A stretch of DNA of 64,000 nt from Lacunisphaera limnophila. Its GTDB lineage: Bacteria; Verrucomicrobiota; Verrucomicrobiia; Opitutales; Opitutaceae. The translations under genes were made by a program, and so were the position numbers. Below are positions 1 to 64,000 of this stretch, one piece after another. The stretch lies in contig NZ_CP016094.1 in NCBI RefSeq assembly GCF_001746835.1, forward strand, positions 2,805,501-2,869,500. The letters run 5' to 3'. Each line of letters opens with the position of its first letter. Within the stretch, counting starts at the first letter, position 1. Under the pieces are notes generated by a model. It was not told the origin of the DNA. It worked only from the letters and a program-made list of their open reading frames with translations, and did not search any database.

Positions 1-71
1 AGAAGGCGAAAGCCGGGCACGCCAAGCCGGGGCCCGAGGGAGCGCCGCCGGCCAAGCCCCCCGCGCCCTGA
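1..71 (+). CDS. 3' end of an unidentified protein gene (partial)
   Basis: The third reading frame is open from the window edge to a TGA at 69-71 and encodes a low-complexity tail of about 22 residues rich in Ala, Pro, Lys and Gly. A rho-independent terminator follows 31 bases later, which fits a real gene end. The tail gives no clue to function; such Lys/Ala/Pro tails occur on many nucleic-acid-binding proteins. The rest of the gene lies outside the window. Confidence 0.45.
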   Translation, partial: KAKAGHAKPGPEGAPPAKPPAP

Positions 72-102
72 ACGCATGGGCCAACCCGGGGCAGGGCCCC
101 TC

Positions 103-128
103 GCCGCGGAATTTCCGCGGCTTTTTTA
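103..128 (+). terminator. Rho-independent terminator of the upstream gene
   Basis: An 8-bp GC-rich stem (GCCGCGGA pairing with TCCGCGGC) with a short AT loop is followed directly by six T residues. It closes the partial gene and separates it from the SRP RNA promoter. Confidence 0.85.
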
Positions 129-134
129 TTTTGG

Positions 135-162
135 TTGAAAGGGCAGGGGTGGGGCGTACGGT
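135..162 (+). promoter_or_regulatory. Predicted sigma-70 promoter of the SRP RNA gene
   Basis: TTGAAA at 135-140 and TACGGT at 157-162 are separated by 16 bp. The predicted start, 6-7 nt downstream, coincides with the 5' end deduced independently from the SRP RNA terminal helix. The -10 is poor, as is usual for the other promoters proposed in this GC-rich window. Confidence 0.5.
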
Positions 163-167
163 CCGCC

Positions 168-267
168 TTGGCCAGGCGCCATGCATGGGCAGGCGCGTGA
201 ACCCCGCCAGGGCCGGAAGGCAGCAACGGTGACGACGTCCTCCCAGTGCCGTGGATTGCCTGGCCAC
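168..267 (+). ncRNA. ffs: Signal recognition particle RNA (4.5S, small bacterial type)
   Basis: The diagnostic domain IV is present around 206-232: the CCAGG...CCGGAAGGCAGCA element with its GGAA tetraloop, which binds the Ffh M domain. The RNA is closed by a perfect 8-bp terminal helix, GGCCAGGC at 170-177 pairing with GCCTGGCC at 258-265, giving a roughly 100-nt hairpin without an Alu domain. Its role is co-translational targeting of membrane and secreted proteins with Ffh and FtsY. It lies just upstream of dnaX, a neighbourhood also seen for SRP RNA genes in other bacteria. The ends are accurate to a few bases. Confidence 0.9.
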
Positions 268-381
268 TTTATTTTCGATCCTGGATTCCTGATTTCCAGC
301 GGCACGGCCCGAGCGGCGAGGTCAAACTGAACATCAGGCTCGCCTTTCTGTTTTTCTGACCTCTGATTTCCGGCTTCGCGC

Positions 382-1527
382 ATGTCCGGCTCCTACCAAG
401 TCATCGCCCGCAAGTGGCGTCCGCAGACCTTCGACGACGTCGTCGGGCAGGACCATGTGGTGCGGACGCTCAAGAACGCCATCGCCCGCAACCGGATCGC
501 GCACGCCTACCTGCTGGTCGGCCCGCGCGGCACGGGCAAGACGAGCACCGCGCGCATTTTCGCCAAGGCACTCAACGCCGCGGGCGGACCCAACGCCGAT
601 TTTGACCCCGCCGATCCGATCGCCACCTCCATTGCGGAGGGCCGGTGCCTCGATGTGATCGAGTTCGACGCCGCGTCGAACACCCAGGTAGACAAAGTGC
701 GCGAGTTCATCATCGACACCGTCGCCTACGCGCCCGCCGAGGGGCGGTTCAAGGTCTACATCATCGACGAGGTACACATGCTCTCGGCCGGCTCGTTCAA
801 CGCGCTGCTCAAGACGCTGGAGGAGCCCCCGGCGCACGTGAAGTTCATCTTCGCCACGACCGATCCCCAGAAGATGCCGGCCACGGTCATCTCCCGGTGC
901 CAGCGGTTCGACCTCAAGCCGATCCCGACCGAGCTGATCGTGCAGCGGCTGAAGAAGATCGCCGGCAGCGAGAAGATCAAGGTGAGCGACGCCGCCCTGG
1001 CCAGCATCGCGCGCATGGCCGATGGCGGCATGCGCGACGCCCAGTCCATTTTTGACCAGATGATCTCCTTCTGCGGCGCCGAGATCGGCGAGGCGGACGT
1101 GCTGGATGTCTACGGCCTGGTCTCGGCGGCCAAGATCGCCGAGCTCGGCGCGGCGCTCGCGGCGGGCCAGCACAAGAAGATCGTGGCGATCGTGGACGAT
1201 TGCGACGAGAACGGCCGTGATCTTTACCGGTTGCTCGTGGACCTGCAAACCCACCTGCAGGGCGCGTTGCTAGATTCGATCGCCAAGGGCGGCCAGAGCG
1301 AGGTCCTCGGCACCCCGATGACCACCGAACAGCTCACGCGCCTGCTGGACGGGCTGCGCGAAGGGGAGAACGCCGTGAAGCACGGCCTGTCCGAGAAGGT
1401 GAATTTCGAGGTGGCGCTGCTCAAGGCCGTCGAGGCCAGCCGCGCCCGGGCGATCGACAGCCTGATCCGGGAGATCGCCACGCTGGCCGACGGCCTGCCC
1501 GCCGACGGCTCAAAAAAAAACGACTGA
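382..1527 (+). CDS. dnaX: DNA polymerase III subunit gamma/tau, zero-frame (short) product
   Basis: This is the clamp-loader ATPase of the replicative polymerase, 381 aa in the zero frame. Visible motifs are Walker A GPRGTGKT (residues 47-54), Walker B ending DEVH (129-132), sensor 1 FATTD (157-161) and the SRC arginine-finger motif (171-173). The region between Walker A and the VIEFDAAS motif (66-88) keeps the family length but lacks the four zinc-binding cysteines found in most DnaX proteins; only one Cys (89) remains. The frame ends at TGA 1525-1527, directly after a run of nine A residues, while the -1 frame stays open to 1844. The zero-frame product therefore resembles gamma and a slipped product would resemble tau. 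The start ATG fits the family N-terminus. Confidence 0.95.
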
Positions 1528-1844
1528 CGCGGCCGGCTGAGACGCCGACGGCCGAGGATGCCGGAGCGCGGCCGGGGGACGGGGACGCGGCGGCGCCGGT
1601 TGCCGATGCCCCGCTCGGGCCCACCTCCGAGGAAGAAGCGGCGTTCCTGGCTCAGGAGCGGGAAATGGGCATCGTGACCCCCGCTCTGACGCACACGGAA
1701 AACGTGCCGGAGGAAAAGGGCGACCTGCCGCCGATGGACGACCTGGTGAAGCGGATCCCGATGCCGGCCCGCGACCTGATGGAGGAGCTGTTCCGGGCGA
1801 AATTTGTGACCGTGAAACGGATCCCGCAATCTGCGCTCAAGTGA
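1512..1844 (+). other. dnaX: A9 slippery run and -1-frame C-terminal extension of dnaX (tau-like)
   Basis: Nine consecutive A residues occupy 1512-1520. Shifting one base back there (or gaining one A in the transcript) bypasses the stop at 1525 and gives an open frame to TGA 1842-1844, adding about 107 residues. The extension starts with an Ala/Pro/Glu linker and ends in a protein-like segment with DDLVKRIPMPARDLMEELF followed by a basic V-K-R-I-P stretch, which is unlikely to be chance. Slippage on A runs in dnaX is established in Escherichia coli (ribosomal) and Thermus thermophilus (transcriptional). I see no Shine-Dalgarno-like stimulator upstream, so transcriptional slippage looks likelier; a sequencing error in the homopolymer is the alternative. 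Confidence 0.7.
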
Positions 1845-1848
1845 GCTC

Positions 1849-2211
1849 CTAACCAACGGGCCAGGTGTCGCCGATCGGGGCGAGGCCGTGATGCGGGTGG
1901 AGATACAGGTAGGTCTGGGCTGAGCTGGCGGGCGAGGGTGGGGCGAGCAGGACGTCGACGCGTTCGTAGAGACCTTCGTCGAGGCCTTCGAGCCGGTCGA
2001 GCTCGGCCAGACAGGCGTCGTCCACGGTCCACAGTTCGCCCGTTACCCCAAGGGTGTCGCCCGGGGCTCGGACCATGCCGGGGTAGTCGCCGAGCGAGTA
2101 GAGGATGAAGCCGGGCTGGGTGCGCGCGGGACCGATATAAACCTGGCCCGCGAGAAAATGGTGGTTCGAGCCCCCGCGTTTCAGCGTGCCGTAAACGAAG
2201 AGCGTGGTCAT
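1849..2211 (-). CDS. Gamma-glutamylcyclotransferase (AIG2-like) family protein
   Basis: The 120-aa protein begins with the family hallmark VYGTLKRGG (residues 6-14), the strand-loop that holds the gamma-glutamyl substrate, and has the later ELDRLEGLDEGLYER segment that supplies the acidic catalytic residue and the tyrosine after it. Family members cyclise gamma-glutamyl peptides or amines to 5-oxoproline; the substrate here cannot be told. Its ATG overlaps the stop of the upstream kinase/phosphatase gene by 4 nt (ATGA), so the two are probably translationally coupled. It is cytoplasmic, with no signal peptide, and converges on dnaX. Confidence 0.8.
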   Translation of the reverse strand: MTTLFVYGTLKRGGSNHHFLAGQVYIGPARTQPGFILYSLGDYPGMVRAPGDTLGVTGELWTVDDACLAELDRLEGLDEGLYERVDVLLAPPSPASSAQTYLYLHPHHGLAPIGDTWPVG

Positions 2212-3404
2212 GCCCCGAGTGCCTCGACGACGAGGGCGGTGATGTTGTCCCGGCCCGAACGCTCGAGCGCGGCATCGATCAGCCGCTGGGCCACGGGCCC
2301 AGCGCCGGGGGTGCGGATGATCTCGTCAAGGTGACGGTCCCACAGGCCGTCGATGAGGCCGTCGGAGCAGATGAGAAAGCGGTCACCGGGGACGCAGGGC
2401 AGGACGCCCAGCTGGGGTTCGATGATCTGGTGGCCGGCGCCCAGGGCCTGGTTGAGGGCGTTGCGGCCGGGGTGGTCGCGGGCTTCGCGTTCGTTGAGCT
2501 GGCCGTTGCGGCGGAGCCAGCCCACGTGGCTGTGGTCCTGGGTCAGCTGGATGATGCCGCCGGCGGCGGGCAAGTGATAGATCCGGCTGTCCCCGATGTG
2601 GCCGAAATAGAGCCAGCCGGGGGTGACCCAGGCGAGACTGAGCGTGGTGCCCATGCCGCGGCATTCCTCGTACGACTGGCCGAGTTTGAGCAGGTCGTAG
2701 TGGATGGCCTTGAACAGCTCCGCCAAGGTGAAGTCATATTGGCTGGCCGGGCCAGGCGCGGCGGGGCGGAAGCCGCGGGGCATGAGCTTGGTGATCTTGT
2801 CGACCGTGATGCGGCTGGCGAACTCGCCCGACTTGGCCCCGCCCATGCCATCGCTGACGGCGAAGACAAAATCCGTCTTTGCCCAGGAGGCTTCGCCGTT
2901 CTTGCCCAGGTAGTGGACCTCCTGACCGTCGAAGGTGAGGGCGAGGAAGGTGTCCTCGTTGTTGGTGCGCACCTTGCCGACATGGGAGAGGCCGGACCAG
3001 CGCAGGGCGGGCGGTGGCGGGGTGGCGATTTCGTCCAGCAGGGCGGCGAATTCAAAATCGATGATGCAGAAGCGCCCGTCTTCCTTGCGATACGTGATGT
3101 TGCGGATCTCCGGGTCGTCGTGCCGGACCCCGAAGGTTTCCAATTCTCGGAACAGTTCCTGGAGCCGCTCGGGACCGATGTGGTCCACCCGGGCCCCGCA
3201 GTTGGTGGTGGTCATGTTCAGCGTGGCCGGATCGGCGGTGATCAGGCGGGGCACGAAGCCGCAGCCGCGCTGTTCCAAGTGCCGCAACACCCTGACCTCG
3301 TTGGCGAACCGGGCGTAGGCTTGGTGCCCCCGGAAAGTCTTGTGGACCTGGCCATCGTAGCCAATCCGGACGAGCGCGCGTTTGGTATCCTTGACCTCGT
3401 GCAT
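2208..3404 (-). CDS. Fusion of a kinase-like domain and a PP2C-type serine/threonine phosphatase
   Basis: The 398-aa protein has two parts. Residues 1-125 resemble a minimal protein or lipopolysaccharide-core kinase: a Lys at 22, an alpha-C-like Glu at 36, a catalytic loop H95-x-D97-x4-N102 and a D116-F-E motif in the DFG position. Residues 135-398 form a complete PP2C phosphatase with RTNNED (146-151), DGMGG (185-189), GMGTT, GHIGDSR, CSDGL and a final RDNIT motif, so the metal-binding aspartates are all present. PP2C enzymes dephosphorylate Ser/Thr in bacterial Hanks-kinase signalling; a phosphatase joined to its own kinase-like module suggests a self-contained switch, but kinase activity is inference. 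No membrane segment is seen. It is coupled to the downstream cyclotransferase gene. Confidence 0.85.
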   Translation of the reverse strand: MHEVKDTKRALVRIGYDGQVHKTFRGHQAYARFANEVRVLRHLEQRGCGFVPRLITADPATLNMTTTNCGARVDHIGPERLQELFRELETFGVRHDDPEIRNITYRKEDGRFCIIDFEFAALLDEIATPPPPALRWSGLSHVGKVRTNNEDTFLALTFDGQEVHYLGKNGEASWAKTDFVFAVSDGMGGAKSGEFASRITVDKITKLMPRGFRPAAPGPASQYDFTLAELFKAIHYDLLKLGQSYEECRGMGTTLSLAWVTPGWLYFGHIGDSRIYHLPAAGGIIQLTQDHSHVGWLRRNGQLNEREARDHPGRNALNQALGAGHQIIEPQLGVLPCVPGDRFLICSDGLIDGLWDRHLDEIIRTPGAGPVAQRLIDAALERSGRDNITALVVEALGA

Positions 3405-3505
3405 GGTGGTGAAGCCGTAGGATTTACCGCACTTTTGCCCGACGCAAGGGGCGAGTGGCGCACAGGGTCATCGGCTCTGGCATAAGGCTAAATAGCACTT
3501 CCCTC

Positions 3506-3521
3506 TGGCATGTAAGGTGCT
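3506..3521 (+). promoter_or_regulatory. Candidate sigma-54 (-24/-12) promoter of glutamine synthetase
   Basis: TGGCATG followed by GTGCT places the invariant GG (3507-3508) and GC (3519-3520) exactly 10 bp apart, as required for RpoN promoters. A T-run follows the -12 box. It lies about 105 bp upstream of the glnII ATG, and nitrogen-controlled sigma-54 transcription of glutamine synthetase is classical. A genuine site would also need an upstream enhancer for an NtrC-like activator, which I could not identify. Confidence 0.5.
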
Positions 3522-3625
3522 TTTTGTCCGCAGTATGGTGTCGCGGCTTACCGTTGGCTCCGTTTTCGTCGTCACGGAATTCTTTCACGCCATACGTCCA
3601 AACCTCAAACAAACTCATCCGATCC

Positions 3626-4657
3626 ATGGCCAAATACAAACTGGAATACATCTGGCTCGACGGCTACACGCCCCTGGCGAGCCTCCGCAGCAAGACTCAA
3701 ATCAAGGAATACGCCAGCTTCCCCGCGCTCACCGATCTGCCCGCCTGGGGCTTTGACGGCAGCTCGACGCAGCAGGCGGAGGGCAAGAGCTCCGACATCG
3801 TGCTCAAGCCGGTGGCGGTCTTCCCGGACAGCACCCGCAAGAACGGCGTGCTCGTGATGTGCGAGTGCTTCCAGCACACCGGCGTGGCCAGCCCGTCGAA
3901 CTCCCGCGCTACGATCCCGGATGATCCGGACACCTGGTTCGGCTTCGAGCAGGAATATTTCTTCTACAAGGACGGTCGTCCCCTCGGTTTCCCGGAGGGT
4001 GGCTATCCCGCGCCGCAGGGCCCGTATTACACCGGTGTCGGCTACAAGAACGTGGGCTGCGTCGCCCGTGAGATCGTCGAGAAGCACATCGATATCTGTT
4101 TGGATGCCGGCATCAACCTCGAGGGCATCAACGCCGAGGTCGCCAAGGGCCAGTGGGAGTTCCAGATCTTCGGCAAGGGCTCCAAGAGCGCCGCCGACCA
4201 GATGTGGGTCGCCCGCTATATCCTGACCCGCCTGGCCGAGACCTACGGGATCGACATCGAATGGCGCTGCAAGCCCATCCTGGCGCCCTTCCAGCAGCCC
4301 CTCGATTGGAACGGCTCCGGCATGCACGCCAACTTCTCCACGAAGTTCATGCGTGAAACCGGCGGCAAGGAGTACTTCGAGAAGCTCATGGAAGCCTTCA
4401 GCAAGAACTGCAGCGAGCATATCGCCGTCTACGGCCCGGAGAATCACCTCCGCCTCACCGGCCTGCACGAGACGCAGTCCATCGACAAGTTCAGCTACGG
4501 GGTCGCCGATCGCGGCGCCTCGATCCGTGTCCCCCACAGCTTCGTCAACAGCGGCTACAAGGGCTACCTCGAGGACCGTCGTCCGAACTCCGCCGCCGAC
4601 CCGTATCTCGTGGCCGGCCGGATTCTCAAGACGATCCAGTCCGTCCCGACCAAATAA
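3626..4657 (+). CDS. glnII: Glutamine synthetase, type II (GSII, eukaryote-like)
   Basis: The enzyme makes glutamine from glutamate, ammonia and ATP. The 343-aa length and the N-terminus MAKYKLEYIWLDG are typical of GSII rather than the roughly 470-aa GSI. Signature segments seen are WGFDGSSTQQA, the ATP/metal segment WFGFEQEYFF, GQWEFQIF, the NGSGMHANFST nucleotide loop and ENHLRLTGLHET. The open frame extends 57 codons upstream, but those residues are unlike the family, so ATG 3626 is chosen. There is no GSI adenylylation site, so control is expected at transcription; a sigma-54-like promoter lies upstream and a strong terminator downstream, making this a single-gene unit. glnD lies about 42 kb further on. 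Confidence 0.95.
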   Translation: MAKYKLEYIWLDGYTPLASLRSKTQIKEYASFPALTDLPAWGFDGSSTQQAEGKSSDIVLKPVAVFPDSTRKNGVLVMCECFQHTGVASPSNSRATIPDDPDTWFGFEQEYFFYKDGRPLGFPEGGYPAPQGPYYTGVGYKNVGCVAREIVEKHIDICLDAGINLEGINAEVAKGQWEFQIFGKGSKSAADQMWVARYILTRLAETYGIDIEWRCKPILAPFQQPLDWNGSGMHANFSTKFMRETGGKEYFEKLMEAFSKNCSEHIAVYGPENHLRLTGLHETQSIDKFSYGVADRGASIRVPHSFVNSGYKGYLEDRRPNSAADPYLVAGRILKTIQSVPTK

Positions 4658-4686
4658 GCGCAGGGTTTCCCTGGCTCTTCCCTTCA

Positions 4687-4717
4687 GCCGCCCGGCCATG
4701 TGCCGGGCGGCTTTTTT
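4687..4717 (+). terminator. Rho-independent terminator after glnII
   Basis: A perfect 10-bp stem (GCCGCCCGGC with GCCGGGCGGC), a 5-nt loop CATGT and six T residues follow the glnII stop by 30 bp. Confidence 0.92.
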
Positions 4718-4821
4718 GTGGCTCCCCGCGGGCAAGCCGTATTCAAAGCGGACCGCATGACCGTGCCGGCCCAACCCCGCAGCCCCACCGCCTCACGTAT
4801 GAGCGGGGGCTCGAATGGGCC

Positions 4822-6663
4822 GTGGTGGTCGGACTGGCGCTGACTCTGGCTTGGACGACTCTCTGTCTGGGCGGGTATCTGGCCGGCACGATGGTGTGGA
4901 CCGCCGGTGCGGTGGGCACGCTCACGGTCTTGGGTGGAATCGGGTGGATGGCCGGTCGCGGCCCGGGGCCGCGCACGCTCCATCTGGCGTGGTTGATCCC
5001 GCTGCCCTTCCTGTTGTACGCGCTGGCGAGCACCGTCTGGGTGGCGCCCGCGCCCTGGCTGGCGTGGCGCGAGTGGCACCTGTGGTTCCAGGCCTGGCTG
5101 GTGTTCGGCCTCGTGTTGCATTGCGGGTTGGGGCGGGCGCAAACCTGGACGCTGGTCGGCACGCTCGCGTTGCTGGTACTGGTGGGTACGGGCATGGCCG
5201 CTTATCAGCGGTTCGTCGATCCCACCTGGATGATGCTGGGACGGACCCAGGCGGCGCAGTTTGTCGGGCGATCGGCGGGCATGTTTGGCATTCCCAATAG
5301 TTTCGCGGGGTTGATCGGTTTGCTGCTCCCGGTCTGTCTGGTGCTGCTTTTTTCCCGGGTGGTGCGACCGGCCGCGAAGATCCTATGTGCCTGGCTGGCG
5401 TTGCTGCTTTTGTTTGCCTTGGTCCTTACGGGCAGCCGGGGTGGGTGGATCGCCCTCGGCCTGGCCCTGTTGGCCTGGCCCTTCCTCGGAACTGGCGACT
5501 GGCGCCGCCGGGTGTGGGGCGGGCTGGCCGGCCTCGTGCTGGCGGCGTCGGCCTTTGGCTTGCTCCACCGGTATAGTGATGAAGCGAGGCAGCGACTTGA
5601 ACCGTTGCTGGACGGCCGGCTCGAGGCCAGCCGTCCGATTCTCTGGCGGGCAGGTTGGCAGATGTGGCAGGAGGCACCGTGGTTGGGCCGCGGGGCGGCG
5701 TCGTACAACGTATTGTTCGAGCAATATCGTCCGCGCGGATTTCACGACGAACCGCGATGGGCGCATAACGACCACCTGAATACGCTCACCGATTACGGGC
5801 TCGTCGGTTTTGCGTTGTGGGCGGGTGGGGGGGCGGTGCTGCTTTGGCGCGGTGGACTGGCCATGCGCCGGGCGCGACGCGAGGGCCGGGGGGGCGACCT
5901 CCTGCAACACTGGCGCTGGCGGCTGGGTCTGTTGCTGGGCCTCATGGCCTTCGGGCTGCACCTCGGCGTGGACTTTCACACGAAGATTCCCGCCCTGATC
6001 CTGGCCGCCGCGGTGATTTCCGCGCTGCTCGTCCGCGATGACCCGGCGTGGCGGCGCCCGTGCCGACCGGTTATGGCGGTGGCGGGCCTGGCCCTGCTGC
6101 TGGGCGGGGTGATTTTCTGGAGTGGGACCAGGGCGATACCGGCTTACCGGGCGGAAGATCTGCGGAGCGAGGCCCGGCGCAGCATTGATCGGTTTGCCCG
6201 GACGGGCGAGGGGGAGTTGCGCCGCCTGATTCCTGCGGCCAAGGCGGATTTTATCCGCGCGGTGCGCATCGATGCCGCCAACGGCCAGGCATGGTCGGAT
6301 CTGGCCTATGCCACGGTGCAAGGCTGGCACGCGCAGGGTGGCGATTTGGTGACCTTGGGCCGGTATGCCGAATTGGCGGCGGATGAGGCGCTCGACCGCT
6401 GTCCCTTGATCGCGGAATTCTGGGTGCGAAAAGCCGTGGCCCTCGATATCCAGCGCGGCCGCCCGGAGACGGAATCCTGCTACCGGCGCGCCTTGGAACT
6501 GGCCCCGAACTTTGCCGGCTGGTGGTTCTACTATGCCTATCATTTACAGGCTTTTCCCAATAAAAAGGCCGAGGCTTTGGCCGCCGCCGAGAAGGGATTA
6601 ACTCTTGACCGGTATTATCGCGGCGGAGAGGCTCTTCAGCAGCAGATACTCAGGCGCCGCTAA
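4822..6663 (+). CDS. O-antigen ligase/polymerase (Wzy_C) family membrane protein with C-terminal TPR-like region
   Basis: The 613-aa protein has about eleven hydrophobic segments and then, from about residue 450, a soluble helical region with TPR-like periodicity. Between membrane segments lies the Wzy_C signature around 'ASYNVLFEQYRP...HNDHLNTLTDYGLVGF', the large periplasmic loop used by ligases and polymerases that transfer lipid-linked glycans. The substrate is unknown. The start is uncertain: the frame continues upstream as TYERGLEWAVV, which looks like coding sequence, but contains no ATG, GTG or TTG, so GTG 4822 is the only standard start. ATG 4757 is in another frame and stops near 4842; an indel between 4757 and 4822 would join it to this gene. 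Confidence 0.8.
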   Translation: MVVGLALTLAWTTLCLGGYLAGTMVWTAGAVGTLTVLGGIGWMAGRGPGPRTLHLAWLIPLPFLLYALASTVWVAPAPWLAWREWHLWFQAWLVFGLVLHCGLGRAQTWTLVGTLALLVLVGTGMAAYQRFVDPTWMMLGRTQAAQFVGRSAGMFGIPNSFAGLIGLLLPVCLVLLFSRVVRPAAKILCAWLALLLLFALVLTGSRGGWIALGLALLAWPFLGTGDWRRRVWGGLAGLVLAASAFGLLHRYSDEARQRLEPLLDGRLEASRPILWRAGWQMWQEAPWLGRGAASYNVLFEQYRPRGFHDEPRWAHNDHLNTLTDYGLVGFALWAGGGAVLLWRGGLAMRRARREGRGGDLLQHWRWRLGLLLGLMAFGLHLGVDFHTKIPALILAAAVISALLVRDDPAWRRPCRPVMAVAGLALLLGGVIFWSGTRAIPAYRAEDLRSEARRSIDRFARTGEGELRRLIPAAKADFIRAVRIDAANGQAWSDLAYATVQGWHAQGGDLVTLGRYAELAADEALDRCPLIAEFWVRKAVALDIQRGRPETESCYRRALELAPNFAGWWFYYAYHLQAFPNKKAEALAAAEKGLTLDRYYRGGEALQQQILRRR

Positions 6664-6682
6664 CCGAAATCCGACGAGGCTT

Positions 6683-7546
6683 ATGAAAATCTCCGCATTG
6701 TTCCGTTTCCTGTCTGTTGCATTTGTTGCAACCGCTTTGTCTTTGAGCGTCCACGCCCAGACAGAGCCCGGTCAGATCCTGGCCGCCAAGGTCGAGGGTC
6801 AGGTTCTGAAGGTGGCCGCGGATGGCACGAGCAGCCCGCTCGTGGCGGGGACGAAACTCGCCGAGACCGACACCATCACCACGGCCAAGAATTCGAGCGT
6901 GGTGCTGGTGTTCATGAACGGTTCCTCCGTCAAGCTGGGGCCCGAGTCACGGCTGGCCATCGATGAATTCAAGATGGATCCGTTGGCCGAGGACATCGAG
7001 CCTTCGAAACTCCAGGCCGAGCCGTCCGTTTCGAAAACCACGCTTAACCTTTCCTACGGTGAGATGGTCGGCGACGTGAAGAAACTGAACACCTCCTCGA
7101 GCTATTCCATTAAGACACCGGTCGGCGCGGCCGGTATCCGCGGCACGATTTACCGCGTGGTCTTCCGGCCCACCTCTGACGGCAAGGCCTTCTTCACCGT
7201 CCAGACGGCCGAGGGCCGCGTGGTGATGGAGGGGGTCACGGCGGGTGAGATTCCGATCGAGGCCGGCAAGGAAGTCGTGGTGGAGATCGATGTGCCCGAC
7301 GTCCCGGGTGGCGAAGCGGCTGCGCCCGTCGTGGTGACCCAGGATATTCCGGCGGCCACCTCGGCTCTAATCGCCACCGAGGCGCAGACGATCACCCAGA
7401 CCGTGCAGGCCACCACCTTCACGCCGACCCCGCCCGAAACTCCCACGCCGCCCCCGGCTACGCCGGCCGAGACGCCGGCGGAGACGCCACTGGCGCCGGT
7501 GATCCCGCCGACTCCGCCGGGGCCGGACCTCACCCCCGGGGCCTGA
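6683..7546 (+). CDS. FecR-domain secreted protein with Pro/Thr-rich tail
   Basis: A clear Sec signal peptide (residues 1-25, cleaved after VHA) precedes a FecR domain (about 30-200) with the typical phrases for a beta-rich iron-sensor-like fold: GSSVKLGPESRLAIDEF and SIKTPVGAAGIRGTIYRV. The last 60 residues are a Pro/Thr/Ala-rich spacer. FecR-like domains are found as extracytoplasmic partners of sigma factors and also next to CHASE2 cyclases; here the next gene is such a cyclase, so a role as its periplasmic partner is likely. ATG 6683 is preceded by GAGG at 6675-6678 and begins 20 nt after the upstream stop. A terminator follows at 7571, so the cyclase probably has its own promoter or receives read-through. 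Confidence 0.82.
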   Translation: MKISALFRFLSVAFVATALSLSVHAQTEPGQILAAKVEGQVLKVAADGTSSPLVAGTKLAETDTITTAKNSSVVLVFMNGSSVKLGPESRLAIDEFKMDPLAEDIEPSKLQAEPSVSKTTLNLSYGEMVGDVKKLNTSSSYSIKTPVGAAGIRGTIYRVVFRPTSDGKAFFTVQTAEGRVVMEGVTAGEIPIEAGKEVVVEIDVPDVPGGEAAAPVVVTQDIPAATSALIATEAQTITQTVQATTFTPTPPETPTPPPATPAETPAETPLAPVIPPTPPGPDLTPGA

Positions 7547-7570
7547 GCAAAGGCCCACGGCTGACTTTCG

Positions 7571-7602
7571 CACCCGGTGCCCAGGCACCGGGTGTTTTTT
7601 TT
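7571..7602 (+). terminator. Rho-independent terminator after the FecR gene
   Basis: A 10-bp stem CACCCGGTGC / GCACCGGGTG with a 4-nt loop is followed by eight T residues. Confidence 0.92.
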
Positions 7603-7654
7603 GCCGTCCTGAATCTGCTTTAATTCAACCTGACCGACATTACTGTCCGCGCTC

Positions 7655-9919
7655 GTGGCGCAGCCCAAAAAGAGATTCGATTGGAAAGTCCTGCTCCTGC
7701 TGCCCGTGCCGCTGCTGTGGGGCTGGCTCGATACCACGGGTGACTTGCAGCGCCTGGAGAATTTGTTCCTCGACCAGCGTTTTCGTTTTCGCGGCAACCT
7801 GGCCGCCCCGGTCAAGATTTTCTACGTGGATGTGGACACCCGCGCGGTCCAGCGGATCGGGGAGCGCCCGTGGAACCGCGCCCGTTTTGCCGAAGCCGCG
7901 CAGTATCTGTATGAACACGGCGGGGCCAAGTCGGTCGGGTTCGATTTTGTCTTTTCCGCTTACGGACACTCGGAACTCGTCAACAAGGACGAGGCGACCA
8001 AGGGCAACCTCGTGATGGCCCGGGTGGCCCGCAAATACCCGCAGACCATCCTCGCGGCGCAATACACCCGCGGCGAGTCGGCGACGAGCACGGCGGTGCT
8101 GCGCGACATGCCCTTGCGGCGGCATGGCTTTACCGACCGGGAGAAAAACGCGGCGCCCGAACTACCCCAGTATCCCATCATGGGTTCGACCCTGACCGCC
8201 TCCTGGGGTACGATCGGCCTGATTGATCACGATTCCGAACTGGCCGGCGACAACACCCCGCGCTGGGCGGTGATGTTCACGGAAACCGCCACGACCAACT
8301 TCTGGCACCTGGCGTTGCAACTCGCCTGCCTGGAACTCGGGGCGCCGCCCGGCTCGGTCCGGCGGACCGGTGATTTTCTGGAAATCGTGGCCAAGGACGG
8401 GGCGGTGCTGCGGCGCATCCCGCTCACGCACCAGCAGCTCGTGGAGATCAACTGGTTCTCGGAGTGGGACAACCAGGTCTATAATCCGCGCAGCAGCATG
8501 GCCGACGTGCTGATTGCGGGTGAAATGCTCAAGACTGGCAATGAGGCGGAGCAGGCCCAGGCCCGGGAGTATTTCCAGCGTTTCGTCGGCGCCACGGTGC
8601 TGGTCGGGCCGGTCGACCCCCTGTTGCAGGACCTGGCCTCGACCCCGTTCGATTGGGATCCCGTGCCCAAGGTCGGCATGCACGGCAACCTCATCAAGAC
8701 CATCATCGCGGAGAAATACCTGCAACGCACCCCGCCCTGGGTGATGTGGGTCTCGGTGTTCGGCCTCTCCTTCGTGGTGACGGGGTTCGCGGTGTCGGGG
8801 GGCGCCCGCAGTCTCTTCGCCAAGGTGCTGGCCCTGCTGGTCCTGGGGGCGTTCGCGATGGTCTGCTTCTACCAGTTTTCCGAAAGCCATCTCATCCTTC
8901 CGATGGCGGCCCCGCTGGGCGCGGCCTTTTCCACGGGCTTCATCGCCACCCTGTGGCAGCTGGTGCAGGAGGAGCGGCAGAAGGGTCGCATCAAAAACAT
9001 GTTCGGCACCTACCTCGCGCCCGAGCTCGTCAACCGGATGGTGGAGTCCGAGTCGGATCCGCAGCTCGGCGGGCACGAGGAAGTCATCACCGCGTATTTC
9101 TCGGACATCCAGTCGTTCTCGACGTTTTCCGAGCTCATGCCGGCCTCCCAGCTGGTCGACCTCATGAACGAGTACCTCACGGTGTGCACCGACATCGTGC
9201 AGGAGGAGAAGGGGACGCTCGACAAATACATCGGCGATGCCGTCGTCGCCATCTACGGCGCGCCGTTGCCCGTGCCCGACCACGCCTACCGGGCCTGCGT
9301 GGCCACCATCCGCGTGCAGAAGGGCATCGAGGAGCTGCGCAAAAAATGGCGGAGCGAGGGCCAGAAGTGGCCGCCGATCGTTCACTACCTGCGCGCCCGC
9401 CTCGGCCTCAATACCGGGTCGGCCATCATCGGCAACATGGGTAGCCGCTCCCGCTTCAGCTACACCATGATGGGCGACAACGTGAACCTGGCCGCCCGCA
9501 TGGAGTCGGGCGCCAAGTCGCTCGGCGTGTACACCATGATCACCGAGGCGACCAAGCTGGAGTGCGAGAAGCACGGCGGCGACAAGGTCGTGTTCCGCTT
9601 CCTCGACAAGATCGTGGTGAAGGGCCGCACGCTGCCCGTGCCCGTCTACGAGGTGATCGGGCTGCGTGACGAGGTCAGCCAGGCGACCTTTGATTGCCTC
9701 GGCCTCCATGCGCAGGCGGTGGCGTGTTACCTTCGGCAGGACTGGGATGGAGCGCTGGCCTTGTTCGGCCAAAGCGCGGCGCTCGAGCCTTACCAGCCCA
9801 GCAAGGCGCATTACATCGAGAGCAACCCGTCGCTCATCATGACCGAGCGCTGCCTGTATTTTAAGAAACACCCGCCGGCGCCCAACTGGGACGGGGTGTT
9901 CACGATGAAGGAGAAGTGA
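7655..9919 (+). CDS. CHASE2-domain adenylate cyclase (class III)
   Basis: The 754-aa membrane protein starts with one membrane anchor (about 12-28), followed by a periplasmic CHASE2 sensor domain (about 35-350), three closely spaced membrane helices (about 360-435) and a cytoplasmic class III cyclase domain. The metal-binding aspartates are D484 (FSDIQ) and D528 (KYIGDAV). The purine-recognition pair K524 and D608 (YTMMGDNVNLAAR) indicates ATP rather than GTP, so cAMP is the expected product. The C-terminus has a short helical extension. The start is GTG 7655. It follows the FecR gene, a recurrent pairing that suggests envelope-stress or ligand sensing. Confidence 0.9.
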   Translation: MAQPKKRFDWKVLLLLPVPLLWGWLDTTGDLQRLENLFLDQRFRFRGNLAAPVKIFYVDVDTRAVQRIGERPWNRARFAEAAQYLYEHGGAKSVGFDFVFSAYGHSELVNKDEATKGNLVMARVARKYPQTILAAQYTRGESATSTAVLRDMPLRRHGFTDREKNAAPELPQYPIMGSTLTASWGTIGLIDHDSELAGDNTPRWAVMFTETATTNFWHLALQLACLELGAPPGSVRRTGDFLEIVAKDGAVLRRIPLTHQQLVEINWFSEWDNQVYNPRSSMADVLIAGEMLKTGNEAEQAQAREYFQRFVGATVLVGPVDPLLQDLASTPFDWDPVPKVGMHGNLIKTIIAEKYLQRTPPWVMWVSVFGLSFVVTGFAVSGGARSLFAKVLALLVLGAFAMVCFYQFSESHLILPMAAPLGAAFSTGFIATLWQLVQEERQKGRIKNMFGTYLAPELVNRMVESESDPQLGGHEEVITAYFSDIQSFSTFSELMPASQLVDLMNEYLTVCTDIVQEEKGTLDKYIGDAVVAIYGAPLPVPDHAYRACVATIRVQKGIEELRKKWRSEGQKWPPIVHYLRARLGLNTGSAIIGNMGSRSRFSYTMMGDNVNLAARMESGAKSLGVYTMITEATKLECEKHGGDKVVFRFLDKIVVKGRTLPVPVYEVIGLRDEVSQATFDCLGLHAQAVACYLRQDWDGALALFGQSAALEPYQPSKAHYIESNPSLIMTERCLYFKKHPPAPNWDGVFTMKEK

Positions 9920-9945
9920 GGGGGGGGCGGCGGATTCCAGCCAAA

Positions 9946-9972
9946 CAAAAAGCCGCGTCAGGTGACGCGGCT
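9946..9972 (-). terminator. Rho-independent terminator of the superoxide dismutase gene
   Basis: Read on the minus strand, AGCCGCGTCA pairs with TGACGCGGCT across a 2-nt centre and is followed by a T5 run. It ends 30 nt beyond the sod stop codon. Confidence 0.88.
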
Positions 9973-10001
9973 CGAAAGGAAGGGGGCGGATGAGCCGGCG
10001 C

Positions 10002-10631
10002 TTACTTCAGCGCGGCGAGGTAGTTCGCCTCGGCGGCGTCCCAGTCGACCACGTTCCAGAAGGCGGCGATGTAGTCGGGGCGGCGGTTCTGGTAATTCAG
10101 GTAGTACGCGTGCTCCCAGACGTCGAGGGCGAGGACGGGCTTGCCCTCGATGCCGGCGACGGCCTTGCCCATGAGCGGGCTGTCCTGGTTGGCGGTGGAG
10201 CCGACGGCGAGCTTGCCGCCGTTGACCACGAGCCAGGCCCAGCCGGAGCCGAAGCGGGTGGCGCCGGCCTTGGCGAAGTCTTCCTTGAACTTGGCGAAGC
10301 CGCCGAGTTCGGCGTCGATCGCCGCGGCGAGCTTGCCCTTGGGGGCGCCGCCCTTGCCGGGGCCGAGGATGGTCCAGAAGAAGAAGTGGTTGCTGTGGCC
10401 GCCGGCGTTGTTGCGCACGCCGCCGCGGATGGCCTCGGGGACCTTGGAGAGGTCGGCGATCAGGACGTTGACGTCGAGGGCCGCGAGCTCGGCGTGGTCC
10501 TTCAGCAGGTTGGTCGCGTTCGTGATGTAAGCCTGGTGATGCTTGCCGTGATGGATCTCCATCGTCTTCGCATCGATGTGCGGCTCGAGGGCGTTGCTGG
10601 CGTAGGGCAGGGGGGGGAGTACGTAGGCCAT
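10002..10631 (-). CDS. sodA: Superoxide dismutase (Mn/Fe family, Mn-type features)
   Basis: The 209-aa enzyme dismutes superoxide to oxygen and hydrogen peroxide. Metal ligands lie in HHGKHHQAY (first His), the [13 protein letters not shown] segment (second His) and [12 protein letters not shown] (Asp and third His). The GGH context and the Gln in the later ANQDSPL segment are more typical of manganese than iron enzymes, though cambialistic use is possible. No signal peptide is seen, so it is cytoplasmic. The start is ATG 10631 because upstream residues do not match the family. A TTGACG box at 10684-10679 could be its -35, but the matching -10 is weak. It forms a one-gene unit with its own terminator. 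Confidence 0.95.
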
Positions 10632-10755
10632 GATGTTCGTGGGTTGAAGTTGAGTTAAGTTGCACGGCGGCAAGGCGGCGTCAACTGCCGGCCTTGTCAT
10701 CGGAGCGGGGTGGGAAAGTGGGAGAAAGGCGCGGTGCAGAGACCTCGCCCTGCAC

Positions 10756-11277
10756 TCAATCCTCGGACCGCTTGAGCTTGAAGTATGCCTGGATCAGCTC
10801 GAGGCAAGGTTGCTCCAGCAAACCGCGGCTGATCTCGAGGTGGTGGTTCACCTGAGGGAGGGTGTTCAGGTCGGTGGCGCCGCCGAGGCAGCCCATTTTC
10901 GGGTCGGACACGGCGAAGACCACCCGCTTGACCCGGGCCATAAGCGAGGCACCCGCACACATGGGGCAGGGTTCCTTGGTCACGTAGAGGGTGGCTTGAT
11001 TGAGCCGCCAGTCCCCGATGGCTTGGGCGGCCTGGCCCAGGGCGAGAATCTCGGCGTGGGCCGTCGGATCGCGGGTGCTGTCGCGCTGGTTATGGGCGGA
11101 AGCGATCACCTCGCCGCCCAGCTCGATGATGGCCCCGATGGGCACCTCGTCTTCCCGCCAGGCATCCAGGGCCTGGTTGTAAGCCAGCCACATATAAAAC
11201 TCGTCGTTTCGCTCCAGCTGCGACGGGAAGACCTTCGGAAAAGGGCAGGGCGGGGCGGAGCGGGAGGGTTGGACCAT
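10756..11277 (-). CDS. tadA: tRNA-specific adenosine deaminase family protein (TadA-like)
   Basis: The 173-aa cytidine/deoxycytidylate-deaminase-fold enzyme carries the zinc and catalytic signature H74-A-E76 and P-C104-P-M-C107. The downstream region with [13 protein letters not shown] matches TadA, which converts A34 to inosine in the tRNA-Arg(ACG) wobble position. Guanine deaminases share the zinc motifs, but the [14 protein letters not shown] context favours TadA. The first 23 residues are poorly conserved Pro-rich sequence, so a start closer to residue 24 cannot be excluded. It is divergent from infA. Confidence 0.82.
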
Positions 11278-11301
11278 GGGAAGACGGCTAAAACGATAGC
11301 C

Positions 11302-11330
11302 TTGACTTAGGCGCGGGAGTGCGGTGTTAC
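11302..11330 (+). promoter_or_regulatory. Predicted sigma-70 promoter of infA
   Basis: TTGACT at 11302-11307 and TGTTAC at 11325-11330 are separated by 17 bp, giving a start near 11337 and a roughly 46-nt leader before infA. Confidence 0.55.
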
Positions 11331-11382
11331 AACAGCTTTTAAACCATCTGCATGCAGCAATTCTCCGTTTCCCTTAACCACT

Positions 11383-11655
11383 ATGTCTGACGGCAAAGCG
11401 ATTGAAGTCGAAGGCAAGATCATCGCCGTCCTCCCGGGAACGATGTTTCGCGTGCAACTGGACAACGGCCACATCGTGCTGGCCCACATCTCGGGCAAGT
11501 TGCGCAAGCACTTCATCAAGATCGCCGCGGGCGACAAGGTGAAGATGGAGATGAGCCCCTACGATTTGGACAAGGCCCGCATCACGTTCCGCCTCCGCGA
11601 TGTGAACGCCCCGCCGCCGCCGCCCCCGGGTGCGCGCCGGAACAACCGCCGCTGA
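11383..11655 (+). CDS. infA: Translation initiation factor IF-1 with a Pro/Arg C-terminal extension
   Basis: IF-1 binds the A site of the 30S subunit during initiation. The OB-fold core is recognisable through [18 protein letters not shown], the [14 protein letters not shown] segment and the ITFRLRD ending. The usual length is about 72 aa; this protein has 90 aa because of a tail with six consecutive prolines followed by GARRNNRR. The basic tail could contact rRNA, which is inference. A predicted promoter lies 50 bp upstream and the xer gene starts 21 nt downstream, so the two are probably co-transcribed. Confidence 0.95.
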
Positions 11656-11676
11656 GTCAGTCGCGCGGCTGCGAGC

Positions 11677-12642
11677 ATGAAAAAGCCGCGTCCCGTATCG
11701 TCCGTCAAGGGACCACCCATGCCCCCGGCCCCGGCCGGCTTTGCCGACGGCATCGACGATTTTCTGGCCTACATCGAGCTGGAGAAGGGCCTGGCGCGCA
11801 ATACGGCCAAATCTTACGAGAACGACCTGCGCCAGGCCGCGCACTGCCTCAAGCGCCTGGGCGCGGGGCAATGGACCAAGGTCACCCCGCAGCACCTCGC
11901 CGGCTGGCTGCACTGGCTGAGCGACGAGGATTTCAGCGAGTCCAGCCAGGCCCGCAAGCTGGCGGCCATCCGCATGCTGTTCCGGCACCTGGTCCGCCAG
12001 GGCCAGCGGCCGGATGACCCGGCGGCGCTGCTCAGCGGCCCGAAGTTCCGGCGCAAGCTGCCGCAGACGCTATCGCGCGGCGAAATGGAGCGCCTGCTCG
12101 CGGCTCCTGCGGGCGGCGATGCGTATGCCGTCCGCGACCGGGCGATGTTGGAACTGTTTTATTCGAGCGGCCTCCGCATCTCCGAGCTTTGCGGCCTCTC
12201 CCTGCAGCAGGTGGATCTGGAAAACGGTTTCGTGCGCGTTTTTGGCAAGGGATCGAAGGAACGCGTGGTGCCGCTGGGCGGCCAGGCCCGGGACGCGGTG
12301 CAGACTTACCTCCTCTCCGCGCGGCCCCGCCTCGTGAAGCCGCGCACCGGCAGCGAGCTGTTCATCAGCGAGCGCGGCAAGGCCATCTCGCGCAAGACGC
12401 TTTGGGTGATCGTGAAAAACAGCGCCAGGCGCGCGGGCATCGAGAAACCGGTGAAGCCCCACCTGCTGCGGCATTCCTTCGCCACGCACCTGCTCGGCGG
12501 CGGGGCCGACCTACGCGCCATCCAGGAAATGCTCGGCCATGCCAGCATTGGCACCACGCAAATCTACACCGCGGTCGAATCCTCGCGCCTGCTCGACCAG
12601 CACGCGAAGCACCACCCGCGGAATAAGCGGGGCGGGAAGTAG
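11677..12642 (+). CDS. xerD: Tyrosine site-specific recombinase, XerC/XerD type
   Basis: The 321-aa integrase-family protein has an N-terminal SAM-like core-binding domain (about 22-112) and a C-terminal catalytic domain with the full set of residues: R167 (SGLRISEL), K191 (GKGSKER), H262 and R265 (HLLRHSFATH), H288 (LGHASIGTT) and nucleophile Y297. Xer recombinases resolve chromosome dimers at dif with FtsK. Length and the ISEL/GKGSKER context fit XerC/XerD rather than a phage integrase; XerC and XerD cannot be separated from sequence alone. It follows infA at 21 nt, and no dif site or mobile-element boundary is seen. Confidence 0.88.
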   Translation: MKKPRPVSSVKGPPMPPAPAGFADGIDDFLAYIELEKGLARNTAKSYENDLRQAAHCLKRLGAGQWTKVTPQHLAGWLHWLSDEDFSESSQARKLAAIRMLFRHLVRQGQRPDDPAALLSGPKFRRKLPQTLSRGEMERLLAAPAGGDAYAVRDRAMLELFYSSGLRISELCGLSLQQVDLENGFVRVFGKGSKERVVPLGGQARDAVQTYLLSARPRLVKPRTGSELFISERGKAISRKTLWVIVKNSARRAGIEKPVKPHLLRHSFATHLLGGGADLRAIQEMLGHASIGTTQIYTAVESSRLLDQHAKHHPRNKRGGK

Positions 12643-12712
12643 GGCCGGTCTTCGACCGGCCCCGCCGAGCGTGAAATCGAGCCAGCCGGAGACTGGCCCT
12701 ACCTCGCGGCTA
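12641..12712. repeat. Inverted pair of REP-like hairpins between xer and the hydrolase gene
   Basis: The left arm GTAGGGCCGGTCTTCGACC folds on itself (GGGCCGGTC with GACCGGCCC). The right arm, read in reverse complement, is a close variant beginning GTAGGGCCAGTCTCCGG. The pair spans the whole gap between the two convergent genes and has no T-run. It belongs with the other GTAGGGC palindromes in the window. Confidence 0.65.
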
Positions 12713-13597
12713 CCCCAGCTTCTGCTTAAAGAACGCCACCGTGCGTTCCCACGACAGCTGGGCGGCCGCCTGATCGTAGCGGGGCGTGGTGTCGTTGTGG
12801 AAGCCGTGGTTCACCGCGGGATAGAAATGGGCCTCGTGGGCCACCCCCGCCGCCTTCAAGGCGGTCTCGTAATCGGGCCAGCTGGCGTTCACGCGGGTGT
12901 CGAGTTCAGCGAAATGCAGGAGCAGGGCCGCCTTGATCTTCGGCACGTCGGTCAGCGTCGGGGCGCCGCCGTAATAGGGCACCGCGGCTTTCAATCCGGG
13001 CAGGCGGCAGGCGAGGGTGTTGGACATCCAGCCGCCAAAGCAGAAACCGACGACCCCCAGCGAGCCGTTGCAGTCCGGATGGGACTGCAGGAAATTCGCG
13101 CCCGCCACGAAATCCTCGGTGATCTTGTTGCGGTCGAGCTTTGCCTGCTGGGCGCGGCCTTCGTCGTCGTTACCCGGATAACCGCCGACCGGCCACAGCG
13201 CATCGGGCCCGAAGGCCACGAAGCCGGCCAGAGCAGCGCGGCGGACCACGTCCTCGATATAGGGATTCAGGCCGCGGTTCTCGTGCACCACGAGGATGCC
13301 CGGGAGCCGGCCGGTGGCGCCGGCGGGCTTGGCGAGGAGGCCGCGCATCTCCCCGCTGCCATCGGGCGAGGGATATTTCAGGTAAGCCGTGGTCACGCGG
13401 GCATCCTCGGCGGGAACCTGGGCGGCGAAGACATATTTGGGGCTGAGCATCTCCAGCAGGGCCGCGGCGGTGAGGCCGCCGACGGCGAACTTGCCCGCCC
13501 GTTCCAGGAAGACCCGGCGGTCAATCTGGCCGTGGACGTAATAATCGTAGAGGTCGAGCAGCTCCTGCTCGAAGTGGGTGGCGTTTTTGCGATCCAT
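12710..13597 (-). CDS. Dienelactone hydrolase family protein with Tat-like signal
   Basis: The 295-aa alpha/beta hydrolase carries the dienelactone hydrolase catalytic set: C186 (GFCFGG), D233 (ELDTRV) and H264 (NHGFH), plus the conserved E106 in VVHENRGL that activates the cysteine. Residues 27-51 ([16 protein letters not shown] then a hydrophobic stretch) look like a twin-arginine export signal set unusually deep behind a 26-residue leader, a pattern seen in some family members. Chemistry on a lactone or ester is expected, but the substrate is unknown. It stands alone, converging on xer across a repeat pair. Confidence 0.85.
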
Positions 13598-13711
13598 GGG
13601 CGTGGTGATCAGGGGTTGGGGCGGAGCAGGCCGTGGGCCATCTCCGGCCGGGGGATGCCGTCAGAGGGTGCACCGGTCGGCAAAAAGTGCAATCGTCCGC
13701 GCGTCGCAGAC

Positions 13712-14770
13712 TCACCGATCCCACCAGAGCGCAGCGGGCCAGGCATAGCTGCCGGGCTTGATGAAAAACGCGGGTCCGTCGCCGCCGATGGGTGCCAATA
13801 CGGCTACGTCCCCGATCACCTGCGTGGCGCTCAGCCGGGTCCAAGGCAGGGCGTGCAGAATCGCCGCCGCGGTCGCGCCCCCCTCGATCATCAGGCGGGT
13901 CACCCGGGTTGCCCCGAGGACGCGGAGGACAGTTTGGGTCAGCTGGTCAGACAGGACGGCCGGTGGTTGGGCCTGGCTGGCGGGTCCGTCCCCGATGCCG
14001 AGCAAGACGGTACCTTTGGCCGCCAACGCCTGCGCAATCGCGGAGGAGTCGTGCGGCAGTGAGAATCCCGGGACGCCCTGCGTGGCGGCTTCCCGGCTGC
14101 GCTGGGACCAGGCCGCGGTGCTGCCACAAACCAGGAGCGTCGGTCCCGCGGCGGGAGCGGCCACGGGAGCGGGGGCCGGGGGGCTTGTCCGGAGGATAAG
14201 CAATGCGGTGAAGAAGTCGGCCCCGCCCACCGGGAGGGTGGCCGAATCGACGGCGGTGGCCTGTTGCAACACTTCGTCGGGCGAGCCGATATCGGGAATC
14301 TTCAGATCGTTTCGGTCGCCATCGAGCAGATCAACGACCCGGGAGGTGGTGCGCGGATGAGTGGGATCATGCGCGAAGCTCGTCTCGTGCAGGGGCCGGC
14401 CGGCCACAAAATAAAGACCGTCGCGAATGACCCGGTCACGCGAGGGATTGGCGGGCACGAGCAGAAGGCGGGTCAGGCCAGTCGCCTGCACGACGGCACG
14501 GGCCTCGGCCAGCACCGAGCCGCGCAGCACGGAGTCGCATTTCTTGAAAATCCAGTCGGGGCGGGCGGCGGCGACGGCGGTGGCAATGACGGACACGCGC
14601 CGGGCGGCTGCGTCGGCCGGCAGCAGCCGGGTGTCGGTATCGACGCAGAGGACGGCCGCCTCGGTGGCGGGATGGAAGACCGATTGCACTTCCGCCGTCA
14701 GCCCCCGTAGCCGTGCGATCCCGGCCAGTTCGGCGGCGCCGCTCAGGTCGTCTGCCAGGACGACGATCAT
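13712..14770 (-). CDS. Four-carbon acid sugar kinase (DUF1537; D-threonate/D-erythronate kinase-like)
   Basis: The 352-aa protein has the N-terminal substrate domain ([37 protein letters not shown]) and the C-terminal nucleotide domain ([13 protein letters not shown], and the [11 protein letters not shown] end) of the DUF1537 family. Characterised members phosphorylate D-threonate, D-erythronate or 3-oxo-tetronates at the 4-position. The gene start ATG 14770 overlaps the stop of the PdxA2-like gene by 4 nt. That coupling is the known signature of the DtnK/DenK plus PdxA2 route, in which 4-phospho-tetronate is oxidised and decarboxylated to dihydroxyacetone phosphate. The exact stereochemistry is not readable from sequence. 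Confidence 0.88.
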
Positions 14771-15762
14771 GCTTCGGGTGCGCTGAGCCGGGCGGCGAGC
14801 CGCACCGCCTCGATCAGGCTGTTGGCGCTGGCCTGACCCTGCCACGCGATGTCGAAGGCCGTGCCGTGGTCCACGCTGGTGCGGATGACGGGCAGACCGA
14901 GGGTGGTGTTGATGGCGGAGTCGAAGGCCAGGGCCTTGAGCGGAATATGGCCCTGGTCGTGATACATGCAGATGAACGCGTCGGTGGCCTGGCGGCGCCG
15001 GGGGAGAAAGGCGGTGTCCGGAGGGAGCGGGCCCTCAATCTGCAGACCTTGGGCGCGGGCGGCCTCGATGGCCGGCAGGATGAAGCGTTCCTCCTCGCGC
15101 TGGCCGAAGAGGCCGTGTTCGCCGGCATGTGGATTCAGGCCGCAGACCACGAGCCGGGGAGCATGGCCGCGGATGCGTCGCATGGCGACGGCGGTGAGCT
15201 CGATGACGTCGAGGATGCGTCGCACGCTCAGCAGGCCGGGCACCTCGTGATAGCCCACATGCACGGTGGCAAAGCTGCAGGTGAGCTCGGGTGAGGTGAG
15301 CATCATGCAGGAGCGCGGTGCCTGCATGCGCTCGGCGAAGATTTCGGTGTGGCCGGGATACTTGTGGCCGGCGGCGTGCAGGGCCTCCTTGTTCAGCGGA
15401 CCCGTCGCGACGGCGTCCACCTGGCCGGCGAGGCCGGCCGCAATGCTGGCGAGGACATAGCGGAACGCGGCATCGCCACAGCGGGTGTCCACGCGGCCGG
15501 GGATGAGGGTGGCCGCATCCAGGCAGCGCAGGTCAAGCACGGTGGGCACGACCGGCGCGGCGAGTTCCGTCACCACCGGGGCGGTGAAGGGAAGATGCAG
15601 TTTTTCGGCCACGCGACGCAGCACCCCGGCATCGCCGAAAACGACCGGGGTGCAGACCTCGGCCAGAGTGGGCTCGAGCAGGAGGCGGAGACAGATCTCC
15701 GGGCCGATGCCGGCGGGGTCGCCTAGGGTGACGGCGATGCGAGGAAGGCGGGCGGGGCGCAT
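14767..15762 (-). CDS. pdxA2: PdxA-family 4-phospho-D-threonate/erythronate dehydrogenase (PdxA2-like)
   Basis: The 331-aa NAD-dependent dehydrogenase begins with [14 protein letters not shown] and carries the metal and phosphate motifs [18 protein letters not shown] (His ligand), GLNPHAGE and [10 protein letters not shown] (His ligand). True PdxA oxidises 4-phospho-threonine in vitamin B6 synthesis; the paralogue PdxA2 oxidises 4-phospho-tetronates with loss of CO2. The direct 4-nt overlap with a DUF1537 kinase gene argues for PdxA2. ATG 15762 is chosen because the frame upstream does not match the family. It is divergent from the SDR gene at 15868. Confidence 0.85.
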
Positions 15763-15867
15763 GCGGGGGGAGCAGCAGGAGACGGCAGTGTCGGCCGGCT
15801 GCCAATCCCAAACCCCGCGGCGGGAAATTGGTTTGTTCGCCCCCGCCCCCGCTGCCATGGATGAGTC

Positions 15868-16650
15868 ATGAGCGATTCGACCAAACTGGCGGTGGTAACG
15901 GGAGCGAGTGCAGGCATCGGCCGGGAGATCGCCGTCACGCTGGCCCGACACGGTTGGGATGTGGCGTTTTCGCATCTGGGGGAACAGGCGGACGCCGTCG
16001 AGACGGAGAACCTCATCCGGGCGGTGGGGCGGCGAACTTTGTCCGTGCGAGGCGATGTCGGGGTGAAGGACGACGTTTGGGCTTTTTATGCGTCGGTCGA
16101 AAACGCCTTCGGCCGGGCGCCGGATGTCTTGGTGAACAATGCCGGCATCCAGACCTGGGCGCCGTTGCTCGAGCTGGCCGAGGCGGATTGGGACCGCGTG
16201 ATCCGGACGAATCTGAAGGGCTGTTTTCTGAACACCCAGCGGGCGGCGCAACGGATGATCCAGCACGGAATCCGGGGGGCGATCATCAACATCGGCTCGG
16301 CGTGCAACCAGATCGCCTTTCCCCGGCTGGTGGACTACACCGCGTCGAAGGGCGGCATCGAGCAATTCACGAAGGTGTCGGCGCTGGAGCTCGGGCCGCA
16401 CGGCATCCGGGTGAACTGCGTGGCCCCGGGGGCGATCGAACACGAGCGCACGAAGACGGAGGCGCCCGACTACGCGAAGCATTGGGGTGAGATCACGCCC
16501 CTGCGCCGGGTGGGGACGACTGTGGATGTGGCCAAGGCCGTGCATTTCCTGGCGACGGCGGAGGCGGATTTTATCACGGGCCAGACGCTGTTCGTGGATG
16601 GCGGCGCGTTCTCTGTGCCGAATTGGCCGGCCAGCTATGCCGCGCGCTGA
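15868..16650 (+). CDS. Short-chain dehydrogenase/reductase (classical SDR)
   Basis: The 260-aa Rossmann enzyme shows [12 protein letters not shown] (cofactor glycine motif, about 11-22), NNAG (about 90-93), a catalytic Ser in [13 protein letters not shown] catalytic Tyr and Lys, and a C-terminal [12 protein letters not shown]. This arrangement resembles glucose-1-dehydrogenase and 3-oxoacyl-ACP-reductase-like sugar dehydrogenases. It lies between the tetronate kinase/dehydrogenase pair and the aldo/keto reductase/lactonase pair, so oxidation of a sugar or sugar acid is a reasonable guess. The real substrate is unknown. Confidence 0.82.
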
Positions 16651-16662
16651 CCGCGGGCGGGA

Positions 16663-17616
16663 TCAAAACTGCCGGGCGATGGCCTCGACGGCAGCGTGCA
16701 GGTCGGCGGGCAGGGGGCCGCGGCGGAAGGAGGCCACGTTTTGGTCAACCTCGGCCGGTTGACAGGCTCCGGCAAGCACGGTGCTGAGGCGCTCGTCGGC
16801 GGCGACAAAGCGCAGGGCGAGTTCGGCCATCGGCAGGCCGGATTCACGCTGCAGTTTTTGCAGGGCGGCGAGCTGAGCGTCGGAGCGCGGGCCGAGGTAA
16901 CTGCCCTCGGTGGCCCAGCCCTCGGGGAGAGTGTGCACGAAGGTGAAAAGCCCCGCCACAATCACGGCCAGACCCTTGGCGGTGGCGACGGGCAGGATGT
17001 GTTCGCGTGCGGTGACGTTGAGCGGCGTGTAATTGTAGGCGACGAGGACAGCGTCGAGGCCGTCGACCTCCTGGAGGACGCGGCCGAGGTGGCGCGCGTG
17101 GTTGCCGGTGACGCCGATGTGGCGGCACAGGCCGCGGGCCTTGGCCTCGCGCAGGAATTGGATGACGGGGGCGTGGGCGAAGTTGAGGCTGGCCTCCGGA
17201 TCAAGCAGCCGGCCGGGGCGGACGTCGGAGCGATCGCTCCACCAGTTGTCCCAGTCGGCCTCGTGCACCTGCAGCAGGTCCACGGAGTCGCGGCGGAGCA
17301 GGCGCAGGTTCTCGCGCAGTTGGACATGCATCGCCTCGACCGAGCGGAAGTGCCGGGCCTCGCGAAAATAACCAATCTTCGTGGCGAGATAGTGCGGCGC
17401 CGCCGGCGCGGCGAGCGCCTCGCCGAGGATGGCTTGGGAAGCGCCTGAGCGATACATCACCGACGTGTCGAAATAGCGGACGCCGAGTCCGAGGGCGTGC
17501 CGCACGGTCTCGACGGACCGGTCGAAGCCGGCAAAACCAACAAAACCGCCACCGAGCCCGAGGGCCGGCAGGGATTCTCCGGTCCGGCCGAAGGGGCGGG
17601 TGGGCAGGGTGGGCAT
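16663..17616 (-). CDS. Aldo/keto reductase, D-threo-aldose 1-dehydrogenase-like
   Basis: The 317-aa TIM-barrel protein starts RPFGRTGESLPALGLGGG and has the catalytic Asp/Tyr region GVRYFDTSVMY with the following SQAILGEAL. The later ATKIGY, VDLLQVHEAD and HIGVTGN segments are typical of the AKR group that oxidises aldoses such as L-fucose at C1 to the lactone with NAD(P). It starts 14 nt after the amidohydrolase gene, so both are in one operon. Pyridoxal 4-dehydrogenases belong to the same group and are the main alternative. Confidence 0.78.
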   Translation of the reverse strand: MPTLPTRPFGRTGESLPALGLGGGFVGFAGFDRSVETVRHALGLGVRYFDTSVMYRSGASQAILGEALAAPAAPHYLATKIGYFREARHFRSVEAMHVQLRENLRLLRRDSVDLLQVHEADWDNWWSDRSDVRPGRLLDPEASLNFAHAPVIQFLREAKARGLCRHIGVTGNHARHLGRVLQEVDGLDAVLVAYNYTPLNVTAREHILPVATAKGLAVIVAGLFTFVHTLPEGWATEGSYLGPRSDAQLAALQKLQRESGLPMAELALRFVAADERLSTVLAGACQPAEVDQNVASFRRGPLPADLHAAVEAIARQF

Positions 17617-17630
17617 GGCAGGGTTGGGTT

Positions 17631-18464
17631 TCAAATCCGGTAGATCCGCGCGGCGTTGTCGTGGAAGAGGGCGGTCTGCTCGGCCGGGCTGAGATGGGCG
17701 ACAAAGTGCCGGGCCAGTTCCAGCCATCGCACGTAGCCGCAAGCCAGTTTGGCCACGGGCCAGTCGCCGCCGAAGAGCAGGCGCGAGGGGCCGAACGTCT
17801 CAAGCAGATGCGTGACGTAGGGCTGCAGCTGAGCGGGCGTCCAGTTGTCGTGATCGGCCTCGGTGACGAGGCCGGAAAGCTTGCAGACGAGATTCGGAAA
17901 ACCGGCGAGCGTGCGGATGTGATCGCGCCAGGGATGGAGGAGGCCGGCGCGGAGGCCCGGTTTGCCGCCGTGGTCGAGAATGAAGGTCACCTCCGGGCAC
18001 TGGCGGACCAGTTCGATCACGGCGGGCAGCTGCGGGTGTTTGCAGCAGATATCGAAGCTCAGACCAGCGGCGGGGAGCTGGCGCACCCCGGCGATGAATT
18101 CCGGGCGCGCGCAGTAATCGAGGGAGGCGTGCTCAAAATGATGGCGCACGCCGCGGACCAGGGGGTGTCGGCGCAGCTCGGCGAGGTCGGCGGTCGTCCG
18201 GGCCCCGGCGTCGATGGCAATCTTGGCGACGATGCCCGCCAGCCGTGGTTCCTGGGCGGCCAGGCGCTCGACCCAGTGCACCTCGTCCAGCCAGGGCGCC
18301 CCGCACTCGACGAAAACGATCTTCGCGGGCAAATCGTCCGCGGCCTCGTTCACAAGCGTTTGCGGTCCATGCGCATGGGCGATCGAAGGCACCTCATGCA
18401 GCCAGGTGTAGGGCTGGAGGACCGCCTGGTCCCAGAAGTGCATATGGGCATCGATGAAACGCAT
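17631..18464 (-). CDS. Amidohydrolase-2 family protein, aldonolactonase-like
   Basis: The 277-aa TIM-barrel hydrolase has the N-terminal IDAHMHFWD, a central LVRGVRHHFEH, ILDHGGKP and a terminal LLFGGDWPV, the pattern of the family that includes L-fuconolactonase and 2-pyrone-4,6-dicarboxylate lactonase. It probably hydrolyses the lactone formed by the aldo/keto reductase encoded immediately downstream. The start ATG 18464 is set by the family N-terminus MRFIDAHMHF; the upstream frame is unlike it. No signal peptide is seen. The gene is divergent from the large permease at 18592. Confidence 0.82.
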   Translation of the reverse strand: MRFIDAHMHFWDQAVLQPYTWLHEVPSIAHAHGPQTLVNEAADDLPAKIVFVECGAPWLDEVHWVERLAAQEPRLAGIVAKIAIDAGARTTADLAELRRHPLVRGVRHHFEHASLDYCARPEFIAGVRQLPAAGLSFDICCKHPQLPAVIELVRQCPEVTFILDHGGKPGLRAGLLHPWRDHIRTLAGFPNLVCKLSGLVTEADHDNWTPAQLQPYVTHLLETFGPSRLLFGGDWPVAKLACGYVRWLELARHFVAHLSPAEQTALFHDNAARIYRI

Positions 18465-18591
18465 GGACGGGGGCGGCGGGGGGTGGTGGCACCGTGGTCG
18501 GGCGCAGGGGGGAGTCAAACGCGGTCCTTGGCTTTCATTAGAACGGTCGGAATATCTGTAACCGTCAGCCTTATTCCCGGGTTCTAACGCC

Positions 18592-21042
18592 GTGCACCCC
18601 CTGATCCCCTTCGCCGATTTTCGGCAGATCCTGCGCCGGCTCGTCCGCGAGCGTGGCTTCACGCTGACCGTTTTGCTGACGCTGGCGCTTTGTATCGGCG
18701 CCAATGTCGCCATCTATGCCGTGGTCGATGCGGTGCTGGTGCGGGCGCTGCCCTATCCCGAGCCCGACCGGCTGGTGACGGCGGTGAACGCCTATCCCGG
18801 GGCCGGCGTCGAGCGCGCGGGGTCGTCCTTGCCGAACTACTATGACCGGAAGGAGGCGATCAAAGCCTTCGCCTCGACCTCCGCCTGGCAGGGTGGCAAC
18901 GCCATCATCGGCGGGACCGGCAACCCGCGGCGCGTCTCGCGCGACCGCGTGACGCCCGAGTTTTTCGCCACCCTCGGCGTGCCGCTCGCCATGGGCCGTA
19001 CTTTCACGGAGGAGGAGATGTTCTACAAGGACAGCGCCCGCATGATCCTGACCGACGCCTTCTGGCGGAGCCAGTTCAACGCGGACCCCGAGGTGCTCGG
19101 GAAGACGCTGATCGTGGACTCGCTGCCCGTCACGGTCATTGGCGTGTTGCCCCCGGGCTTCCGCTATCTCTCGAGTGAGGCGCAGTTTTTCGTCCCCCTC
19201 GCGTCCAGTGACGATGATCGCAAGCCGGACCGCCGGCATTCGAACAACATGCAGCAGGTCGCCCGGCTCGCCCCCGGGGTCAGCCTGGAGGTGGCCCAGG
19301 AACAGATCAACGCCCTCAACGCGCAACAGATTGCCGACGACCCCTTCGCCAGCCTGCTGAAGGGCGCGCGCTTCCGGACGGACGTCTATGCGCTGCATGC
19401 GGACACCGTCCGCGAAATCAAGCCGGTGCTGCTGCTCCTGCAGGGCGGCGTCTTTTTCCTGCTGCTGATCGGCGGGGTGAATTTGATCAACCTGCTGCTC
19501 ATCCGCGCCAGCGGCCGCACGAAGGAGCTGGCGGTGCGCCAGGCGCTGGGGGCGGGGAGCGGCCACATCGCGGGGGAAGTGGCCTTTGAAACGGTGTTGC
19601 TGGCGCTCGGCGGCGGCCTGCTGGGCCTCGTACTTGGCGCGGTCGGGGTCCGTCTGCTCGGAACCCTTGGCACGGACCAGCTGCCCCTCGGGGCGAACAT
19701 CACCTTTGATGCCCGGCTCGCGCTCATCTCGCTGGGAGGATCGCTGCTGCTCGGCCTCCTCCTGTCCCTGCCGATCATCTGGTTCAGCCTGCACTCCCGG
19801 CTCGCGGTGGTGCTGCAGACCGAGTCGCGCGGCGGCACGGTCAGCCGGGCGGCGCAGCGGTTGCGTCACGGCTTCACGATCGCCCAAGTCGCGCTGGCCT
19901 TCGTGCTGCTTAGCGGGGCGGGCATGCTCGGCCTCAGCCTGCAGAAGCTGATCGGCACTTCCCCGGGATTCCGTCCGGAACAGGTCCTCACCGGTAACAT
20001 CGCTCTGCCGTGGAAGGGGTATCCGGAGAACGAGCCGCGCCTGGCCTTCATGGAGCGGCTGCTCGCGGAGCTGCGCGTCCAGCCCGGCGTGCTGTCCGCC
20101 GGCCTCGTGGCTGGCCTGCCCATGGGCGGCAACATCAACAACAGCGCCACGTCGATCGAGGGCCAGGATCCGGCGGCGGCGGAGACTGTGCGCGCGCACT
20201 ACATGTCCCCGGCGGCCGGGGAATACTGGCAGGCCATGGGTATCCCGCTGCTCGAGGGCCGCTATCTGGAGGACGCGGATAACCACCGCGATCTGCGGGT
20301 CTGTCTGGTCGACCAGGACTTCGCCCGGCGTTACTGGCCGGGCCAGAGTGCGCTGGGCCGGCGCATCTCCAGCAATCCCAAGTTCGATGAGAAGGAGGCG
20401 TTCACGATCGTCGGTGTGGTTGGCAGCGTGAAGCAGAGGGAGTTGGCCGAGACGGCCGCGCAGGGTGGGATCTATTTTCCGATGAAGGCGAATTACACGC
20501 CCAACGGCTTCACCGTCGTCCTGCGCACCGCGATGGAGCCGACGGCGCTGGCGCCCATGCTCCAGAAGGTCGTGCTCAAGCTCGACCCCGAGTTGCCGGT
20601 CGATGAGCTCAAGCCCATGCAGACCTGGATCGACGAGAGCATGGTGGCACGCCGTTCGCCGGCGCTGCTGGCCGGCATCTTTGCCGCGGTGGCCCTGTTG
20701 CTGGCGGCGGTCGGGACCTACGGTGTGCTGGCCTATGCGGTGAACCAACGGCGGCGCGAGATCGGCGTGCGCATGGCGCTGGGCGCGCTGCCCGGCCAGG
20801 TGCGGGCGCAGTTCCTCGGGCTGGGGGCCAAGCTTCTGCTGGCCGGGATCAGCCTCGGCATCCTCGGGGCCTGGGGTGCGGGCCGGGCCATGCAAACGAT
20901 GCTCTTCGGCGTCGGATCGGTGCATCCGGGCGTCCTGGCCGTGACCGCGGTCGTGATGGTAACCGTGGTCCTGCTGGCCACTTTCCTGCCTTCGCACCGG
21001 GCCTCTCGCGTGTCGCCGATCGAGGCGCTCCGCGATGATTGA
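18592..21042 (+). CDS. FtsX/MacB-like ABC permease with two permease modules (ADOP-type)
   Basis: The 816-aa protein contains two repeats, each with a periplasmic MacB core-like domain and FtsX helices. The first membrane helix follows RERGFTLTVLLTLALCIGANVAIYAVVDAVLV. Helices also lie around residues 280-410 and 425-450, and a final trio at about 685-810 contains RRREIGVRMALGALPGQV and ends in ALR near the C-terminus. This duplicated orphan layout, without an adjacent ATPase, is frequent in Acidobacteria and Verrucomicrobia. It probably acts with a separately encoded MacB-like ATPase in export or mechanotransmission. The start is GTG 18592. Confidence 0.85.
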   Translation: MHPLIPFADFRQILRRLVRERGFTLTVLLTLALCIGANVAIYAVVDAVLVRALPYPEPDRLVTAVNAYPGAGVERAGSSLPNYYDRKEAIKAFASTSAWQGGNAIIGGTGNPRRVSRDRVTPEFFATLGVPLAMGRTFTEEEMFYKDSARMILTDAFWRSQFNADPEVLGKTLIVDSLPVTVIGVLPPGFRYLSSEAQFFVPLASSDDDRKPDRRHSNNMQQVARLAPGVSLEVAQEQINALNAQQIADDPFASLLKGARFRTDVYALHADTVREIKPVLLLLQGGVFFLLLIGGVNLINLLLIRASGRTKELAVRQALGAGSGHIAGEVAFETVLLALGGGLLGLVLGAVGVRLLGTLGTDQLPLGANITFDARLALISLGGSLLLGLLLSLPIIWFSLHSRLAVVLQTESRGGTVSRAAQRLRHGFTIAQVALAFVLLSGAGMLGLSLQKLIGTSPGFRPEQVLTGNIALPWKGYPENEPRLAFMERLLAELRVQPGVLSAGLVAGLPMGGNINNSATSIEGQDPAAAETVRAHYMSPAAGEYWQAMGIPLLEGRYLEDADNHRDLRVCLVDQDFARRYWPGQSALGRRISSNPKFDEKEAFTIVGVVGSVKQRELAETAAQGGIYFPMKANYTPNGFTVVLRTAMEPTALAPMLQKVVLKLDPELPVDELKPMQTWIDESMVARRSPALLAGIFAAVALLLAAVGTYGVLAYAVNQRRREIGVRMALGALPGQVRAQFLGLGAKLLLAGISLGILGAWGAGRAMQTMLFGVGSVHPGVLAVTAVVMVTVVLLATFLPSHRASRVSPIEALRDD

Positions 21043-21152
21043 GGCCGGGCCGGCAACCTGACCGGGCGGATCTTTGGGGGCCTGGCGCGTTTTTTGGGGC
21101 GCGTCGGTGCGGGGTTGCGCCGCGCCGGAAGACCGCTCTAGGTGGGATCCGC

Positions 21153-22208
21153 ATGAAACCTGTTTCTACCCCCTGGTGCCTCGTCCTCAGTTTCTTCCTG
21201 TCTTTGCCGGCCTGGGCCCAGACGGCGGTGGTGCCGTTCAGCGCGCCGCCGACGGAGGCCACGGTGAAGGCGTCGCTGCCGGTGATCGCCGTGGCGGGCA
21301 ACCGCTTCGTCAACCCGCAGGGGGAGACGGTGGTGTTTCGCGGCCTGGCGACCTCGGACCCGGCGGAACTGGTGAAAAAGGGCCAGTGGGGCCGGCGTTA
21401 TTTTGAAGAGGCGAAGAAATGGCACGCCAACGTCGTGCGCATACCTGTGCATCCGCGTGACTGGCGCAACCTGGGCGAGGCGGAATACCTGAAGCTGCTG
21501 GACCAGGCCGTGCAGTGGTCAGGCGAGCTCGGGATGTATGTGATCATCGACTGGCACACCATCGGCAACATGCTGACGGGCGTCTATCACCTGCCGATGT
21601 ACGTGACCTCGCGCGACGAGACTTTTCGTTTCTGGTACACCATCGCCGAGCGCTACAAGAACAACCCGGTGGTGGCGATGTACGAGCTCTACAACGAACC
21701 GACCAACCGCGACGGCAACATGGGTCCGATGCCCTGGGGGGATTACCGCCGCCTGATCGAGGAACTGACGGCCATGGTCCAGACCATCAATCCGCGGGCC
21801 ATCGTGCTCGTGGCCGGCTTCAACTGGGGTTACGACCTTTCGCAGGTCCGCTACGACCCGGTGCGCGCGCCCAACGTCGCCTATGTGACCCATCCTTATC
21901 CGCAAAAACGACGCGAAGACTGGGAAACCAACTGGCAGCGCGATTGGGGGCAGGTGGCGGACAAGTACCCGATTGTCGCCACCGAGTTCGGGTTCATGCA
22001 GGAAGGCGAGCGCGGGTCGCACGTACCGGTGATCGGCGACGAGAAATACGGCGAGGCCATCATTGCCTTCTTCGAGAAGCGCGGCATCTCCTGGACGCCC
22101 TGGGTCTTTGACGCCCAGTGGACGCCCAACCTGATCGCCGACTGGGATTACACCCCCACCCGGCAGGGGAAATTCTTCCGCGACAAGATGCAGCAGCTGA
22201 ACAAGTGA
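21153..22208 (+). CDS. Secreted glycoside hydrolase family 5 enzyme (endoglucanase-like)
   Basis: The 351-aa protein has a Sec signal peptide (1-22, ending PAWA) and a GH5 (beta/alpha)8 domain. The proton donor is E182 in YELYNEPT and the nucleophile is E278 in IVATEFGF; the RGLATSD and VVRIPVHP segments and the IDWHTIGN strand are also typical. GH5 enzymes cleave beta-1,4-glucans, mannans or related polymers. There is no carbohydrate-binding module. A purine-rich AGGTGGGA lies 6-13 nt before ATG 21153. It is alone, without a sugar transporter, and a hairpin at 22221 separates it from the convergent gene. Confidence 0.87.
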   Translation: MKPVSTPWCLVLSFFLSLPAWAQTAVVPFSAPPTEATVKASLPVIAVAGNRFVNPQGETVVFRGLATSDPAELVKKGQWGRRYFEEAKKWHANVVRIPVHPRDWRNLGEAEYLKLLDQAVQWSGELGMYVIIDWHTIGNMLTGVYHLPMYVTSRDETFRFWYTIAERYKNNPVVAMYELYNEPTNRDGNMGPMPWGDYRRLIEELTAMVQTINPRAIVLVAGFNWGYDLSQVRYDPVRAPNVAYVTHPYPQKRREDWETNWQRDWGQVADKYPIVATEFGFMQEGERGSHVPVIGDEKYGEAIIAFFEKRGISWTPWVFDAQWTPNLIADWDYTPTRQGKFFRDKMQQLNK

Positions 22209-22220
22209 CCGGGCCAGGGC

Positions 22221-22243
22221 GAGTCCCGCTTCCGGCGGGACTC
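22221..22243. terminator. Hairpin between convergent GH5 and SHOCT-protein genes
   Basis: GAGTCCCGC pairs with GCGGGACTC over a 5-nt loop just after the GH5 stop, touching the stop codon of the opposite gene. There is no strong T-run, so it may only stabilise 3' ends or be part of a dispersed palindrome. Confidence 0.4.
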
Positions 22244-22736
22244 AGTCCTTCTTCTTCAGGATCTTCTTTTTCTGGGCCTCGAATTCCTTGTCCGAGAGGA
22301 TGCCGCGCTTGCGCAGGTCATCGAGCTTCAGCAACTCCGTGTAATAGTCGCCCGGCGCGGTGGGCAGGACCGCGGGCGCACCGGTGAGGGCGGGCGGTGG
22401 GGTGGCCGGTGCGGCCAGTTCGGGGTCGCCGGCGGTAAGGGGCTTGAAGACGATCCGGGCGGAGGCGAAGCCGCTGCCGAAGCGCGGCCGGTCGGTCCGC
22501 ACGGAAACGATCTTGGCCACCTTGTCCTGCTGCGCGCAGTAGGCCTGGACGTCACCCTCCGCCTCGCGTCGGAATTTCGTCACGTCGCGGTCAAATCCCG
22601 TGGTGGCCCGGCGGGTGATGGCGTAGGTGCCGTCGCCGAGGTTCTCGAGCTTGGACTCGGAGGCGGCGTGGAGGGCGGGGGTGAGCAGGCCGAGCAAAAT
22701 CAAGGCCACAAACCGGGGCAAGGGTGGGGTACGCAT
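22242..22736 (-). CDS. Exported protein of unknown function with C-terminal SHOCT domain
   Basis: The 164-aa protein has a signal peptide (1-24, ending ALHA), an N-terminal region with GDGTYAITRRATTGFDRDVTKF, a Pro/Ala-rich linker and a short C-terminal helical hairpin LDDLRKRGILSDKEFEAQKKKIL, the SHOCT domain. SHOCT modules are small oligomerisation domains on otherwise unrelated proteins. ATG 22736 is chosen because it begins the signal peptide; an earlier in-frame ATG would add 25 uncharacteristic residues. I do not recognise the rest. Confidence 0.7.
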   Translation of the reverse strand: MRTPPLPRFVALILLGLLTPALHAASESKLENLGDGTYAITRRATTGFDRDVTKFRREAEGDVQAYCAQQDKVAKIVSVRTDRPRFGSGFASARIVFKPLTAGDPELAAPATPPPALTGAPAVLPTAPGDYYTELLKLDDLRKRGILSDKEFEAQKKKILKKKD

Positions 22737-22833
22737 GCCGAAAAGCTCGGAGGGTCGTCCGGGGAGGTCAAGTTTGGTCAACATGACAGGGAATGGCACC
22801 CTGCTTGGCACCGTTTAGGCTTCACTTGGGGCC

Positions 22834-23070
22834 ATGGAGCAACCGACTACCCCGGACGTTATTCCCGCTGGCACGAAGACCATCTGCATCGGTCTGACCT
22901 GCTGGCGCTGGCAGAAGACCAAGGCCCAGACCATCCGCGGGCTGGCCCATCGTCTGGGCGTCACGGTGAAACTAACCGAGCGCATCCACGGCCTGCGGCG
23001 GGACATCGACGCGCAGGTCTCGGGCAAGAACACCGACCGGTTCATTGGCGAATTTGTCCGCAATTGTTAG
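22834..23070 (+). CDS. Small hypothetical protein (78 aa)
   Basis: A short ATG-initiated frame fills the gap between two other genes. The product is basic and cysteine-containing with CIGLTCWRWQ near the N-terminus and TDRFIGEFVRNC at the end; it has no signal peptide or membrane helix. I do not recognise a family. Support comes from position, a sensible start and protein-like composition only. It may share a transcript with the M1 peptidase, although that gene has its own promoter overlapping the end of the gap. Confidence 0.5.
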   Translation: MEQPTTPDVIPAGTKTICIGLTCWRWQKTKAQTIRGLAHRLGVTVKLTERIHGLRRDIDAQVSGKNTDRFIGEFVRNC

Positions 23071-23082
23071 TCCGGCCGGCCG

Positions 23083-23110
23083 TTGACTCATGATTCGGGT
23101 GGGGTATCCC
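23083..23110 (+). promoter_or_regulatory. Promoter of the M1 peptidase gene, implying a leaderless mRNA
   Basis: TTGACT at 23083-23088 and TATCCC at 23105-23110 are 16 bp apart. The start codon ATG 23116 begins 5 nt after the -10, so transcription would start at or next to the A of ATG. Confidence 0.6.
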
Positions 23111-23115
23111 GGGGC

Positions 23116-24843
23116 ATGACATCGCGTGTTTCTGGTCTTGGGCGCGCCCTTTCCCTCGGGCTCAGCCTGCTGCTGCTGGCCGGTTGCCAGACTCCTCAGG
23201 GCGCCTCGGCCGACAAGGCCGCCAAGGTCCCACGCACGGCCAGCGAGGATTCGGGCCTCGAACTCCTCCCGGAGCAGGCGGCCTACGATGTGCGGCATGT
23301 CGAGGTGGCGTTGCAGGTGTTCCCGGAGAAAAAGACCATTGCCGGCACGGGGACGCTGACGGTCGCCGTGCTTTCGGCCCTGGACTGGTTGGTCGTAGAT
23401 TTGGATCCGCGGTTGAAGGTCAGTGCCGTGCGGCTGAGCGAGGGCGAGGGCCCGGCCGCCGCGGCGATTTTTGAGCACCGGGGGCCGCGCTTGTGGATCG
23501 CCCTCGGGCGGACCCGCGCAGCCGGCATCACCCTGAAGGCGGCGATCGACTACGCGGGGGCGCCGCGCGAGGCCGTGCGCGCACCCTGGGACGGCAGCTT
23601 CGTGTGGGCCAAGACCAAGGACGGGCAGCCGTGGATTGCCACCGCCTGCCAGGGCGAGGGCGCCGACCTCTGGTGGCCGTGCAAGGATCATCCCTCCGAG
23701 AAGCCCGACGCCTTCACCCTGCGCATCCGCGTGCCGGAGCCGCTGGTGGTGGCCGCCAACGGCCGGCTGGTCGAGGTCGTGCCGCACGGCGACGGCACCC
23801 GCACCTACCACTGGCACACGGACTACCCGATCAACAACTATGGCGTCGCCCTGAACATCGCGCCTTACGAGACCGTCACCGCCGATTACAAGAGCGTGGC
23901 CGGTGAGACGGTGCCCGTGACCTACTGGGTGCTGCCGGAGAACCGAGCCGAGGGGGAGAAAATCCTCCCCGAGTTCATCGCCCACCTGAATTTCTACGAG
24001 CGCACGCTCGGGCCCTATCCGTTCCGCGGCGAGAAATACGGCGTGGCCGAGACCCCGCACCTGGGCATGGAGCACCAGTCGATCATCGCCTACGGCAACA
24101 AGTACAAGGGCGGCACGCATGGCTACGACTGGCTGCACCACCATGAACTCGGCCACGAATGGTGGGCCAATCTCGTGGCGGTCGCCGACTGGCGCGATTT
24201 CTGGATCCACGAGGGCCTGTGCACCTACATGCAGGCGCTCTACGCCGAGGAACGGGAGGGCGCGATGGCCTACCACCACGCGATGTACGATAGCCGGCGC
24301 CGCATCAAGAACGAGCACCCGATGGTCCCCGCCGGCACCTCTTCGATGGTCAAGATGTCCGACACGCTGGGCAACGAGGTCTACATGAAGGGTTCGTGGA
24401 TCGTCCACATGCTGCGCTACCTCGTGGGCCGGGACCAGGCCGGGGAAGTGCTGCGCCGCTTTGCCTACCCGACCGAGGCCGCCGCGCGCTCAACCGATGG
24501 CAGTGCGTGCCGCATCGTCACGAGCGAGGATTTCATCCGCACGGCGAACACGGTCACGGGCCGCGACCTCGGTTGGTTTTTCAATTTCTATCTGTACCAA
24601 CCGAAGCTGCCGAAGCTGGTCGCGGAGATCGAGGTCGACAAGGTGGTGCTCCGCTGGGAAACGCCGGAGGGTTATCCGTTCCCCATGCCGGTGGAGGTCG
24701 AGGTGGACGGCCGCCTCGAGCGAATTGAAATGCCCGGCGGCCGCGCCGAGTTGGACGCGGCTCGCTACGGCAAGGCCAAGCTAGATCCCAACCTCTGGAT
24801 CCTGAAGGAAACGCGGCTCATGGACGTCATGCCACCGCGCTGA
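23116..24843 (+). CDS. M1-family metallopeptidase lipoprotein
   Basis: The 575-aa protein has a lipoprotein signal ending LLLLAGC (lipobox Cys about residue 20), so it is probably anchored in the periplasm or outer membrane. The N-terminal beta domain is followed by a GMEH exopeptidase-like motif (HLGMEHQS), the zinc site H343-E344-L-G-H347 with EWW, and the third ligand E366 in WIHEGLCTYM. M1 enzymes remove N-terminal residues from peptides. The chain is shorter than aminopeptidase N because the large C-terminal HEAT-like domain is absent. ATG 23116 is preferred over 23083 because the lipoprotein signal starts there and the upstream ATG lies inside the promoter. Confidence 0.9.
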   Translation: MTSRVSGLGRALSLGLSLLLLAGCQTPQGASADKAAKVPRTASEDSGLELLPEQAAYDVRHVEVALQVFPEKKTIAGTGTLTVAVLSALDWLVVDLDPRLKVSAVRLSEGEGPAAAAIFEHRGPRLWIALGRTRAAGITLKAAIDYAGAPREAVRAPWDGSFVWAKTKDGQPWIATACQGEGADLWWPCKDHPSEKPDAFTLRIRVPEPLVVAANGRLVEVVPHGDGTRTYHWHTDYPINNYGVALNIAPYETVTADYKSVAGETVPVTYWVLPENRAEGEKILPEFIAHLNFYERTLGPYPFRGEKYGVAETPHLGMEHQSIIAYGNKYKGGTHGYDWLHHHELGHEWWANLVAVADWRDFWIHEGLCTYMQALYAEEREGAMAYHHAMYDSRRRIKNEHPMVPAGTSSMVKMSDTLGNEVYMKGSWIVHMLRYLVGRDQAGEVLRRFAYPTEAAARSTDGSACRIVTSEDFIRTANTVTGRDLGWFFNFYLYQPKLPKLVAEIEVDKVVLRWETPEGYPFPMPVEVEVDGRLERIEMPGGRAELDAARYGKAKLDPNLWILKETRLMDVMPPR

Positions 24844-24853
24844 TGCCCCCGGC

Positions 24854-26284
24854 TCAGACCTTCTGTTCCTTCCATTTGCCGCGCCGGAAGAGCACGGCGC
24901 TCCAGACGGTCAGCGCCGTGAAGGAGACCGGGACCGCGATGTAGACCCCGAGCGGCCCGAGAGCGGCGGGACCGGCGAGCACCCAGGCGAGCGGGACCTG
25001 GCCGAGCCAGAGGCAAAAGAAGTTAAGCCGGGTGGGGGTCCAAGTGTCGCCCGAGCCGTTGAAGGTCGCCTCGAGGCACATGCCCGCGGCGTAGAGCGGG
25101 AAGGCGAGGCTGATGATCCAGAGCGCCCGCACCGCCTCGGGGAACACGGCCGGGTCGGTGGTGAAGAGGCCGACGATGAACCGGCTGAAGACGATGAAGA
25201 CGAGGCCGACGGCCCCGAGGAAGATCACGTTGTAGCGCGTCGCGATGCGTACCGCCTCCTCGGCGCGATCGGGGCGGCCGGCGCCGAGATTCTGTCCGAC
25301 GAGGGTGGCGCCCGCGTTGGCCAGGCCCCAGGCCGGCATGAGGGCGAAGATCACCACCCGGATGGCGATGGTATAAGCGGCAAGCACGGGGCTGCCGAAG
25401 GTGGCGAGGATCTTGAAGAGACCGACCCAGCTGGTCGTGGCGATGAGCATCTGCGCGATGCCGTGGCCGGACGTCCGCAGGATGGTGACCAGCGATTCGC
25501 GATGCGGCCGGAGGTCGGGCAGGGTGATCTTCACGCGGCCCGCGCGGGCGGTGAGGTGCCAGAGCTGGTAGAGCACGCCGATCCCGCGGCCGATGTTGGT
25601 GGCGACCGCCGCCCCGGCCACCCCCATCTCGGGGAACGGGCCCCACCCGAAGATGAAGCATGGATCGAGGATGATGTTCAGGGCGTTCGCCAGCCAGAGG
25701 GTGCGCATGGCGATGACGGCGTCGCCGGCGCCGCGGAAGATCGCGTTGATCAGAAAAATCAGGAAGACCGTGATGTTGCCGCCAAGCATGACGCGGGCAT
25801 AGCCCGAGCCGAGGCTCACGATCTCCGGGGTGGCGCCCATCAGGCGCAGGATGTCGGGGGCGAACCAGCCGAGCCCGAGGCCGAGGGTGGCGGCCACGCC
25901 CGACCCGAGCACGAGGATCTGGCCGGCGGCTTGGGCGGCGAGGGCCGGGTTGTTCTCGCCGATGCGGCGGGCGACGATGGCGGTGGCCGCGAAGGAAATG
26001 CCCAGGGCCACGGCGTAGACCAGGGACATGACCGACTCGGTCAGGCCCACGACGGCCACTGCGTCGCTGCCCAGCCGCGAGACCCAGAAGACGTCCACCA
26101 CGGCGAAGAGCGATTCCATGGACATTTCCAGCACCATGGGCACCGAGAGCAGGAGCACGGCGCGGTTGAGCGGCAGGGTGGTGAAATCGCTGTGGGTGCC
26201 TTTGACGGCCTGCCAGACGCCCGTCCAAAACGAGACGGGCGCGCCGGTTTCAGGGGCGGCGGGAGGGGAGGAGGTGTCGGACAT
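24854..26284 (-). CDS. MATE family multidrug/cation efflux transporter
   Basis: The 476-aa inner-membrane protein has about twelve membrane helices in two homologous halves, with typical MATE phrases VPMVLEMSMESLFAVVDVFWVSRLG in the first half and NAGATLVGQNLGAGRPDRAEE in the second. MATE proteins exchange Na+ or H+ for drugs, dyes or other organic cations. The substrate is unknown, and no regulator is adjacent. The gene converges on the M1 peptidase gene with a 10-nt gap. Confidence 0.9.
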   Translation of the reverse strand: MSDTSSPPAAPETGAPVSFWTGVWQAVKGTHSDFTTLPLNRAVLLLSVPMVLEMSMESLFAVVDVFWVSRLGSDAVAVVGLTESVMSLVYAVALGISFAATAIVARRIGENNPALAAQAAGQILVLGSGVAATLGLGLGWFAPDILRLMGATPEIVSLGSGYARVMLGGNITVFLIFLINAIFRGAGDAVIAMRTLWLANALNIILDPCFIFGWGPFPEMGVAGAAVATNIGRGIGVLYQLWHLTARAGRVKITLPDLRPHRESLVTILRTSGHGIAQMLIATTSWVGLFKILATFGSPVLAAYTIAIRVVIFALMPAWGLANAGATLVGQNLGAGRPDRAEEAVRIATRYNVIFLGAVGLVFIVFSRFIVGLFTTDPAVFPEAVRALWIISLAFPLYAAGMCLEATFNGSGDTWTPTRLNFFCLWLGQVPLAWVLAGPAALGPLGVYIAVPVSFTALTVWSAVLFRRGKWKEQKV

Positions 26285-26347
26285 GGGCGTGGAAGAGGGG
26301 CGGAACCTAAGCTACGAATCAGCCGTCCCGCGGCGGACAGGTTTCAC

Positions 26348-27694
26348 TCAGGCCAGGATGAAATGCAGGACGAGCACCCCGGCCAGGGCGGTGAGACCGG
26401 CAATGCCGGAGGCGACCGTGACCACGCGATACCCCTGAGGGACGGTCAGGCCAGACATCTGGGTGATCACCCAGAAAAAGCTGTCGTTGACGTGAGAGAC
26501 CATCATCGAGCCGCCGGCGATCGCGAGGGTGGCCAGCACCGGACCCAAGCCGGCCGACAGGCCGAGGGCGGGCAGGAGCGGGGAGACGAGCGAGGCGGTG
26601 GTGATCATCGCCACGGTGGAGGAGCCAATGGAGGTTTTGAGTCCTGCGGCGACGATGAAGGGCAGCACAAGGTTGAAGCGGCCGAGGGAGAGCGTGGCGA
26701 GGGCGTCGCCGACGAGCTTCGCCAGCGGGGTTTCGCGCAGCACCGCGCCGAAGGCTCCGCCCGCGGCGGTGATCAGGATGATGGTGCCGGCATCCCGCAG
26801 GCCTTCCCCGCTCCAGTCGCCGAAAGTGGCGCGACCGTGCCGGCGGACGACGAACCAAGTCAGGAACACGCCGAGGATGAGCGCGCTGTTGGGATTGCCG
26901 ATCAGGCCCAGGATGTCGCGCAGGGCCCCAGTGCCCGAGGGGCGCGTGGGAAGATCGGCAACCGACTTGGCGGCGATGAGCAGCACGGGTAGGAGAATGG
27001 GCGCGAGCGTGGCGAAGGCCGGGGGCGCCGGAACCGTGGAGGCGAAAGGGGTGGGACCGGGCGCGGGCGGCTCGACCTGCAGGTTTTTGCCGACATGACC
27101 GGCATACAGGTAGGTGGCGAAAACCACCGGCACCGCAATGAGCAGCCCATAGAGAATAACCAGCCCGAGGTCGGCGCGCAGTTCACCGGCGGTCGCGATG
27201 GGACCCGGGGTGGGCGGCACGAGGCAGTGGGTCGCGTAAAGACCCATGCTCAGGGCCACGGCGAAGCCGGCCATGGACTGGCCGGTGCGCCGGGCCAGCG
27301 AGCGGTTCAACGGGGAGAGGATCACGTAGCCCGAGTCGCAGAACACGGGAATAGAGACGATCGCGCCCGTGCAGGACATCGCCAGCAGGGCGCGACCCTC
27401 GCCGATGACCCGAAGCAGCGCATTGGCCAGCACGAGCGCGCCGCCGCTACGCTCCAGTGCGGTGCCGATGATGCAGCCACAACTGATGACAATCCCGATG
27501 GCGCCGACGGTGCGGCCGAAGCCGCCAGTGAGGGCGGTCAGCGCTTGCTCGGGGCCGAGACCGCTCGCCAGGCCCACCCCGTAGGCGGTGACCAGCAGGG
27601 CCAGGAAGGGATGCAGCTTCCACCGGGTGGTCGCGATAACGATGAAGGCAATGCCCAGCGCGAGGACAGCGAATAGCAGGGGGCCGGAAACCAT
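26348..27694 (-). CDS. GntP-family sugar-acid:H+ symporter
   Basis: The 448-aa protein has about twelve to fourteen membrane helices and GntP motifs including CGCIIGTALERSGGA, IVSIPVFCDSGYVIL and HVNDSFFWVI. GntP carriers import gluconate and related aldonates; members often sit next to DUF1537 kinases and PdxA2 enzymes. Here that pair lies about 12 kb away, so this could be its transporter, but the link is only inference. It is transcribed toward the MATE gene 63 nt downstream. Confidence 0.88.
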   Translation of the reverse strand: MVSGPLLFAVLALGIAFIVIATTRWKLHPFLALLVTAYGVGLASGLGPEQALTALTGGFGRTVGAIGIVISCGCIIGTALERSGGALVLANALLRVIGEGRALLAMSCTGAIVSIPVFCDSGYVILSPLNRSLARRTGQSMAGFAVALSMGLYATHCLVPPTPGPIATAGELRADLGLVILYGLLIAVPVVFATYLYAGHVGKNLQVEPPAPGPTPFASTVPAPPAFATLAPILLPVLLIAAKSVADLPTRPSGTGALRDILGLIGNPNSALILGVFLTWFVVRRHGRATFGDWSGEGLRDAGTIILITAAGGAFGAVLRETPLAKLVGDALATLSLGRFNLVLPFIVAAGLKTSIGSSTVAMITTASLVSPLLPALGLSAGLGPVLATLAIAGGSMMVSHVNDSFFWVITQMSGLTVPQGYRVVTVASGIAGLTALAGVLVLHFILA

Positions 27695-27826
27695 GGGGTG
27701 CGCGGACGATTGGCCAGGTCCGCCCGGGGATCAAGCCAAGGTTGGGTCCAGACCCACGAGCCCTCCGGCTGCCCGGGGAGGGTTTTACTCCATATCGATC
27801 CACGGCGCGATCAGGTAGGGTGGGGC

Positions 27827-28024
27827 ATGCCTCTTCTCAATGTCGTTATCACCCTGGTGGTCGTCGGTGTCATTCTCTGGCTCATCAATGCCTACATCCC
27901 GATGCAATCCACCATCAAGAGCATCCTCAACGCCGTCGTCGTGATCGTGGTCGTGCTCTGGCTGCTGTATGGCTTCGGCGTGATCAGCGGCGGCGGGGAC
28001 ATCCGCATGCCGAAGGTGAACTGA
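27827..28024 (+). CDS. Small two-helix membrane protein (Thivi_2564 family)
   Basis: The 65-aa protein contains two hydrophobic helices separated by INAYIPMQSTIKSILNAV, which is the recognisable signature of the Thivi_2564 family of small bacterial membrane proteins. Function is unknown. The start ATG 27827 follows GGTGGGG and gives the canonical N-terminus MPLLNVVITL. Convergent with the receiver gene at 28059. Confidence 0.78.
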   Translation: MPLLNVVITLVVVGVILWLINAYIPMQSTIKSILNAVVVIVVVLWLLYGFGVISGGGDIRMPKVN

Positions 28025-28058
28025 GGCACGCGGGGTCAGCGCACCCGGCGGCCCGCGG

Positions 28059-28445
28059 CTAGCGTTTGGCTGGCTTCAGCTTGAGGACCGGTTTGATCGC
28101 CTCGAGCAACGCGGCCTCGTTGAAGGGTTTCATCACCGTGCCGGCTGCGCCCATGGTCAACAGCTCGGCGATCAGCGGCCGGTCGGCCGGCGACGTCAGC
28201 ATGATGACGGGAATGTCCGCGAGTTCCGGCGCCGCTTTCAGGCGCCGCAGCGTTTCCCAGCCCTCCATCACGGGCATGAGGACGTCGAGGAGGATGAGGT
28301 CGGGCCGGGCGCGCTCGATCGCAAAGAACGCGTTGAAGCCGTTGCTGGCCTCGTCGGTGTCGCACTGGAAATTCGCCAAGGCCTTGGCGATGAACAGGCG
28401 CAGGGCCTTCGAATCATCGATGGTGAGGATGAGGGGGCGGGGCAC
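28059..28445 (-). CDS. Stand-alone response-regulator receiver domain
   Basis: The 128-aa CheY-like protein has the acidic pair in TIDDSK, the phosphoacceptor Asp in LILLDVLMPVMEG, a conserved Ser in MLTSPAD and the Lys in VMKPF. It has no output domain, so it likely acts by protein-protein contact in a phosphorelay. The start appears to be GTG 28445. No histidine kinase is adjacent; the only kinase in the window lies 16 kb away. Confidence 0.88.
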   Translation of the reverse strand: MPRPLILTIDDSKALRLFIAKALANFQCDTDEASNGFNAFFAIERARPDLILLDVLMPVMEGWETLRRLKAAPELADIPVIMLTSPADRPLIAELLTMGAAGTVMKPFNEAALLEAIKPVLKLKPAKR

Positions 28446-28568
28446 GCAGCGAAGAGAAGCGAGATTTGGTCACGAATGAACACTATTCTGAGCAACAAGG
28501 CCGGATGGGACTCAGCCGCCTAGATCCGGGTTATTCGCGGGAAGAATCGCTCACTCTTCATATTACTC

Positions 28569-28781
28569 TTACGGCGCGACGGCGGGGACGGGGCGTTGGG
28601 CCTGGCCGTCGGGGGTGACGGCTAGGTTGCTGGTCATGACGTAGACCACCATGGCCACACCGATTAAGACCGCCCCGATCCAGAAGAATGGGCTGCGCTG
28701 GATCCGTTTCCAGGCGGGCTGGCGCGAGTGGTGGTCAACGAGGTGGGGGCCGCCGTCGCGGGGAGGGAAGGGTTGGCTCAT
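28569..28781 (-). CDS. Small single-helix membrane protein, unknown function
   Basis: The 70-aa protein has a polar N-terminus, one membrane helix (FFWIGAVLIGVAMVVYVM) and a short Pro-rich tail. I do not recognise a family. ATG 28781 fits the gap better than an upstream ATG that would add nine residues. It is one of several tiny membrane-protein genes in this kilobase. Confidence 0.6.
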   Translation of the reverse strand: MSQPFPPRDGGPHLVDHHSRQPAWKRIQRSPFFWIGAVLIGVAMVVYVMTSNLAVTPDGQAQRPVPAVAP

Positions 28782-28840
28782 GCCTGAAGGACAGCACCGG
28801 CTGACCAAGGTCGCCGAATTTTGTCACCATTCCGCCGGCT

Positions 28841-29050
28841 TCAGGCCTTGGCCGGGCCGCCGAGCAGGCGGGCGGGGAGGAAGAGCAGCGCCTTGATGAA
28901 AGCGAAGGTGGCCCCGACACACACGCCGACCAGCCGGAAGGGCAGGGCGATGAGCCAGACCAGCGGGGCCAGCACCAAGGCCAGCAGGGCGACGGGCCAG
29001 CAGACTACGAGGAGGAGACACCAGAGGAAGAAGATGCCGATGACTTTCAT
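28841..29050 (-). CDS. Small membrane protein, unknown function
   Basis: The 69-aa product is almost wholly hydrophobic, with two long helices (about 4-35 and 38-62) and a short basic end. It lies directly downstream of purL on the same strand, 48 nt after the purL stop, so read-through from purL is possible. No family is recognised. Confidence 0.6.
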   Translation of the reverse strand: MKVIGIFFLWCLLLVVCWPVALLALVLAPLVWLIALPFRLVGVCVGATFAFIKALLFLPARLLGGPAKA

Positions 29051-29098
29051 GACCTAAGAACCCCGCGCGGCGGGGGAAAGTTGCGGCGCAAACCGACT

Positions 29099-33082
<3,984 letters not shown>

Positions 33083-33413
33083 GGTCGGAAACGGGATACT
33101 CATGAACCGGCCGGGCGCGTCAAGCGGGGTAACGGGGAGGTGCCCAAGGATTCCGCCACAGATGACACGGATTTACACGAATGCAGGTGAACCGGGGTTC
33201 TGATCCGTGCCCATTCGTGAAATCCGTTACCCAAAGGCATGGTTCGGGGAGGTGGGCGGAGAAAGCCGTTGACGAAACCCCGGGGCTTGGCGGAATAAAC
33301 GTCTTTAATGCTGTGACACATCCCGCTGCCCGTCCCAAGCCCAGTAAAAACCTTCCGGCCGGGCGCAGTGTGACCAAAGGACAGGGCCTGATGAACCCGA
33401 AGGAGCCGCAGTC
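33083..33413. repeat. purL-purF divergent intergenic region with a dispersed inverted repeat
   Basis: This 331-bp gap holds the back-to-back promoters. On the minus strand TTGACG at 33124-33119 is a possible purL -35 with a poor -10. On the plus strand TTGACG at 33269-33274 is a possible purF -35, again without a convincing -10. Between about 33160 and 33235 lies an imperfect inverted repeat whose arms read ACGGATTTACACGAATG and, inverted, ACGGATTTCACGAATGG. It looks like a dispersed element rather than an operator. An AAGGAG ribosome-binding site for purF lies at 33400-33405. No purine riboswitch is seen. Confidence 0.6.
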
Positions 33414-35327
33414 ATGAGCGAATTCATCTCCCACGAGTGTGGCATCGCGTTGGTGCGGCTGAAGAAGCCGCTGGCCTACTACCAGGAAAAGTACGGCACC
33501 CCGCTGTGGGGCTTCAACCAGCTGTTCCTCCTGATGGAAAAACAGCACAACCGCGGCCAGGATGGTGCCGGCGTGGCCTGCGTGAAGTTCGACGTGCCGG
33601 CCGGCGACCCGTACATGTTCCGCGAGCGCAACGTCGAGACCAACCCCCTCGACAAGATCTTCCAGGCGCTGCTCACCCGCTACAACCAGCTGGTGGCCGA
33701 CGGCGCGGTGCACCCGGAGTTCACGGAGACGGCCAAGCAGAAGTTCGATTTCTGCGGCGAGCTCTACCTGGGCCACCTGCGTTACGGCACCTCGGGCGGC
33801 TACAACCTCAGTTCCTGCCACCCCTTTTTCCGCCGCAGCTCCTGGCCGACCCGCAACCTGATGCTGGCGGGCAATTTCAACCTGACGAACACGGCGGAGC
33901 TGAACGACAGCCTGATCGCGATCGGCCAGCACCCGATCTTCGCCACCGACACCCAAGCCATCCTCGAGCGCATCGGCTTCTGCCTGGATGATGAGCACGA
34001 GATGCTTTACCGGGAATTGCGCAGCCAGGGGCTGCCCGGCGATGAGATCTCCCGGCGGATCAACGCCGAGCTGGACCCGGCCCGCGTGCTGCGCACGGCC
34101 GCGGCGAACTGGGACGGCGGTTACGCGATTGCCGGCCTGGTGGGCAACGGTGACGCCTTCGTGGCGCGCGATCCCTCGGGCATCCGCCCCTGCCACTGGT
34201 TTGAGAACGACGAGGTCGTGGCCTTTGCCTCCGAGCGCGCCCCGCTTTGCACGGTGTTCGACCTTGAGGCTGCGCAGGTCAGCGAGGTGGAGCCCGGCTG
34301 CGCCGTGGTGATGAAAAAGTCCGGCGCGGTGCAGGTCGAGCGCATCACGGCCGAGCTGCCCAAGACGCAGTGCACCTTCGAGCGCATCTATTTCTCGCGC
34401 GGCAACGACGCCGACATCTACCGCGAGCGCAAGGCCCTCGGCGCCGGCCTGGCCGACCGGATCCTCAGCTCGATCGGGGGCGACCTCGAGAACTCGGTCT
34501 TCAGCTTCATCCCGAACACCGCCGAGGTGGCCTACTTTGGTCTGATGAGCGAACTGCGCTTCCGGCGTCGCGCCGAGGTGAAGCAGACGCTCCTCGACGC
34601 CGCCAAGGCGGGCACGATCTCCGAGGCGCTGGTCGACGACCTGATCCTCAACAACTGGCCGCGCGGCGAGAAGCTCATCACCAAGGACGTGAAGCTCCGC
34701 ACCTTCATCAGCCAGGAGAAGTCGCGCAACAACCTCGCCTCGCTGGTCTACGACATAACGTACGGGGTGGTACAGCCGAAGGACCATCTCGTGTGCGTCG
34801 ACGACTCGATTGTGCGCGGCACGACGCTGCGTCGCTCGATCCTGCGCATCCTGAAGCGGCTGAATCCGAAGAAAATCATCATCGCCTCGACCGCCCCGCA
34901 GATCCGCTATCCCGACTGCTACGGCATCGACATGTCGGAGATCGGCAAGTTTGTGGCCTTCGAGGCCGCCATCACCCTGCTGAAGGAGCGCGGCCAGGCC
35001 GCGGTCATCGAGGAAGTCTACCGCCTCTGCCGCGAGGAGCTGAAGTCGCCGGGCAAGATACCCGTCAACCACGTGAAGAAGATCTACGAGCCCTTCACGG
35101 CCGACGAGATCTCCGCCCGGATCACGCAGCTGGTTTCCCCGCCGGCGAATGGCTGGAAGGGTGAGATCGAGATCATCTTCCAATCCATCGAGAACCTGCA
35201 CCGCGCGCTGCCCAACCACAGCGGCGACTGGTACTTCACCGGCAACTACCCGACGCCCGGCGGCTTCCGCGTCGTGAACCAGGCCTTCGTGAACTACTTC
35301 GAGAAGGCGGAGGGCCGGAGTTATTAA
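33414..35327 (+). CDS. purF: Amidophosphoribosyltransferase, long (Bacteroidetes-like) form
   Basis: The enzyme catalyses the first committed step of purine synthesis, PRPP plus glutamine to phosphoribosylamine. Its N-terminal Ntn-hydrolase nucleophile is Cys9 in HECGIALVRL, so an 8-residue propeptide must be removed. The phosphoribosyltransferase domain has the PRPP loop VCVDDSIVRGTT (460-471). At 637 aa it is about 130 residues longer than E. coli PurF; extra sequence lies in the glutaminase half (QHNRGQDGAG then an insertion before FCGELYLGHLRYGT) and at the C-terminus. A good AAGGAG site lies 8 nt before ATG 33414. purM follows after 77 nt. Confidence 0.93.
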   Translation: MSEFISHECGIALVRLKKPLAYYQEKYGTPLWGFNQLFLLMEKQHNRGQDGAGVACVKFDVPAGDPYMFRERNVETNPLDKIFQALLTRYNQLVADGAVHPEFTETAKQKFDFCGELYLGHLRYGTSGGYNLSSCHPFFRRSSWPTRNLMLAGNFNLTNTAELNDSLIAIGQHPIFATDTQAILERIGFCLDDEHEMLYRELRSQGLPGDEISRRINAELDPARVLRTAAANWDGGYAIAGLVGNGDAFVARDPSGIRPCHWFENDEVVAFASERAPLCTVFDLEAAQVSEVEPGCAVVMKKSGAVQVERITAELPKTQCTFERIYFSRGNDADIYRERKALGAGLADRILSSIGGDLENSVFSFIPNTAEVAYFGLMSELRFRRRAEVKQTLLDAAKAGTISEALVDDLILNNWPRGEKLITKDVKLRTFISQEKSRNNLASLVYDITYGVVQPKDHLVCVDDSIVRGTTLRRSILRILKRLNPKKIIIASTAPQIRYPDCYGIDMSEIGKFVAFEAAITLLKERGQAAVIEEVYRLCREELKSPGKIPVNHVKKIYEPFTADEISARITQLVSPPANGWKGEIEIIFQSIENLHRALPNHSGDWYFTGNYPTPGGFRVVNQAFVNYFEKAEGRSY

Positions 35328-35404
35328 TCGCGGAACCGCGGAATCACGGAAATAGATCCCATGAATTCCGTGACTCAGCCCCTCCGCGCTTCAGCGATTT
35401 TCCC
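35328..35404. repeat. Palindromic purF-purM spacer
   Basis: Nested inverted repeats are visible: AATCGC near the left end pairs with GCGATT near the right, and AATCACGGAA pairs with the TTCCGTGACT segment. The spacer could fold into one long stem within a purF-purM mRNA, possibly a dispersed repeat or an mRNA-stability element. Confidence 0.5.
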
Positions 35405-36511
35405 ATGTCATTAAGCTACGAAAGTTCCGGTGTCCGTTACGACCAGCTCGATGCCTTCAAGCGCGCGTGCCAGCAGGCGGCGCGGACCACGGCGAACGAG
35501 TTGACCTCCCACGGTTACGCCGAGCCGGCGACAACCCGCGGCGAGAGCTGCTACCTGATGGAGGCGGGCGACCACTACCTCGCGCACGTCGAGGAAGGTC
35601 TCGGCACCAAGAATCTCGTGGCGGACGTCGTGTACGCCCAGACGGGGAAGTGTTTCTACCGTGAGATCGCGATCGATACCGTCGCGACCATCGTCAACGA
35701 CCTAATCACCTGCGGCGCGCGCCCGATCTCGGTCGCGATGCACGCGGCGGTGGGCGCCTCGGAGTGGTTCACCGACGCGGTGCGTATGCAGGCGCTGGTG
35801 GACGGCTGGGCCGAGGGCTGTCACCGGGCCGGCGCGGTCTGGGGCGGCGGCGAGACCCCGACACTCAAGGGCATCGTGCATCCCGACGCCATCGTGCTCG
35901 CGGGCTCGGCCGTGGGCAAGATCGTGCCGAAGACGCAGCGCATCACGGGTGACGTGCAGGACGGCGACGCGATCATTTTCCTAGCCTCCACGGGCGTGCA
36001 GACGAACGGGCTGAGCCTGTGCCGCCTGATCGCGGAGCGGCTGCCGCAGGGTTACCAGACCCCGATCGGTCATGGCGACGGGCGCACCTACGGCGAGGCC
36101 CTGCTCGCCGCGTCGGCCATCTACGTGGATTTCGTGGTGAAGTGCCAGCAGGCCGGCGTGAAGCTGAACTATGTGGCACACGTCACCGGCCACGGCTGGC
36201 GCAAGCTGATGCGGCTGGAGGAGCCGTTTGTCTACGAGATCACGGAGCCGCGCCCGATTCCGGCCCTGTTCCAATTCCTGATGGAGGCCGGCCCGATCGA
36301 TCTGCGCGAGGCCTACGCGACCTTCAACATGGGCGTCGGTTTCGCCGCCTACGTGGCGCCGTCCGCCGTGGAGGCGACGCTCGCCGCCGCCAAGGCGGCA
36401 GGGCACGAGGCCTGGGTGGCCGGCAAGGTGAAGAAGGACGGCACGCGCAAGGCGGTTGTCATCCCATCGCTGGGCCTCGAGTACTCCGGCGACACGCTGC
36501 AGGTGCGGTGA
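35405..36511 (+). CDS. purM: Phosphoribosylformylglycinamidine cyclo-ligase (AIR synthase)
   Basis: The 368-aa enzyme closes FGAM to aminoimidazole ribotide with ATP. Recognisable segments are YESSGVRYDQLDAFK, the DLITCGARPISVAMHAAVG segment, GGGETPTLKGIVHPD, ASTGVQTNGLSLCR and HVTGHGWRKLMR, followed by FNMGVGFAAYV. It is somewhat divergent from E. coli PurM (GAEPLFF-type segments are replaced) but agrees with the variant found next to long PurF proteins. It follows purF on the same strand and is closed by a pair of REP-like palindromes. Confidence 0.92.
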   Translation: MSLSYESSGVRYDQLDAFKRACQQAARTTANELTSHGYAEPATTRGESCYLMEAGDHYLAHVEEGLGTKNLVADVVYAQTGKCFYREIAIDTVATIVNDLITCGARPISVAMHAAVGASEWFTDAVRMQALVDGWAEGCHRAGAVWGGGETPTLKGIVHPDAIVLAGSAVGKIVPKTQRITGDVQDGDAIIFLASTGVQTNGLSLCRLIAERLPQGYQTPIGHGDGRTYGEALLAASAIYVDFVVKCQQAGVKLNYVAHVTGHGWRKLMRLEEPFVYEITEPRPIPALFQFLMEAGPIDLREAYATFNMGVGFAAYVAPSAVEATLAAAKAAGHEAWVAGKVKKDGTRKAVVIPSLGLEYSGDTLQVR

Positions 36512-36518
36512 GCGTTTT

Positions 36519-36601
36519 TGTAGGGCAGGGTCGCCGAGCCCCGCCTTTGTCCGAAAGTGATGCCACGTGCGAGGCGGGGTTCAGCGACCCCGCCCTACAA
36601 C
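36519..36601. repeat. REP-like inverted pair after purM
   Basis: The left unit TGTAGGGCAGGGTCGCCGAG is mirrored by a right unit which in reverse complement reads TGTAGGGCGGGGTCGCTGAA. Each unit also forms its own hairpin through GGGGC/GCCCC-type arms. The whole pair can form one 30-bp arm hairpin between the convergent purM and helicase genes. A near-identical right unit recurs at 44571-44603. Confidence 0.8.
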
Positions 36602-36620
36602 GAGGCAACCAAGCCAGGAC

Positions 36621-38072
36621 TCAGCGCCGGTTCCAGCGGCCGCGCGAGAGGCCGCCGAACTTGCGCGGGCCGGGCGGCTGGCCGTGACCGCCACCACCGG
36701 GGGCGGGGGCCTGACCTTGCGGCGTGAACTGGCCGGGCTGCGCCGGGCGAGGCGCGGGAGCCTGGGCCTGGCTCGACGGCTGGAAAAACTTCTGCTCGCG
36801 GGCGGGCTGGTGGCCGCGGCCACCGCCGTAACCGCCCTGGCCGCCGCGGCCGCCACCCTGGCCCCCGCGACCGCCGCCGTGGCCGTGGGCCGGGCGTTGA
36901 CCGTGGGCGGGTGCCGCGCCCTGGAAACCCATCGCGGGTTTCGGGGCGGCGGCGTAGTTGAAGCCCTCGAGCTTGAGCTGCGGGACCTTCTGGCCGATGA
37001 AACGCTCGATGTCGCGGATCTCGCCGGTCTGGTCGGGCGTGGTGAGGGTGAAGGCGTCGCCGACGGCCATGGCGCGGCCGGTGCGGCCGATGCGGTGGAC
37101 GTAATCCTCGGGGTTGGCCGGGATGTCGTAATTGATAACGTGCGAGACGCCGGCGACGTCGATGCCACGGGCGGCGATGTCGGTGGCGACCATTACCTCG
37201 TATTTGCCGGACTTGAAACCCTCGAGGGCTTCGACGCGCTGCGACTGCGAGCGGTTGGCGTGGAGGACGGCGACGGAGTGGTTGGCGGCCTTGAGCTTGC
37301 GGGCGATCTTGTCGGCGCCGTGCTTGGTGCGGGAGAAGACCAGACAGCTTTGGAAGTCGGTCTTCTCGAGCAGGGCGACGAGCAGGTCGAACTTGAGGCC
37401 CATCGGCACCGGGTAGAAGGCGTGGGTGACCGACTTGTTGACCGTGCGCGACACGCCGATCTCGACGCGGGCGGGATTGCGCAGGGCGAAGCGGGCAACC
37501 TCCTCGATCTCGGGCGGGACGGTGGCCGAGAAGAACAGCGTCTGGCGCTCGCGCGGGCACATCGCGATGATCTTCTTCACGTCCTTGACGAAGCCCATGT
37601 CGAGCATGCGGTCGACCTCGTCGAGGATGAGGATCTTGAGGTTGTCGAGGCGGAGGGTCTTCTCGTTGAGGAAGTCCATCAGGCGGCCGGGCGTGGCGAT
37701 GACGATGTCGGTGCCCGCCTGGATCTCGCTGCGCTGGCGGCCGTAGCCGACGCCGCCGTGGACGACGGTGGCGCGGATGTCGGTGAAGCGGCCGAAGTCG
37801 CGGAAGGCGGTCTCGACCTGAGCGGCGAGTTCGCGGGTGGGCTCGAGGACGAGGACGCGCGGGCCGCGGGGCTCGTGCTTGCCGAGGCGGGCGAGGACGG
37901 GGAGGGCGAAGGCGGCGGTCTTGCCGGTGCCGGTCTGGGCCGAGCCGATCAGGTCGCCGCCGCCGAGCACGACCGGGATGGCGCGCAGCTGGATGGGCGT
38001 CGGGTCAACGTAGCCCATGGCTTTGACACCGTTGACGAGGGAGGGCGGCAGCCCGAGCTTGGAAAATGGCAT
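36621..38072 (-). CDS. DEAD-box RNA helicase (RhlE-like) with Gly/Gln/Arg-rich tail
   Basis: The 483-aa protein has the complete set of helicase motifs: Q motif (PTPIQLRAIP), motif I AQTGTGKT, PTRELA, TPGR, motif II as DEVD in place of DEAD, SAT, ARGID and HRIGRTGR. The last 100 residues are rich in Gly, Gln, His and Pro, a flexible RNA-binding tail. Such helicases unwind structured RNA in ribosome assembly, mRNA decay or cold response. It starts 9 nt after the stop of the KimA-like transporter gene, so both may share the riboswitch-controlled transcript. Confidence 0.93.
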   Translation of the reverse strand: MPFSKLGLPPSLVNGVKAMGYVDPTPIQLRAIPVVLGGGDLIGSAQTGTGKTAAFALPVLARLGKHEPRGPRVLVLEPTRELAAQVETAFRDFGRFTDIRATVVHGGVGYGRQRSEIQAGTDIVIATPGRLMDFLNEKTLRLDNLKILILDEVDRMLDMGFVKDVKKIIAMCPRERQTLFFSATVPPEIEEVARFALRNPARVEIGVSRTVNKSVTHAFYPVPMGLKFDLLVALLEKTDFQSCLVFSRTKHGADKIARKLKAANHSVAVLHANRSQSQRVEALEGFKSGKYEVMVATDIAARGIDVAGVSHVINYDIPANPEDYVHRIGRTGRAMAVGDAFTLTTPDQTGEIRDIERFIGQKVPQLKLEGFNYAAAPKPAMGFQGAAPAHGQRPAHGHGGGRGGQGGGRGGQGGYGGGRGHQPAREQKFFQPSSQAQAPAPRPAQPGQFTPQGQAPAPGGGGHGQPPGPRKFGGLSRGRWNRR

Positions 38073-38081
38073 AGCGGGTCA

Positions 38082-40091
38082 TTAGCCGGCCATTTGCGGC
38101 TCAACGCGAGGCAAATCCTCACCCACGCGGAGCGGCAGAACCACGAACGGCAGGCTGGCGCGGAAGAAGCGCTGCTGCAACATGAAGGCCGTGTGGTTGT
38201 GCAGCCAGCGCGTTAGGCGGGTTTCCTGAGCGAAGAGCAGTTGGCCGGCGAAGAAGACGTGGTTGGGGAATTGGGCCGCCGCCTGGGTGGCAAGCGTCAT
38301 CACCTCCTCGGTGACATCGTGGCCCACGGCGGTGAAGGTCGCCGCGCCATAGCCATGCCGTCGGGCCCAGGCCGCGTAGCGTTCGGCTTCAGCCGCCGTG
38401 TGGGTGCGCAGCGCCTCGATTTCCGCCATGCCCTTGAAGTTGCCGGCGTCCACGGCGCCGACCTGCAGGAAAACGAAGTTGCGGAAACTGTCGCCGAACA
38501 TGCGCGGCACCTGCAGCGCGGTGTGCAGGCCGAGGCCATTGTAGCCATTGACAAGGAGAATGGCGGTGCGGTCCTGTTTTAGCAGGGTGGAGCTGGACTG
38601 GCCGACTTGAGCGGTGTCCGCGGCGCTGGACTCCACCAGGGTGTCGAGCCGGCGGAGTTGGTGCTGTACGCCCCGGTAGTGGCGCTTGATGGCGAAGGCG
38701 GTGGCGGTCAGCAGGCCGGTGACGAGCAGCGTGGCCCAGCCGCCCTCGTGGAATTTGACGAGCGTCAGCGAGACCAGGATGAACGAAGTCAGCGCCAGGC
38801 CGAAGCCGTTAACCGCGAGCTTGCGCCGCCACGCGGGCTCGGTGTGCCGCTCGCGCCACCAATGCCGTACCATGCCGAGCTGCGAAAGGGTGAAGGTGAT
38901 GAAGACGTTGATGGCATAGAGCACGACCAGCAGGGCGACGGAGCCGCGGGTGATGACCATCATCAGCAGGCCGGCGCCACCCATGAGGAGGATGCCATTT
39001 TGGGTCACAAAGCGGTCGCTCAGGTTGGCGAACCGGGCGGGGAACCAGCGGTCGAGGGCCATATTGGCCAGCACGCGTGGACCGTCGAGGAAACCCGCTT
39101 GCGCGGCGATGAAGAGCAGCGCGGCCTCGGCGGCGAGGGTGGTGAAGACGAAGGCCGTGCCGGTGGCACCCCAGCCGGCGGTCATTTTCTCGAAGAGAAC
39201 CGCGTTGAGGGTCTTGCCCGCCACCGGGGTCACGGCATAGAGCAGGTAGGCGAGGAGCAGGCCGCCCACCGTGACGGCCAGGGACACGCCCATGTAGAGC
39301 ATGGTGCGACGGCCGGTCCGGACACGCGGTTCGCGGAGAATGGGCAGGCCGTTGCTGACCGCCTCGATGCCGGTATAGGTGCCCGCGCCCATGCTGTAAG
39401 CCTTGAGCAGGATGGCGAGAAGGCCGATCCAGCCGAGTTCGCCGCTGACGGTGCGGACCTCCTGCACGGTCGCAGCGGCCACACCGCCCAGTTCCGGACC
39501 ATGGGAGAACAACGCGTAGAGGATGGCGAAGGCGTGGGTGCCGATGAAGACGAAGAAGACGGGCACCCAGATCATGACGGATTCGCGGACTCCGCGCAGG
39601 TTGAGCACGGTGAGGCCGGCCACACCGGCCAGGGCGAAGGGTAGCTTCCACGCCAGCCATGCCGGCGGCAGGAGACTGAAGAGCGCATCGGCGCCACTCG
39701 CCACGGAGATGGTGATGGTCAGGACATAGTCGATCAACAGGGCGGAACCGGAGACTACACCGGCCGCAGGGGAGAGGAGCTTACTCGCCACGAGATAGCC
39801 GCCGCCGCCGCTGGGAAACAGAGCGATGATCTGTGAATAGCTGGCGCAGATGGCCGTGATCGTGATGATCGACGCGAGGGCGATGAACACCGCGAGGTGG
39901 GGATGGGCGCCAAGCGTGCGGAAGGTTTCCTCCGGGCCATAGCAGGAGGACGAGAGGCCATCGGCGCCAAGGCCGACCCAGGCGAAGAGGGCGGCGAGCG
40001 ACACCTTGTGAAAGAGGTCGCGGTCGGTCAGCGAACGCGCGCGACCGACGATGAGGGATTTCAACGACCCGAGGATGGTCGAGGCAGGCAT
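38082..40091 (-). CDS. KimA-like APC-superfamily potassium transporter
   Basis: The 669-aa protein has about twelve membrane helices (residues about 30-460), then a soluble C-terminal domain of about 190 residues resembling the dimerising cytoplasmic domain of KimA. The N-terminal FAWVGLGADGLSSSCYGPEE matches the GSDALSSVAYG-type motif of the KimA/YdaO group of high-affinity K+:H+ symporters. Amino-acid transport by APC relatives is the alternative. The K+ assignment is strengthened by a c-di-AMP riboswitch in the leader, the same combination as in Bacillus subtilis ydaO (kimA). ATG 40091 is used because residues upstream are not family-like. The helicase gene follows after 9 nt. Confidence 0.82.
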   Translation of the reverse strand: MPASTILGSLKSLIVGRARSLTDRDLFHKVSLAALFAWVGLGADGLSSSCYGPEETFRTLGAHPHLAVFIALASIITITAICASYSQIIALFPSGGGGYLVASKLLSPAAGVVSGSALLIDYVLTITISVASGADALFSLLPPAWLAWKLPFALAGVAGLTVLNLRGVRESVMIWVPVFFVFIGTHAFAILYALFSHGPELGGVAAATVQEVRTVSGELGWIGLLAILLKAYSMGAGTYTGIEAVSNGLPILREPRVRTGRRTMLYMGVSLAVTVGGLLLAYLLYAVTPVAGKTLNAVLFEKMTAGWGATGTAFVFTTLAAEAALLFIAAQAGFLDGPRVLANMALDRWFPARFANLSDRFVTQNGILLMGGAGLLMMVITRGSVALLVVLYAINVFITFTLSQLGMVRHWWRERHTEPAWRRKLAVNGFGLALTSFILVSLTLVKFHEGGWATLLVTGLLTATAFAIKRHYRGVQHQLRRLDTLVESSAADTAQVGQSSSTLLKQDRTAILLVNGYNGLGLHTALQVPRMFGDSFRNFVFLQVGAVDAGNFKGMAEIEALRTHTAAEAERYAAWARRHGYGAATFTAVGHDVTEEVMTLATQAAAQFPNHVFFAGQLLFAQETRLTRWLHNHTAFMLQQRFFRASLPFVVLPLRVGEDLPRVEPQMAG

Positions 40092-40215
40092 AGGTTTGTT
40101 GTCTCCGACATGCGCCCGCCCTCGAAGCGGTGTTCCCGATTCGGTGGACGGTCGCGGTTGAATTGGGGAGACCGTGGGGACAGCGGCCAAAGCCGTTGCC
40201 CTAGGGGATCACCCT

Positions 40216-40360
40216 TCCCATTGCCGACGAGGTTAGCTGACGGGCTAGGTCCTAGGAAGTGACCTTGCTCGCGGTTGCCCGCGACCATGCGCCCCGTCCG
40301 CCGCGCGCGAGCGCGGTGGAATTTGGGTCCCCCGTGAAAACGCCGAGGAAGCGGCGTTGC
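40216..40360 (-). promoter_or_regulatory. c-di-AMP riboswitch (ydaO-yuaA type) in the transporter leader
   Basis: Reading the minus strand, the two most conserved blocks of this aptamer are present in order: GGGGGACCCAAAT (about 40334-40322) and CCCGTCAGCTAACCTCGT then CGGC (40244-40223). Between them lies GGGGCGCAT followed by AAGGTCACTTCCTAGGACC, corresponding to the pseudo-symmetric core of known ydaO aptamers. The 5' end has the hairpin AACGCCG-CTTCCT-CGGCGTT. About 125 nt remain to the ATG at 40091 for an expression platform; no T-run terminator is evident, so control may be translational or Rho-dependent. Known members switch genes off when c-di-AMP is high. No protein gene occupies this leader. 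Confidence 0.85.
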
Positions 40361-40528
40361 CTTAGGCGGTGAAAGAACGTGGCGGAGAATGCAAATCGGC
40401 TGGCCCCCGACAAGGGTGAGGATCCCCCAGACGGTGTAAGTCGCGCCCGGCCGGACGGATGGAGGCTCATTTTTACGAAACTGAACTTTAATCTCTCATT
40501 TTGCCGGCGGTCGGGGCACGCTGTGGCC

Positions 40529-42331
40529 ATGGAAAAACGTCCGTTCAGTGAACTGGGCCTCTCGCCCGAGATTTTGAAAGCCGTGGACAAGATGGGATTC
40601 GAGGAAGCCTCGCCCATCCAGACCGCGGTCATCCCCTTCGGCATGGCCGGGCGCGACGTCGTGGGCCAGTCGGCCACGGGGTCGGGCAAGACGGCGGCGT
40701 TTGCCATCCCCGCGATCGAGAAGGTCGACGTGTCGCTCAAGAAGGTGCAGGTGCTCGTGCTCTGCCCGACCCGCGAGTTGGCGGTGCAGGTGGCCGAGGA
40801 ATTCGGCAAGCTGGCCCTCTTCAAGAAGGGCCTGATGGAAGTGCCGATCTACGGCGGCCAGAGTTATGACCGGCAGTTCCGCGCGCTGGCGGCGGGGGCG
40901 CAGGTCGTGATCGGCACGCCGGGCCGCGTCATGGACCACATGGAGCGCGGCACGCTGCGGCTCGACGCGCTGAAGGTCATCGTGCTGGACGAGGCCGACC
41001 GGATGCTCGACATGGGTTTCCGTGACGACATCGAGCACGTGCTCAAGTCGGTGCCCGAGCAGCGCCAGTGTTTGTTTTTCTCGGCGACGATGCCGCACGC
41101 CATCCAGGAGCTGATCAAGCGCTACACCCGCGACCCGGAGTGGATCCGCATCGAGTCCCTGGCGCAGAACGCCCCGCAGGTGGAGCAGATCTATTTTGAA
41201 GTGGACCGCCGTTCGAAGATCGAGGTGCTCACGCGCCTGATCGACCTGCACGATTTCCGTTTCGGCATCATTTTCTGCAGCACCAAGATCATGGTGGACG
41301 AGCTCGACGAGCACCTGCACGCCCGTGGGTACTCGACCGACCGCCTGCACGGCGACATCACGCAGGCGCAGCGCACGCGGGTGATGGACAAGTTCCGCCG
41401 CCGCGGCTTCGAGTTCCTCGTCGCGACCGACGTGGCCGCCCGCGGCCTGGATGTGGACGACCTCGAGGTCGTGTTTAATTTCGACCTGCCCAACGATGCC
41501 GAGGACTACACGCACCGCATTGGCCGCACCGGCCGTGCGGGCAAGAAGGGCATGGCCTTCACCTTCGTGTCGGGCCGCGAGATCTACAAGTTGCAGGGCA
41601 TGATCAACTACGCTCGGCTGAAGATTCGGCGCGAACGCGTGCCGTCACTCGACGAGGTCGAGGAGGCCAAGGGCAACGTGTTCTACGAGAAACTCCGCGC
41701 CACGCTGGAGGAGAAGAAATTCAAGTCGCACGACCAGATGGTGGACCGCCTGCTGGAGCAGGGGCACACCAGCACGGACATTGCCTCGGCGCTGATCCAT
41801 CTCATGCAGGGTGACGTCGAGGAGCCGGCCAAGAAGACGGCCAAGGTTCGCGCGGAGCACATCGCGGCCAACGAGAGCCCGGCGCCGTCGGCGCCGGCCC
41901 CGCGTCCGGCTCCCGTCCGCCGTGATCCGCCGCCCGCGGCGACGCCCGCCCCTGTGGCCGCGGCTCCCGAGGGCCCGGCGTCCGCCGCGGTGCGTCCGGT
42001 CGAAGCGGCCCGTCCGCCCTCCGGCGACAAGTTCGCCGCGCAGAAACGGACTTATGAGCGCAAGCCGCGCACCGGGCGCGAGCCGGGTTACTCGGTCGTT
42101 TCCTTCAATATCGGCCGTCAGCATCTGGTGACCCCCGCCGATCTGGTCGGCAAGATCGCCGGCGTCACGCGCCTGCCGGCGAACGTCGTGGGGGCGATCG
42201 ACATTAACGAGGACCACACCCTCGTGGATGTGGTGAGCGAGCACGCCGAGCTGGTCGTGACCAAGCTGGCCGGCATCCGGATCAAGAACCAGTCCTTGAA
42301 GCTGGCTGTCGTGCCACCGCCGGCGGGGTGA
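40529..42331 (+). CDS. deaD: DEAD-box RNA helicase with DbpA-type RNA-binding domain (DeaD/CsdA-like)
   Basis: The 600-aa protein has the Q motif (SPIQTAVIP), motif I SATGSGKT, PTRELA, TPGR, DEAD, SAT, ARGLD and HRIGRTGR within about 370 residues. After a helical region and a Pro/Ala-rich linker, the last 75 residues form a DbpA-like RRM (VSFNIGRQHLVTPADLVGKIAGVT...). This is the DeaD/CsdA layout used in ribosome biogenesis at low temperature. ATG 40529 gives the family N-terminus; the upstream frame does not. A TTTAAT at 40487-40492 may be the -10. It is divergent from the riboswitch leader. Confidence 0.93.
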   Translation: MEKRPFSELGLSPEILKAVDKMGFEEASPIQTAVIPFGMAGRDVVGQSATGSGKTAAFAIPAIEKVDVSLKKVQVLVLCPTRELAVQVAEEFGKLALFKKGLMEVPIYGGQSYDRQFRALAAGAQVVIGTPGRVMDHMERGTLRLDALKVIVLDEADRMLDMGFRDDIEHVLKSVPEQRQCLFFSATMPHAIQELIKRYTRDPEWIRIESLAQNAPQVEQIYFEVDRRSKIEVLTRLIDLHDFRFGIIFCSTKIMVDELDEHLHARGYSTDRLHGDITQAQRTRVMDKFRRRGFEFLVATDVAARGLDVDDLEVVFNFDLPNDAEDYTHRIGRTGRAGKKGMAFTFVSGREIYKLQGMINYARLKIRRERVPSLDEVEEAKGNVFYEKLRATLEEKKFKSHDQMVDRLLEQGHTSTDIASALIHLMQGDVEEPAKKTAKVRAEHIAANESPAPSAPAPRPAPVRRDPPPAATPAPVAAAPEGPASAAVRPVEAARPPSGDKFAAQKRTYERKPRTGREPGYSVVSFNIGRQHLVTPADLVGKIAGVTRLPANVVGAIDINEDHTLVDVVSEHAELVVTKLAGIRIKNQSLKLAVVPPPAG

Positions 42332-42515
42332 GGCGCGGACCCGGTTGGTTGCTCGCGAAGGGGGCGAAGGAAACGAAGGAGGCTTCGTTGACTTCAAACC
42401 CCCCGCGAAGCCCCGAGTTGATCAGTGGGTGCAGCCCGGCTGGCGACGAGGCGCAGTTTACCTGTGATCGTAGATCTTGAATCGGTGGCGCGCAGGCTCC
42501 ACCACTAGGGGCGAC

Positions 42516-43022
42516 ATGAAGAGCGCCCCGCTATCCCCTGACACCCACGCCGCCGAGGAGGTGGCACGGTTGCTGGACTTGGCCCCGTTGGAGCAGGAGG
42601 GCGGCTTTTTCCGCCGGTCGGCGGAAGCGGCGACCATCCTGCCGGGGAGTGCGCGTCGGGCGTATTCCGTGATTTATTTCCTGATCACGCCGGCCGGGTT
42701 CTCCGCGATGCACAAACTGGAGACGGACGAGGTTTGGAATTTCCACTGCGGGGATACGCTCGAATCGTTGCGGCTGGCTCCGGGCGGGGTCGGGAAGGTC
42801 GTGACGCTGGGCCTGGACCTGGCGGCGGGTGAGACCCCGCAGGACGTGGTGGCGGCCGGGGTGTGGCAGGGCACCCGGCTCCGGGCGGGTGGCCGGTGGG
42901 CGCTGGTGTCGTGTGTGGTGGCGCCGGAATTTCGCTGGAGCGAGTTCACGCTGGGGGACAGGCGCGAGTTGACGGCGGCTTATCCGGGATTTGCTTCGGA
43001 GATCCTCGGGTTGACGCGGTAG
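42516..43022 (+). CDS. Cupin family protein (DUF985/cupin_5)
   Basis: The 168-aa single-domain beta-barrel protein contains LDLAPLEQEGGFFRRS, AYSVIYFLITPAGFSAMHKL then DEVWNFHCGDTL, and APEFRWSEFTLGDRREL near the end, all typical of the DUF985 cupins. Some relatives bind nucleotide-sugar-like or metal ligands, but function is unknown. ATG 42516 is preferred to the earlier in-frame ATG. The 184-bp gap before it contains a repeat-like GCGAAGGGGGCGAAGG stretch and nothing else I can name. Confidence 0.8.
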   Translation: MKSAPLSPDTHAAEEVARLLDLAPLEQEGGFFRRSAEAATILPGSARRAYSVIYFLITPAGFSAMHKLETDEVWNFHCGDTLESLRLAPGGVGKVVTLGLDLAAGETPQDVVAAGVWQGTRLRAGGRWALVSCVVAPEFRWSEFTLGDRRELTAAYPGFASEILGLTR

Positions 43023-43057
43023 GGGGAGAACTCCGCAAGATCGTCACGGCCGGTGAC

Positions 43058-43086
43058 TTGACAGGGCGGTGGGGCAGCCATATCGA
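43058..43086 (+). promoter_or_regulatory. Sigma-70 promoter of the HNH endonuclease gene
   Basis: A consensus TTGACA (43058-43063) and TATCGA (43081-43086) are spaced 17 bp apart, giving a start near 43093 and a leader of only about 9 nt before ATG 43102. Confidence 0.7.
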
Positions 43087-43101
43087 AGGAACCCGTTGCC
43101 T

Positions 43102-43719
43102 ATGGAAGCCGTGCTCGACCAACCGGTCCTCGTGCTGAACCGCCTCTGGCAGGCGGTGAACGTCATTGCCGCGCGCCGCGCCTTCGCCCTGCTGGCCCGG
43201 GAGCACGCGCAGGTGGTGCACCAGACGGACGACAATTTCCGCACGTACTCGCTGTTGGATTGGATCAATTTTTCCACCTACAACCCGCCGGCCGAGGAGC
43301 TGGAGACGGTGCGCACGATCAACCGGAACATCCGGTTGCCGCGGGTGATCCTGCTGACCTTCTTCGACAAGCTGCCGTGCAAGGAGCTGAAGCTCACGCG
43401 CAACAACGTGTTCGAGCGCGACGACGACAAGTGCCAGTACTGCGGCCACGTGTTTGAGCGGGAGGAGCTGAACCTCGACCACGTCATCCCGCGGCATTAC
43501 GGCGGCAAGACGACGTGGGAGAACATCGTGTGCTCGTGCATCAAGTGCAATTCCCGCAAGGCGAACCGGCTCCCGCACGAGGCGCACATGCGGCTGATCC
43601 GCAAGCCGGTGCGGCCGAAGTGGCGGCCGGTCATCAGCCTCGTGCTGGGCAACCACAAGCACGAGAAGTGGAAGGATTTCCTCGACGTGGCGTACTGGAA
43701 CGTGGAGCTGGAGGAGTAG
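43102..43719 (+). CDS. HNH endonuclease domain protein
   Basis: The 205-aa protein has an N-terminal alpha/beta region (VLVLNRLWQAVNVIAARRAF) and a zinc-type HNH nuclease core: CQYCG, then LNLDHVIPRHYGGKTTWENIVCSCIKCN, which supplies two zinc CxxC pairs and the His-Asn-His catalytic set. This stand-alone HNH family is widespread on bacterial chromosomes; it may act in DNA repair or defence, but no partner gene suggests which. A strong promoter with a very short leader precedes it. There is no sign of an intron or intein, so it is not a homing enzyme. Confidence 0.85.
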   Translation: MEAVLDQPVLVLNRLWQAVNVIAARRAFALLAREHAQVVHQTDDNFRTYSLLDWINFSTYNPPAEELETVRTINRNIRLPRVILLTFFDKLPCKELKLTRNNVFERDDDKCQYCGHVFEREELNLDHVIPRHYGGKTTWENIVCSCIKCNSRKANRLPHEAHMRLIRKPVRPKWRPVISLVLGNHKHEKWKDFLDVAYWNVELEE

Positions 43720-43767
43720 CGAAGACCACGGTGGGGTCGATCCTTTGCCAAGTCTTCGGATGGCAGG

Positions 43768-43823
43768 CGCCACACCCAAGGCCGGTGTGGCGCGAGCAAG
43801 CTCGCCGCCCACAAAGTGTGGGC
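43768..43823. repeat. REP-like palindromes between the HNH and ACT genes
   Basis: GCGCCACAC (43768-43776) pairs perfectly with GTGTGGCGC (43786-43794). Overlapping it, 43786-43812 reads in reverse complement GTGGGCGGCGAGCTTGCTCG, a TGTGGG-type REP unit. The tight palindrome may act as a terminator-like barrier, but there is no T-run. Confidence 0.7.
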
Positions 43824-43847
43824 TTTGTCTCGTGACACAAATGTCTG

Positions 43848-43876
43848 TTGCCCGGGCGGTGTCGCGGAACTAACCT
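43848..43876 (+). promoter_or_regulatory. Promoter of the ACT-domain gene, implying a leaderless mRNA
   Basis: TTGCCC (43848-43853) and TAACCT (43871-43876) are spaced 17 bp. Six bases separate the -10 from ATG 43883, so the transcript should start at the initiation codon. Confidence 0.6.
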
Positions 43877-43882
43877 GCCCCC

Positions 43883-44446
43883 ATGATCGAATCACTCGTC
43901 CTCACCATCATTGCGGCGGATCGTCCGGGTCTCGTGGACCGCCTGGCGGCGTGCGTGGCTGACCACGGCGGCAACTGGCTGGAGAGCCGGATGTGCCATT
44001 TGGGCGGGCGGTTTGCCGGCATCGCGCGCGTCGAGGTCGCGGCGGAAAAGCTCACGGCCCTGAAACGGGCGCTGCACGGGCTCGAGGCGGACGGCCTGAG
44101 GATCGTGGTGGAGAGCGGAGCCCATTCGACAGGCTCAGGGCAGGCCGCTTCGACAGGCTCAGGGCAGGCGGGTGCGGCGGGTGGCGTCGCGGTGACCATT
44201 GAATTGGTGGGCAACGACCGGCCGGGAATTTTGCGGACGGTGACGGGAGTGCTCGCGGCGCACGGCGTCAACGTGGAGGAGCTTTCGTCGGAGTGCGTGA
44301 GTGCGCCGATGGGCGGCGGGGATTTGTTTCAGGCCAAGGCCCGGGTGCTGGTGCCCGCCGGAGTGAAGCTGGAAGCAGTGCGCGCTGACCTGGAGAAGAT
44401 CGCCACCGACCTGATGGTGGATTTGAAACTGCGGCCGGTGGGGTGA
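43883..44446 (+). CDS. GcvR-like regulator with two ACT domains
   Basis: The 187-aa protein consists of two ACT domains (about 4-80 and 105-180), the first with IIAADRPGLVDRLA and the second with ELVGNDRPGILRTVTGVL. This is the architecture of GcvR, the glycine-cleavage accessory repressor, and related amino-acid sensors. The linker between the domains holds two direct copies of a 21-bp DNA repeat translated as the octamer STGSGQAA/G, which has expanded the loop without breaking the frame. Start ATG 43883 is supported by the promoter placement. Confidence 0.85.
   Translation: MIESLVLTIIAADRPGLVDRLAACVADHGGNWLESRMCHLGGRFAGIARVEVAAEKLTALKRALHGLEADGLRIVVESGAHSTGSGQAASTGSGQAGAAGGVAVTIELVGNDRPGILRTVTGVLAAHGVNVEELSSECVSAPMGGGDLFQAKARVLVPAGVKLEAVRADLEKIATDLMVDLKLRPVG
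44125..44169. repeat. Tandem 21-bp repeat inserted in-frame in the ACT-gene linker
   Basis: The unit beginning TTCGACAGGCTCAGGGCA (then GGC) occurs at 44125-44145 and again, identical, at 44149-44169, a period of 24 bp or eight codons. It lies between the two ACT domains. The same or very similar sequence is familiar to me as a dispersed repeat in other environmental genomes, so invasion by a repetitive element is likelier than protein evolution. Confidence 0.85.
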
Positions 44447-44458
44447 AGGGTGGAGGGG

Positions 44459-44641
44459 AGTAGGGCGGGATTTCCTCCTGTTGCGGTGTGCTCACCGCCC
44501 AGGTCCAGTCGCCCAACCTCAGTTGTGGCTGGGAATCCCGCCTTCAATCGAATGCGTCATCGTCATCGCCCAAAGGCGGGGTTCGGCGACCCCGCCCTAC
44601 AACTGATCCAAGTCGGGGCGTAAAGCCCCTCCCACATTCGG
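44459..44641. repeat. Cluster of REP-like units between the ACT gene and the histidine kinase gene
   Basis: Three elements are visible. TAGGGCGGGATT at 44461 faces AATCCCGCC at 44534, forming a long-range hairpin. At 44571-44603 is a GTAGGGCGGGGTCGCC-type unit on the minus strand, nearly identical to the purM copy. At 44613-44637 is a TGTGGGAGGGGCTTTACGCC unit on the minus strand, belonging to the second family. They fill the 207-bp gap between convergent genes, and no RNA or protein gene is seen in it. Confidence 0.75.
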
Positions 44642-44653
44642 AATGAACCAGCC

Positions 44654-46360
44654 TCAGGCCGACGGGAGCGGCAGGGTCACGCGCATGGTGGTGCCGCGGG
44701 GGCCGGTGTTGCGCAACTGCAGGACGCCGTGGTGGTCCTTCACGATGCGCAGGGCGATGGTGAGGCCGAGGCCGGTACCGCCGGCGCGGGTGGAGAGGAA
44801 GGACTCGAAGATGCGGGGCTGGACCTCAGGCGGGATGCCGCCGCCGGTGTCGGTCACGTCGATGTGCACCACGTGGCCCTCGGGCAGGCAGGTGAGGCGG
44901 AGTTCGCCGCCCTGGGGCATGGCGTGGAAGGCGTTGAGCGCGAGATTCAGGAAGACCTGCTGGATCTGGCCCTTGTTGACGTCGACGGTGATCGGCTCGG
45001 CCGGCGGGGTGTAGTGGAGCTGGACGCCGGCCTGGGCAAGCTTGGCGCGGAGGAGGTGGTTGGTGTCGCTGAGGATGTCGTCGAGGGACCAGCGCGAGTG
45101 GAGGCTCGAGGGCGTGCGGGCGAAGGAGAGGACGCGGGTGACGAGGCCCTCGAGCTGCTCGATCTTCTCGGTGATGATCTCAAGGTCGCGCTTTCGCGGG
45201 TCGCCCGGGCCGAAGTCGGCGCCGAGGGGGCCGTGGAGGAGCTTGATCACGGTGAGCGGATTCCTGATCTCGTGGGCGATCTCGGCGGCGAGGAGGCCGA
45301 GGGTGGTGAGGGTCTCGTTCTTGCGCAGGACCTCCTCGGAGTGGAAGACGCGCGAGTAGAGGCGGGCGTTCTGGGTGGCGACGGCGGCGAAGTTGGCGAG
45401 GGCGGTGAAGAGGCGTTTCTCGTCGTCGCTGAAGCGGTGGGCGTGGTTGTGGAAGACGGAGAGCACGCCGGCGGCCTTGCCCTCGAGAAATAGCGGGGTG
45501 GCGAGGGCGCTGCAGAGGGTCGGGTCGCGGGGCAGGTCGGCGGCCTCCCGGTAGCGCGGGCCGTCGAGTTGCTGGTACTCGGTGGTGCGGCCGGTGGTGA
45601 GGGTGGAGGAGAGGAGGGCCTCGTCGATCGGGATGGTCTGCTGCTGGAGGGCGAGGCCGGCGCTAGCGAGGTCGCCGCCGGCGGACCAGGCGTGGAGGCG
45701 GAGCTCGCGGGCGTTGGCGTCGTAGTCGTGGAGCAGGCACAGGCGGGCGTTGAAGAAGGCGCGGCCGCTCTCGGTGATGGCGTGGAGCAGTTCCTCGGGG
45801 GCGAGCTGGGCGACGAGGGCGTGGCCGAGTTCGACGAGGGTGGTGAGCTGGGTGGAGTTGGCGCGCAGGCGGTCGAACTGCCAGAGGCGATTGAGGACGG
45901 TGCCGGCCTCGTCGGCGAAGCGCATGAGCCGGTCGAGATCGGTGGAGTTGAAGGCGCCGGGCTGGTCCGCGTCGAGATTCACGACGCCGACGATCTGGCC
46001 GTCGATGGTGATGGGCGCGGCCATTTCGCAGCAGACCCCGCGGCGGGCGGCGATGTAACGGGGTTCATGGCTGACGTCGGCGACGAGCAGGGGGCGGCCA
46101 TGCATGGCGACCCAGCCGGTGATGCCCTGGCCGGGGCGGAGGGCGAAGTCACCGGTCTCGGGCGGCAGGCCCTGCTGGGCGGAAATTTCCAGGCTGGCGC
46201 TCTCGGGGGTGAGGAGGGACAGCGACCCGCTGTCGGCGGGAAAGGCGGACATGATGGCGGACAGGATGCCGGTCTGCGCGGTGGTGGCGTCGGGGGCGGT
46301 GACGGCCAGGGAGGCGAGCGCATGGTGCGCGGCCAGGTCTTTCATCTCTTCCAAACTCAT
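44654..46360 (-). CDS. Soluble sensor histidine kinase with two GAF domains
   Basis: The 568-aa protein has an N-terminal GAF domain (about 20-160), a second GAF domain (about 175-335), a HisKA dimerisation region with the phospho-His H363 in AAEIAHEIRNPL, and a HATPase_c domain with N (LNLALNAFHAM), G1 (DTGGGIP), F and G2 (GGTGLGLTIA) boxes. It has no membrane helix, so it senses a cytoplasmic ligand. The catalytic part resembles NtrB-like kinases. No response regulator is adjacent, making it an orphan; glnD lies 136 nt upstream on the same strand, so a nitrogen-linked role is possible but unproven. Confidence 0.9.
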   Translation of the reverse strand: MSLEEMKDLAAHHALASLAVTAPDATTAQTGILSAIMSAFPADSGSLSLLTPESASLEISAQQGLPPETGDFALRPGQGITGWVAMHGRPLLVADVSHEPRYIAARRGVCCEMAAPITIDGQIVGVVNLDADQPGAFNSTDLDRLMRFADEAGTVLNRLWQFDRLRANSTQLTTLVELGHALVAQLAPEELLHAITESGRAFFNARLCLLHDYDANARELRLHAWSAGGDLASAGLALQQQTIPIDEALLSSTLTTGRTTEYQQLDGPRYREAADLPRDPTLCSALATPLFLEGKAAGVLSVFHNHAHRFSDDEKRLFTALANFAAVATQNARLYSRVFHSEEVLRKNETLTTLGLLAAEIAHEIRNPLTVIKLLHGPLGADFGPGDPRKRDLEIITEKIEQLEGLVTRVLSFARTPSSLHSRWSLDDILSDTNHLLRAKLAQAGVQLHYTPPAEPITVDVNKGQIQQVFLNLALNAFHAMPQGGELRLTCLPEGHVVHIDVTDTGGGIPPEVQPRIFESFLSTRAGGTGLGLTIALRIVKDHHGVLQLRNTGPRGTTMRVTLPLPSA

Positions 46361-46496
46361 GCGGGGTTAGGGGAGCAGGAACGGACGGGGTTGGGGAGGC
46401 TAAACTGGCGGGGAGCCAGGGCGAAGCGCCGGCTGGTCCGGGCGGCGGGTTTGCGGGGCGAATCGATCCCCGCGTTGGGGGCAACGCGTGCCACCC

Positions 46497-49295
46497 TCAG
46501 GCCGGGGCCTCGGCCTTGGCGGGGGTGATGACGGCGCGGAGGGTGTCGCGGAGGACGTGCAGGTGGGATTCCTCGACCGGGGTGTCGCTGCCGCGGGGCT
46601 CGATGTAGAAGGTGTCGAGCGCGATGCTGCGCTCGGTGTTGATGCGGGCGAAGGTGATGTCGAAGCCGTGGTCGGAGATCGTCTTGACCAGCTGGTAGAG
46701 GAGGCCGATGCGGTCGTGGGCCTGGATCTCGACGATGATGCGCTTGAGCGAGAGCTCGTGGTAGACCTCGACGGTGGGCGGGAAAGTGGCGGGTAGCTCG
46801 GAGGGGACGGCCTTGTAGCGGTTGGCGTTGGCGAGGCGCGCGGCCTGGGCGTTGATGTCCGGCAGCAGGTCCTTGTCGCTGACGAGGGCGTCGTCGACCG
46901 TGCGGGCGAAGGTTTCCATCGACTTCTGGTTCTGCACGAGGCCGCGGCCGGGCTCGACGATGTGGAAGGTGTCGATGGCGATGTGGTCGGCGCGGGTGGT
47001 GATGCGCGCGGAGAGGATGCTGAGGCCGGCAACGCTGAAGGCGCCGGCGAGCTTGTAGAACAGGCCCGCGCGGTCCCAGGTGACGACGTGCACCGTGGTG
47101 TAGCTGCGGTTGAGGTCGTCCTTCCACTCGATGACCGGGCGGAGCGGGTTGAGCGAGTCGGCGTTCGAGATCGACTGCAGCAGACGGTTCACCATCTGGA
47201 TGTGCAGGGTGATCTCGGGCTCGTCGGTCTGGATGAAGTAGCGCTCGGGGAGGAGATTGAAGTGCGCGGTGATCTCGTCCGGGCTGATGCCGGGGATCGT
47301 CTGGGCGATGAGGTTGCGGCGGATCATTTCCTTGCGCTCCGAGAGGCGGGATTCGACCTTGTCGCCGAGGACCAGGCGCTCGAGCGTCGTGTCGAAGAGG
47401 CGGCGGTGGAGGGAGTCCTTGTAGCTGTTCCAGAGACTCGCCGACGTCCCGTTGGCGTCACAGTAGGTGTGGACGTAAAGGAAGCGAAGCAGGTCGGCAT
47501 CGCCGACCAGCTCGGCAAAGGCGGCTGAGGAGCTGGGATCATCCAAATCGTGCTTCTGCCAGAAGCGTGCCATGATCAGGTGATTTTTGATGATAAAGTT
47601 GACGGTCGCGCGGGTATCGGGGGCCACCCCCAGGCGGTCGAGGACGGGCCCGGCGACGGTCACGCCGGCCTCGGCGTGGCCCTGGATGCCCTCGCTCTTG
47701 CCGATGTCGTGGAGGAGCAGGATGAGGTAGAGGAGAGTCGGGCTGGCCGTCGCGTGGAGGACCTCGCGGTATTTCTCGGCGCGGGGATCGGCGGCCGTGA
47801 AAATCCTGTCAAGTTCCCGGATGGTGCTGAGGGTGTGGATATCCGCCGTGTAGCGATGATAATACTCGTGCTGTACGAGGCAGGTGAGCGGGGCAAATTC
47901 GGGGACAAAGCGGCCGAGCACGCCGAGCTCATGCATGAGCGACAGGGTGGGATAAACCTGGCCGGCCTCCTCGAGAATGGTCTGGAAGCTGAGGTTGGCG
48001 TCGGCCGACGCGATGACCTGCTGGGTGATGAGGGGGACAGAGGCACGGATCAGCGCGGCGAGGTCGAGGTCGGGGGTGCAACCGAGCTGCTGGCAGTGGC
48101 GGAAGACGCGGATGAGGCGGACGGGGTCCTGCTGGAAGATGTCGCGGTGCTCGTAGGCCAGCTCGCGTCCGCGGATCACGAAGCCGTCGATGCGCTTGGT
48201 GCGTTCGTTGCGGCGGGCCAGCATCAGGTTTTTGAGGGAGCCGACGAGACCCGGGGCGGCGGCGACCGTGAGGGCGAGGCGTTGTTCAACCGTCTGGGAG
48301 ATGCGGTAGATAGCCTGGGCGTGGCGGTAGTAGTCGTGCATGAACGCCTCGACGCGTTCGAGCAGGCCGATCTGGGGGTAACCGAGGCTGGCGGCGAGCC
48401 GGGGCTGGATCTCGAGATTGAGCACGTCGGTCGGGTGCTTGCTCATGTAATGGAGCTCGTTGCGCACCCGCATGAGGAAATCGTAGGCCTCCTGCATGGC
48501 GCGGAGCTCGGAAACCTGCAGGTAGTTTTGCTGGGCGAGCTCGTCGAGGCGGGTGATGCCGAGGCGCACGCGGGCCATCCAGAGGGTGTTCTGGTAGTCG
48601 CGGAGGCCACCGACGCCGTTCTTGATGTCGGGTTCCTGGAGGAAGACGGTGCCGCCGTGCTGGGCGCGGCGGCTGGACTGGTCGCCGAGGCGGGCCACGA
48701 TGTAGGCCTTGGGGTCGCTCTGGAGGTAGTGCTTCCGGTAGGCGTCGGTGAAGTTGTCGTAGAGGGTGGTGGTGCCGGCGAGGAAGCGGGCCTCGAGGAG
48801 GGCGGTCTTGGACTTGATCTCGCGGGCCGCCTCGACGAAGACCTCGCTGAGGGTGCGGGTGGAGTGGCCGATCTTCAGCTTCAGGTCCCAGAGCGGGTAC
48901 AGTATGCCGTTGGAGAGGTGTTCCTGGAATTTGGCCAGTTCCGGGGTTTTCGGGGCCTCCGGGTAGAGGAACATCACGTCGACATCGCTCAAGGGGTTCA
49001 GTTCGCCGCGGCCATAGCCGCCCAGGGCGACGAGGCAAACGGGCACGGGGGGCTCGCCGTGCTGTTGGCGCCAGGCGGCGACGGCGGTGGTAAAGAGGGG
49101 GACCAGCAGGCCGTCCATCCGGTCGGAGAGGGCGGCGGCGATCCGCAGGCCCGGAGCCCCGTCCTGGTGCTGGAGGCGGATCCGCGCGCCTTCCTCGTCG
49201 AGATAGGCCTTACAGGCGGCCAGCCGGGCGGGCGCCGGGGTGTCGGCGGTGAACACCGGCTGGTGGCGGTTCGAGGTGGCGGTGGGGACAGACAT
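46497..49295 (-). CDS. glnD: [Protein-PII] uridylyltransferase / uridylyl-removing enzyme
   Basis: The 932-aa bifunctional nitrogen sensor modifies PII with UMP when glutamine is low and removes it when glutamine is high. Domain order is complete: nucleotidyltransferase (GGYGRGELNPLSDVDVMF, about 88-105), GlnD-type helical domain, HD hydrolase with H529-D530 in LLLHDIGKSEG, then two ACT domains for glutamine (WDRAGLFYKLAGAF and HDRIGLLYQLVKTI). ATG 49295 is used; a start nine codons upstream is unlikely. PII itself is not in the window. The gene is divergent from tRNA-Gly. Confidence 0.95.
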   Translation of the reverse strand: MSVPTATSNRHQPVFTADTPAPARLAACKAYLDEEGARIRLQHQDGAPGLRIAAALSDRMDGLLVPLFTTAVAAWRQQHGEPPVPVCLVALGGYGRGELNPLSDVDVMFLYPEAPKTPELAKFQEHLSNGILYPLWDLKLKIGHSTRTLSEVFVEAAREIKSKTALLEARFLAGTTTLYDNFTDAYRKHYLQSDPKAYIVARLGDQSSRRAQHGGTVFLQEPDIKNGVGGLRDYQNTLWMARVRLGITRLDELAQQNYLQVSELRAMQEAYDFLMRVRNELHYMSKHPTDVLNLEIQPRLAASLGYPQIGLLERVEAFMHDYYRHAQAIYRISQTVEQRLALTVAAAPGLVGSLKNLMLARRNERTKRIDGFVIRGRELAYEHRDIFQQDPVRLIRVFRHCQQLGCTPDLDLAALIRASVPLITQQVIASADANLSFQTILEEAGQVYPTLSLMHELGVLGRFVPEFAPLTCLVQHEYYHRYTADIHTLSTIRELDRIFTAADPRAEKYREVLHATASPTLLYLILLLHDIGKSEGIQGHAEAGVTVAGPVLDRLGVAPDTRATVNFIIKNHLIMARFWQKHDLDDPSSSAAFAELVGDADLLRFLYVHTYCDANGTSASLWNSYKDSLHRRLFDTTLERLVLGDKVESRLSERKEMIRRNLIAQTIPGISPDEITAHFNLLPERYFIQTDEPEITLHIQMVNRLLQSISNADSLNPLRPVIEWKDDLNRSYTTVHVVTWDRAGLFYKLAGAFSVAGLSILSARITTRADHIAIDTFHIVEPGRGLVQNQKSMETFARTVDDALVSDKDLLPDINAQAARLANANRYKAVPSELPATFPPTVEVYHELSLKRIIVEIQAHDRIGLLYQLVKTISDHGFDITFARINTERSIALDTFYIEPRGSDTPVEESHLHVLRDTLRAVITPAKAEAPA

Positions 49296-49384
49296 GCGGG
49301 CGAGGCTAGATGAACAGTGCAAATCCTTCGGGGGAAGCTGGAAATAGGCGGCCGAGGGAAGTGCGAGGAAAGTGATAATTCTGG

Positions 49385-49414
49385 TTGACGGAGCAAAACC
49401 GAGTTGAATACTCC
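49385..49414 (+). promoter_or_regulatory. Predicted promoter of tRNA-Gly
   Basis: TTGACG (49385-49390) and TACTCC (49409-49414) are 18 bp apart, placing the start near 49421, about 5 nt before the mature tRNA. Confidence 0.5.
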
Positions 49415-49425
49415 GCCTTTCTCTC

Positions 49426-49501
<76 letters not shown>

Positions 49502-49508
49502 TTTGACT

Positions 49509-49540
49509 AAGGCGCCCGGTGGCAACACCGGGCGCCTTTT
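49509..49540 (+). terminator. Rho-independent terminator after tRNA-Gly
   Basis: AAGGCGCCCGGTG pairs with CACCGGGCGCCTT over a GCAA loop and ends in TTTT. Confidence 0.92.
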
Positions 49541-49757
49541 CATGTCCGGATCCCGAGGGGAGATGAAATTCGCATCGGGTTGTGCCTCCGTGGGATGCCG
49601 GGCCCGGTCAGGGTGGGGTGCTTCGCCCGGGGGAACCGCAGGGAAGCCTGTTTACGCGCACCGGGCCGCATGGCGCGCCAGCGCGCGGCCCAGCGGGAGG
49701 ACATACGCATTACCGCGCGGCGGCGGATGACGGTCGCGCGTTTGCGGGGTACCGGTC
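49541..49757. other. Unassigned GC-rich gap after the tRNA
   Basis: No convincing gene is seen in these 217 bases. One hairpin (GGGCCGC with GCGGCCC around a GC-rich loop, about 49665-49692) stands out. Short frames in it have no protein-like features. Confidence 0.4.
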
Positions 49758-50483
49758 TCAGAGCGGGCGGACGAGGAGCTCCTCGATAACGGCGCGGGGG
49801 GGCAGACTGACGGCCAGCCAGACGCAGGCGGCGATATCCTCGGGCTGCATCATCCGGGCGCGGGCCTCCGGTGGCGGCGGGGTGGGACGTTTGTCGAGCA
49901 GGGGGGTGTCGATGTCACCGGGGAAGACCGAGCAGGCCCGGATGCCGTGGCTGCGTTCCTCGGCATTGATCGTCTGGGTGAGGCCGGTGAGGCCGAATTT
50001 TGAGACCGCGTAGGCGGCGCCGGACTTGGCGCTGGCGCGGAGCCCGGCCTCGGAATTGACGTTCACGATGGTGCCGCCGCCCTGGCGCCGCAGATGAGGC
50101 AGCACGGCGCGCACGCAGTGGAAGGCGCCGTGGAGGTTGGTGGCGAGGGTGGTGTGGTAATCTTCCAGGGAGAGTTCGGCGAGCGCACGGCGCGGGATGT
50201 TGGTGCCGGCGGCATTCACCAGGGCGTCGAGCCGGCCGAAACGTTCGTGCGCGCGGGCGACGGTGCGATCCACGGCGGCAGGATCGCCGATGTCGCAGGC
50301 GAAGGCGGCGAGGCGCGCGGCGGCGTCCGGGCCGGCCAGCGCGATGGTGGCGGCGAGGGCATCGGCGCGGCGGCCGATCAAGCCGACGGCCCAGCCGGCG
50401 GCGGCGAAGCGGAGGGTGCAGGCCCGGCCGACGCCGGAGCCGGCGCCGGTGACGAGGACGGTGGGGGTGGGGGCAGGGGGCAT
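49758..50483 (-). CDS. Short-chain dehydrogenase/reductase
   Basis: The 241-aa classical SDR has TGAGSGVGRACTLRFA (cofactor loop, about 12-27), NAAG in place of NNAG, a catalytic Ser in VNVNSEAGLRAS, YAVSK (Tyr/Lys) and a PGDIDTPLL segment. It resembles 3-oxoacyl reductase-like enzymes of unknown substrate. It stands alone between tRNA-Gly and the hexapeptide-repeat gene, divergent from the latter. It ends near 49758 with VEELLVRPL-type sequence common in this subgroup. Confidence 0.83.
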   Translation of the reverse strand: MPPAPTPTVLVTGAGSGVGRACTLRFAAAGWAVGLIGRRADALAATIALAGPDAAARLAAFACDIGDPAAVDRTVARAHERFGRLDALVNAAGTNIPRRALAELSLEDYHTTLATNLHGAFHCVRAVLPHLRRQGGGTIVNVNSEAGLRASAKSGAAYAVSKFGLTGLTQTINAEERSHGIRACSVFPGDIDTPLLDKRPTPPPPEARARMMQPEDIAACVWLAVSLPPRAVIEELLVRPL

Positions 50484-50619
50484 GGGGAAAGGTGGCGCAA
50501 AAAACCCCGGCGCGGCGAGGGTGGAATCCGGGTAGGGCGCAGGGAATACCGTCGGAGGTTCGCCCGCGGCGCATTCAAAAACCGCTGGTTTCCCGCGGCT
50601 ATTTCGGTATCAAGAGCCC

Positions 50620-51300
50620 GTGAAAGCCTCCGAATTTTTCGCGTTACCCCCTTCGCTGGCCCGGTTTGCGCCCTATTTTTCCGCCGAGGCGGCGCCGTGG
50701 GATTGGATCAAGCAGATCGGGGCGGCGTTGGAGAGCGTCGAGTTCGAGGCGGCGGGGTTGAAGATCCCGGCCGGGGTGCACGTGGAGGGCAAGGTGTGGT
50801 TGCATCCGACGGTCAAGCTGCCGGCCCATGCCACGATCATCGGGCCCGTCTACATCGGGGCACGGACGGACATCCGACCCGGCGCCTTCATCCGCAACAA
50901 CGTGATCGTTGGCGAGGGCTGCGTGCTGGGAAATTCCAGCGAGTTCAAGAACTGCCTGCTGCTGGATAGCGTGCAGGTGCCACATTTCAATTACGTGGGT
51001 GATTCCATCCTGGGCAATGGCGCCCATCTGGGGGCGGGCGTCATCTGCTCGAACCTCCGGCTCGACCAGAGCGAGGTGACGGTGCGGCTGCCCCACGAGA
51101 CAGTCCGGACCGGGCTGCGAAAGTTCGGGGCGATCCTGGGCGACCAGGCGGAGGTCGGGTGCAATGCCGTGCTCAATCCCGGCAGTGTCCTAGGCCGGCG
51201 CGCGCTGGTGATGCCCACGATGGCCTTCAGCGGCTACCTGCCCCCGGCCACGATCGCGCGGGTGCGGCAGAGTGTGACGATGATCCCGCGGCGGGACTGA
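50620..51300 (+). CDS. Left-handed beta-helix (hexapeptide repeat) acyltransferase-like protein
   Basis: The 226-aa protein has an N-terminal helical part (1-50) then repeated hexapeptides (IIGPVYIGARTDIRPGAFI, VIVGEGCVLG, VGDSILGNGAHLGAGVI) of a left-handed beta-helix. The pattern resembles the acetyltransferase half of GlmU and stand-alone sugar-nucleotide acyltransferases, but the nucleotidyltransferase domain is absent. Acceptor and donor are unknown. Start GTG 50620 lies 6 nt after TATCAA (50608-50613), a possible -10 that would make the mRNA leaderless; the -35 is weak. trpS follows on the same strand after 71 nt. Confidence 0.8.
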   Translation: MKASEFFALPPSLARFAPYFSAEAAPWDWIKQIGAALESVEFEAAGLKIPAGVHVEGKVWLHPTVKLPAHATIIGPVYIGARTDIRPGAFIRNNVIVGEGCVLGNSSEFKNCLLLDSVQVPHFNYVGDSILGNGAHLGAGVICSNLRLDQSEVTVRLPHETVRTGLRKFGAILGDQAEVGCNAVLNPGSVLGRRALVMPTMAFSGYLPPATIARVRQSVTMIPRRD

Positions 51301-51371
51301 GTCCCGGCCCGCGACAGCGGCCTTGCCTTTCAAGGTCGCTCTGACTTTCACTCTCCCTTTCCTCCCTTTTC

Positions 51372-52343
51372 ATGCCCCGCATCCTCACCGGCATCACGCC
51401 TTCCGGCACCCTCCATATCGGCAACTATTTCGGCGCGATGCGCCCGGCCATCGAGCTGCAGGCGGGCGGGGACGCGTTTTATTTCATCGCGGACTATCAC
51501 TCGATGACGGTGATCACCGACCCGGCCGAGCGCCGGGCGTTTTCCCATGGCATCGCCCTGGACTGGCTGGCCTGCGGGCTGGACCCGGCCAAGGCCGTGT
51601 TCTGGCGGCAGAGCGACGTGCCGGAGGTCTGTGAACTCATGTGGATGATCGGCTCGCTGACCCCGATGGGGCTGCTGGAGCGGGCGCACAGCTACAAGGA
51701 CAAGCTGGCCAAGGGCATCGCCCCGAATTTCGGCCTGTTCTCCTACCCGGTGCTGATGGCTGCGGACATCCTGCTTTACGACACCCACATCGTGCCGGTG
51801 GGCAAGGACCAGAAGCAACACCTGGAGATGACGCGGGACATCGCGATCAAGTTCAACCAGACGTATGGCGAGGGCACCTTCGTGGTGCCGGAGGAGCGCA
51901 TCGCCGAGGCGGTGGCGGTCATCCCCGGGCTCGACGGCCAGAAGATGTCCAAGAGCTACGGCAACACGATTGAGATCTTCGGCGACGAGAAGGCGCTGCG
52001 GAAAAAAATCATGGGCATCGTGATGGACTCGCGGACCCCGGCGGAGCCCAAGCCGGATGCGGACAAGAACCTCGCCATCCAGCTGCTGAAATTTTTCGCC
52101 CCGGCGGACGTGGCGGCGGATTATGAAAACCGGCTCCGGGCCGGCGGCCTGGGCTACGGAGACCTGAAGAAGGCGCTGTTCGAGCACTACTGGAATCATT
52201 TTGCGCCCTACCGGGCGAAACGAGCCGAACTGGCGGCCAATCCGGATTATGTGGAACAGGTGCTGCGCGAGGGTGCGCAGCGCGCGCGGGTGGTGGCCGG
52301 GCAGGTCATGGCGCGGGCACGGAAGAACTGCGGGTTGCGCTGA
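51372..52343 (+). CDS. trpS: Tryptophanyl-tRNA synthetase
   Basis: The 323-aa class I synthetase charges tRNA-Trp. The HIGH-type motif is PSGTLHIGNYFG (about 10-21), the tryptophan site includes the DYHSMTV and MAADILLYDTHIVPVG segments, and the KMSKS motif is intact. Length is typical. No T-box or trp leader is evident; a weak hairpin lies in the 71-bp gap upstream. The gene is followed immediately by a short REP-like palindrome. Confidence 0.96.
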   Translation: MPRILTGITPSGTLHIGNYFGAMRPAIELQAGGDAFYFIADYHSMTVITDPAERRAFSHGIALDWLACGLDPAKAVFWRQSDVPEVCELMWMIGSLTPMGLLERAHSYKDKLAKGIAPNFGLFSYPVLMAADILLYDTHIVPVGKDQKQHLEMTRDIAIKFNQTYGEGTFVVPEERIAEAVAVIPGLDGQKMSKSYGNTIEIFGDEKALRKKIMGIVMDSRTPAEPKPDADKNLAIQLLKFFAPADVAADYENRLRAGGLGYGDLKKALFEHYWNHFAPYRAKRAELAANPDYVEQVLREGAQRARVVAGQVMARARKNCGLR

Positions 52344-52345
52344 TT

Positions 52346-52370
52346 CTGCAGGGCGATCCCGCCCTACAGC
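52346..52370. repeat. Short REP-like palindrome after trpS
   Basis: CTGCAGGGCGATCCCGCCCT then ACAG forms a GGGCG/CGCCC hairpin of the GTAGGGC family, between the convergent trpS and DUF1801 genes. Confidence 0.65.
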
Positions 52371-52729
52371 TATTTGCCGGCGAGTTTGCCGGCGGCCTTG
52401 ATGATCTTGGCGGCGAGGGGGAGGGGGAGCATTTCCGGCTTGGTGAAGCGGATGCAGCTCTTGCCGCAGTCGAGGCCGGCGGCCTTGAGTTCCTGGCGGT
52501 AGGGGTCGGCGGCCTCAGGGTTCACGTAGAGGCAGAGGTAGTGTTTCTGCTTGTTGAAGGCCCCGAGGTGATAGTCACCGACGAGGTAGGTCGGCATGCG
52601 GTATTGCATGGATTCCGTGACCTTGGGGTGGGCCTGCTTGAGGAGGCTGCGGAGCTTCGTGAAGATCGCCCGCTCGGCATCGGTCAGGGTATTGAGAAAC
52701 CCGTCCACCGTGGTTGCCTTGGAGATCAT
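52370..52729 (-). CDS. DUF1801 (YdhG-like) family protein
   Basis: The 119-aa protein shows VDGFLNTLTDAERAIFTKLR, the central ESMQYRMPTYLVGD and a CIRFTKPEMLPLPLAAKII ending, characteristic of the DUF1801 fold. Members are small cytoplasmic proteins of unknown function, sometimes linked to iron or stress in older annotations. It is convergent with trpS. Confidence 0.8.
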   Translation of the reverse strand: MISKATTVDGFLNTLTDAERAIFTKLRSLLKQAHPKVTESMQYRMPTYLVGDYHLGAFNKQKHYLCLYVNPEAADPYRQELKAAGLDCGKSCIRFTKPEMLPLPLAAKIIKAAGKLAGK

Positions 52730-52831
52730 GGGGGAGATTTGGCGGGGGAAAGTGGGGACTGCAACCGCGCAATCAAAGGGGGAAATGGCCGGCCGGGACG
52801 TGCGGCCGGTCTGCCTTTTCCGGTGAGCGGG

Positions 52832-54304
52832 TCACAAACCCGGGGCGCGATAGCCGGCGGCCATGCTGTCGAGCACGAGCACCCAGTCGGGGCCGAAGGA
52901 CGGGCTGGTGAAGGTGGCCGGACCCTTGCCCTCGACGATCCCGGCGTCGCGCGCGAAGCCGGTGCGCGGGTCATACCAGCGGACGTGGAGCGGGCCGGGC
53001 CGCAGCCGGCCGAGGTCGATTTGCGCGGACTGGTCGGAGGTGGGGAAATAGATGAAGCCGTAGGTGCCGGCTTCGTCGCGGCTGGCAACGAGGTGGCGGG
53101 AGCGGTCGGTCTCGCGGGTGACGACCAAGGCGGAATCGGGGATGCGGGTAAAGAAGGGGCGGGATTCGATCAGACGGCGGAGGTGGAGCATCTGTCGGGC
53201 GGCGGGGCGCTGCAGGGCGTCGACCCAGTCGCGGTCGGCATAGTTGATGGAGTCGTTGCGCCGGCCGGCGAATTGCCAGACAGCGTGGTGGCCGTAGGTG
53301 ACGCCGCAGGCACCGGCGAGGACGGAGCGGTAGCATTGCTTGCGCACGTCGTGGTCGCGGAAATAGCCGAGCGCAGGATCCCAGCGCGGCCAGGGGCTGA
53401 CCGGGTGGTCCTCGTAGTTGGGCTCGAGGTCGAGGGTGGGTTTGGCTGGGGTGAGGGCGTAGTCGTGGGCGATGTTCTCCCAGATGGGCACGTCATGGCC
53501 GCCGCCGTGCCCGCTTTGCAGGCCGTTGAGATCGAGCCACGGTTCCTGCCCGAGCGTGGCCGAGGTGCCGCTGCCGCCGGGCGGGTGGTAGAGGGTGAGG
53601 GCCTTGGTGCCGAAACCTTCGTGAAGACCGGCGATCATCTCGCGCCAGATGGGGCGCCAGTCGTGGTCGGCGGGGAAGCCGGCGGCGATGCCGGAGGAAT
53701 TGGGATAATCTCCGGGACGGGACGGATCGAGCACGGCCGGCCGGTCGCCACCCAGCATCCAGATGACATTGCTGCGACCGCGCACTTTGGCGCCGAGGTA
53801 ACGGCCGTAGGCGCGGGCGACGGGCAGGTTGTCGAGGTGGAAGAGGCGCGGGCCGTCGCCCCAGGGCGCGGTGACCTTGTCGCCCCAGGCGGGGAGGAGC
53901 GCGACGTAGAGGCCGAGCGTGGCGGCCTCGTCGACGACCTCGACGAGGCGGTCGAAGTAGGCGGGATTGGGCTGGGTGGGATCGTCGTGGAGGAAGGGTT
54001 TTTCGCCGAGGGCGCTGGGGCGCCGGACGCCGTTCATCTCGGCGAGCACATTGGCCTGGATGACGGTGTAGCCCTGGTCGGCGCGGGTGCGGAGAAAGTG
54101 GCTGCACTCATCGCGGTCCGTGGCGTGGAGCAGGGCCCAGGCGGTGTCGCCGAGCCAGAAGAACGGGCGGCCGTCGGCGGTCTCGAGGTGGTGGCCGCCG
54201 GCGTGAACGCGGACGGCGGGCAGAGCGGCGGAGACGGTGAGGGGCAGCACGAGCAGCAGGACAAACCAGATCAGCCTGCGACCGAGGGGTAGACGGTTTT
54301 GCAT
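52832..54304 (-). CDS. Secreted DUF4038 glycoside hydrolase, GH140 (apiosidase)-like
   Basis: The 490-aa protein has a signal peptide (1-25), an N-terminal TIM-barrel domain (HHLETADGRPFFWLGDTAWALL..., NVIWMLGGDRPA, and the LDLEPNYEDHP acidic segment) and a C-terminal beta domain (about 400-490) with YFPTSDQSAQIDL. This DUF4038 plus C-terminal collagen-binding-like domain layout defines the GH140 group, whose studied member releases apiose from rhamnogalacturonan II. Substrate here is inferred. It is isolated: no transporter or other pectin enzyme is adjacent. ATG 54304 marks the signal peptide. Confidence 0.85.
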   Translation of the reverse strand: MQNRLPLGRRLIWFVLLLVLPLTVSAALPAVRVHAGGHHLETADGRPFFWLGDTAWALLHATDRDECSHFLRTRADQGYTVIQANVLAEMNGVRRPSALGEKPFLHDDPTQPNPAYFDRLVEVVDEAATLGLYVALLPAWGDKVTAPWGDGPRLFHLDNLPVARAYGRYLGAKVRGRSNVIWMLGGDRPAVLDPSRPGDYPNSSGIAAGFPADHDWRPIWREMIAGLHEGFGTKALTLYHPPGGSGTSATLGQEPWLDLNGLQSGHGGGHDVPIWENIAHDYALTPAKPTLDLEPNYEDHPVSPWPRWDPALGYFRDHDVRKQCYRSVLAGACGVTYGHHAVWQFAGRRNDSINYADRDWVDALQRPAARQMLHLRRLIESRPFFTRIPDSALVVTRETDRSRHLVASRDEAGTYGFIYFPTSDQSAQIDLGRLRPGPLHVRWYDPRTGFARDAGIVEGKGPATFTSPSFGPDWVLVLDSMAAGYRAPGL

Positions 54305-54430
54305 GCGGGAATCTAGGCAGGCGGTGAGCGCCCGAGCCAGACGAATTGCACCGAGGTCGGCGGAGTGGCGGGGCGGTCCTTGGCGGGTGCGAGCAAGCCA
54401 GCGAAGCGCGGGCTCCACCATGGGATACGC

Positions 54431-55090
54431 TCAGATCACCGGGTAGGCGGGGGCGGGGATGGCCGCGATGCGGTCCATGATGCGCTGGGCGGCGGTCTCA
54501 TAGCGGGCCTTGCCGGCCGCGGGATCATCGTAGTCGCCGGCCGAAATCGGCGGGCCGAAGACGATGGTCACGGGCGAACCGAAGCTGGGAATGGCCGCGC
54601 CCTTGCCGAAAGCCTGGAAGGAGCCGTAGATCCGGCAGGGCACCACGGGCACGCCGGTCTTGCAGGCCATGAGGCCGACGCCGGCCTTGGGTTTGTGGAG
54701 CAGGCCGTCGGGCGAGCGCGTCCCCTCGGGGAACAGCACCACGGCGCGGTTTTCCTTCAACGCCTGCAGCACGCGCTTGATGGCGCCGATGTCGCCGCTG
54801 TCGCGTTCGACCGGGATGGTTTCCACCTGGTTCAGCCACCAGGCGAAGGCCCGGTTGCTCCAGAGGCTTTTGCGGGCGAAGAAACGCATCTGGCGCGCCA
54901 CGTGGCAGCCGACGAGTGGCGGGTCAAGGTGGCTGGCGTGGTTCGAGGCGATCAGGAAGGGGCCGTCGACCGGGAAGTTGTCCGTGCCGGCGACGTCGCC
55001 GCGGAACCACATGCTGTGGATCGTCGAGGCGAGATAATGGAAGAAGCCGTAGAACGGCGTCAGCTTCATTACGTCGGGCGTGCGGGACAT
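54431..55090 (-). CDS. plsC: 1-acyl-sn-glycerol-3-phosphate acyltransferase
   Basis: The 219-aa peripheral membrane enzyme adds the second acyl chain in phospholipid synthesis. It has the catalytic NHASHLD motif, the FPEGTRS glycerol-phosphate motif and a VPCRIYGS block, in normal order and spacing. It lies 51 nt after cmk on the same strand, the last gene of the tyrA-aroA-cmk-plsC run; a cmk-plsC pair is common in bacteria. Confidence 0.93.
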   Translation of the reverse strand: MSRTPDVMKLTPFYGFFHYLASTIHSMWFRGDVAGTDNFPVDGPFLIASNHASHLDPPLVGCHVARQMRFFARKSLWSNRAFAWWLNQVETIPVERDSGDIGAIKRVLQALKENRAVVLFPEGTRSPDGLLHKPKAGVGLMACKTGVPVVPCRIYGSFQAFGKGAAIPSFGSPVTIVFGPPISAGDYDDPAAGKARYETAAQRIMDRIAAIPAPAYPVI

Positions 55091-55141
55091 GGAGTGGGCA
55101 GGGGGACGGAGGACGGGATGGGACGAATGGCGCGAGTATCG

Positions 55142-55807
55142 TCAGGGCAGCTTGGGGGCGATGAGGGCGGCCAGTTTGTCGACCACCTGCTCGAGGGTGA
55201 GGAAGGTCGAGTCGACATCGATGGCGCCGGCGGGGACGACGAGGGGGGAGGTCTTGCGGGAGGAGTCGAGGCGGTCGCGCTCGGCGACGGAATCCTGCCG
55301 GCCCTCGGCGGCGCGGCGCTTGGCGCGTTCGGCGGGGTCGGCGTGCAAGAAGAAGCGGAAGTCAGCGTCGGGGAAGATGACGGACCCGATGTCGCGGCCC
55401 TCCATCACGAGCCCGCGGAAGCCGTGCTGGCGTGCGACCTCGGTCTGGCCGCGCTGGTAGCCCAGGAGGACCTGGCGCACCTCGGGCACGGCGGCGTAGT
55501 GGGAGACGTGGTCGTTGACGCGCTGGTCGCGGATTTCGTCGCCGGCCGCCTGGCCGTCCACGAGCATGCGGGCGGAGCGACCCTCGAGCCGGGTGGAGAA
55601 TTTCAAGCCGGGCAGGGCGGCGAGGAGGGCGGGGCGGTCCGCGTGGGGCACGCCGCGGCGGAGGAGTTCCGCGGTGATGTGCCGGTAGAAGGAGCCGGTA
55701 TCCACGTGGAGCAGGTTGAACCGGTCGGCGAGGAGCCGGGAGGTAGAGGATTTGCCGGAGGCGGCGCCGCCGTCGATGGCGACGATGATGAGGGGGGAGG
55801 ATCCCAT
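55142..55807 (-). CDS. cmk: Cytidylate kinase
   Basis: The 221-aa enzyme phosphorylates CMP and dCMP with ATP. Seen are the P-loop IDGGAASGKSS, HVDTGSFYR, VMEGRDIGSVIFPDA and the lid with AKRRAAEG. Length is typical. Its ATG is 7 nt after the aroA stop on the same strand, so it is co-transcribed with aroA, an arrangement conserved in many bacteria. Confidence 0.95.
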   Translation of the reverse strand: MGSSPLIIVAIDGGAASGKSSTSRLLADRFNLLHVDTGSFYRHITAELLRRGVPHADRPALLAALPGLKFSTRLEGRSARMLVDGQAAGDEIRDQRVNDHVSHYAAVPEVRQVLLGYQRGQTEVARQHGFRGLVMEGRDIGSVIFPDADFRFFLHADPAERAKRRAAEGRQDSVAERDRLDSSRKTSPLVVPAGAIDVDSTFLTLEQVVDKLAALIAPKLP

Positions 55808-55814
55808 GGGTCGA

Positions 55815-57068
55815 TCAATGAGAGCCGGACCGCAGGCTGGCCAGCAAGTCAAAGAATGCCGGGAAGGTCTTGGTGCAGCAGGCCGGATCCTTGATTGTGA
55901 GCCAGGGCCGGCCGTCGCCGCGGAGGTCGTGGCAGCCAAGGATGGCGAAACTCATGGCGAAGCGGTGGTCATGGTAGGTCTCGATTTCGACGTCGGGCGT
56001 GAGCGGGCGCGGGTGGATCTCAAGGGCGTCCTCGGTCTCGATGACGTGCTGGCCGAGCCGGGTCAGTTCCCGAGCCATGCCGGCCACCCGGTCGGTCTCC
56101 TGTTTGCGCGTGTGGGCGATGCCGACGATCTTGGTCGGCCCGTCGAGCAGCGGGGAGATGGCGGCGAGGGAGAGAAAGGTGTCGGAGAAGTCGTTGAAAT
56201 GGGCGATCACGCCCGAGCGGGCGGGAGCATGGGCCACGTGTTGGCCGGCGGTCCGGATCAGACCGCGGGCGGTGAGGAGCCGGAAGAACTCGATGTCGCC
56301 CTGCAGGGCATCCGGGGCCAGGTTGAGCCCGGGGACGTCGAGGCCGCCCTCGGTGACGACGGCGAGGGTGGCGAAGTAGCTGGCGGCGGTGGCGTCGCCC
56401 TCAATGGCGTAGTCGGCCGGCTGGGCGGCGAACTGGGCGATCATGCGTTCGGTCATGGTCACGAACGGACGGGAGACGGTTTCGCCCTTGAGCTGCACGT
56501 CGAGCGGGGTGCGGGCGTGCGGCGACACCATGAGCAGGGCGGAAAGCAGCTGGCTGCTTTCGGAAGCGTCGAGCTGGACCGGGCCGCCGGGGAGGCCGGC
56601 GGTCGCGAGCGTGAACGGAAAGGCCCGGGCGCTGGCCCGGGCGCCCTGGGATTCAAGGGCCTCGAGCAGCGCGCCGATGGGGCGGCGGCGCATGGCCTCG
56701 TCGCCGTCGAAGTGGTAGAGCCCGTCGGGGCGCAGGCAGACGAAGGCGGTGAGGAAGCGCGCGGCCGTGCCGGCGTTGCCGACCTCGATGCGGGCCTCGC
56801 GCACGGGGATCTCGCCGCCGCGGCCCTCGATGGTGATGGTGAGCGCGGCCTCGTCGGTGGCGACGGTGAAGCCGAGGGCGCGCAGGGCGGCGACCATGAT
56901 GCGGGTGTCGCGGCTGAAAAGGGCGCCGCGGAGCGTGACGGTCCGGGGGCTCAGGGCCGCCAGGATGAGGGCGCGGTTGGTGATGCTCTTGGAGCCGGGC
57001 AGGGGGGCCTGGCCGCGCACGGGCTGCGTGAACGGGATGATCGGGAGCGTGGGAGGGTAGGAAGACAT
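55815..57068 (-). CDS. aroA: 3-phosphoshikimate 1-carboxyvinyltransferase (EPSP synthase)
   Basis: The 417-aa shikimate-pathway enzyme joins shikimate-3-phosphate and phosphoenolpyruvate. Motifs are PGSKSITNRALILAAL, NAGTAARFLTAF (PEP and inhibitor-binding loop), IEGDATAASYF and TYHDHRFAMSFA in order. The NAGTAARF loop differs from the class I LGNAGTAMRP motif, so the enzyme belongs to another class and glyphosate sensitivity cannot be read simply. Co-directional with tyrA (63-nt gap holding a REP palindrome) and cmk (7 nt). Confidence 0.94.
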   Translation of the reverse strand: MSSYPPTLPIIPFTQPVRGQAPLPGSKSITNRALILAALSPRTVTLRGALFSRDTRIMVAALRALGFTVATDEAALTITIEGRGGEIPVREARIEVGNAGTAARFLTAFVCLRPDGLYHFDGDEAMRRRPIGALLEALESQGARASARAFPFTLATAGLPGGPVQLDASESSQLLSALLMVSPHARTPLDVQLKGETVSRPFVTMTERMIAQFAAQPADYAIEGDATAASYFATLAVVTEGGLDVPGLNLAPDALQGDIEFFRLLTARGLIRTAGQHVAHAPARSGVIAHFNDFSDTFLSLAAISPLLDGPTKIVGIAHTRKQETDRVAGMARELTRLGQHVIETEDALEIHPRPLTPDVEIETYHDHRFAMSFAILGCHDLRGDGRPWLTIKDPACCTKTFPAFFDLLASLRSGSH

Positions 57069-57075
57069 GTCATTT

Positions 57076-57124
57076 TGTGGGAGCGACCCTGGTCGCGACG
57101 GTCGCGTGCAAGCACGCTCCCACA
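57076..57124. repeat. TGTGGGAG-family REP pair between tyrA and aroA
   Basis: TGTGGGAGCGAC at the left and its inverted end GCTCCCACA at the right enclose two inner hairpins (CGACCCTGGTCG and the GCGTGCAAGCACGC palindrome). The unit fills the tyrA-aroA gap inside an otherwise contiguous operon. Confidence 0.8.
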
Positions 57125-57131
57125 GGTCGGA

Positions 57132-57986
57132 TCACGGAATGGGGCGGAATTGGTCGCGGTAGGCGCGGCCGCGCTCGAGGATGGCCTGGACCTCGAACCA
57201 GTCGCGGTTGGCGAGGGCGCGCTCGAGGCCGTGGAGTTCCTCCTGGTAGGCGCGGACGGCGCGCAGGACCTCGTCGCGGTTCTGGGCGAGGATGGTTTTC
57301 CAGAGCTTCGGGTCGCTGCCGGCGATGCGGGTGGTGTCGCGGAGGCCGCCGCCGGCGTGGTTGCGCCAGCGGACCTCGCGCTTCGCCAGGCTGGCGCAGA
57401 GGGTGGAGGCGAGGACCTGGGGGAGATGGCTGATGTGGGCGACGATCTCGTCGTGGGCATCGGGCTCGACGGTGGCGACGTCGGATTCGAGCGCGGTCCA
57501 GAAGGCGGCGACGCGCGCGGCGGCCGCGGGGTCGGTCTCGGGGAGCGGGGTGACAAAAGTGGTGCGGCCCTTGAAGAGGTCGGCGCGGCCGTGTTCCCAG
57601 CCGGTTTTTTCGGAGCCGGCCATGGGGTGGGAGCCGACGAAAGCGTGGCGGGGGGCGAGGGCGACGTGGCTGAGGCGGGAGATCTCGCCCTTCACGCTGC
57701 CGACATCGGTGACGAGGGCGCCGGGGGGCAGGGCGGGGGCGATCTGCTGGACGAGAGGGACGATCTGGTCGACCGGCGCGCAGATGATGACGAGTTGGGC
57801 GGACTGGACGGCGGCGGCGGGGGTGTCGGCCACGCGGTCGCACCAGGCCTGGCCCTGCAGTTGCAGGCGCACCTCCGGGCGGCGGGCCCAGAGCGTGGTG
57901 CGTTGGGCGGCGCCATAGTGGCGGGCGGCGCGGGCCACGGAGGCGCCGAGCAGGCCGGGGGCGAGGATGGCGATTTCGTCAAACAC
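57132..57986 (-). CDS. tyrA: Prephenate dehydrogenase
   Basis: The 284-aa enzyme makes 4-hydroxyphenylpyruvate for tyrosine synthesis. The Rossmann motif AILAPGLLGASVARA is present, though the usual first glycine is replaced. VTDVGSVKGEI, GSHPMAGSEKTGWE (catalytic His) and AHISHLPQ follow as in the family. No ACT or chorismate mutase domain is fused. GTG 57986 is the best start: the upstream residues of the longer frame are unlike the family. It is first in the tyrA-aroA-cmk-plsC run. Confidence 0.88.
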   Translation of the reverse strand: MFDEIAILAPGLLGASVARAARHYGAAQRTTLWARRPEVRLQLQGQAWCDRVADTPAAAVQSAQLVIICAPVDQIVPLVQQIAPALPPGALVTDVGSVKGEISRLSHVALAPRHAFVGSHPMAGSEKTGWEHGRADLFKGRTTFVTPLPETDPAAAARVAAFWTALESDVATVEPDAHDEIVAHISHLPQVLASTLCASLAKREVRWRNHAGGGLRDTTRIAGSDPKLWKTILAQNRDEVLRAVRAYQEELHGLERALANRDWFEVQAILERGRAYRDQFRPIP

Positions 57987-58132
57987 GGCGGCTAGCGAAA
58001 GCGGCCCGGGCGGGATTGTCCAGCCCGGGTCAGGTTCGGGCCGCGGCTGGGGGGCGGCCGGCGAACGTGGTTTCGGCGCCAGCAGGCTCCTCCCTGAAGA
58101 CCGGTCCAAGTCGGCGAGCGTGGGATCTTGGC

Positions 58133-58555
58133 CTATAAATTAGCCCGGCCGCCGAGTTTCACGATGCGGGCGAACTCTACGGGCTTGAGCGGCATCACGG
58201 ACAACCGGCCCTGACGGACGAGGGCGATGTCCTTGAGCGCCGGCTCGGCCTTGATCGCTGCGAGGGTGACGGGTTTTTTTAGCGGGGCGACGGGGGCGAG
58301 TTCGACGGCGACCCAGCCGTCCTCGTCGGCCGTCCGGTCCGGGAAAGCTTCCTTGGTCACGCGGGCAATCCCGACCACGGCCTTGCCCTCGTTGCTGTGA
58401 TAATAGAGCACTTCGTCCCCGGGACGCATGGCCTTGAGATGGAGGCGGGCGGCGTAGTTGCGCACGCCGGTCCAGTCGGTGCGGCCGTCGCGGACGAAGG
58501 TGTCCCACGCGTAGGTGTCGGGTTCGGATTTCACGAGCCAATATTGCGTTGTCAT
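58133..58555 (-). CDS. EVE domain protein
   Basis: The 140-aa PUA-like domain protein begins with QYWLVKSEPDTYAWDTF and has TDWTGVRNYAARLHLKAMRPGDEVLYYHSNEG, the signature pocket of EVE domains. These bind modified bases in DNA or RNA; many stand-alone members have unknown targets. It is divergent from the small membrane-protein gene at 58583 and lies 146 nt upstream of tyrA. Confidence 0.9.
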   Translation of the reverse strand: MTTQYWLVKSEPDTYAWDTFVRDGRTDWTGVRNYAARLHLKAMRPGDEVLYYHSNEGKAVVGIARVTKEAFPDRTADEDGWVAVELAPVAPLKKPVTLAAIKAEPALKDIALVRQGRLSVMPLKPVEFARIVKLGGRANL

Positions 58556-58582
58556 CGGGTGGGGGCGTGTTCGGATTTGGGT

Positions 58583-58720
58583 ATGAGCGAGAGCGATCCC
58601 GAGCTAGAAAAAAAAGCCCACCGGGCACAAATGATTCTTTACGGGGTCATGCTATTCTTCCTCGTGCTGCCCTTTGTCTTGCTGTGGCTGAAAAACCGGG
58701 GAGTATTTGGCCAGTTTTAA
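58583..58720 (+). CDS. Small single-helix membrane protein
   Basis: The 45-aa protein has an acidic, lysine-containing N-terminus (SESDPELEKKAHRAQ) and one membrane helix (MILYGVMLFFLVLPFVLLWL). It lies 9 nt before the PIN-TRAM gene, so the two are almost certainly co-transcribed. Function unknown; the start ATG is the only one consistent with the gap. Confidence 0.65.
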   Translation: MSESDPELEKKAHRAQMILYGVMLFFLVLPFVLLWLKNRGVFGQF

Positions 58721-58729
58721 ACCCGACGC

Positions 58730-59743
58730 ATGAACAAGACCCTGCTCGTCATCCGGCTCCTCTTTATTTTTCTCTGCATCGCGGCGAGCTGGCTGGTGTG
58801 TTATTCGATCAAGGAGTGGGACGACCACCGCGGGCTGGCCATGGTCATCGGCCTGATGATCGGCCTGCTGGTCGTGCTGATCGACGTGATGCTGAAGGGG
58901 TTTTCCCTGCGGGGGCTGACGGCGCTGACCTTCGGGCTGGCGATGGGTACCTTGATTTCCTGGATGATCGGCAGCTCGCCGCTGCTGCAGGAAGGCGACC
59001 CCCAGGTGATCTACCTGGTGCAGCTCGCGCTGTTTGTGATCTGCACCTACCTGGGCACGGTCATCGCCCTGCGGGGCAAGGATGACTTCAACCTGGTGAT
59101 CCCGTATGTGCGGTTTGTGCCGCACGAGGTGGACGTGCCGCTGGTGGTGGTGGACACGAGCGCCTTGGTGGATGGGCGCATCGCGAAAGTCTGCGAGACG
59201 CGGTTCCTGGCCGCCGGCCTGATCATCCCGAGCTTCGTGCTGACGGAGCTGCAGGGCATCGCCGATTCGCCGGACCCGGTGAAGCAGGCGCGGGGGCGCC
59301 GCGGCCTGCAGGTGCTGAATGATCTCCGTGCGCTGAAGCACGTGGATATCCGGATTCACCAGAGCGAAGTTTCACGCCGGCAGGACATTGAGGCCAAGCT
59401 GGTGTTTCTCGCCCAGTCGATGCGGGCCAAGCTGCTGACCACGGACACCAATCTCGCCTCGATGGCCCGGTTCCAAGGGGTGGAGTGGCTGAATCTGCAT
59501 GCCTTGGAGACGGCCTTGCGGCCCGAGTTGGTGATCGGGGAGAGCATCGCGGTCGAGCTGGTCCGGCCCGGCAAGGACGAGGGGCAGGCGCTTGGATTCC
59601 TGGGTGACGGCTCGATGGTGGTGGTGAACAACGCGCGGGCCTTCGTGGGCAAGCGCGTGACCGCCGAGATCATCGGCGTGCTGCCGAGCGGCAGCGGGAA
59701 GATGGTCTTCGCCACGCTGCTGGGCGAGGACGTGCCGGTTTAA
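58730..59743 (+). CDS. Membrane-anchored PIN-TRAM domain protein (YacL-like)
   Basis: The 337-aa protein has four N-terminal membrane helices (about 5-27, 38-57, 64-82, 92-112), a PIN nuclease-like domain (about 135-260) with acidic residues in VVDTSALVDGRI, ADSPDPVKQARGRRGLQVL and LLTTDTNLA, and a C-terminal TRAM RNA-binding domain (about 270-335). This is the layout of YacL/PilT-N-like proteins, putative membrane-tethered RNases. It follows a tiny membrane-protein gene by 9 nt. Confidence 0.88.
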   Translation: MNKTLLVIRLLFIFLCIAASWLVCYSIKEWDDHRGLAMVIGLMIGLLVVLIDVMLKGFSLRGLTALTFGLAMGTLISWMIGSSPLLQEGDPQVIYLVQLALFVICTYLGTVIALRGKDDFNLVIPYVRFVPHEVDVPLVVVDTSALVDGRIAKVCETRFLAAGLIIPSFVLTELQGIADSPDPVKQARGRRGLQVLNDLRALKHVDIRIHQSEVSRRQDIEAKLVFLAQSMRAKLLTTDTNLASMARFQGVEWLNLHALETALRPELVIGESIAVELVRPGKDEGQALGFLGDGSMVVVNNARAFVGKRVTAEIIGVLPSGSGKMVFATLLGEDVPV

Positions 59744-59757
59744 ACGGCCGGCGGGGC

Positions 59758-59820
59758 CGGTGGCGGGCGAGGTCGCCCGCACTCCAGGTATGGGATGGAG
59801 CCACGGCGACCCCGCCGTGG
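59758..59820. repeat. Two adjacent short palindromes after the PIN-TRAM gene
   Basis: GCGGGCGAGGTCGCCCGC forms one hairpin at about 59763-59780, and CCACGGCGACCCCGCCGTGG another at 59801-59820. Both resemble the GTCGC-centred cores of the other dispersed repeats. Confidence 0.6.
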
Positions 59821-59846
59821 AATCATGCGGTCGCTCAATGCAGGGT

Positions 59847-59891
59847 TTGAAATTTCCCTTGCCGTCCTATCTGTACTAGTGCAACTAGTAC
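59847..59891 (+). promoter_or_regulatory. Promoter and perfect GntR operator of the YtrA-like operon
   Basis: A palindrome GTACTAGT-GCA-ACTAGTAC (59873-59891) ends 3 nt before the start codon GTG 59895. Upstream, TTGAAA (59847-59852) and TATCTG (59868-59873) form a promoter-like pair, though the 15-bp spacing is short. The operator covers the predicted transcription start, so binding would block initiation: autorepression by the encoded GntR protein is likely. Confidence 0.75.
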
Positions 59892-59894
59892 GGA

Positions 59895-60278
59895 GTGCTC
59901 CCGTTCTCCATCGAACTCAAACCCGGCCTGCCGATCACGGAGCAGGTCATCTTCGCCGTGAAGAAGGCCGTGGTGGCCGGCCGGCTCAAGCCCGGCACGC
60001 CGTTCCCGTCGGTGCGGGCGTTCAGCCAGGAGCTGCGCATCAACCCCAACACCGCGCACAAGATCATCGCCACCCTCGTCGCCGAGGGCGTGCTCGTCAC
60101 GACTCCCGCGGTAGGCAGCGTAGTAGCGGAGCACGCCGCCGGTGACCGGGCCGCCAAGGCGGCGCTGTTGGACGACGAACTTGAGCGTCTCGTGGTCGAG
60201 GCGAAGAACCTGGGTCTGGGCCTCGACGAGGTGCAGGCCGGACTGGCCGCGCACTGGAAGCGGCTGAACAAAAAGTGA
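59895..60278 (+). CDS. GntR-family transcriptional regulator, YtrA subfamily
   Basis: The 127-aa protein has an N-terminal winged helix-turn-helix (LPITEQVIFAVKKAV... PFPSVRAFSQELRINPNTAHKIIATL) and only a short C-terminal helical dimerisation segment, as in the YtrA subfamily that controls adjacent ABC transporter genes. Start GTG 59895 gives the family N-terminus LPFSIELKPG. An exact 8-bp inverted repeat sits directly before it. The ABC ATPase gene follows after 7 nt, so this is a three-gene operon with built-in feedback. Confidence 0.9.
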   Translation: MLPFSIELKPGLPITEQVIFAVKKAVVAGRLKPGTPFPSVRAFSQELRINPNTAHKIIATLVAEGVLVTTPAVGSVVAEHAAGDRAAKAALLDDELERLVVEAKNLGLGLDEVQAGLAAHWKRLNKK

Positions 60279-60285
60279 CTTTCCC

Positions 60286-61185
60286 ATGAATATCATCGAG
60301 ACCGACCGACTCACCCGGCGCTTCCAGGCGACCGAGGCGGTGCACGAGCTGACGCTCGCCGTGCCCACCGGAAGCGTCTTCGCCCTGCTCGGCGCCAACG
60401 GGGCGGGCAAGACGACGACGCTCAAGCTGCTGGTGAACCTGCTCCTGCCCACGGCCGGTTCGGCGCAGGTGCTGGGGGTGGATTCGCGCCGTCTCGGCGA
60501 ACGCGAGCTGGCTCAGATCGGTTACGTGTCGGAAAATCAGAAACTGCCCGGCGGGATGACGGTGGCGCAGCTGCTCGATTACTGCCGGTCGTTCTACCCG
60601 ACCTGGGACCGGACGTTGGAGGCGAAGCTGCTGACGCGCTTCGACCTGCCGGCCGACCGCGCATTGAAGCAGCTTTCCCGCGGTATGCTGATGAAGGCGG
60701 CCCTGCTCTCGGCGCTGGCCTACCGTCCGCGCCTGCTGGTGCTCGACGAGCCGTTCAGCGGGCTTGACCCGGTGGTGCGCGACGATTTCACGGCCGGGCT
60801 GCTGGAGGCGGCGCAACTGGGCGAGACCACGGTGCTTTTGTCTTCCCATGACATTGAGGAGGTTGAGCGCCTGGCCGACCACATCGCGCTGCTCGAGGCC
60901 GGTCGCCTCCGCTTCACCGAGACCACCGAGGTGCTGCTCGGCCGGTTCCGCCGCATCGAGGTAGAGCTGGACGGAGCAGCCGAGCCGGGTGACCTGCCGG
61001 CGAGCTGGCTGGGCTGGCGCAGCGAGGCCGGCCGGGCCGTGTTCGTGGAGTCGGCCTACCGGCGGGAGACGACTGAGCAGAACTGCCGCCAGCGCTTCCC
61101 CTCGGCCACGGTGCAGGCGCACCCGATGACGCTGCGCGAGATCTTCATTTCCTTGGCCCGCCGCGAATCCAACCCCCACGCCTGA
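60286..61185 (+). CDS. ABC transporter ATP-binding protein (YtrB-like)
   Basis: The 299-aa ATPase has Walker A GANGAGKTT, a Q-loop at YVSENQ, signature LSRGM (divergent from LSGGQ), Walker B LLVLDEPFSGLD and the H-loop LSSHD. A C-terminal extension of about 80 residues follows. LSRGM signatures are usual in the YtrB group next to YtrA-like regulators. With the permease encoded next it should form a two-component ABC exporter; the substrate is unknown, but cell-wall-antibiotic stress is a common inducer in this family. Confidence 0.92.
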   Translation: MNIIETDRLTRRFQATEAVHELTLAVPTGSVFALLGANGAGKTTTLKLLVNLLLPTAGSAQVLGVDSRRLGERELAQIGYVSENQKLPGGMTVAQLLDYCRSFYPTWDRTLEAKLLTRFDLPADRALKQLSRGMLMKAALLSALAYRPRLLVLDEPFSGLDPVVRDDFTAGLLEAAQLGETTVLLSSHDIEEVERLADHIALLEAGRLRFTETTEVLLGRFRRIEVELDGAAEPGDLPASWLGWRSEAGRAVFVESAYRRETTEQNCRQRFPSATVQAHPMTLREIFISLARRESNPHA

Positions 61186-61197
61186 AATCATCCGACC

Positions 61198-61938
61198 ATG
61201 AACCTCATGCTCCATGTCATCCGCAAGGATCTCGTCCTGTTCCGCTGGACCCTGCTCATCTGGGTGCTCGGCCTCGGTTATCTGTTCCTGCATTCCATCA
61301 ACCTGGCGGGCCCCCGGGGCGATGTGCGGGATTTCCTGCAGCTGACCGCGATGTTGTTGATGCTCGTCTCGAGCTTCGCGTACATCGCGGGCATCATCCA
61401 AGCCGATCACCCGACCGCCCCCGACGTGCACTGGCGGACGCTGCCGTTGTCGGCCCCGCGCCTGCTGGGCGGCAAGCTGATCCAGCTCGGGCTGATCTTC
61501 ATCCTGGTGCCGGTGCTCGCCCTCTGGCTGCGCCGCCTGGCCGGCGGCACGGCGCTCGCGGAGCAGCTGCAGGAATATGGGCTGCTTGCCCTGATCTTTG
61601 CAGTCCTCACCCTGACGGTGGCGGCAGCGGCCGCGTGCACGAAGAACGTGGTGCACTGCCTCGGGTTGTGGCTGGGGCTCGTTTTCCTGGGCGGGACGTT
61701 GACAGAGTTTCTCGACCGCTTCGCCCCGGTGCTGAGCCGGCAGGCGCTGGCGCAGCTGGGCATGACCAAGATTATCCTGATCCTGGGATTCAGCCTCGTT
61801 GTCGCGGTGGCGGTCCTCCTCAACCAGTACCTGCGACGCCGGGTGGGCCTGTCGCTCGCCCTGCTGGTCCTGGGGGCGGTGGGCTCGACCCTGATCGGCA
61901 CTTTCTGGGGGTATTTCTACTTCTACTCGTCGCAGTGA
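61198..61938 (+). CDS. ABC transporter permease of the YtrA-like operon
   Basis: The 246-aa protein has six hydrophobic segments (about 17-34, 46-66, 96-113, 125-142, 152-170, 192-240) typical of ABC-2 or related permeases. I recognise no closer subfamily. It starts 12 nt after the ATPase gene and its last 16 bp overlap the convergent helicase gene. Confidence 0.8.
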   Translation: MNLMLHVIRKDLVLFRWTLLIWVLGLGYLFLHSINLAGPRGDVRDFLQLTAMLLMLVSSFAYIAGIIQADHPTAPDVHWRTLPLSAPRLLGGKLIQLGLIFILVPVLALWLRRLAGGTALAEQLQEYGLLALIFAVLTLTVAAAAACTKNVVHCLGLWLGLVFLGGTLTEFLDRFAPVLSRQALAQLGMTKIILILGFSLVVAVAVLLNQYLRRRVGLSLALLVLGAVGSTLIGTFWGYFYFYSSQ

Positions 61939-64000
61939 CCGGCCAGCCAGGCGCGCAGGTCTGACTCGTCGCCGATTTCCCGGTACAGCTGGTAGTCGGC
62001 GGCGAGGAGGGCGGCGTAGGAGGGTTCGGCGAAACGGCGGCAGTGGAGCAGGACCTTGGCTTTCTGTCCCGGGGCGCGCACGAGACGGCCGAGGCCCTGG
62101 TTCACCTTCTGGAGGCCGGGGATCTGGTAGACGCGGCGGAAGGCGGCGTCGCGGCCGAGGTCGTGCAGGACGTCCATGCGGGCCTTTTGCACGGCGTTGA
62201 CCTCGGGCAGGGCGGGGCCGACGACCATGGCGTGGGTCACGCGGCCGCCGAGGAGGTCGATGCCCTCGGCGAAGCTGCTGCCGAGAACGAGGAACAGGAC
62301 GTCGCTGAGGGCGAGGTTTTCCTCGACCCAGGCGGTCTGGGCGGCGAGGTCGGGGAGCTTGGGCTGGAGGGCCACGCGCAGGACGGAGCCGTAGTCGGCG
62401 AGGGTTTTCTGAATGGACTCGGCGTAGGCGTAGGAGGGGAAGAAGACGGCGACGCACCTGCACACCCCGGCCTGCGGCCACCCCTCTCCAGAGGCGATTT
62501 TTCCAGTAGCGGCCTCGTGGAGGGCGGCGATGGTGGCGGCGGTGGTGGGGTGGTGGCTGGCGCGGTCGCGGTAGGTGGTGCTGACGCGGAGGTCGACGGC
62601 GACGTCGTAGGCCCCGGCGCGCCAGGGGGTGGGGGCGACGAGGGTGGTGTAGGGAAGGTGCGCGGGCTCCGCGCGGGCTGAACCTGCGCGGAGGGCCGGT
62701 TCCACCTCAACGCCATTAAGGCCACAGGACTCGGCGAATTCGGCGTAGGGGAACAGCGTCGCGGACATCAGGATGGCGCCGCCAAAGGGTTTCAGGGTCG
62801 CCCCGATGGCCGCGGCGGCGTCCACGCAGGTGAATTCCAATTGGCCTGGCCGCGCGACCCAGATGAGTTTTTTCAGCGTCGGGTCGGCCATGAAGTTGGC
62901 GAGGGCGGCGAAGGACCAGAGCGTCTCGCTGTGGACCGGGCCGAGGGCGGCGTAGTCGAGGGGGTGGGTGGTGGTGAGCTTGACGATGGATTCCACGAGG
63001 TCGCGAATCTCGGCCTCGGTGATCGGGTCGAGGGATTCGGCGGGTTGGAGCGAGGCGAGGAGGCGGATCCAGGCCTCGACGGCGAGCACCAGCGGCGCGG
63101 GAGCCGAGAGGTGATCGAGCTCGGCGAGCAGGAGATGGGCTTCGGATTCGGTGGCGCGGTGGGAGTAGGCGCCGGCGACCCGGGAGGGGAGGTTGTGCGC
63201 CTCGTCGATCACCAGCAGGGTTTCGGCGGGATCGAAGCCGGGCTGGTCGAAAAAGAGGCCGCGGTTGTCGGGGGCGAAGACGTAGTTGAAGTCGCCGATC
63301 CAGACATCGTTGAAGGGCAGGGCGGCGCGGGTGATCTCGTAGGGGCAGATCGTCGCGGCGCGGCCAGCGGCCTTGAGGGTGTCGAGGTCACGGGCCTCGC
63401 GGTCGTCGAGGTGGAAGCGGGCGAGACCGCTGCCGGGCCAGCGCTCGGCGCAATCGCGGAGATAGTCGCAGCTGTCGCGGACGCAGTGGAAGGTGTGGTT
63501 CACGCAGTGCTCGGCCTTGTTTCTTACCTGCCAGACCGCGAGCGGCGTGGCCGCAGGGGACAAGGGGGAAGGGGGCAGGGACAGGTCAGGGGCCGTCATT
63601 TGACGGAGGGTGTGCATGACCTGGATCTGGCCGGTGGACTTGCCGGTGAGCCAGATGAGGCGGGCGAAGCGGCCGGCCTTGAGCTGGCCGAGGGCGTACT
63701 CGAGGACGCAGCCGGTCTTGCCATAGCCGGTGGGGGCTTCGAACAAGACAACCGAGGACGGCGCCGTTGCCGCCTGCTGGCGGCCCGGTGTTTGACCTTG
63801 GTTCTCGCTGCGTGAAACCCAGGCAAACGGACGGAGGGCAGATGACAGATCGGACTGGATCGTTTCCTGGCCGGGGCGGAGGGACGCGAAGGGTGACCGG
63901 AATTGCAGCGAGCGGCGGCGGGCGGTGGCGCGGAGCTGCTGGTTCAGGAAATCGCCGAGGATATCGAGTTGGTGGAAGACCAGCGCCTCGTCGAAGGGGG
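61923..64000 (-). CDS. XPD/DinG-type superfamily 2 DNA helicase with Fe-S cysteines (5' end outside window)
   Basis: The frame is open from 61923 to the window edge, so the N-terminus is missing; the first ATG-like start inside (TTG 63746) is not genuine because matching coding sequence (PFDEALVFHQLD, then LRPGQ) continues upstream. Motif I is EAPTGYGKT, motif II DEAH in LVIDEAHNLPSR and motif VI NQGLGRLVR. Between motifs I and II, four cysteines in the CVNHTFHCVRDSCDYLRDC segment match the XPD-family 4Fe-4S site. Such helicases unwind damaged or forked DNA; a nuclease domain may lie upstream. It is convergent with, and overlaps by 16 bp, the ABC permease. Confidence 0.9.
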   Translation of the reverse strand, partial: PFDEALVFHQLDILGDFLNQQLRATARRRSLQFRSPFASLRPGQETIQSDLSSALRPFAWVSRSENQGQTPGRQQAATAPSSVVLFEAPTGYGKTGCVLEYALGQLKAGRFARLIWLTGKSTGQIQVMHTLRQMTAPDLSLPPSPLSPAATPLAVWQVRNKAEHCVNHTFHCVRDSCDYLRDCAERWPGSGLARFHLDDREARDLDTLKAAGRAATICPYEITRAALPFNDVWIGDFNYVFAPDNRGLFFDQPGFDPAETLLVIDEAHNLPSRVAGAYSHRATESEAHLLLAELDHLSAPAPLVLAVEAWIRLLASLQPAESLDPITEAEIRDLVESIVKLTTTHPLDYAALGPVHSETLWSFAALANFMADPTLKKLIWVARPGQLEFTCVDAAAAIGATLKPFGGAILMSATLFPYAEFAESCGLNGVEVEPALRAGSARAEPAHLPYTTLVAPTPWRAGAYDVAVDLRVSTTYRDRASHHPTTAATIAALHEAATGKIASGEGWPQAGVCRCVAVFFPSYAYAESIQKTLADYGSVLRVALQPKLPDLAAQTAWVEENLALSDVLFLVLGSSFAEGIDLLGGRVTHAMVVGPALPEVNAVQKARMDVLHDLGRDAAFRRVYQIPGLQKVNQGLGRLVRAPGQKAKVLLHCRRFAEPSYAALLAADYQLYREIGDESDLRAWLAGHCDE

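Follow-up and report, generated by a model that had tools for sequence, protein, structure and literature searches.

Riboswitches that respond to c-di-AMP are known or predicted in front of kimA, ktr, trk, kup and kdp genes. The closest described counterpart of the locus reported here is the ydaO/yuaA riboswitch of Bacillus subtilis kimA (ydaO), which, according to the available part of PMC6488665, has the same aptamer family and the same kind of regulated gene. The kdp riboswitch of Bacillus thuringiensis also shares the aptamer class and the context of K+ uptake, and its ligand induces OFF switching; it differs from ours in working through an intrinsic terminator switch and in having KdpFABC as its target (PMC6488665, same part). 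The Verrucomicrobia, too, appear in that source, in a list of phyla for which c-di-AMP riboswitches have been predicted upstream of ktr, trk, kdp and kup. The phylum and the K+ transporter genes are thus alike, whereas neither KimA nor SPFH proteins are named in the part available.

The window, that is, the whole stretch of 64,000 nucleotides of Lacunisphaera limnophila DNA that was analysed, carries an aptamer of 172 nt before a KimA-type gene, longer than the 134-position family model. Unlike the B. subtilis kimA leader it has no detected intrinsic terminator; instead there are a conserved helix, in which the aptamer tail pairs with a block further downstream, and a candidate anti-Shine-Dalgarno sequence. 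The verrucomicrobial predictions reportedly go back to a survey published in 2013. The preliminary description of this DNA knew of no account of such a system in the lineage, a claim to novelty that is weak because the Verrucomicrobia are already listed with predicted c-di-AMP riboswitches before K+ transporter genes (PMC6488665); a KimA case in Opitutaceae is not named in the available part of that source. For the Opitutaceae, the locus adds support to the view that c-di-AMP controls K+ uptake, here at a KimA gene. Such control was worked out in the Firmicutes, to which this family does not belong, and the leaders collected here are concrete material for testing it.

The aptamer and the KimA-type gene

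The covariance search proposed in the preliminary description returned an RF00379 match (Table 1) with an E-value of 9.5e-9 when the whole window was searched and 9e-11 for a 601-base stretch. The match spans all 134 model positions and its score, although modest, lies above the curated gathering score. The two aptamer cores named in the preliminary description, GGGGGACCCA and GTCAGCTAACCTCG, each occur once in the window, on the minus strand, and both the covariance alignment and the exact matches place them in the order and at the spacing of the family. Taken alone the first core is weak, with a chance expectation of 0.20, compared with 0.00 for the second even when one mismatch is allowed. 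On this sequence evidence we regard positions 40378-40207 as confirmed to be an ordinary c-di-AMP (ydaO/yuaA class) riboswitch aptamer, for which ligand binding is predicted. It is the sole RF00379 match found by covariance search of the genome, a single contig of 4,199,284 bases (completeness 99.99). Chance was also considered as the source of the match, and is ruled out by the covariance score together with the shuffles of the second core. The span first described, 38082-40360, takes in the whole transporter gene and the larger part of the aptamer; the RF00379 match goes 18 nt further, to 40378.

The aptamer and the KimA-type gene share one leader, with 115 nt between the aptamer and the ATG. 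A longer frame in the list of open reading frames, starting with TTG (from 40190), begins within this leader. That the downstream gene encodes a KimA-like K+ transporter, as had been stated, is borne out by the alignment to Bacillus KimA, which covers residues 23-469 of 6s3k, the transmembrane domain (E 2.8e-62). A second match, between the C-terminus and the cytoplasmic C-terminal domain of KimA, is weak (2.0 bits). Residues D36, Y43, D117, T121, S125, T230, E233 and Y377 of KimA, which the available part of PMC6994465 places around the ion sites, the gate and the proton site, are identical in the transporter, as read by eye from the phmmer alignment. Of the two other K+ importer families looked for in the genome, Kup is represented once and TrkH gave no match.

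Two DEAD-box RNA helicase-like genes, recognised from their motifs by eye, flank the KimA gene at 36621-38072 (-) and 40379-42331 (+), the latter being divergent from the riboswitch. Elsewhere in the window there is a bacterial small SRP RNA (RF00169, 170-268 (+), 65 bits).

Table 1. Positions of the riboswitch, its putative regulatory pairings, the KimA-type gene and the cyclase gene; positions are those of the window, except for the cyclase
Feature	Position	Strand	Evidence or remark
c-di-AMP riboswitch aptamer, RF00379 model 1-134	40207..40378	-	cmscan 50.4 bits, gathering score 38
Aptamer core GGGGGACCCA	40324..40333	-	exact match, once in the 64-kb window
Aptamer core GTCAGCTAACCTCG	40228..40241	-	exact match, once in window, 0 chance matches in 100 shuffles
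Aptamer 3' tail GGGTGATC, 5' arm of helix H1	40207..40214	-	pairs with 40173-40166
Block GGTCTCCC, 3' arm of H1 and candidate anti-Shine-Dalgarno	40166..40173	-	alignment, covariation, Shine-Dalgarno complementarity
Candidate Shine-Dalgarno GGAGAC, 9 nt before ATG	40101..40106	-	sequence
KimA-type K+ importer, 669 aa plus stop	38082..40091 (ATG 40091)	-	phmmer 2.8e-62 to KimA 6s3k; Pfam AA_permease_2
PTS_EIIA_2/DacZ_P/DAC protein, 450 aa	C1:3237610-3238959 (L002 562-1914)		domains PTS_EIIA_2 22-145, DacZ_P 164-283, DAC 314-439

Synthesis and breakdown of c-di-AMP

A search of the genome for a DacA-type cyclase had been suggested. One diadenylate cyclase domain is present (PF02457, 76.5 bits), but the type is another: the domain belongs to an EIIA/DacZ_P/DAC protein, an architecture which is neither that of the transmembrane CdaA nor that of the DNA-binding DisA. 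The EIIA part retains an 'MPH' stretch. Within the DAC domain the DGA motif is intact, and SRHA replaces the TRHR of CdaA, so that the Arg in third place of RHR is changed; because of this substitution the cyclase activity predicted from the domain is not certain. A protein search aligned the EIIA/DacZ_P/DAC protein over its full length in 59 of the 63 genomes sampled from the order, comprising all 36 from the window's family and 23 of the 27 others; G102 gave a weak match, and G146, G295 and G381 none. Elsewhere in the phylum, six more genomes align over both ends of the cyclase at 32-34% identity. A DAC domain as such occurs in all 23 riboswitch carriers, which is uninformative because 371 of the 387 phylum genomes have one.

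The available part of PMC6741144, which gives no domain make-up for the cyclase class DacD, assigns proteins from Lacunisphaera limnophila and other Opitutae to that class, and states that the DacZ branch contains bacterial proteins. Since Opitutae proteins are placed in DacD there, the EIIA-linked class has probably been catalogued already; among openly licensed papers we found no published account of an EIIA-cyclase fusion. Such a fusion offers a testable link from phosphotransfer to c-di-AMP.

A search for a GdpP/DhhP phosphodiesterase had likewise been suggested. PgpH, represented by the 7TM-7TMR_HD domain (PF07698), had no match in the genome, the same search being positive in 4 of 14 control genomes. 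There are three DHHA1 matches, and the one examined is, by its translation, a DhhP/NrnA-like frame adjoining a truB-like frame, which makes it a candidate only for the enzyme that degrades c-di-AMP.

Pairings between the aptamer and the start codon

No terminator-like site was found in 40050-40560. An alignment of 29 leaders shows a conserved region 3' of the aptamer, and the tail and the block of Table 1 can be joined in a helix of seven pairs, H1. Across these leaders 98.0% of the 203 cells are paired, compared with 40-66% in slid controls and 96.3% in column shuffles; the 29 were taken from 51 distinct leaders, a choice that favours H1. Changes on both sides occur in two of the seven pairs, a number that 20 of 500 shuffles also reached. 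With no structure supplied, RNAalifold returned nine pairs, four of which form the tail-block helix (4/7 of H1), with compensatory changes at two of the four. Left out of the count were leaders whose tail is unlike (L036, L032, L053, L060, L061, L072, L077, L078 and L080), the TrkH leaders L063, L071 and L074, and a more divergent set (L048, L062, L064, L065, L067, L075, L076, L079, L081 and L083). By eye, the three TrkH leaders show an equivalent pairing, such as GAGTGA/TCACTC.

The candidate Shine-Dalgarno GGAGAC is a perfect 6-bp complement of GTCTCC (40172-40167) inside the block. This second pairing, H2, and H1 are mutually exclusive, both using the block. The count of H2 covered 32 of the 51 leaders, with start codons chosen by eye, and an uninterrupted run of 5-7 pairs touching the Shine-Dalgarno core was present in 17 of the 32, the window included. 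In the TrkH leaders L063, L071 and L074 it is made of differing letters. The script did not see H2 in the other 15 leaders, in six because the block pattern was unrecognised and in nine because too few pairs stood in a row or the pairing missed the core. An H2-like pairing is visible by eye in L070, one of those with an unrecognised block pattern.

The energy model gave a less uniform picture. In the window, the minimum-energy fold of the leader contains H2 whether the tail is free or wholly blocked, and H1 is absent from it. When the whole tail was blocked in the 23 of 51 leaders used for this test, the predicted accessibility of the Shine-Dalgarno fell by at least 0.05 in 10, rose in 2 and changed less in 11, among them the window (0.24 to 0.20). 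The aptamer tail forms a pseudoknot; blocking only the five pseudoknot bases raised the accessibility in the window to 0.64, contrary to the simple scheme in which a sequestered tail closes the ribosome site. Nor was the block singled out in a scan of all 12-nt stretches: the tail pairs better with a conserved stretch around GGGAACACCG, which ranked top in the window and several relatives. For the tail and for the Shine-Dalgarno region, this duplex scan is not discriminating in GC-rich leaders.

Many Opitutaceae leaders share a conserved hairpin between the block and the Shine-Dalgarno, with a loop of GAACA or GAATA; in the window it reads CGGGAACACCG (40138-40128 (-)). This hairpin, too, is complementary in sequence to the aptamer tail. 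In two relatives, L032, labelled Omnitrophota, and L053, Pyrinomonas, a hairpin and a T run can be seen by eye directly after the aptamer, so that lineages seem not to share one expression platform. In the available parts of openly licensed papers we found no published description of a verrucomicrobial anti-Shine-Dalgarno platform.

Distribution of the riboswitch

Of 387 Verrucomicrobiota genomes, 23 gave an RF00379 match, which passed the cut-off in 22; among family members the figure was 9 of 41. The stricter filters of these two surveys lose weak matches. We examined the first recognised gene after the riboswitch at 28 verrucomicrobial loci, namely the window's own (L001) and L060-L086. It was KimA in 10, SPFH/band-7 in 8, Kup in 3 and TrkH in 3, and KdpA, a Na+/H+ exchanger, citrate synthase and a porin in one each. 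K+ transporter families, with the Na+/H+ exchanger family counted among them, make up 18 of the 28. The KimA count includes L084, where a short frame precedes KimA, and the leader and record of L082 are the same as those of L012.

Seen from the side of the transporter, RF00379 lies upstream on the same strand in 25 of 57 KimA-relative loci taken from genome_contigs. The other 32 include four with less than 400 nt upstream, and the 14-nt core, with up to two mismatches, is absent from all 32. Among the 21 genomes of the window's genus, a near-complete KimA is found in four, fragments in two and none in 15. The full aptamer accompanies KimA in the window and in L118. Both cores precede KimA in L120 as well, where the contig begins inside the aptamer, leaving the match below the Rfam threshold. 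In L119, from the congener G122, the KimA gene is present and the short leader read has no aptamer core. This congener keeps KimA without the aptamer, and the control is therefore dispensable. The divergent order of helicase-like gene and KimA seen in the window recurs there (L119, 900-1620).

Mode of control

We consider it very probable that the KimA leader contains an ordinary c-di-AMP riboswitch which lowers KimA when bound. The aptamer, the KimA-type gene and the DAC domain support the tie between c-di-AMP and K+ uptake that the preliminary description had proposed, and both a diadenylate cyclase domain and a covariance match are present in the genome. With K+ plentiful, c-di-AMP from the sole DAC protein would bind the aptamer and KimA synthesis would go down; as c-di-AMP falls, KimA would be made. 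We infer ligand binding and the OFF direction by analogy with precedents of the class. The step controlled is, somewhat more probably than not, translation. The ligand-bound aptamer would hold its 3' tail, and the block thus freed would cover the Shine-Dalgarno through H2 and stop translation; without ligand, H1 would form and leave the ribosome site free. The covarying tail-block helix, together with the anti-Shine-Dalgarno complement in 17 of 32 leaders, suggests translational control. H1 alone is silent on which state is the ligand-bound one.

The same riboswitch could instead act on transcription, through a Rho-dependent or unusual terminator as in Firmicutes; the intrinsic terminator of Bacillus kdp (PMC6488665, available part) is a precedent, L032 has a hairpin and T run right after its aptamer, by eye, and the energy model does not reproduce an H1/H2 switch in the window. 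We think this rather unlikely, since no terminator-like site was found in the window leader, and both H1 and the block proposed as anti-Shine-Dalgarno show conservation. The direction could also be reversed, with bound c-di-AMP stabilising the aptamer together with H1, so that the Shine-Dalgarno is freed and KimA goes up. As judged from the sequence, H1 is compatible with the aptamer and most of the tail pseudoknot, and the rise in accessibility on blocking the pseudoknot bases alone fits such an ON switch. Against it stand the lowered accessibility in 10 of 23 leaders when the whole tail is blocked and the fact that K+ uptake genes of the Bacillus systems described in PMC6488665 (available part) are turned off by c-di-AMP, and we judge an ON switch distinctly improbable. 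Least credible of all is a relic, an aptamer fold that persists without control in an organism that makes no c-di-AMP. The patchy distribution (23 of 387 genomes) and the replaced Arg of the DAC domain would agree with it, but relatives have kept the core bases as well as H1, 17 of 32 leaders keep the Shine-Dalgarno complement, and the cyclase is full length in 59 of the 63 sampled order genomes, with its DGA motif intact.

Association with SPFH/band-7 genes

The order riboswitch-SPFH-KimA occurs in 4 of the 57 KimA loci (L006, L010, L012 and L040). Riboswitches also stand before SPFH/band-7 genes in L067, L068, L077, L078, L080, L085 and L086, and in L023 (5316-6981) a Band_7 gene is preceded by a riboswitch of its own, the second at that locus. 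A search of the window's own genome for the SPFH protein returned no match, an outcome that carries no weight as evidence of absence. In openly licensed papers we did not find a published link between c-di-AMP riboswitches and flotillin/SPFH proteins. The list of genes in relatives (KimA, Kup, TrkH, KdpA and SPFH) suggests that SPFH scaffold proteins are part of c-di-AMP physiology.

A wider proposal, which we offer tentatively and which may well not hold, is that the c-di-AMP riboswitches of the Verrucomicrobiota have a lineage-specific translational platform, that the regulon couples K+ importers to SPFH/band-7 membrane-scaffold proteins, some of them in the order riboswitch-SPFH-KimA, and that in the window's order the signal is set by the PTS-EIIA-linked cyclase. 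If true, this cyclase would tie K+ uptake to the state of sugar or nitrogen phosphotransfer.

In L025, from 2877 onward, a short frame between the riboswitch and KimA starts with MNSFVTSP, comparable to the SPFH start MNSFLVSP in L068; judging by this likeness, it is possibly the remnant of a deleted SPFH gene.
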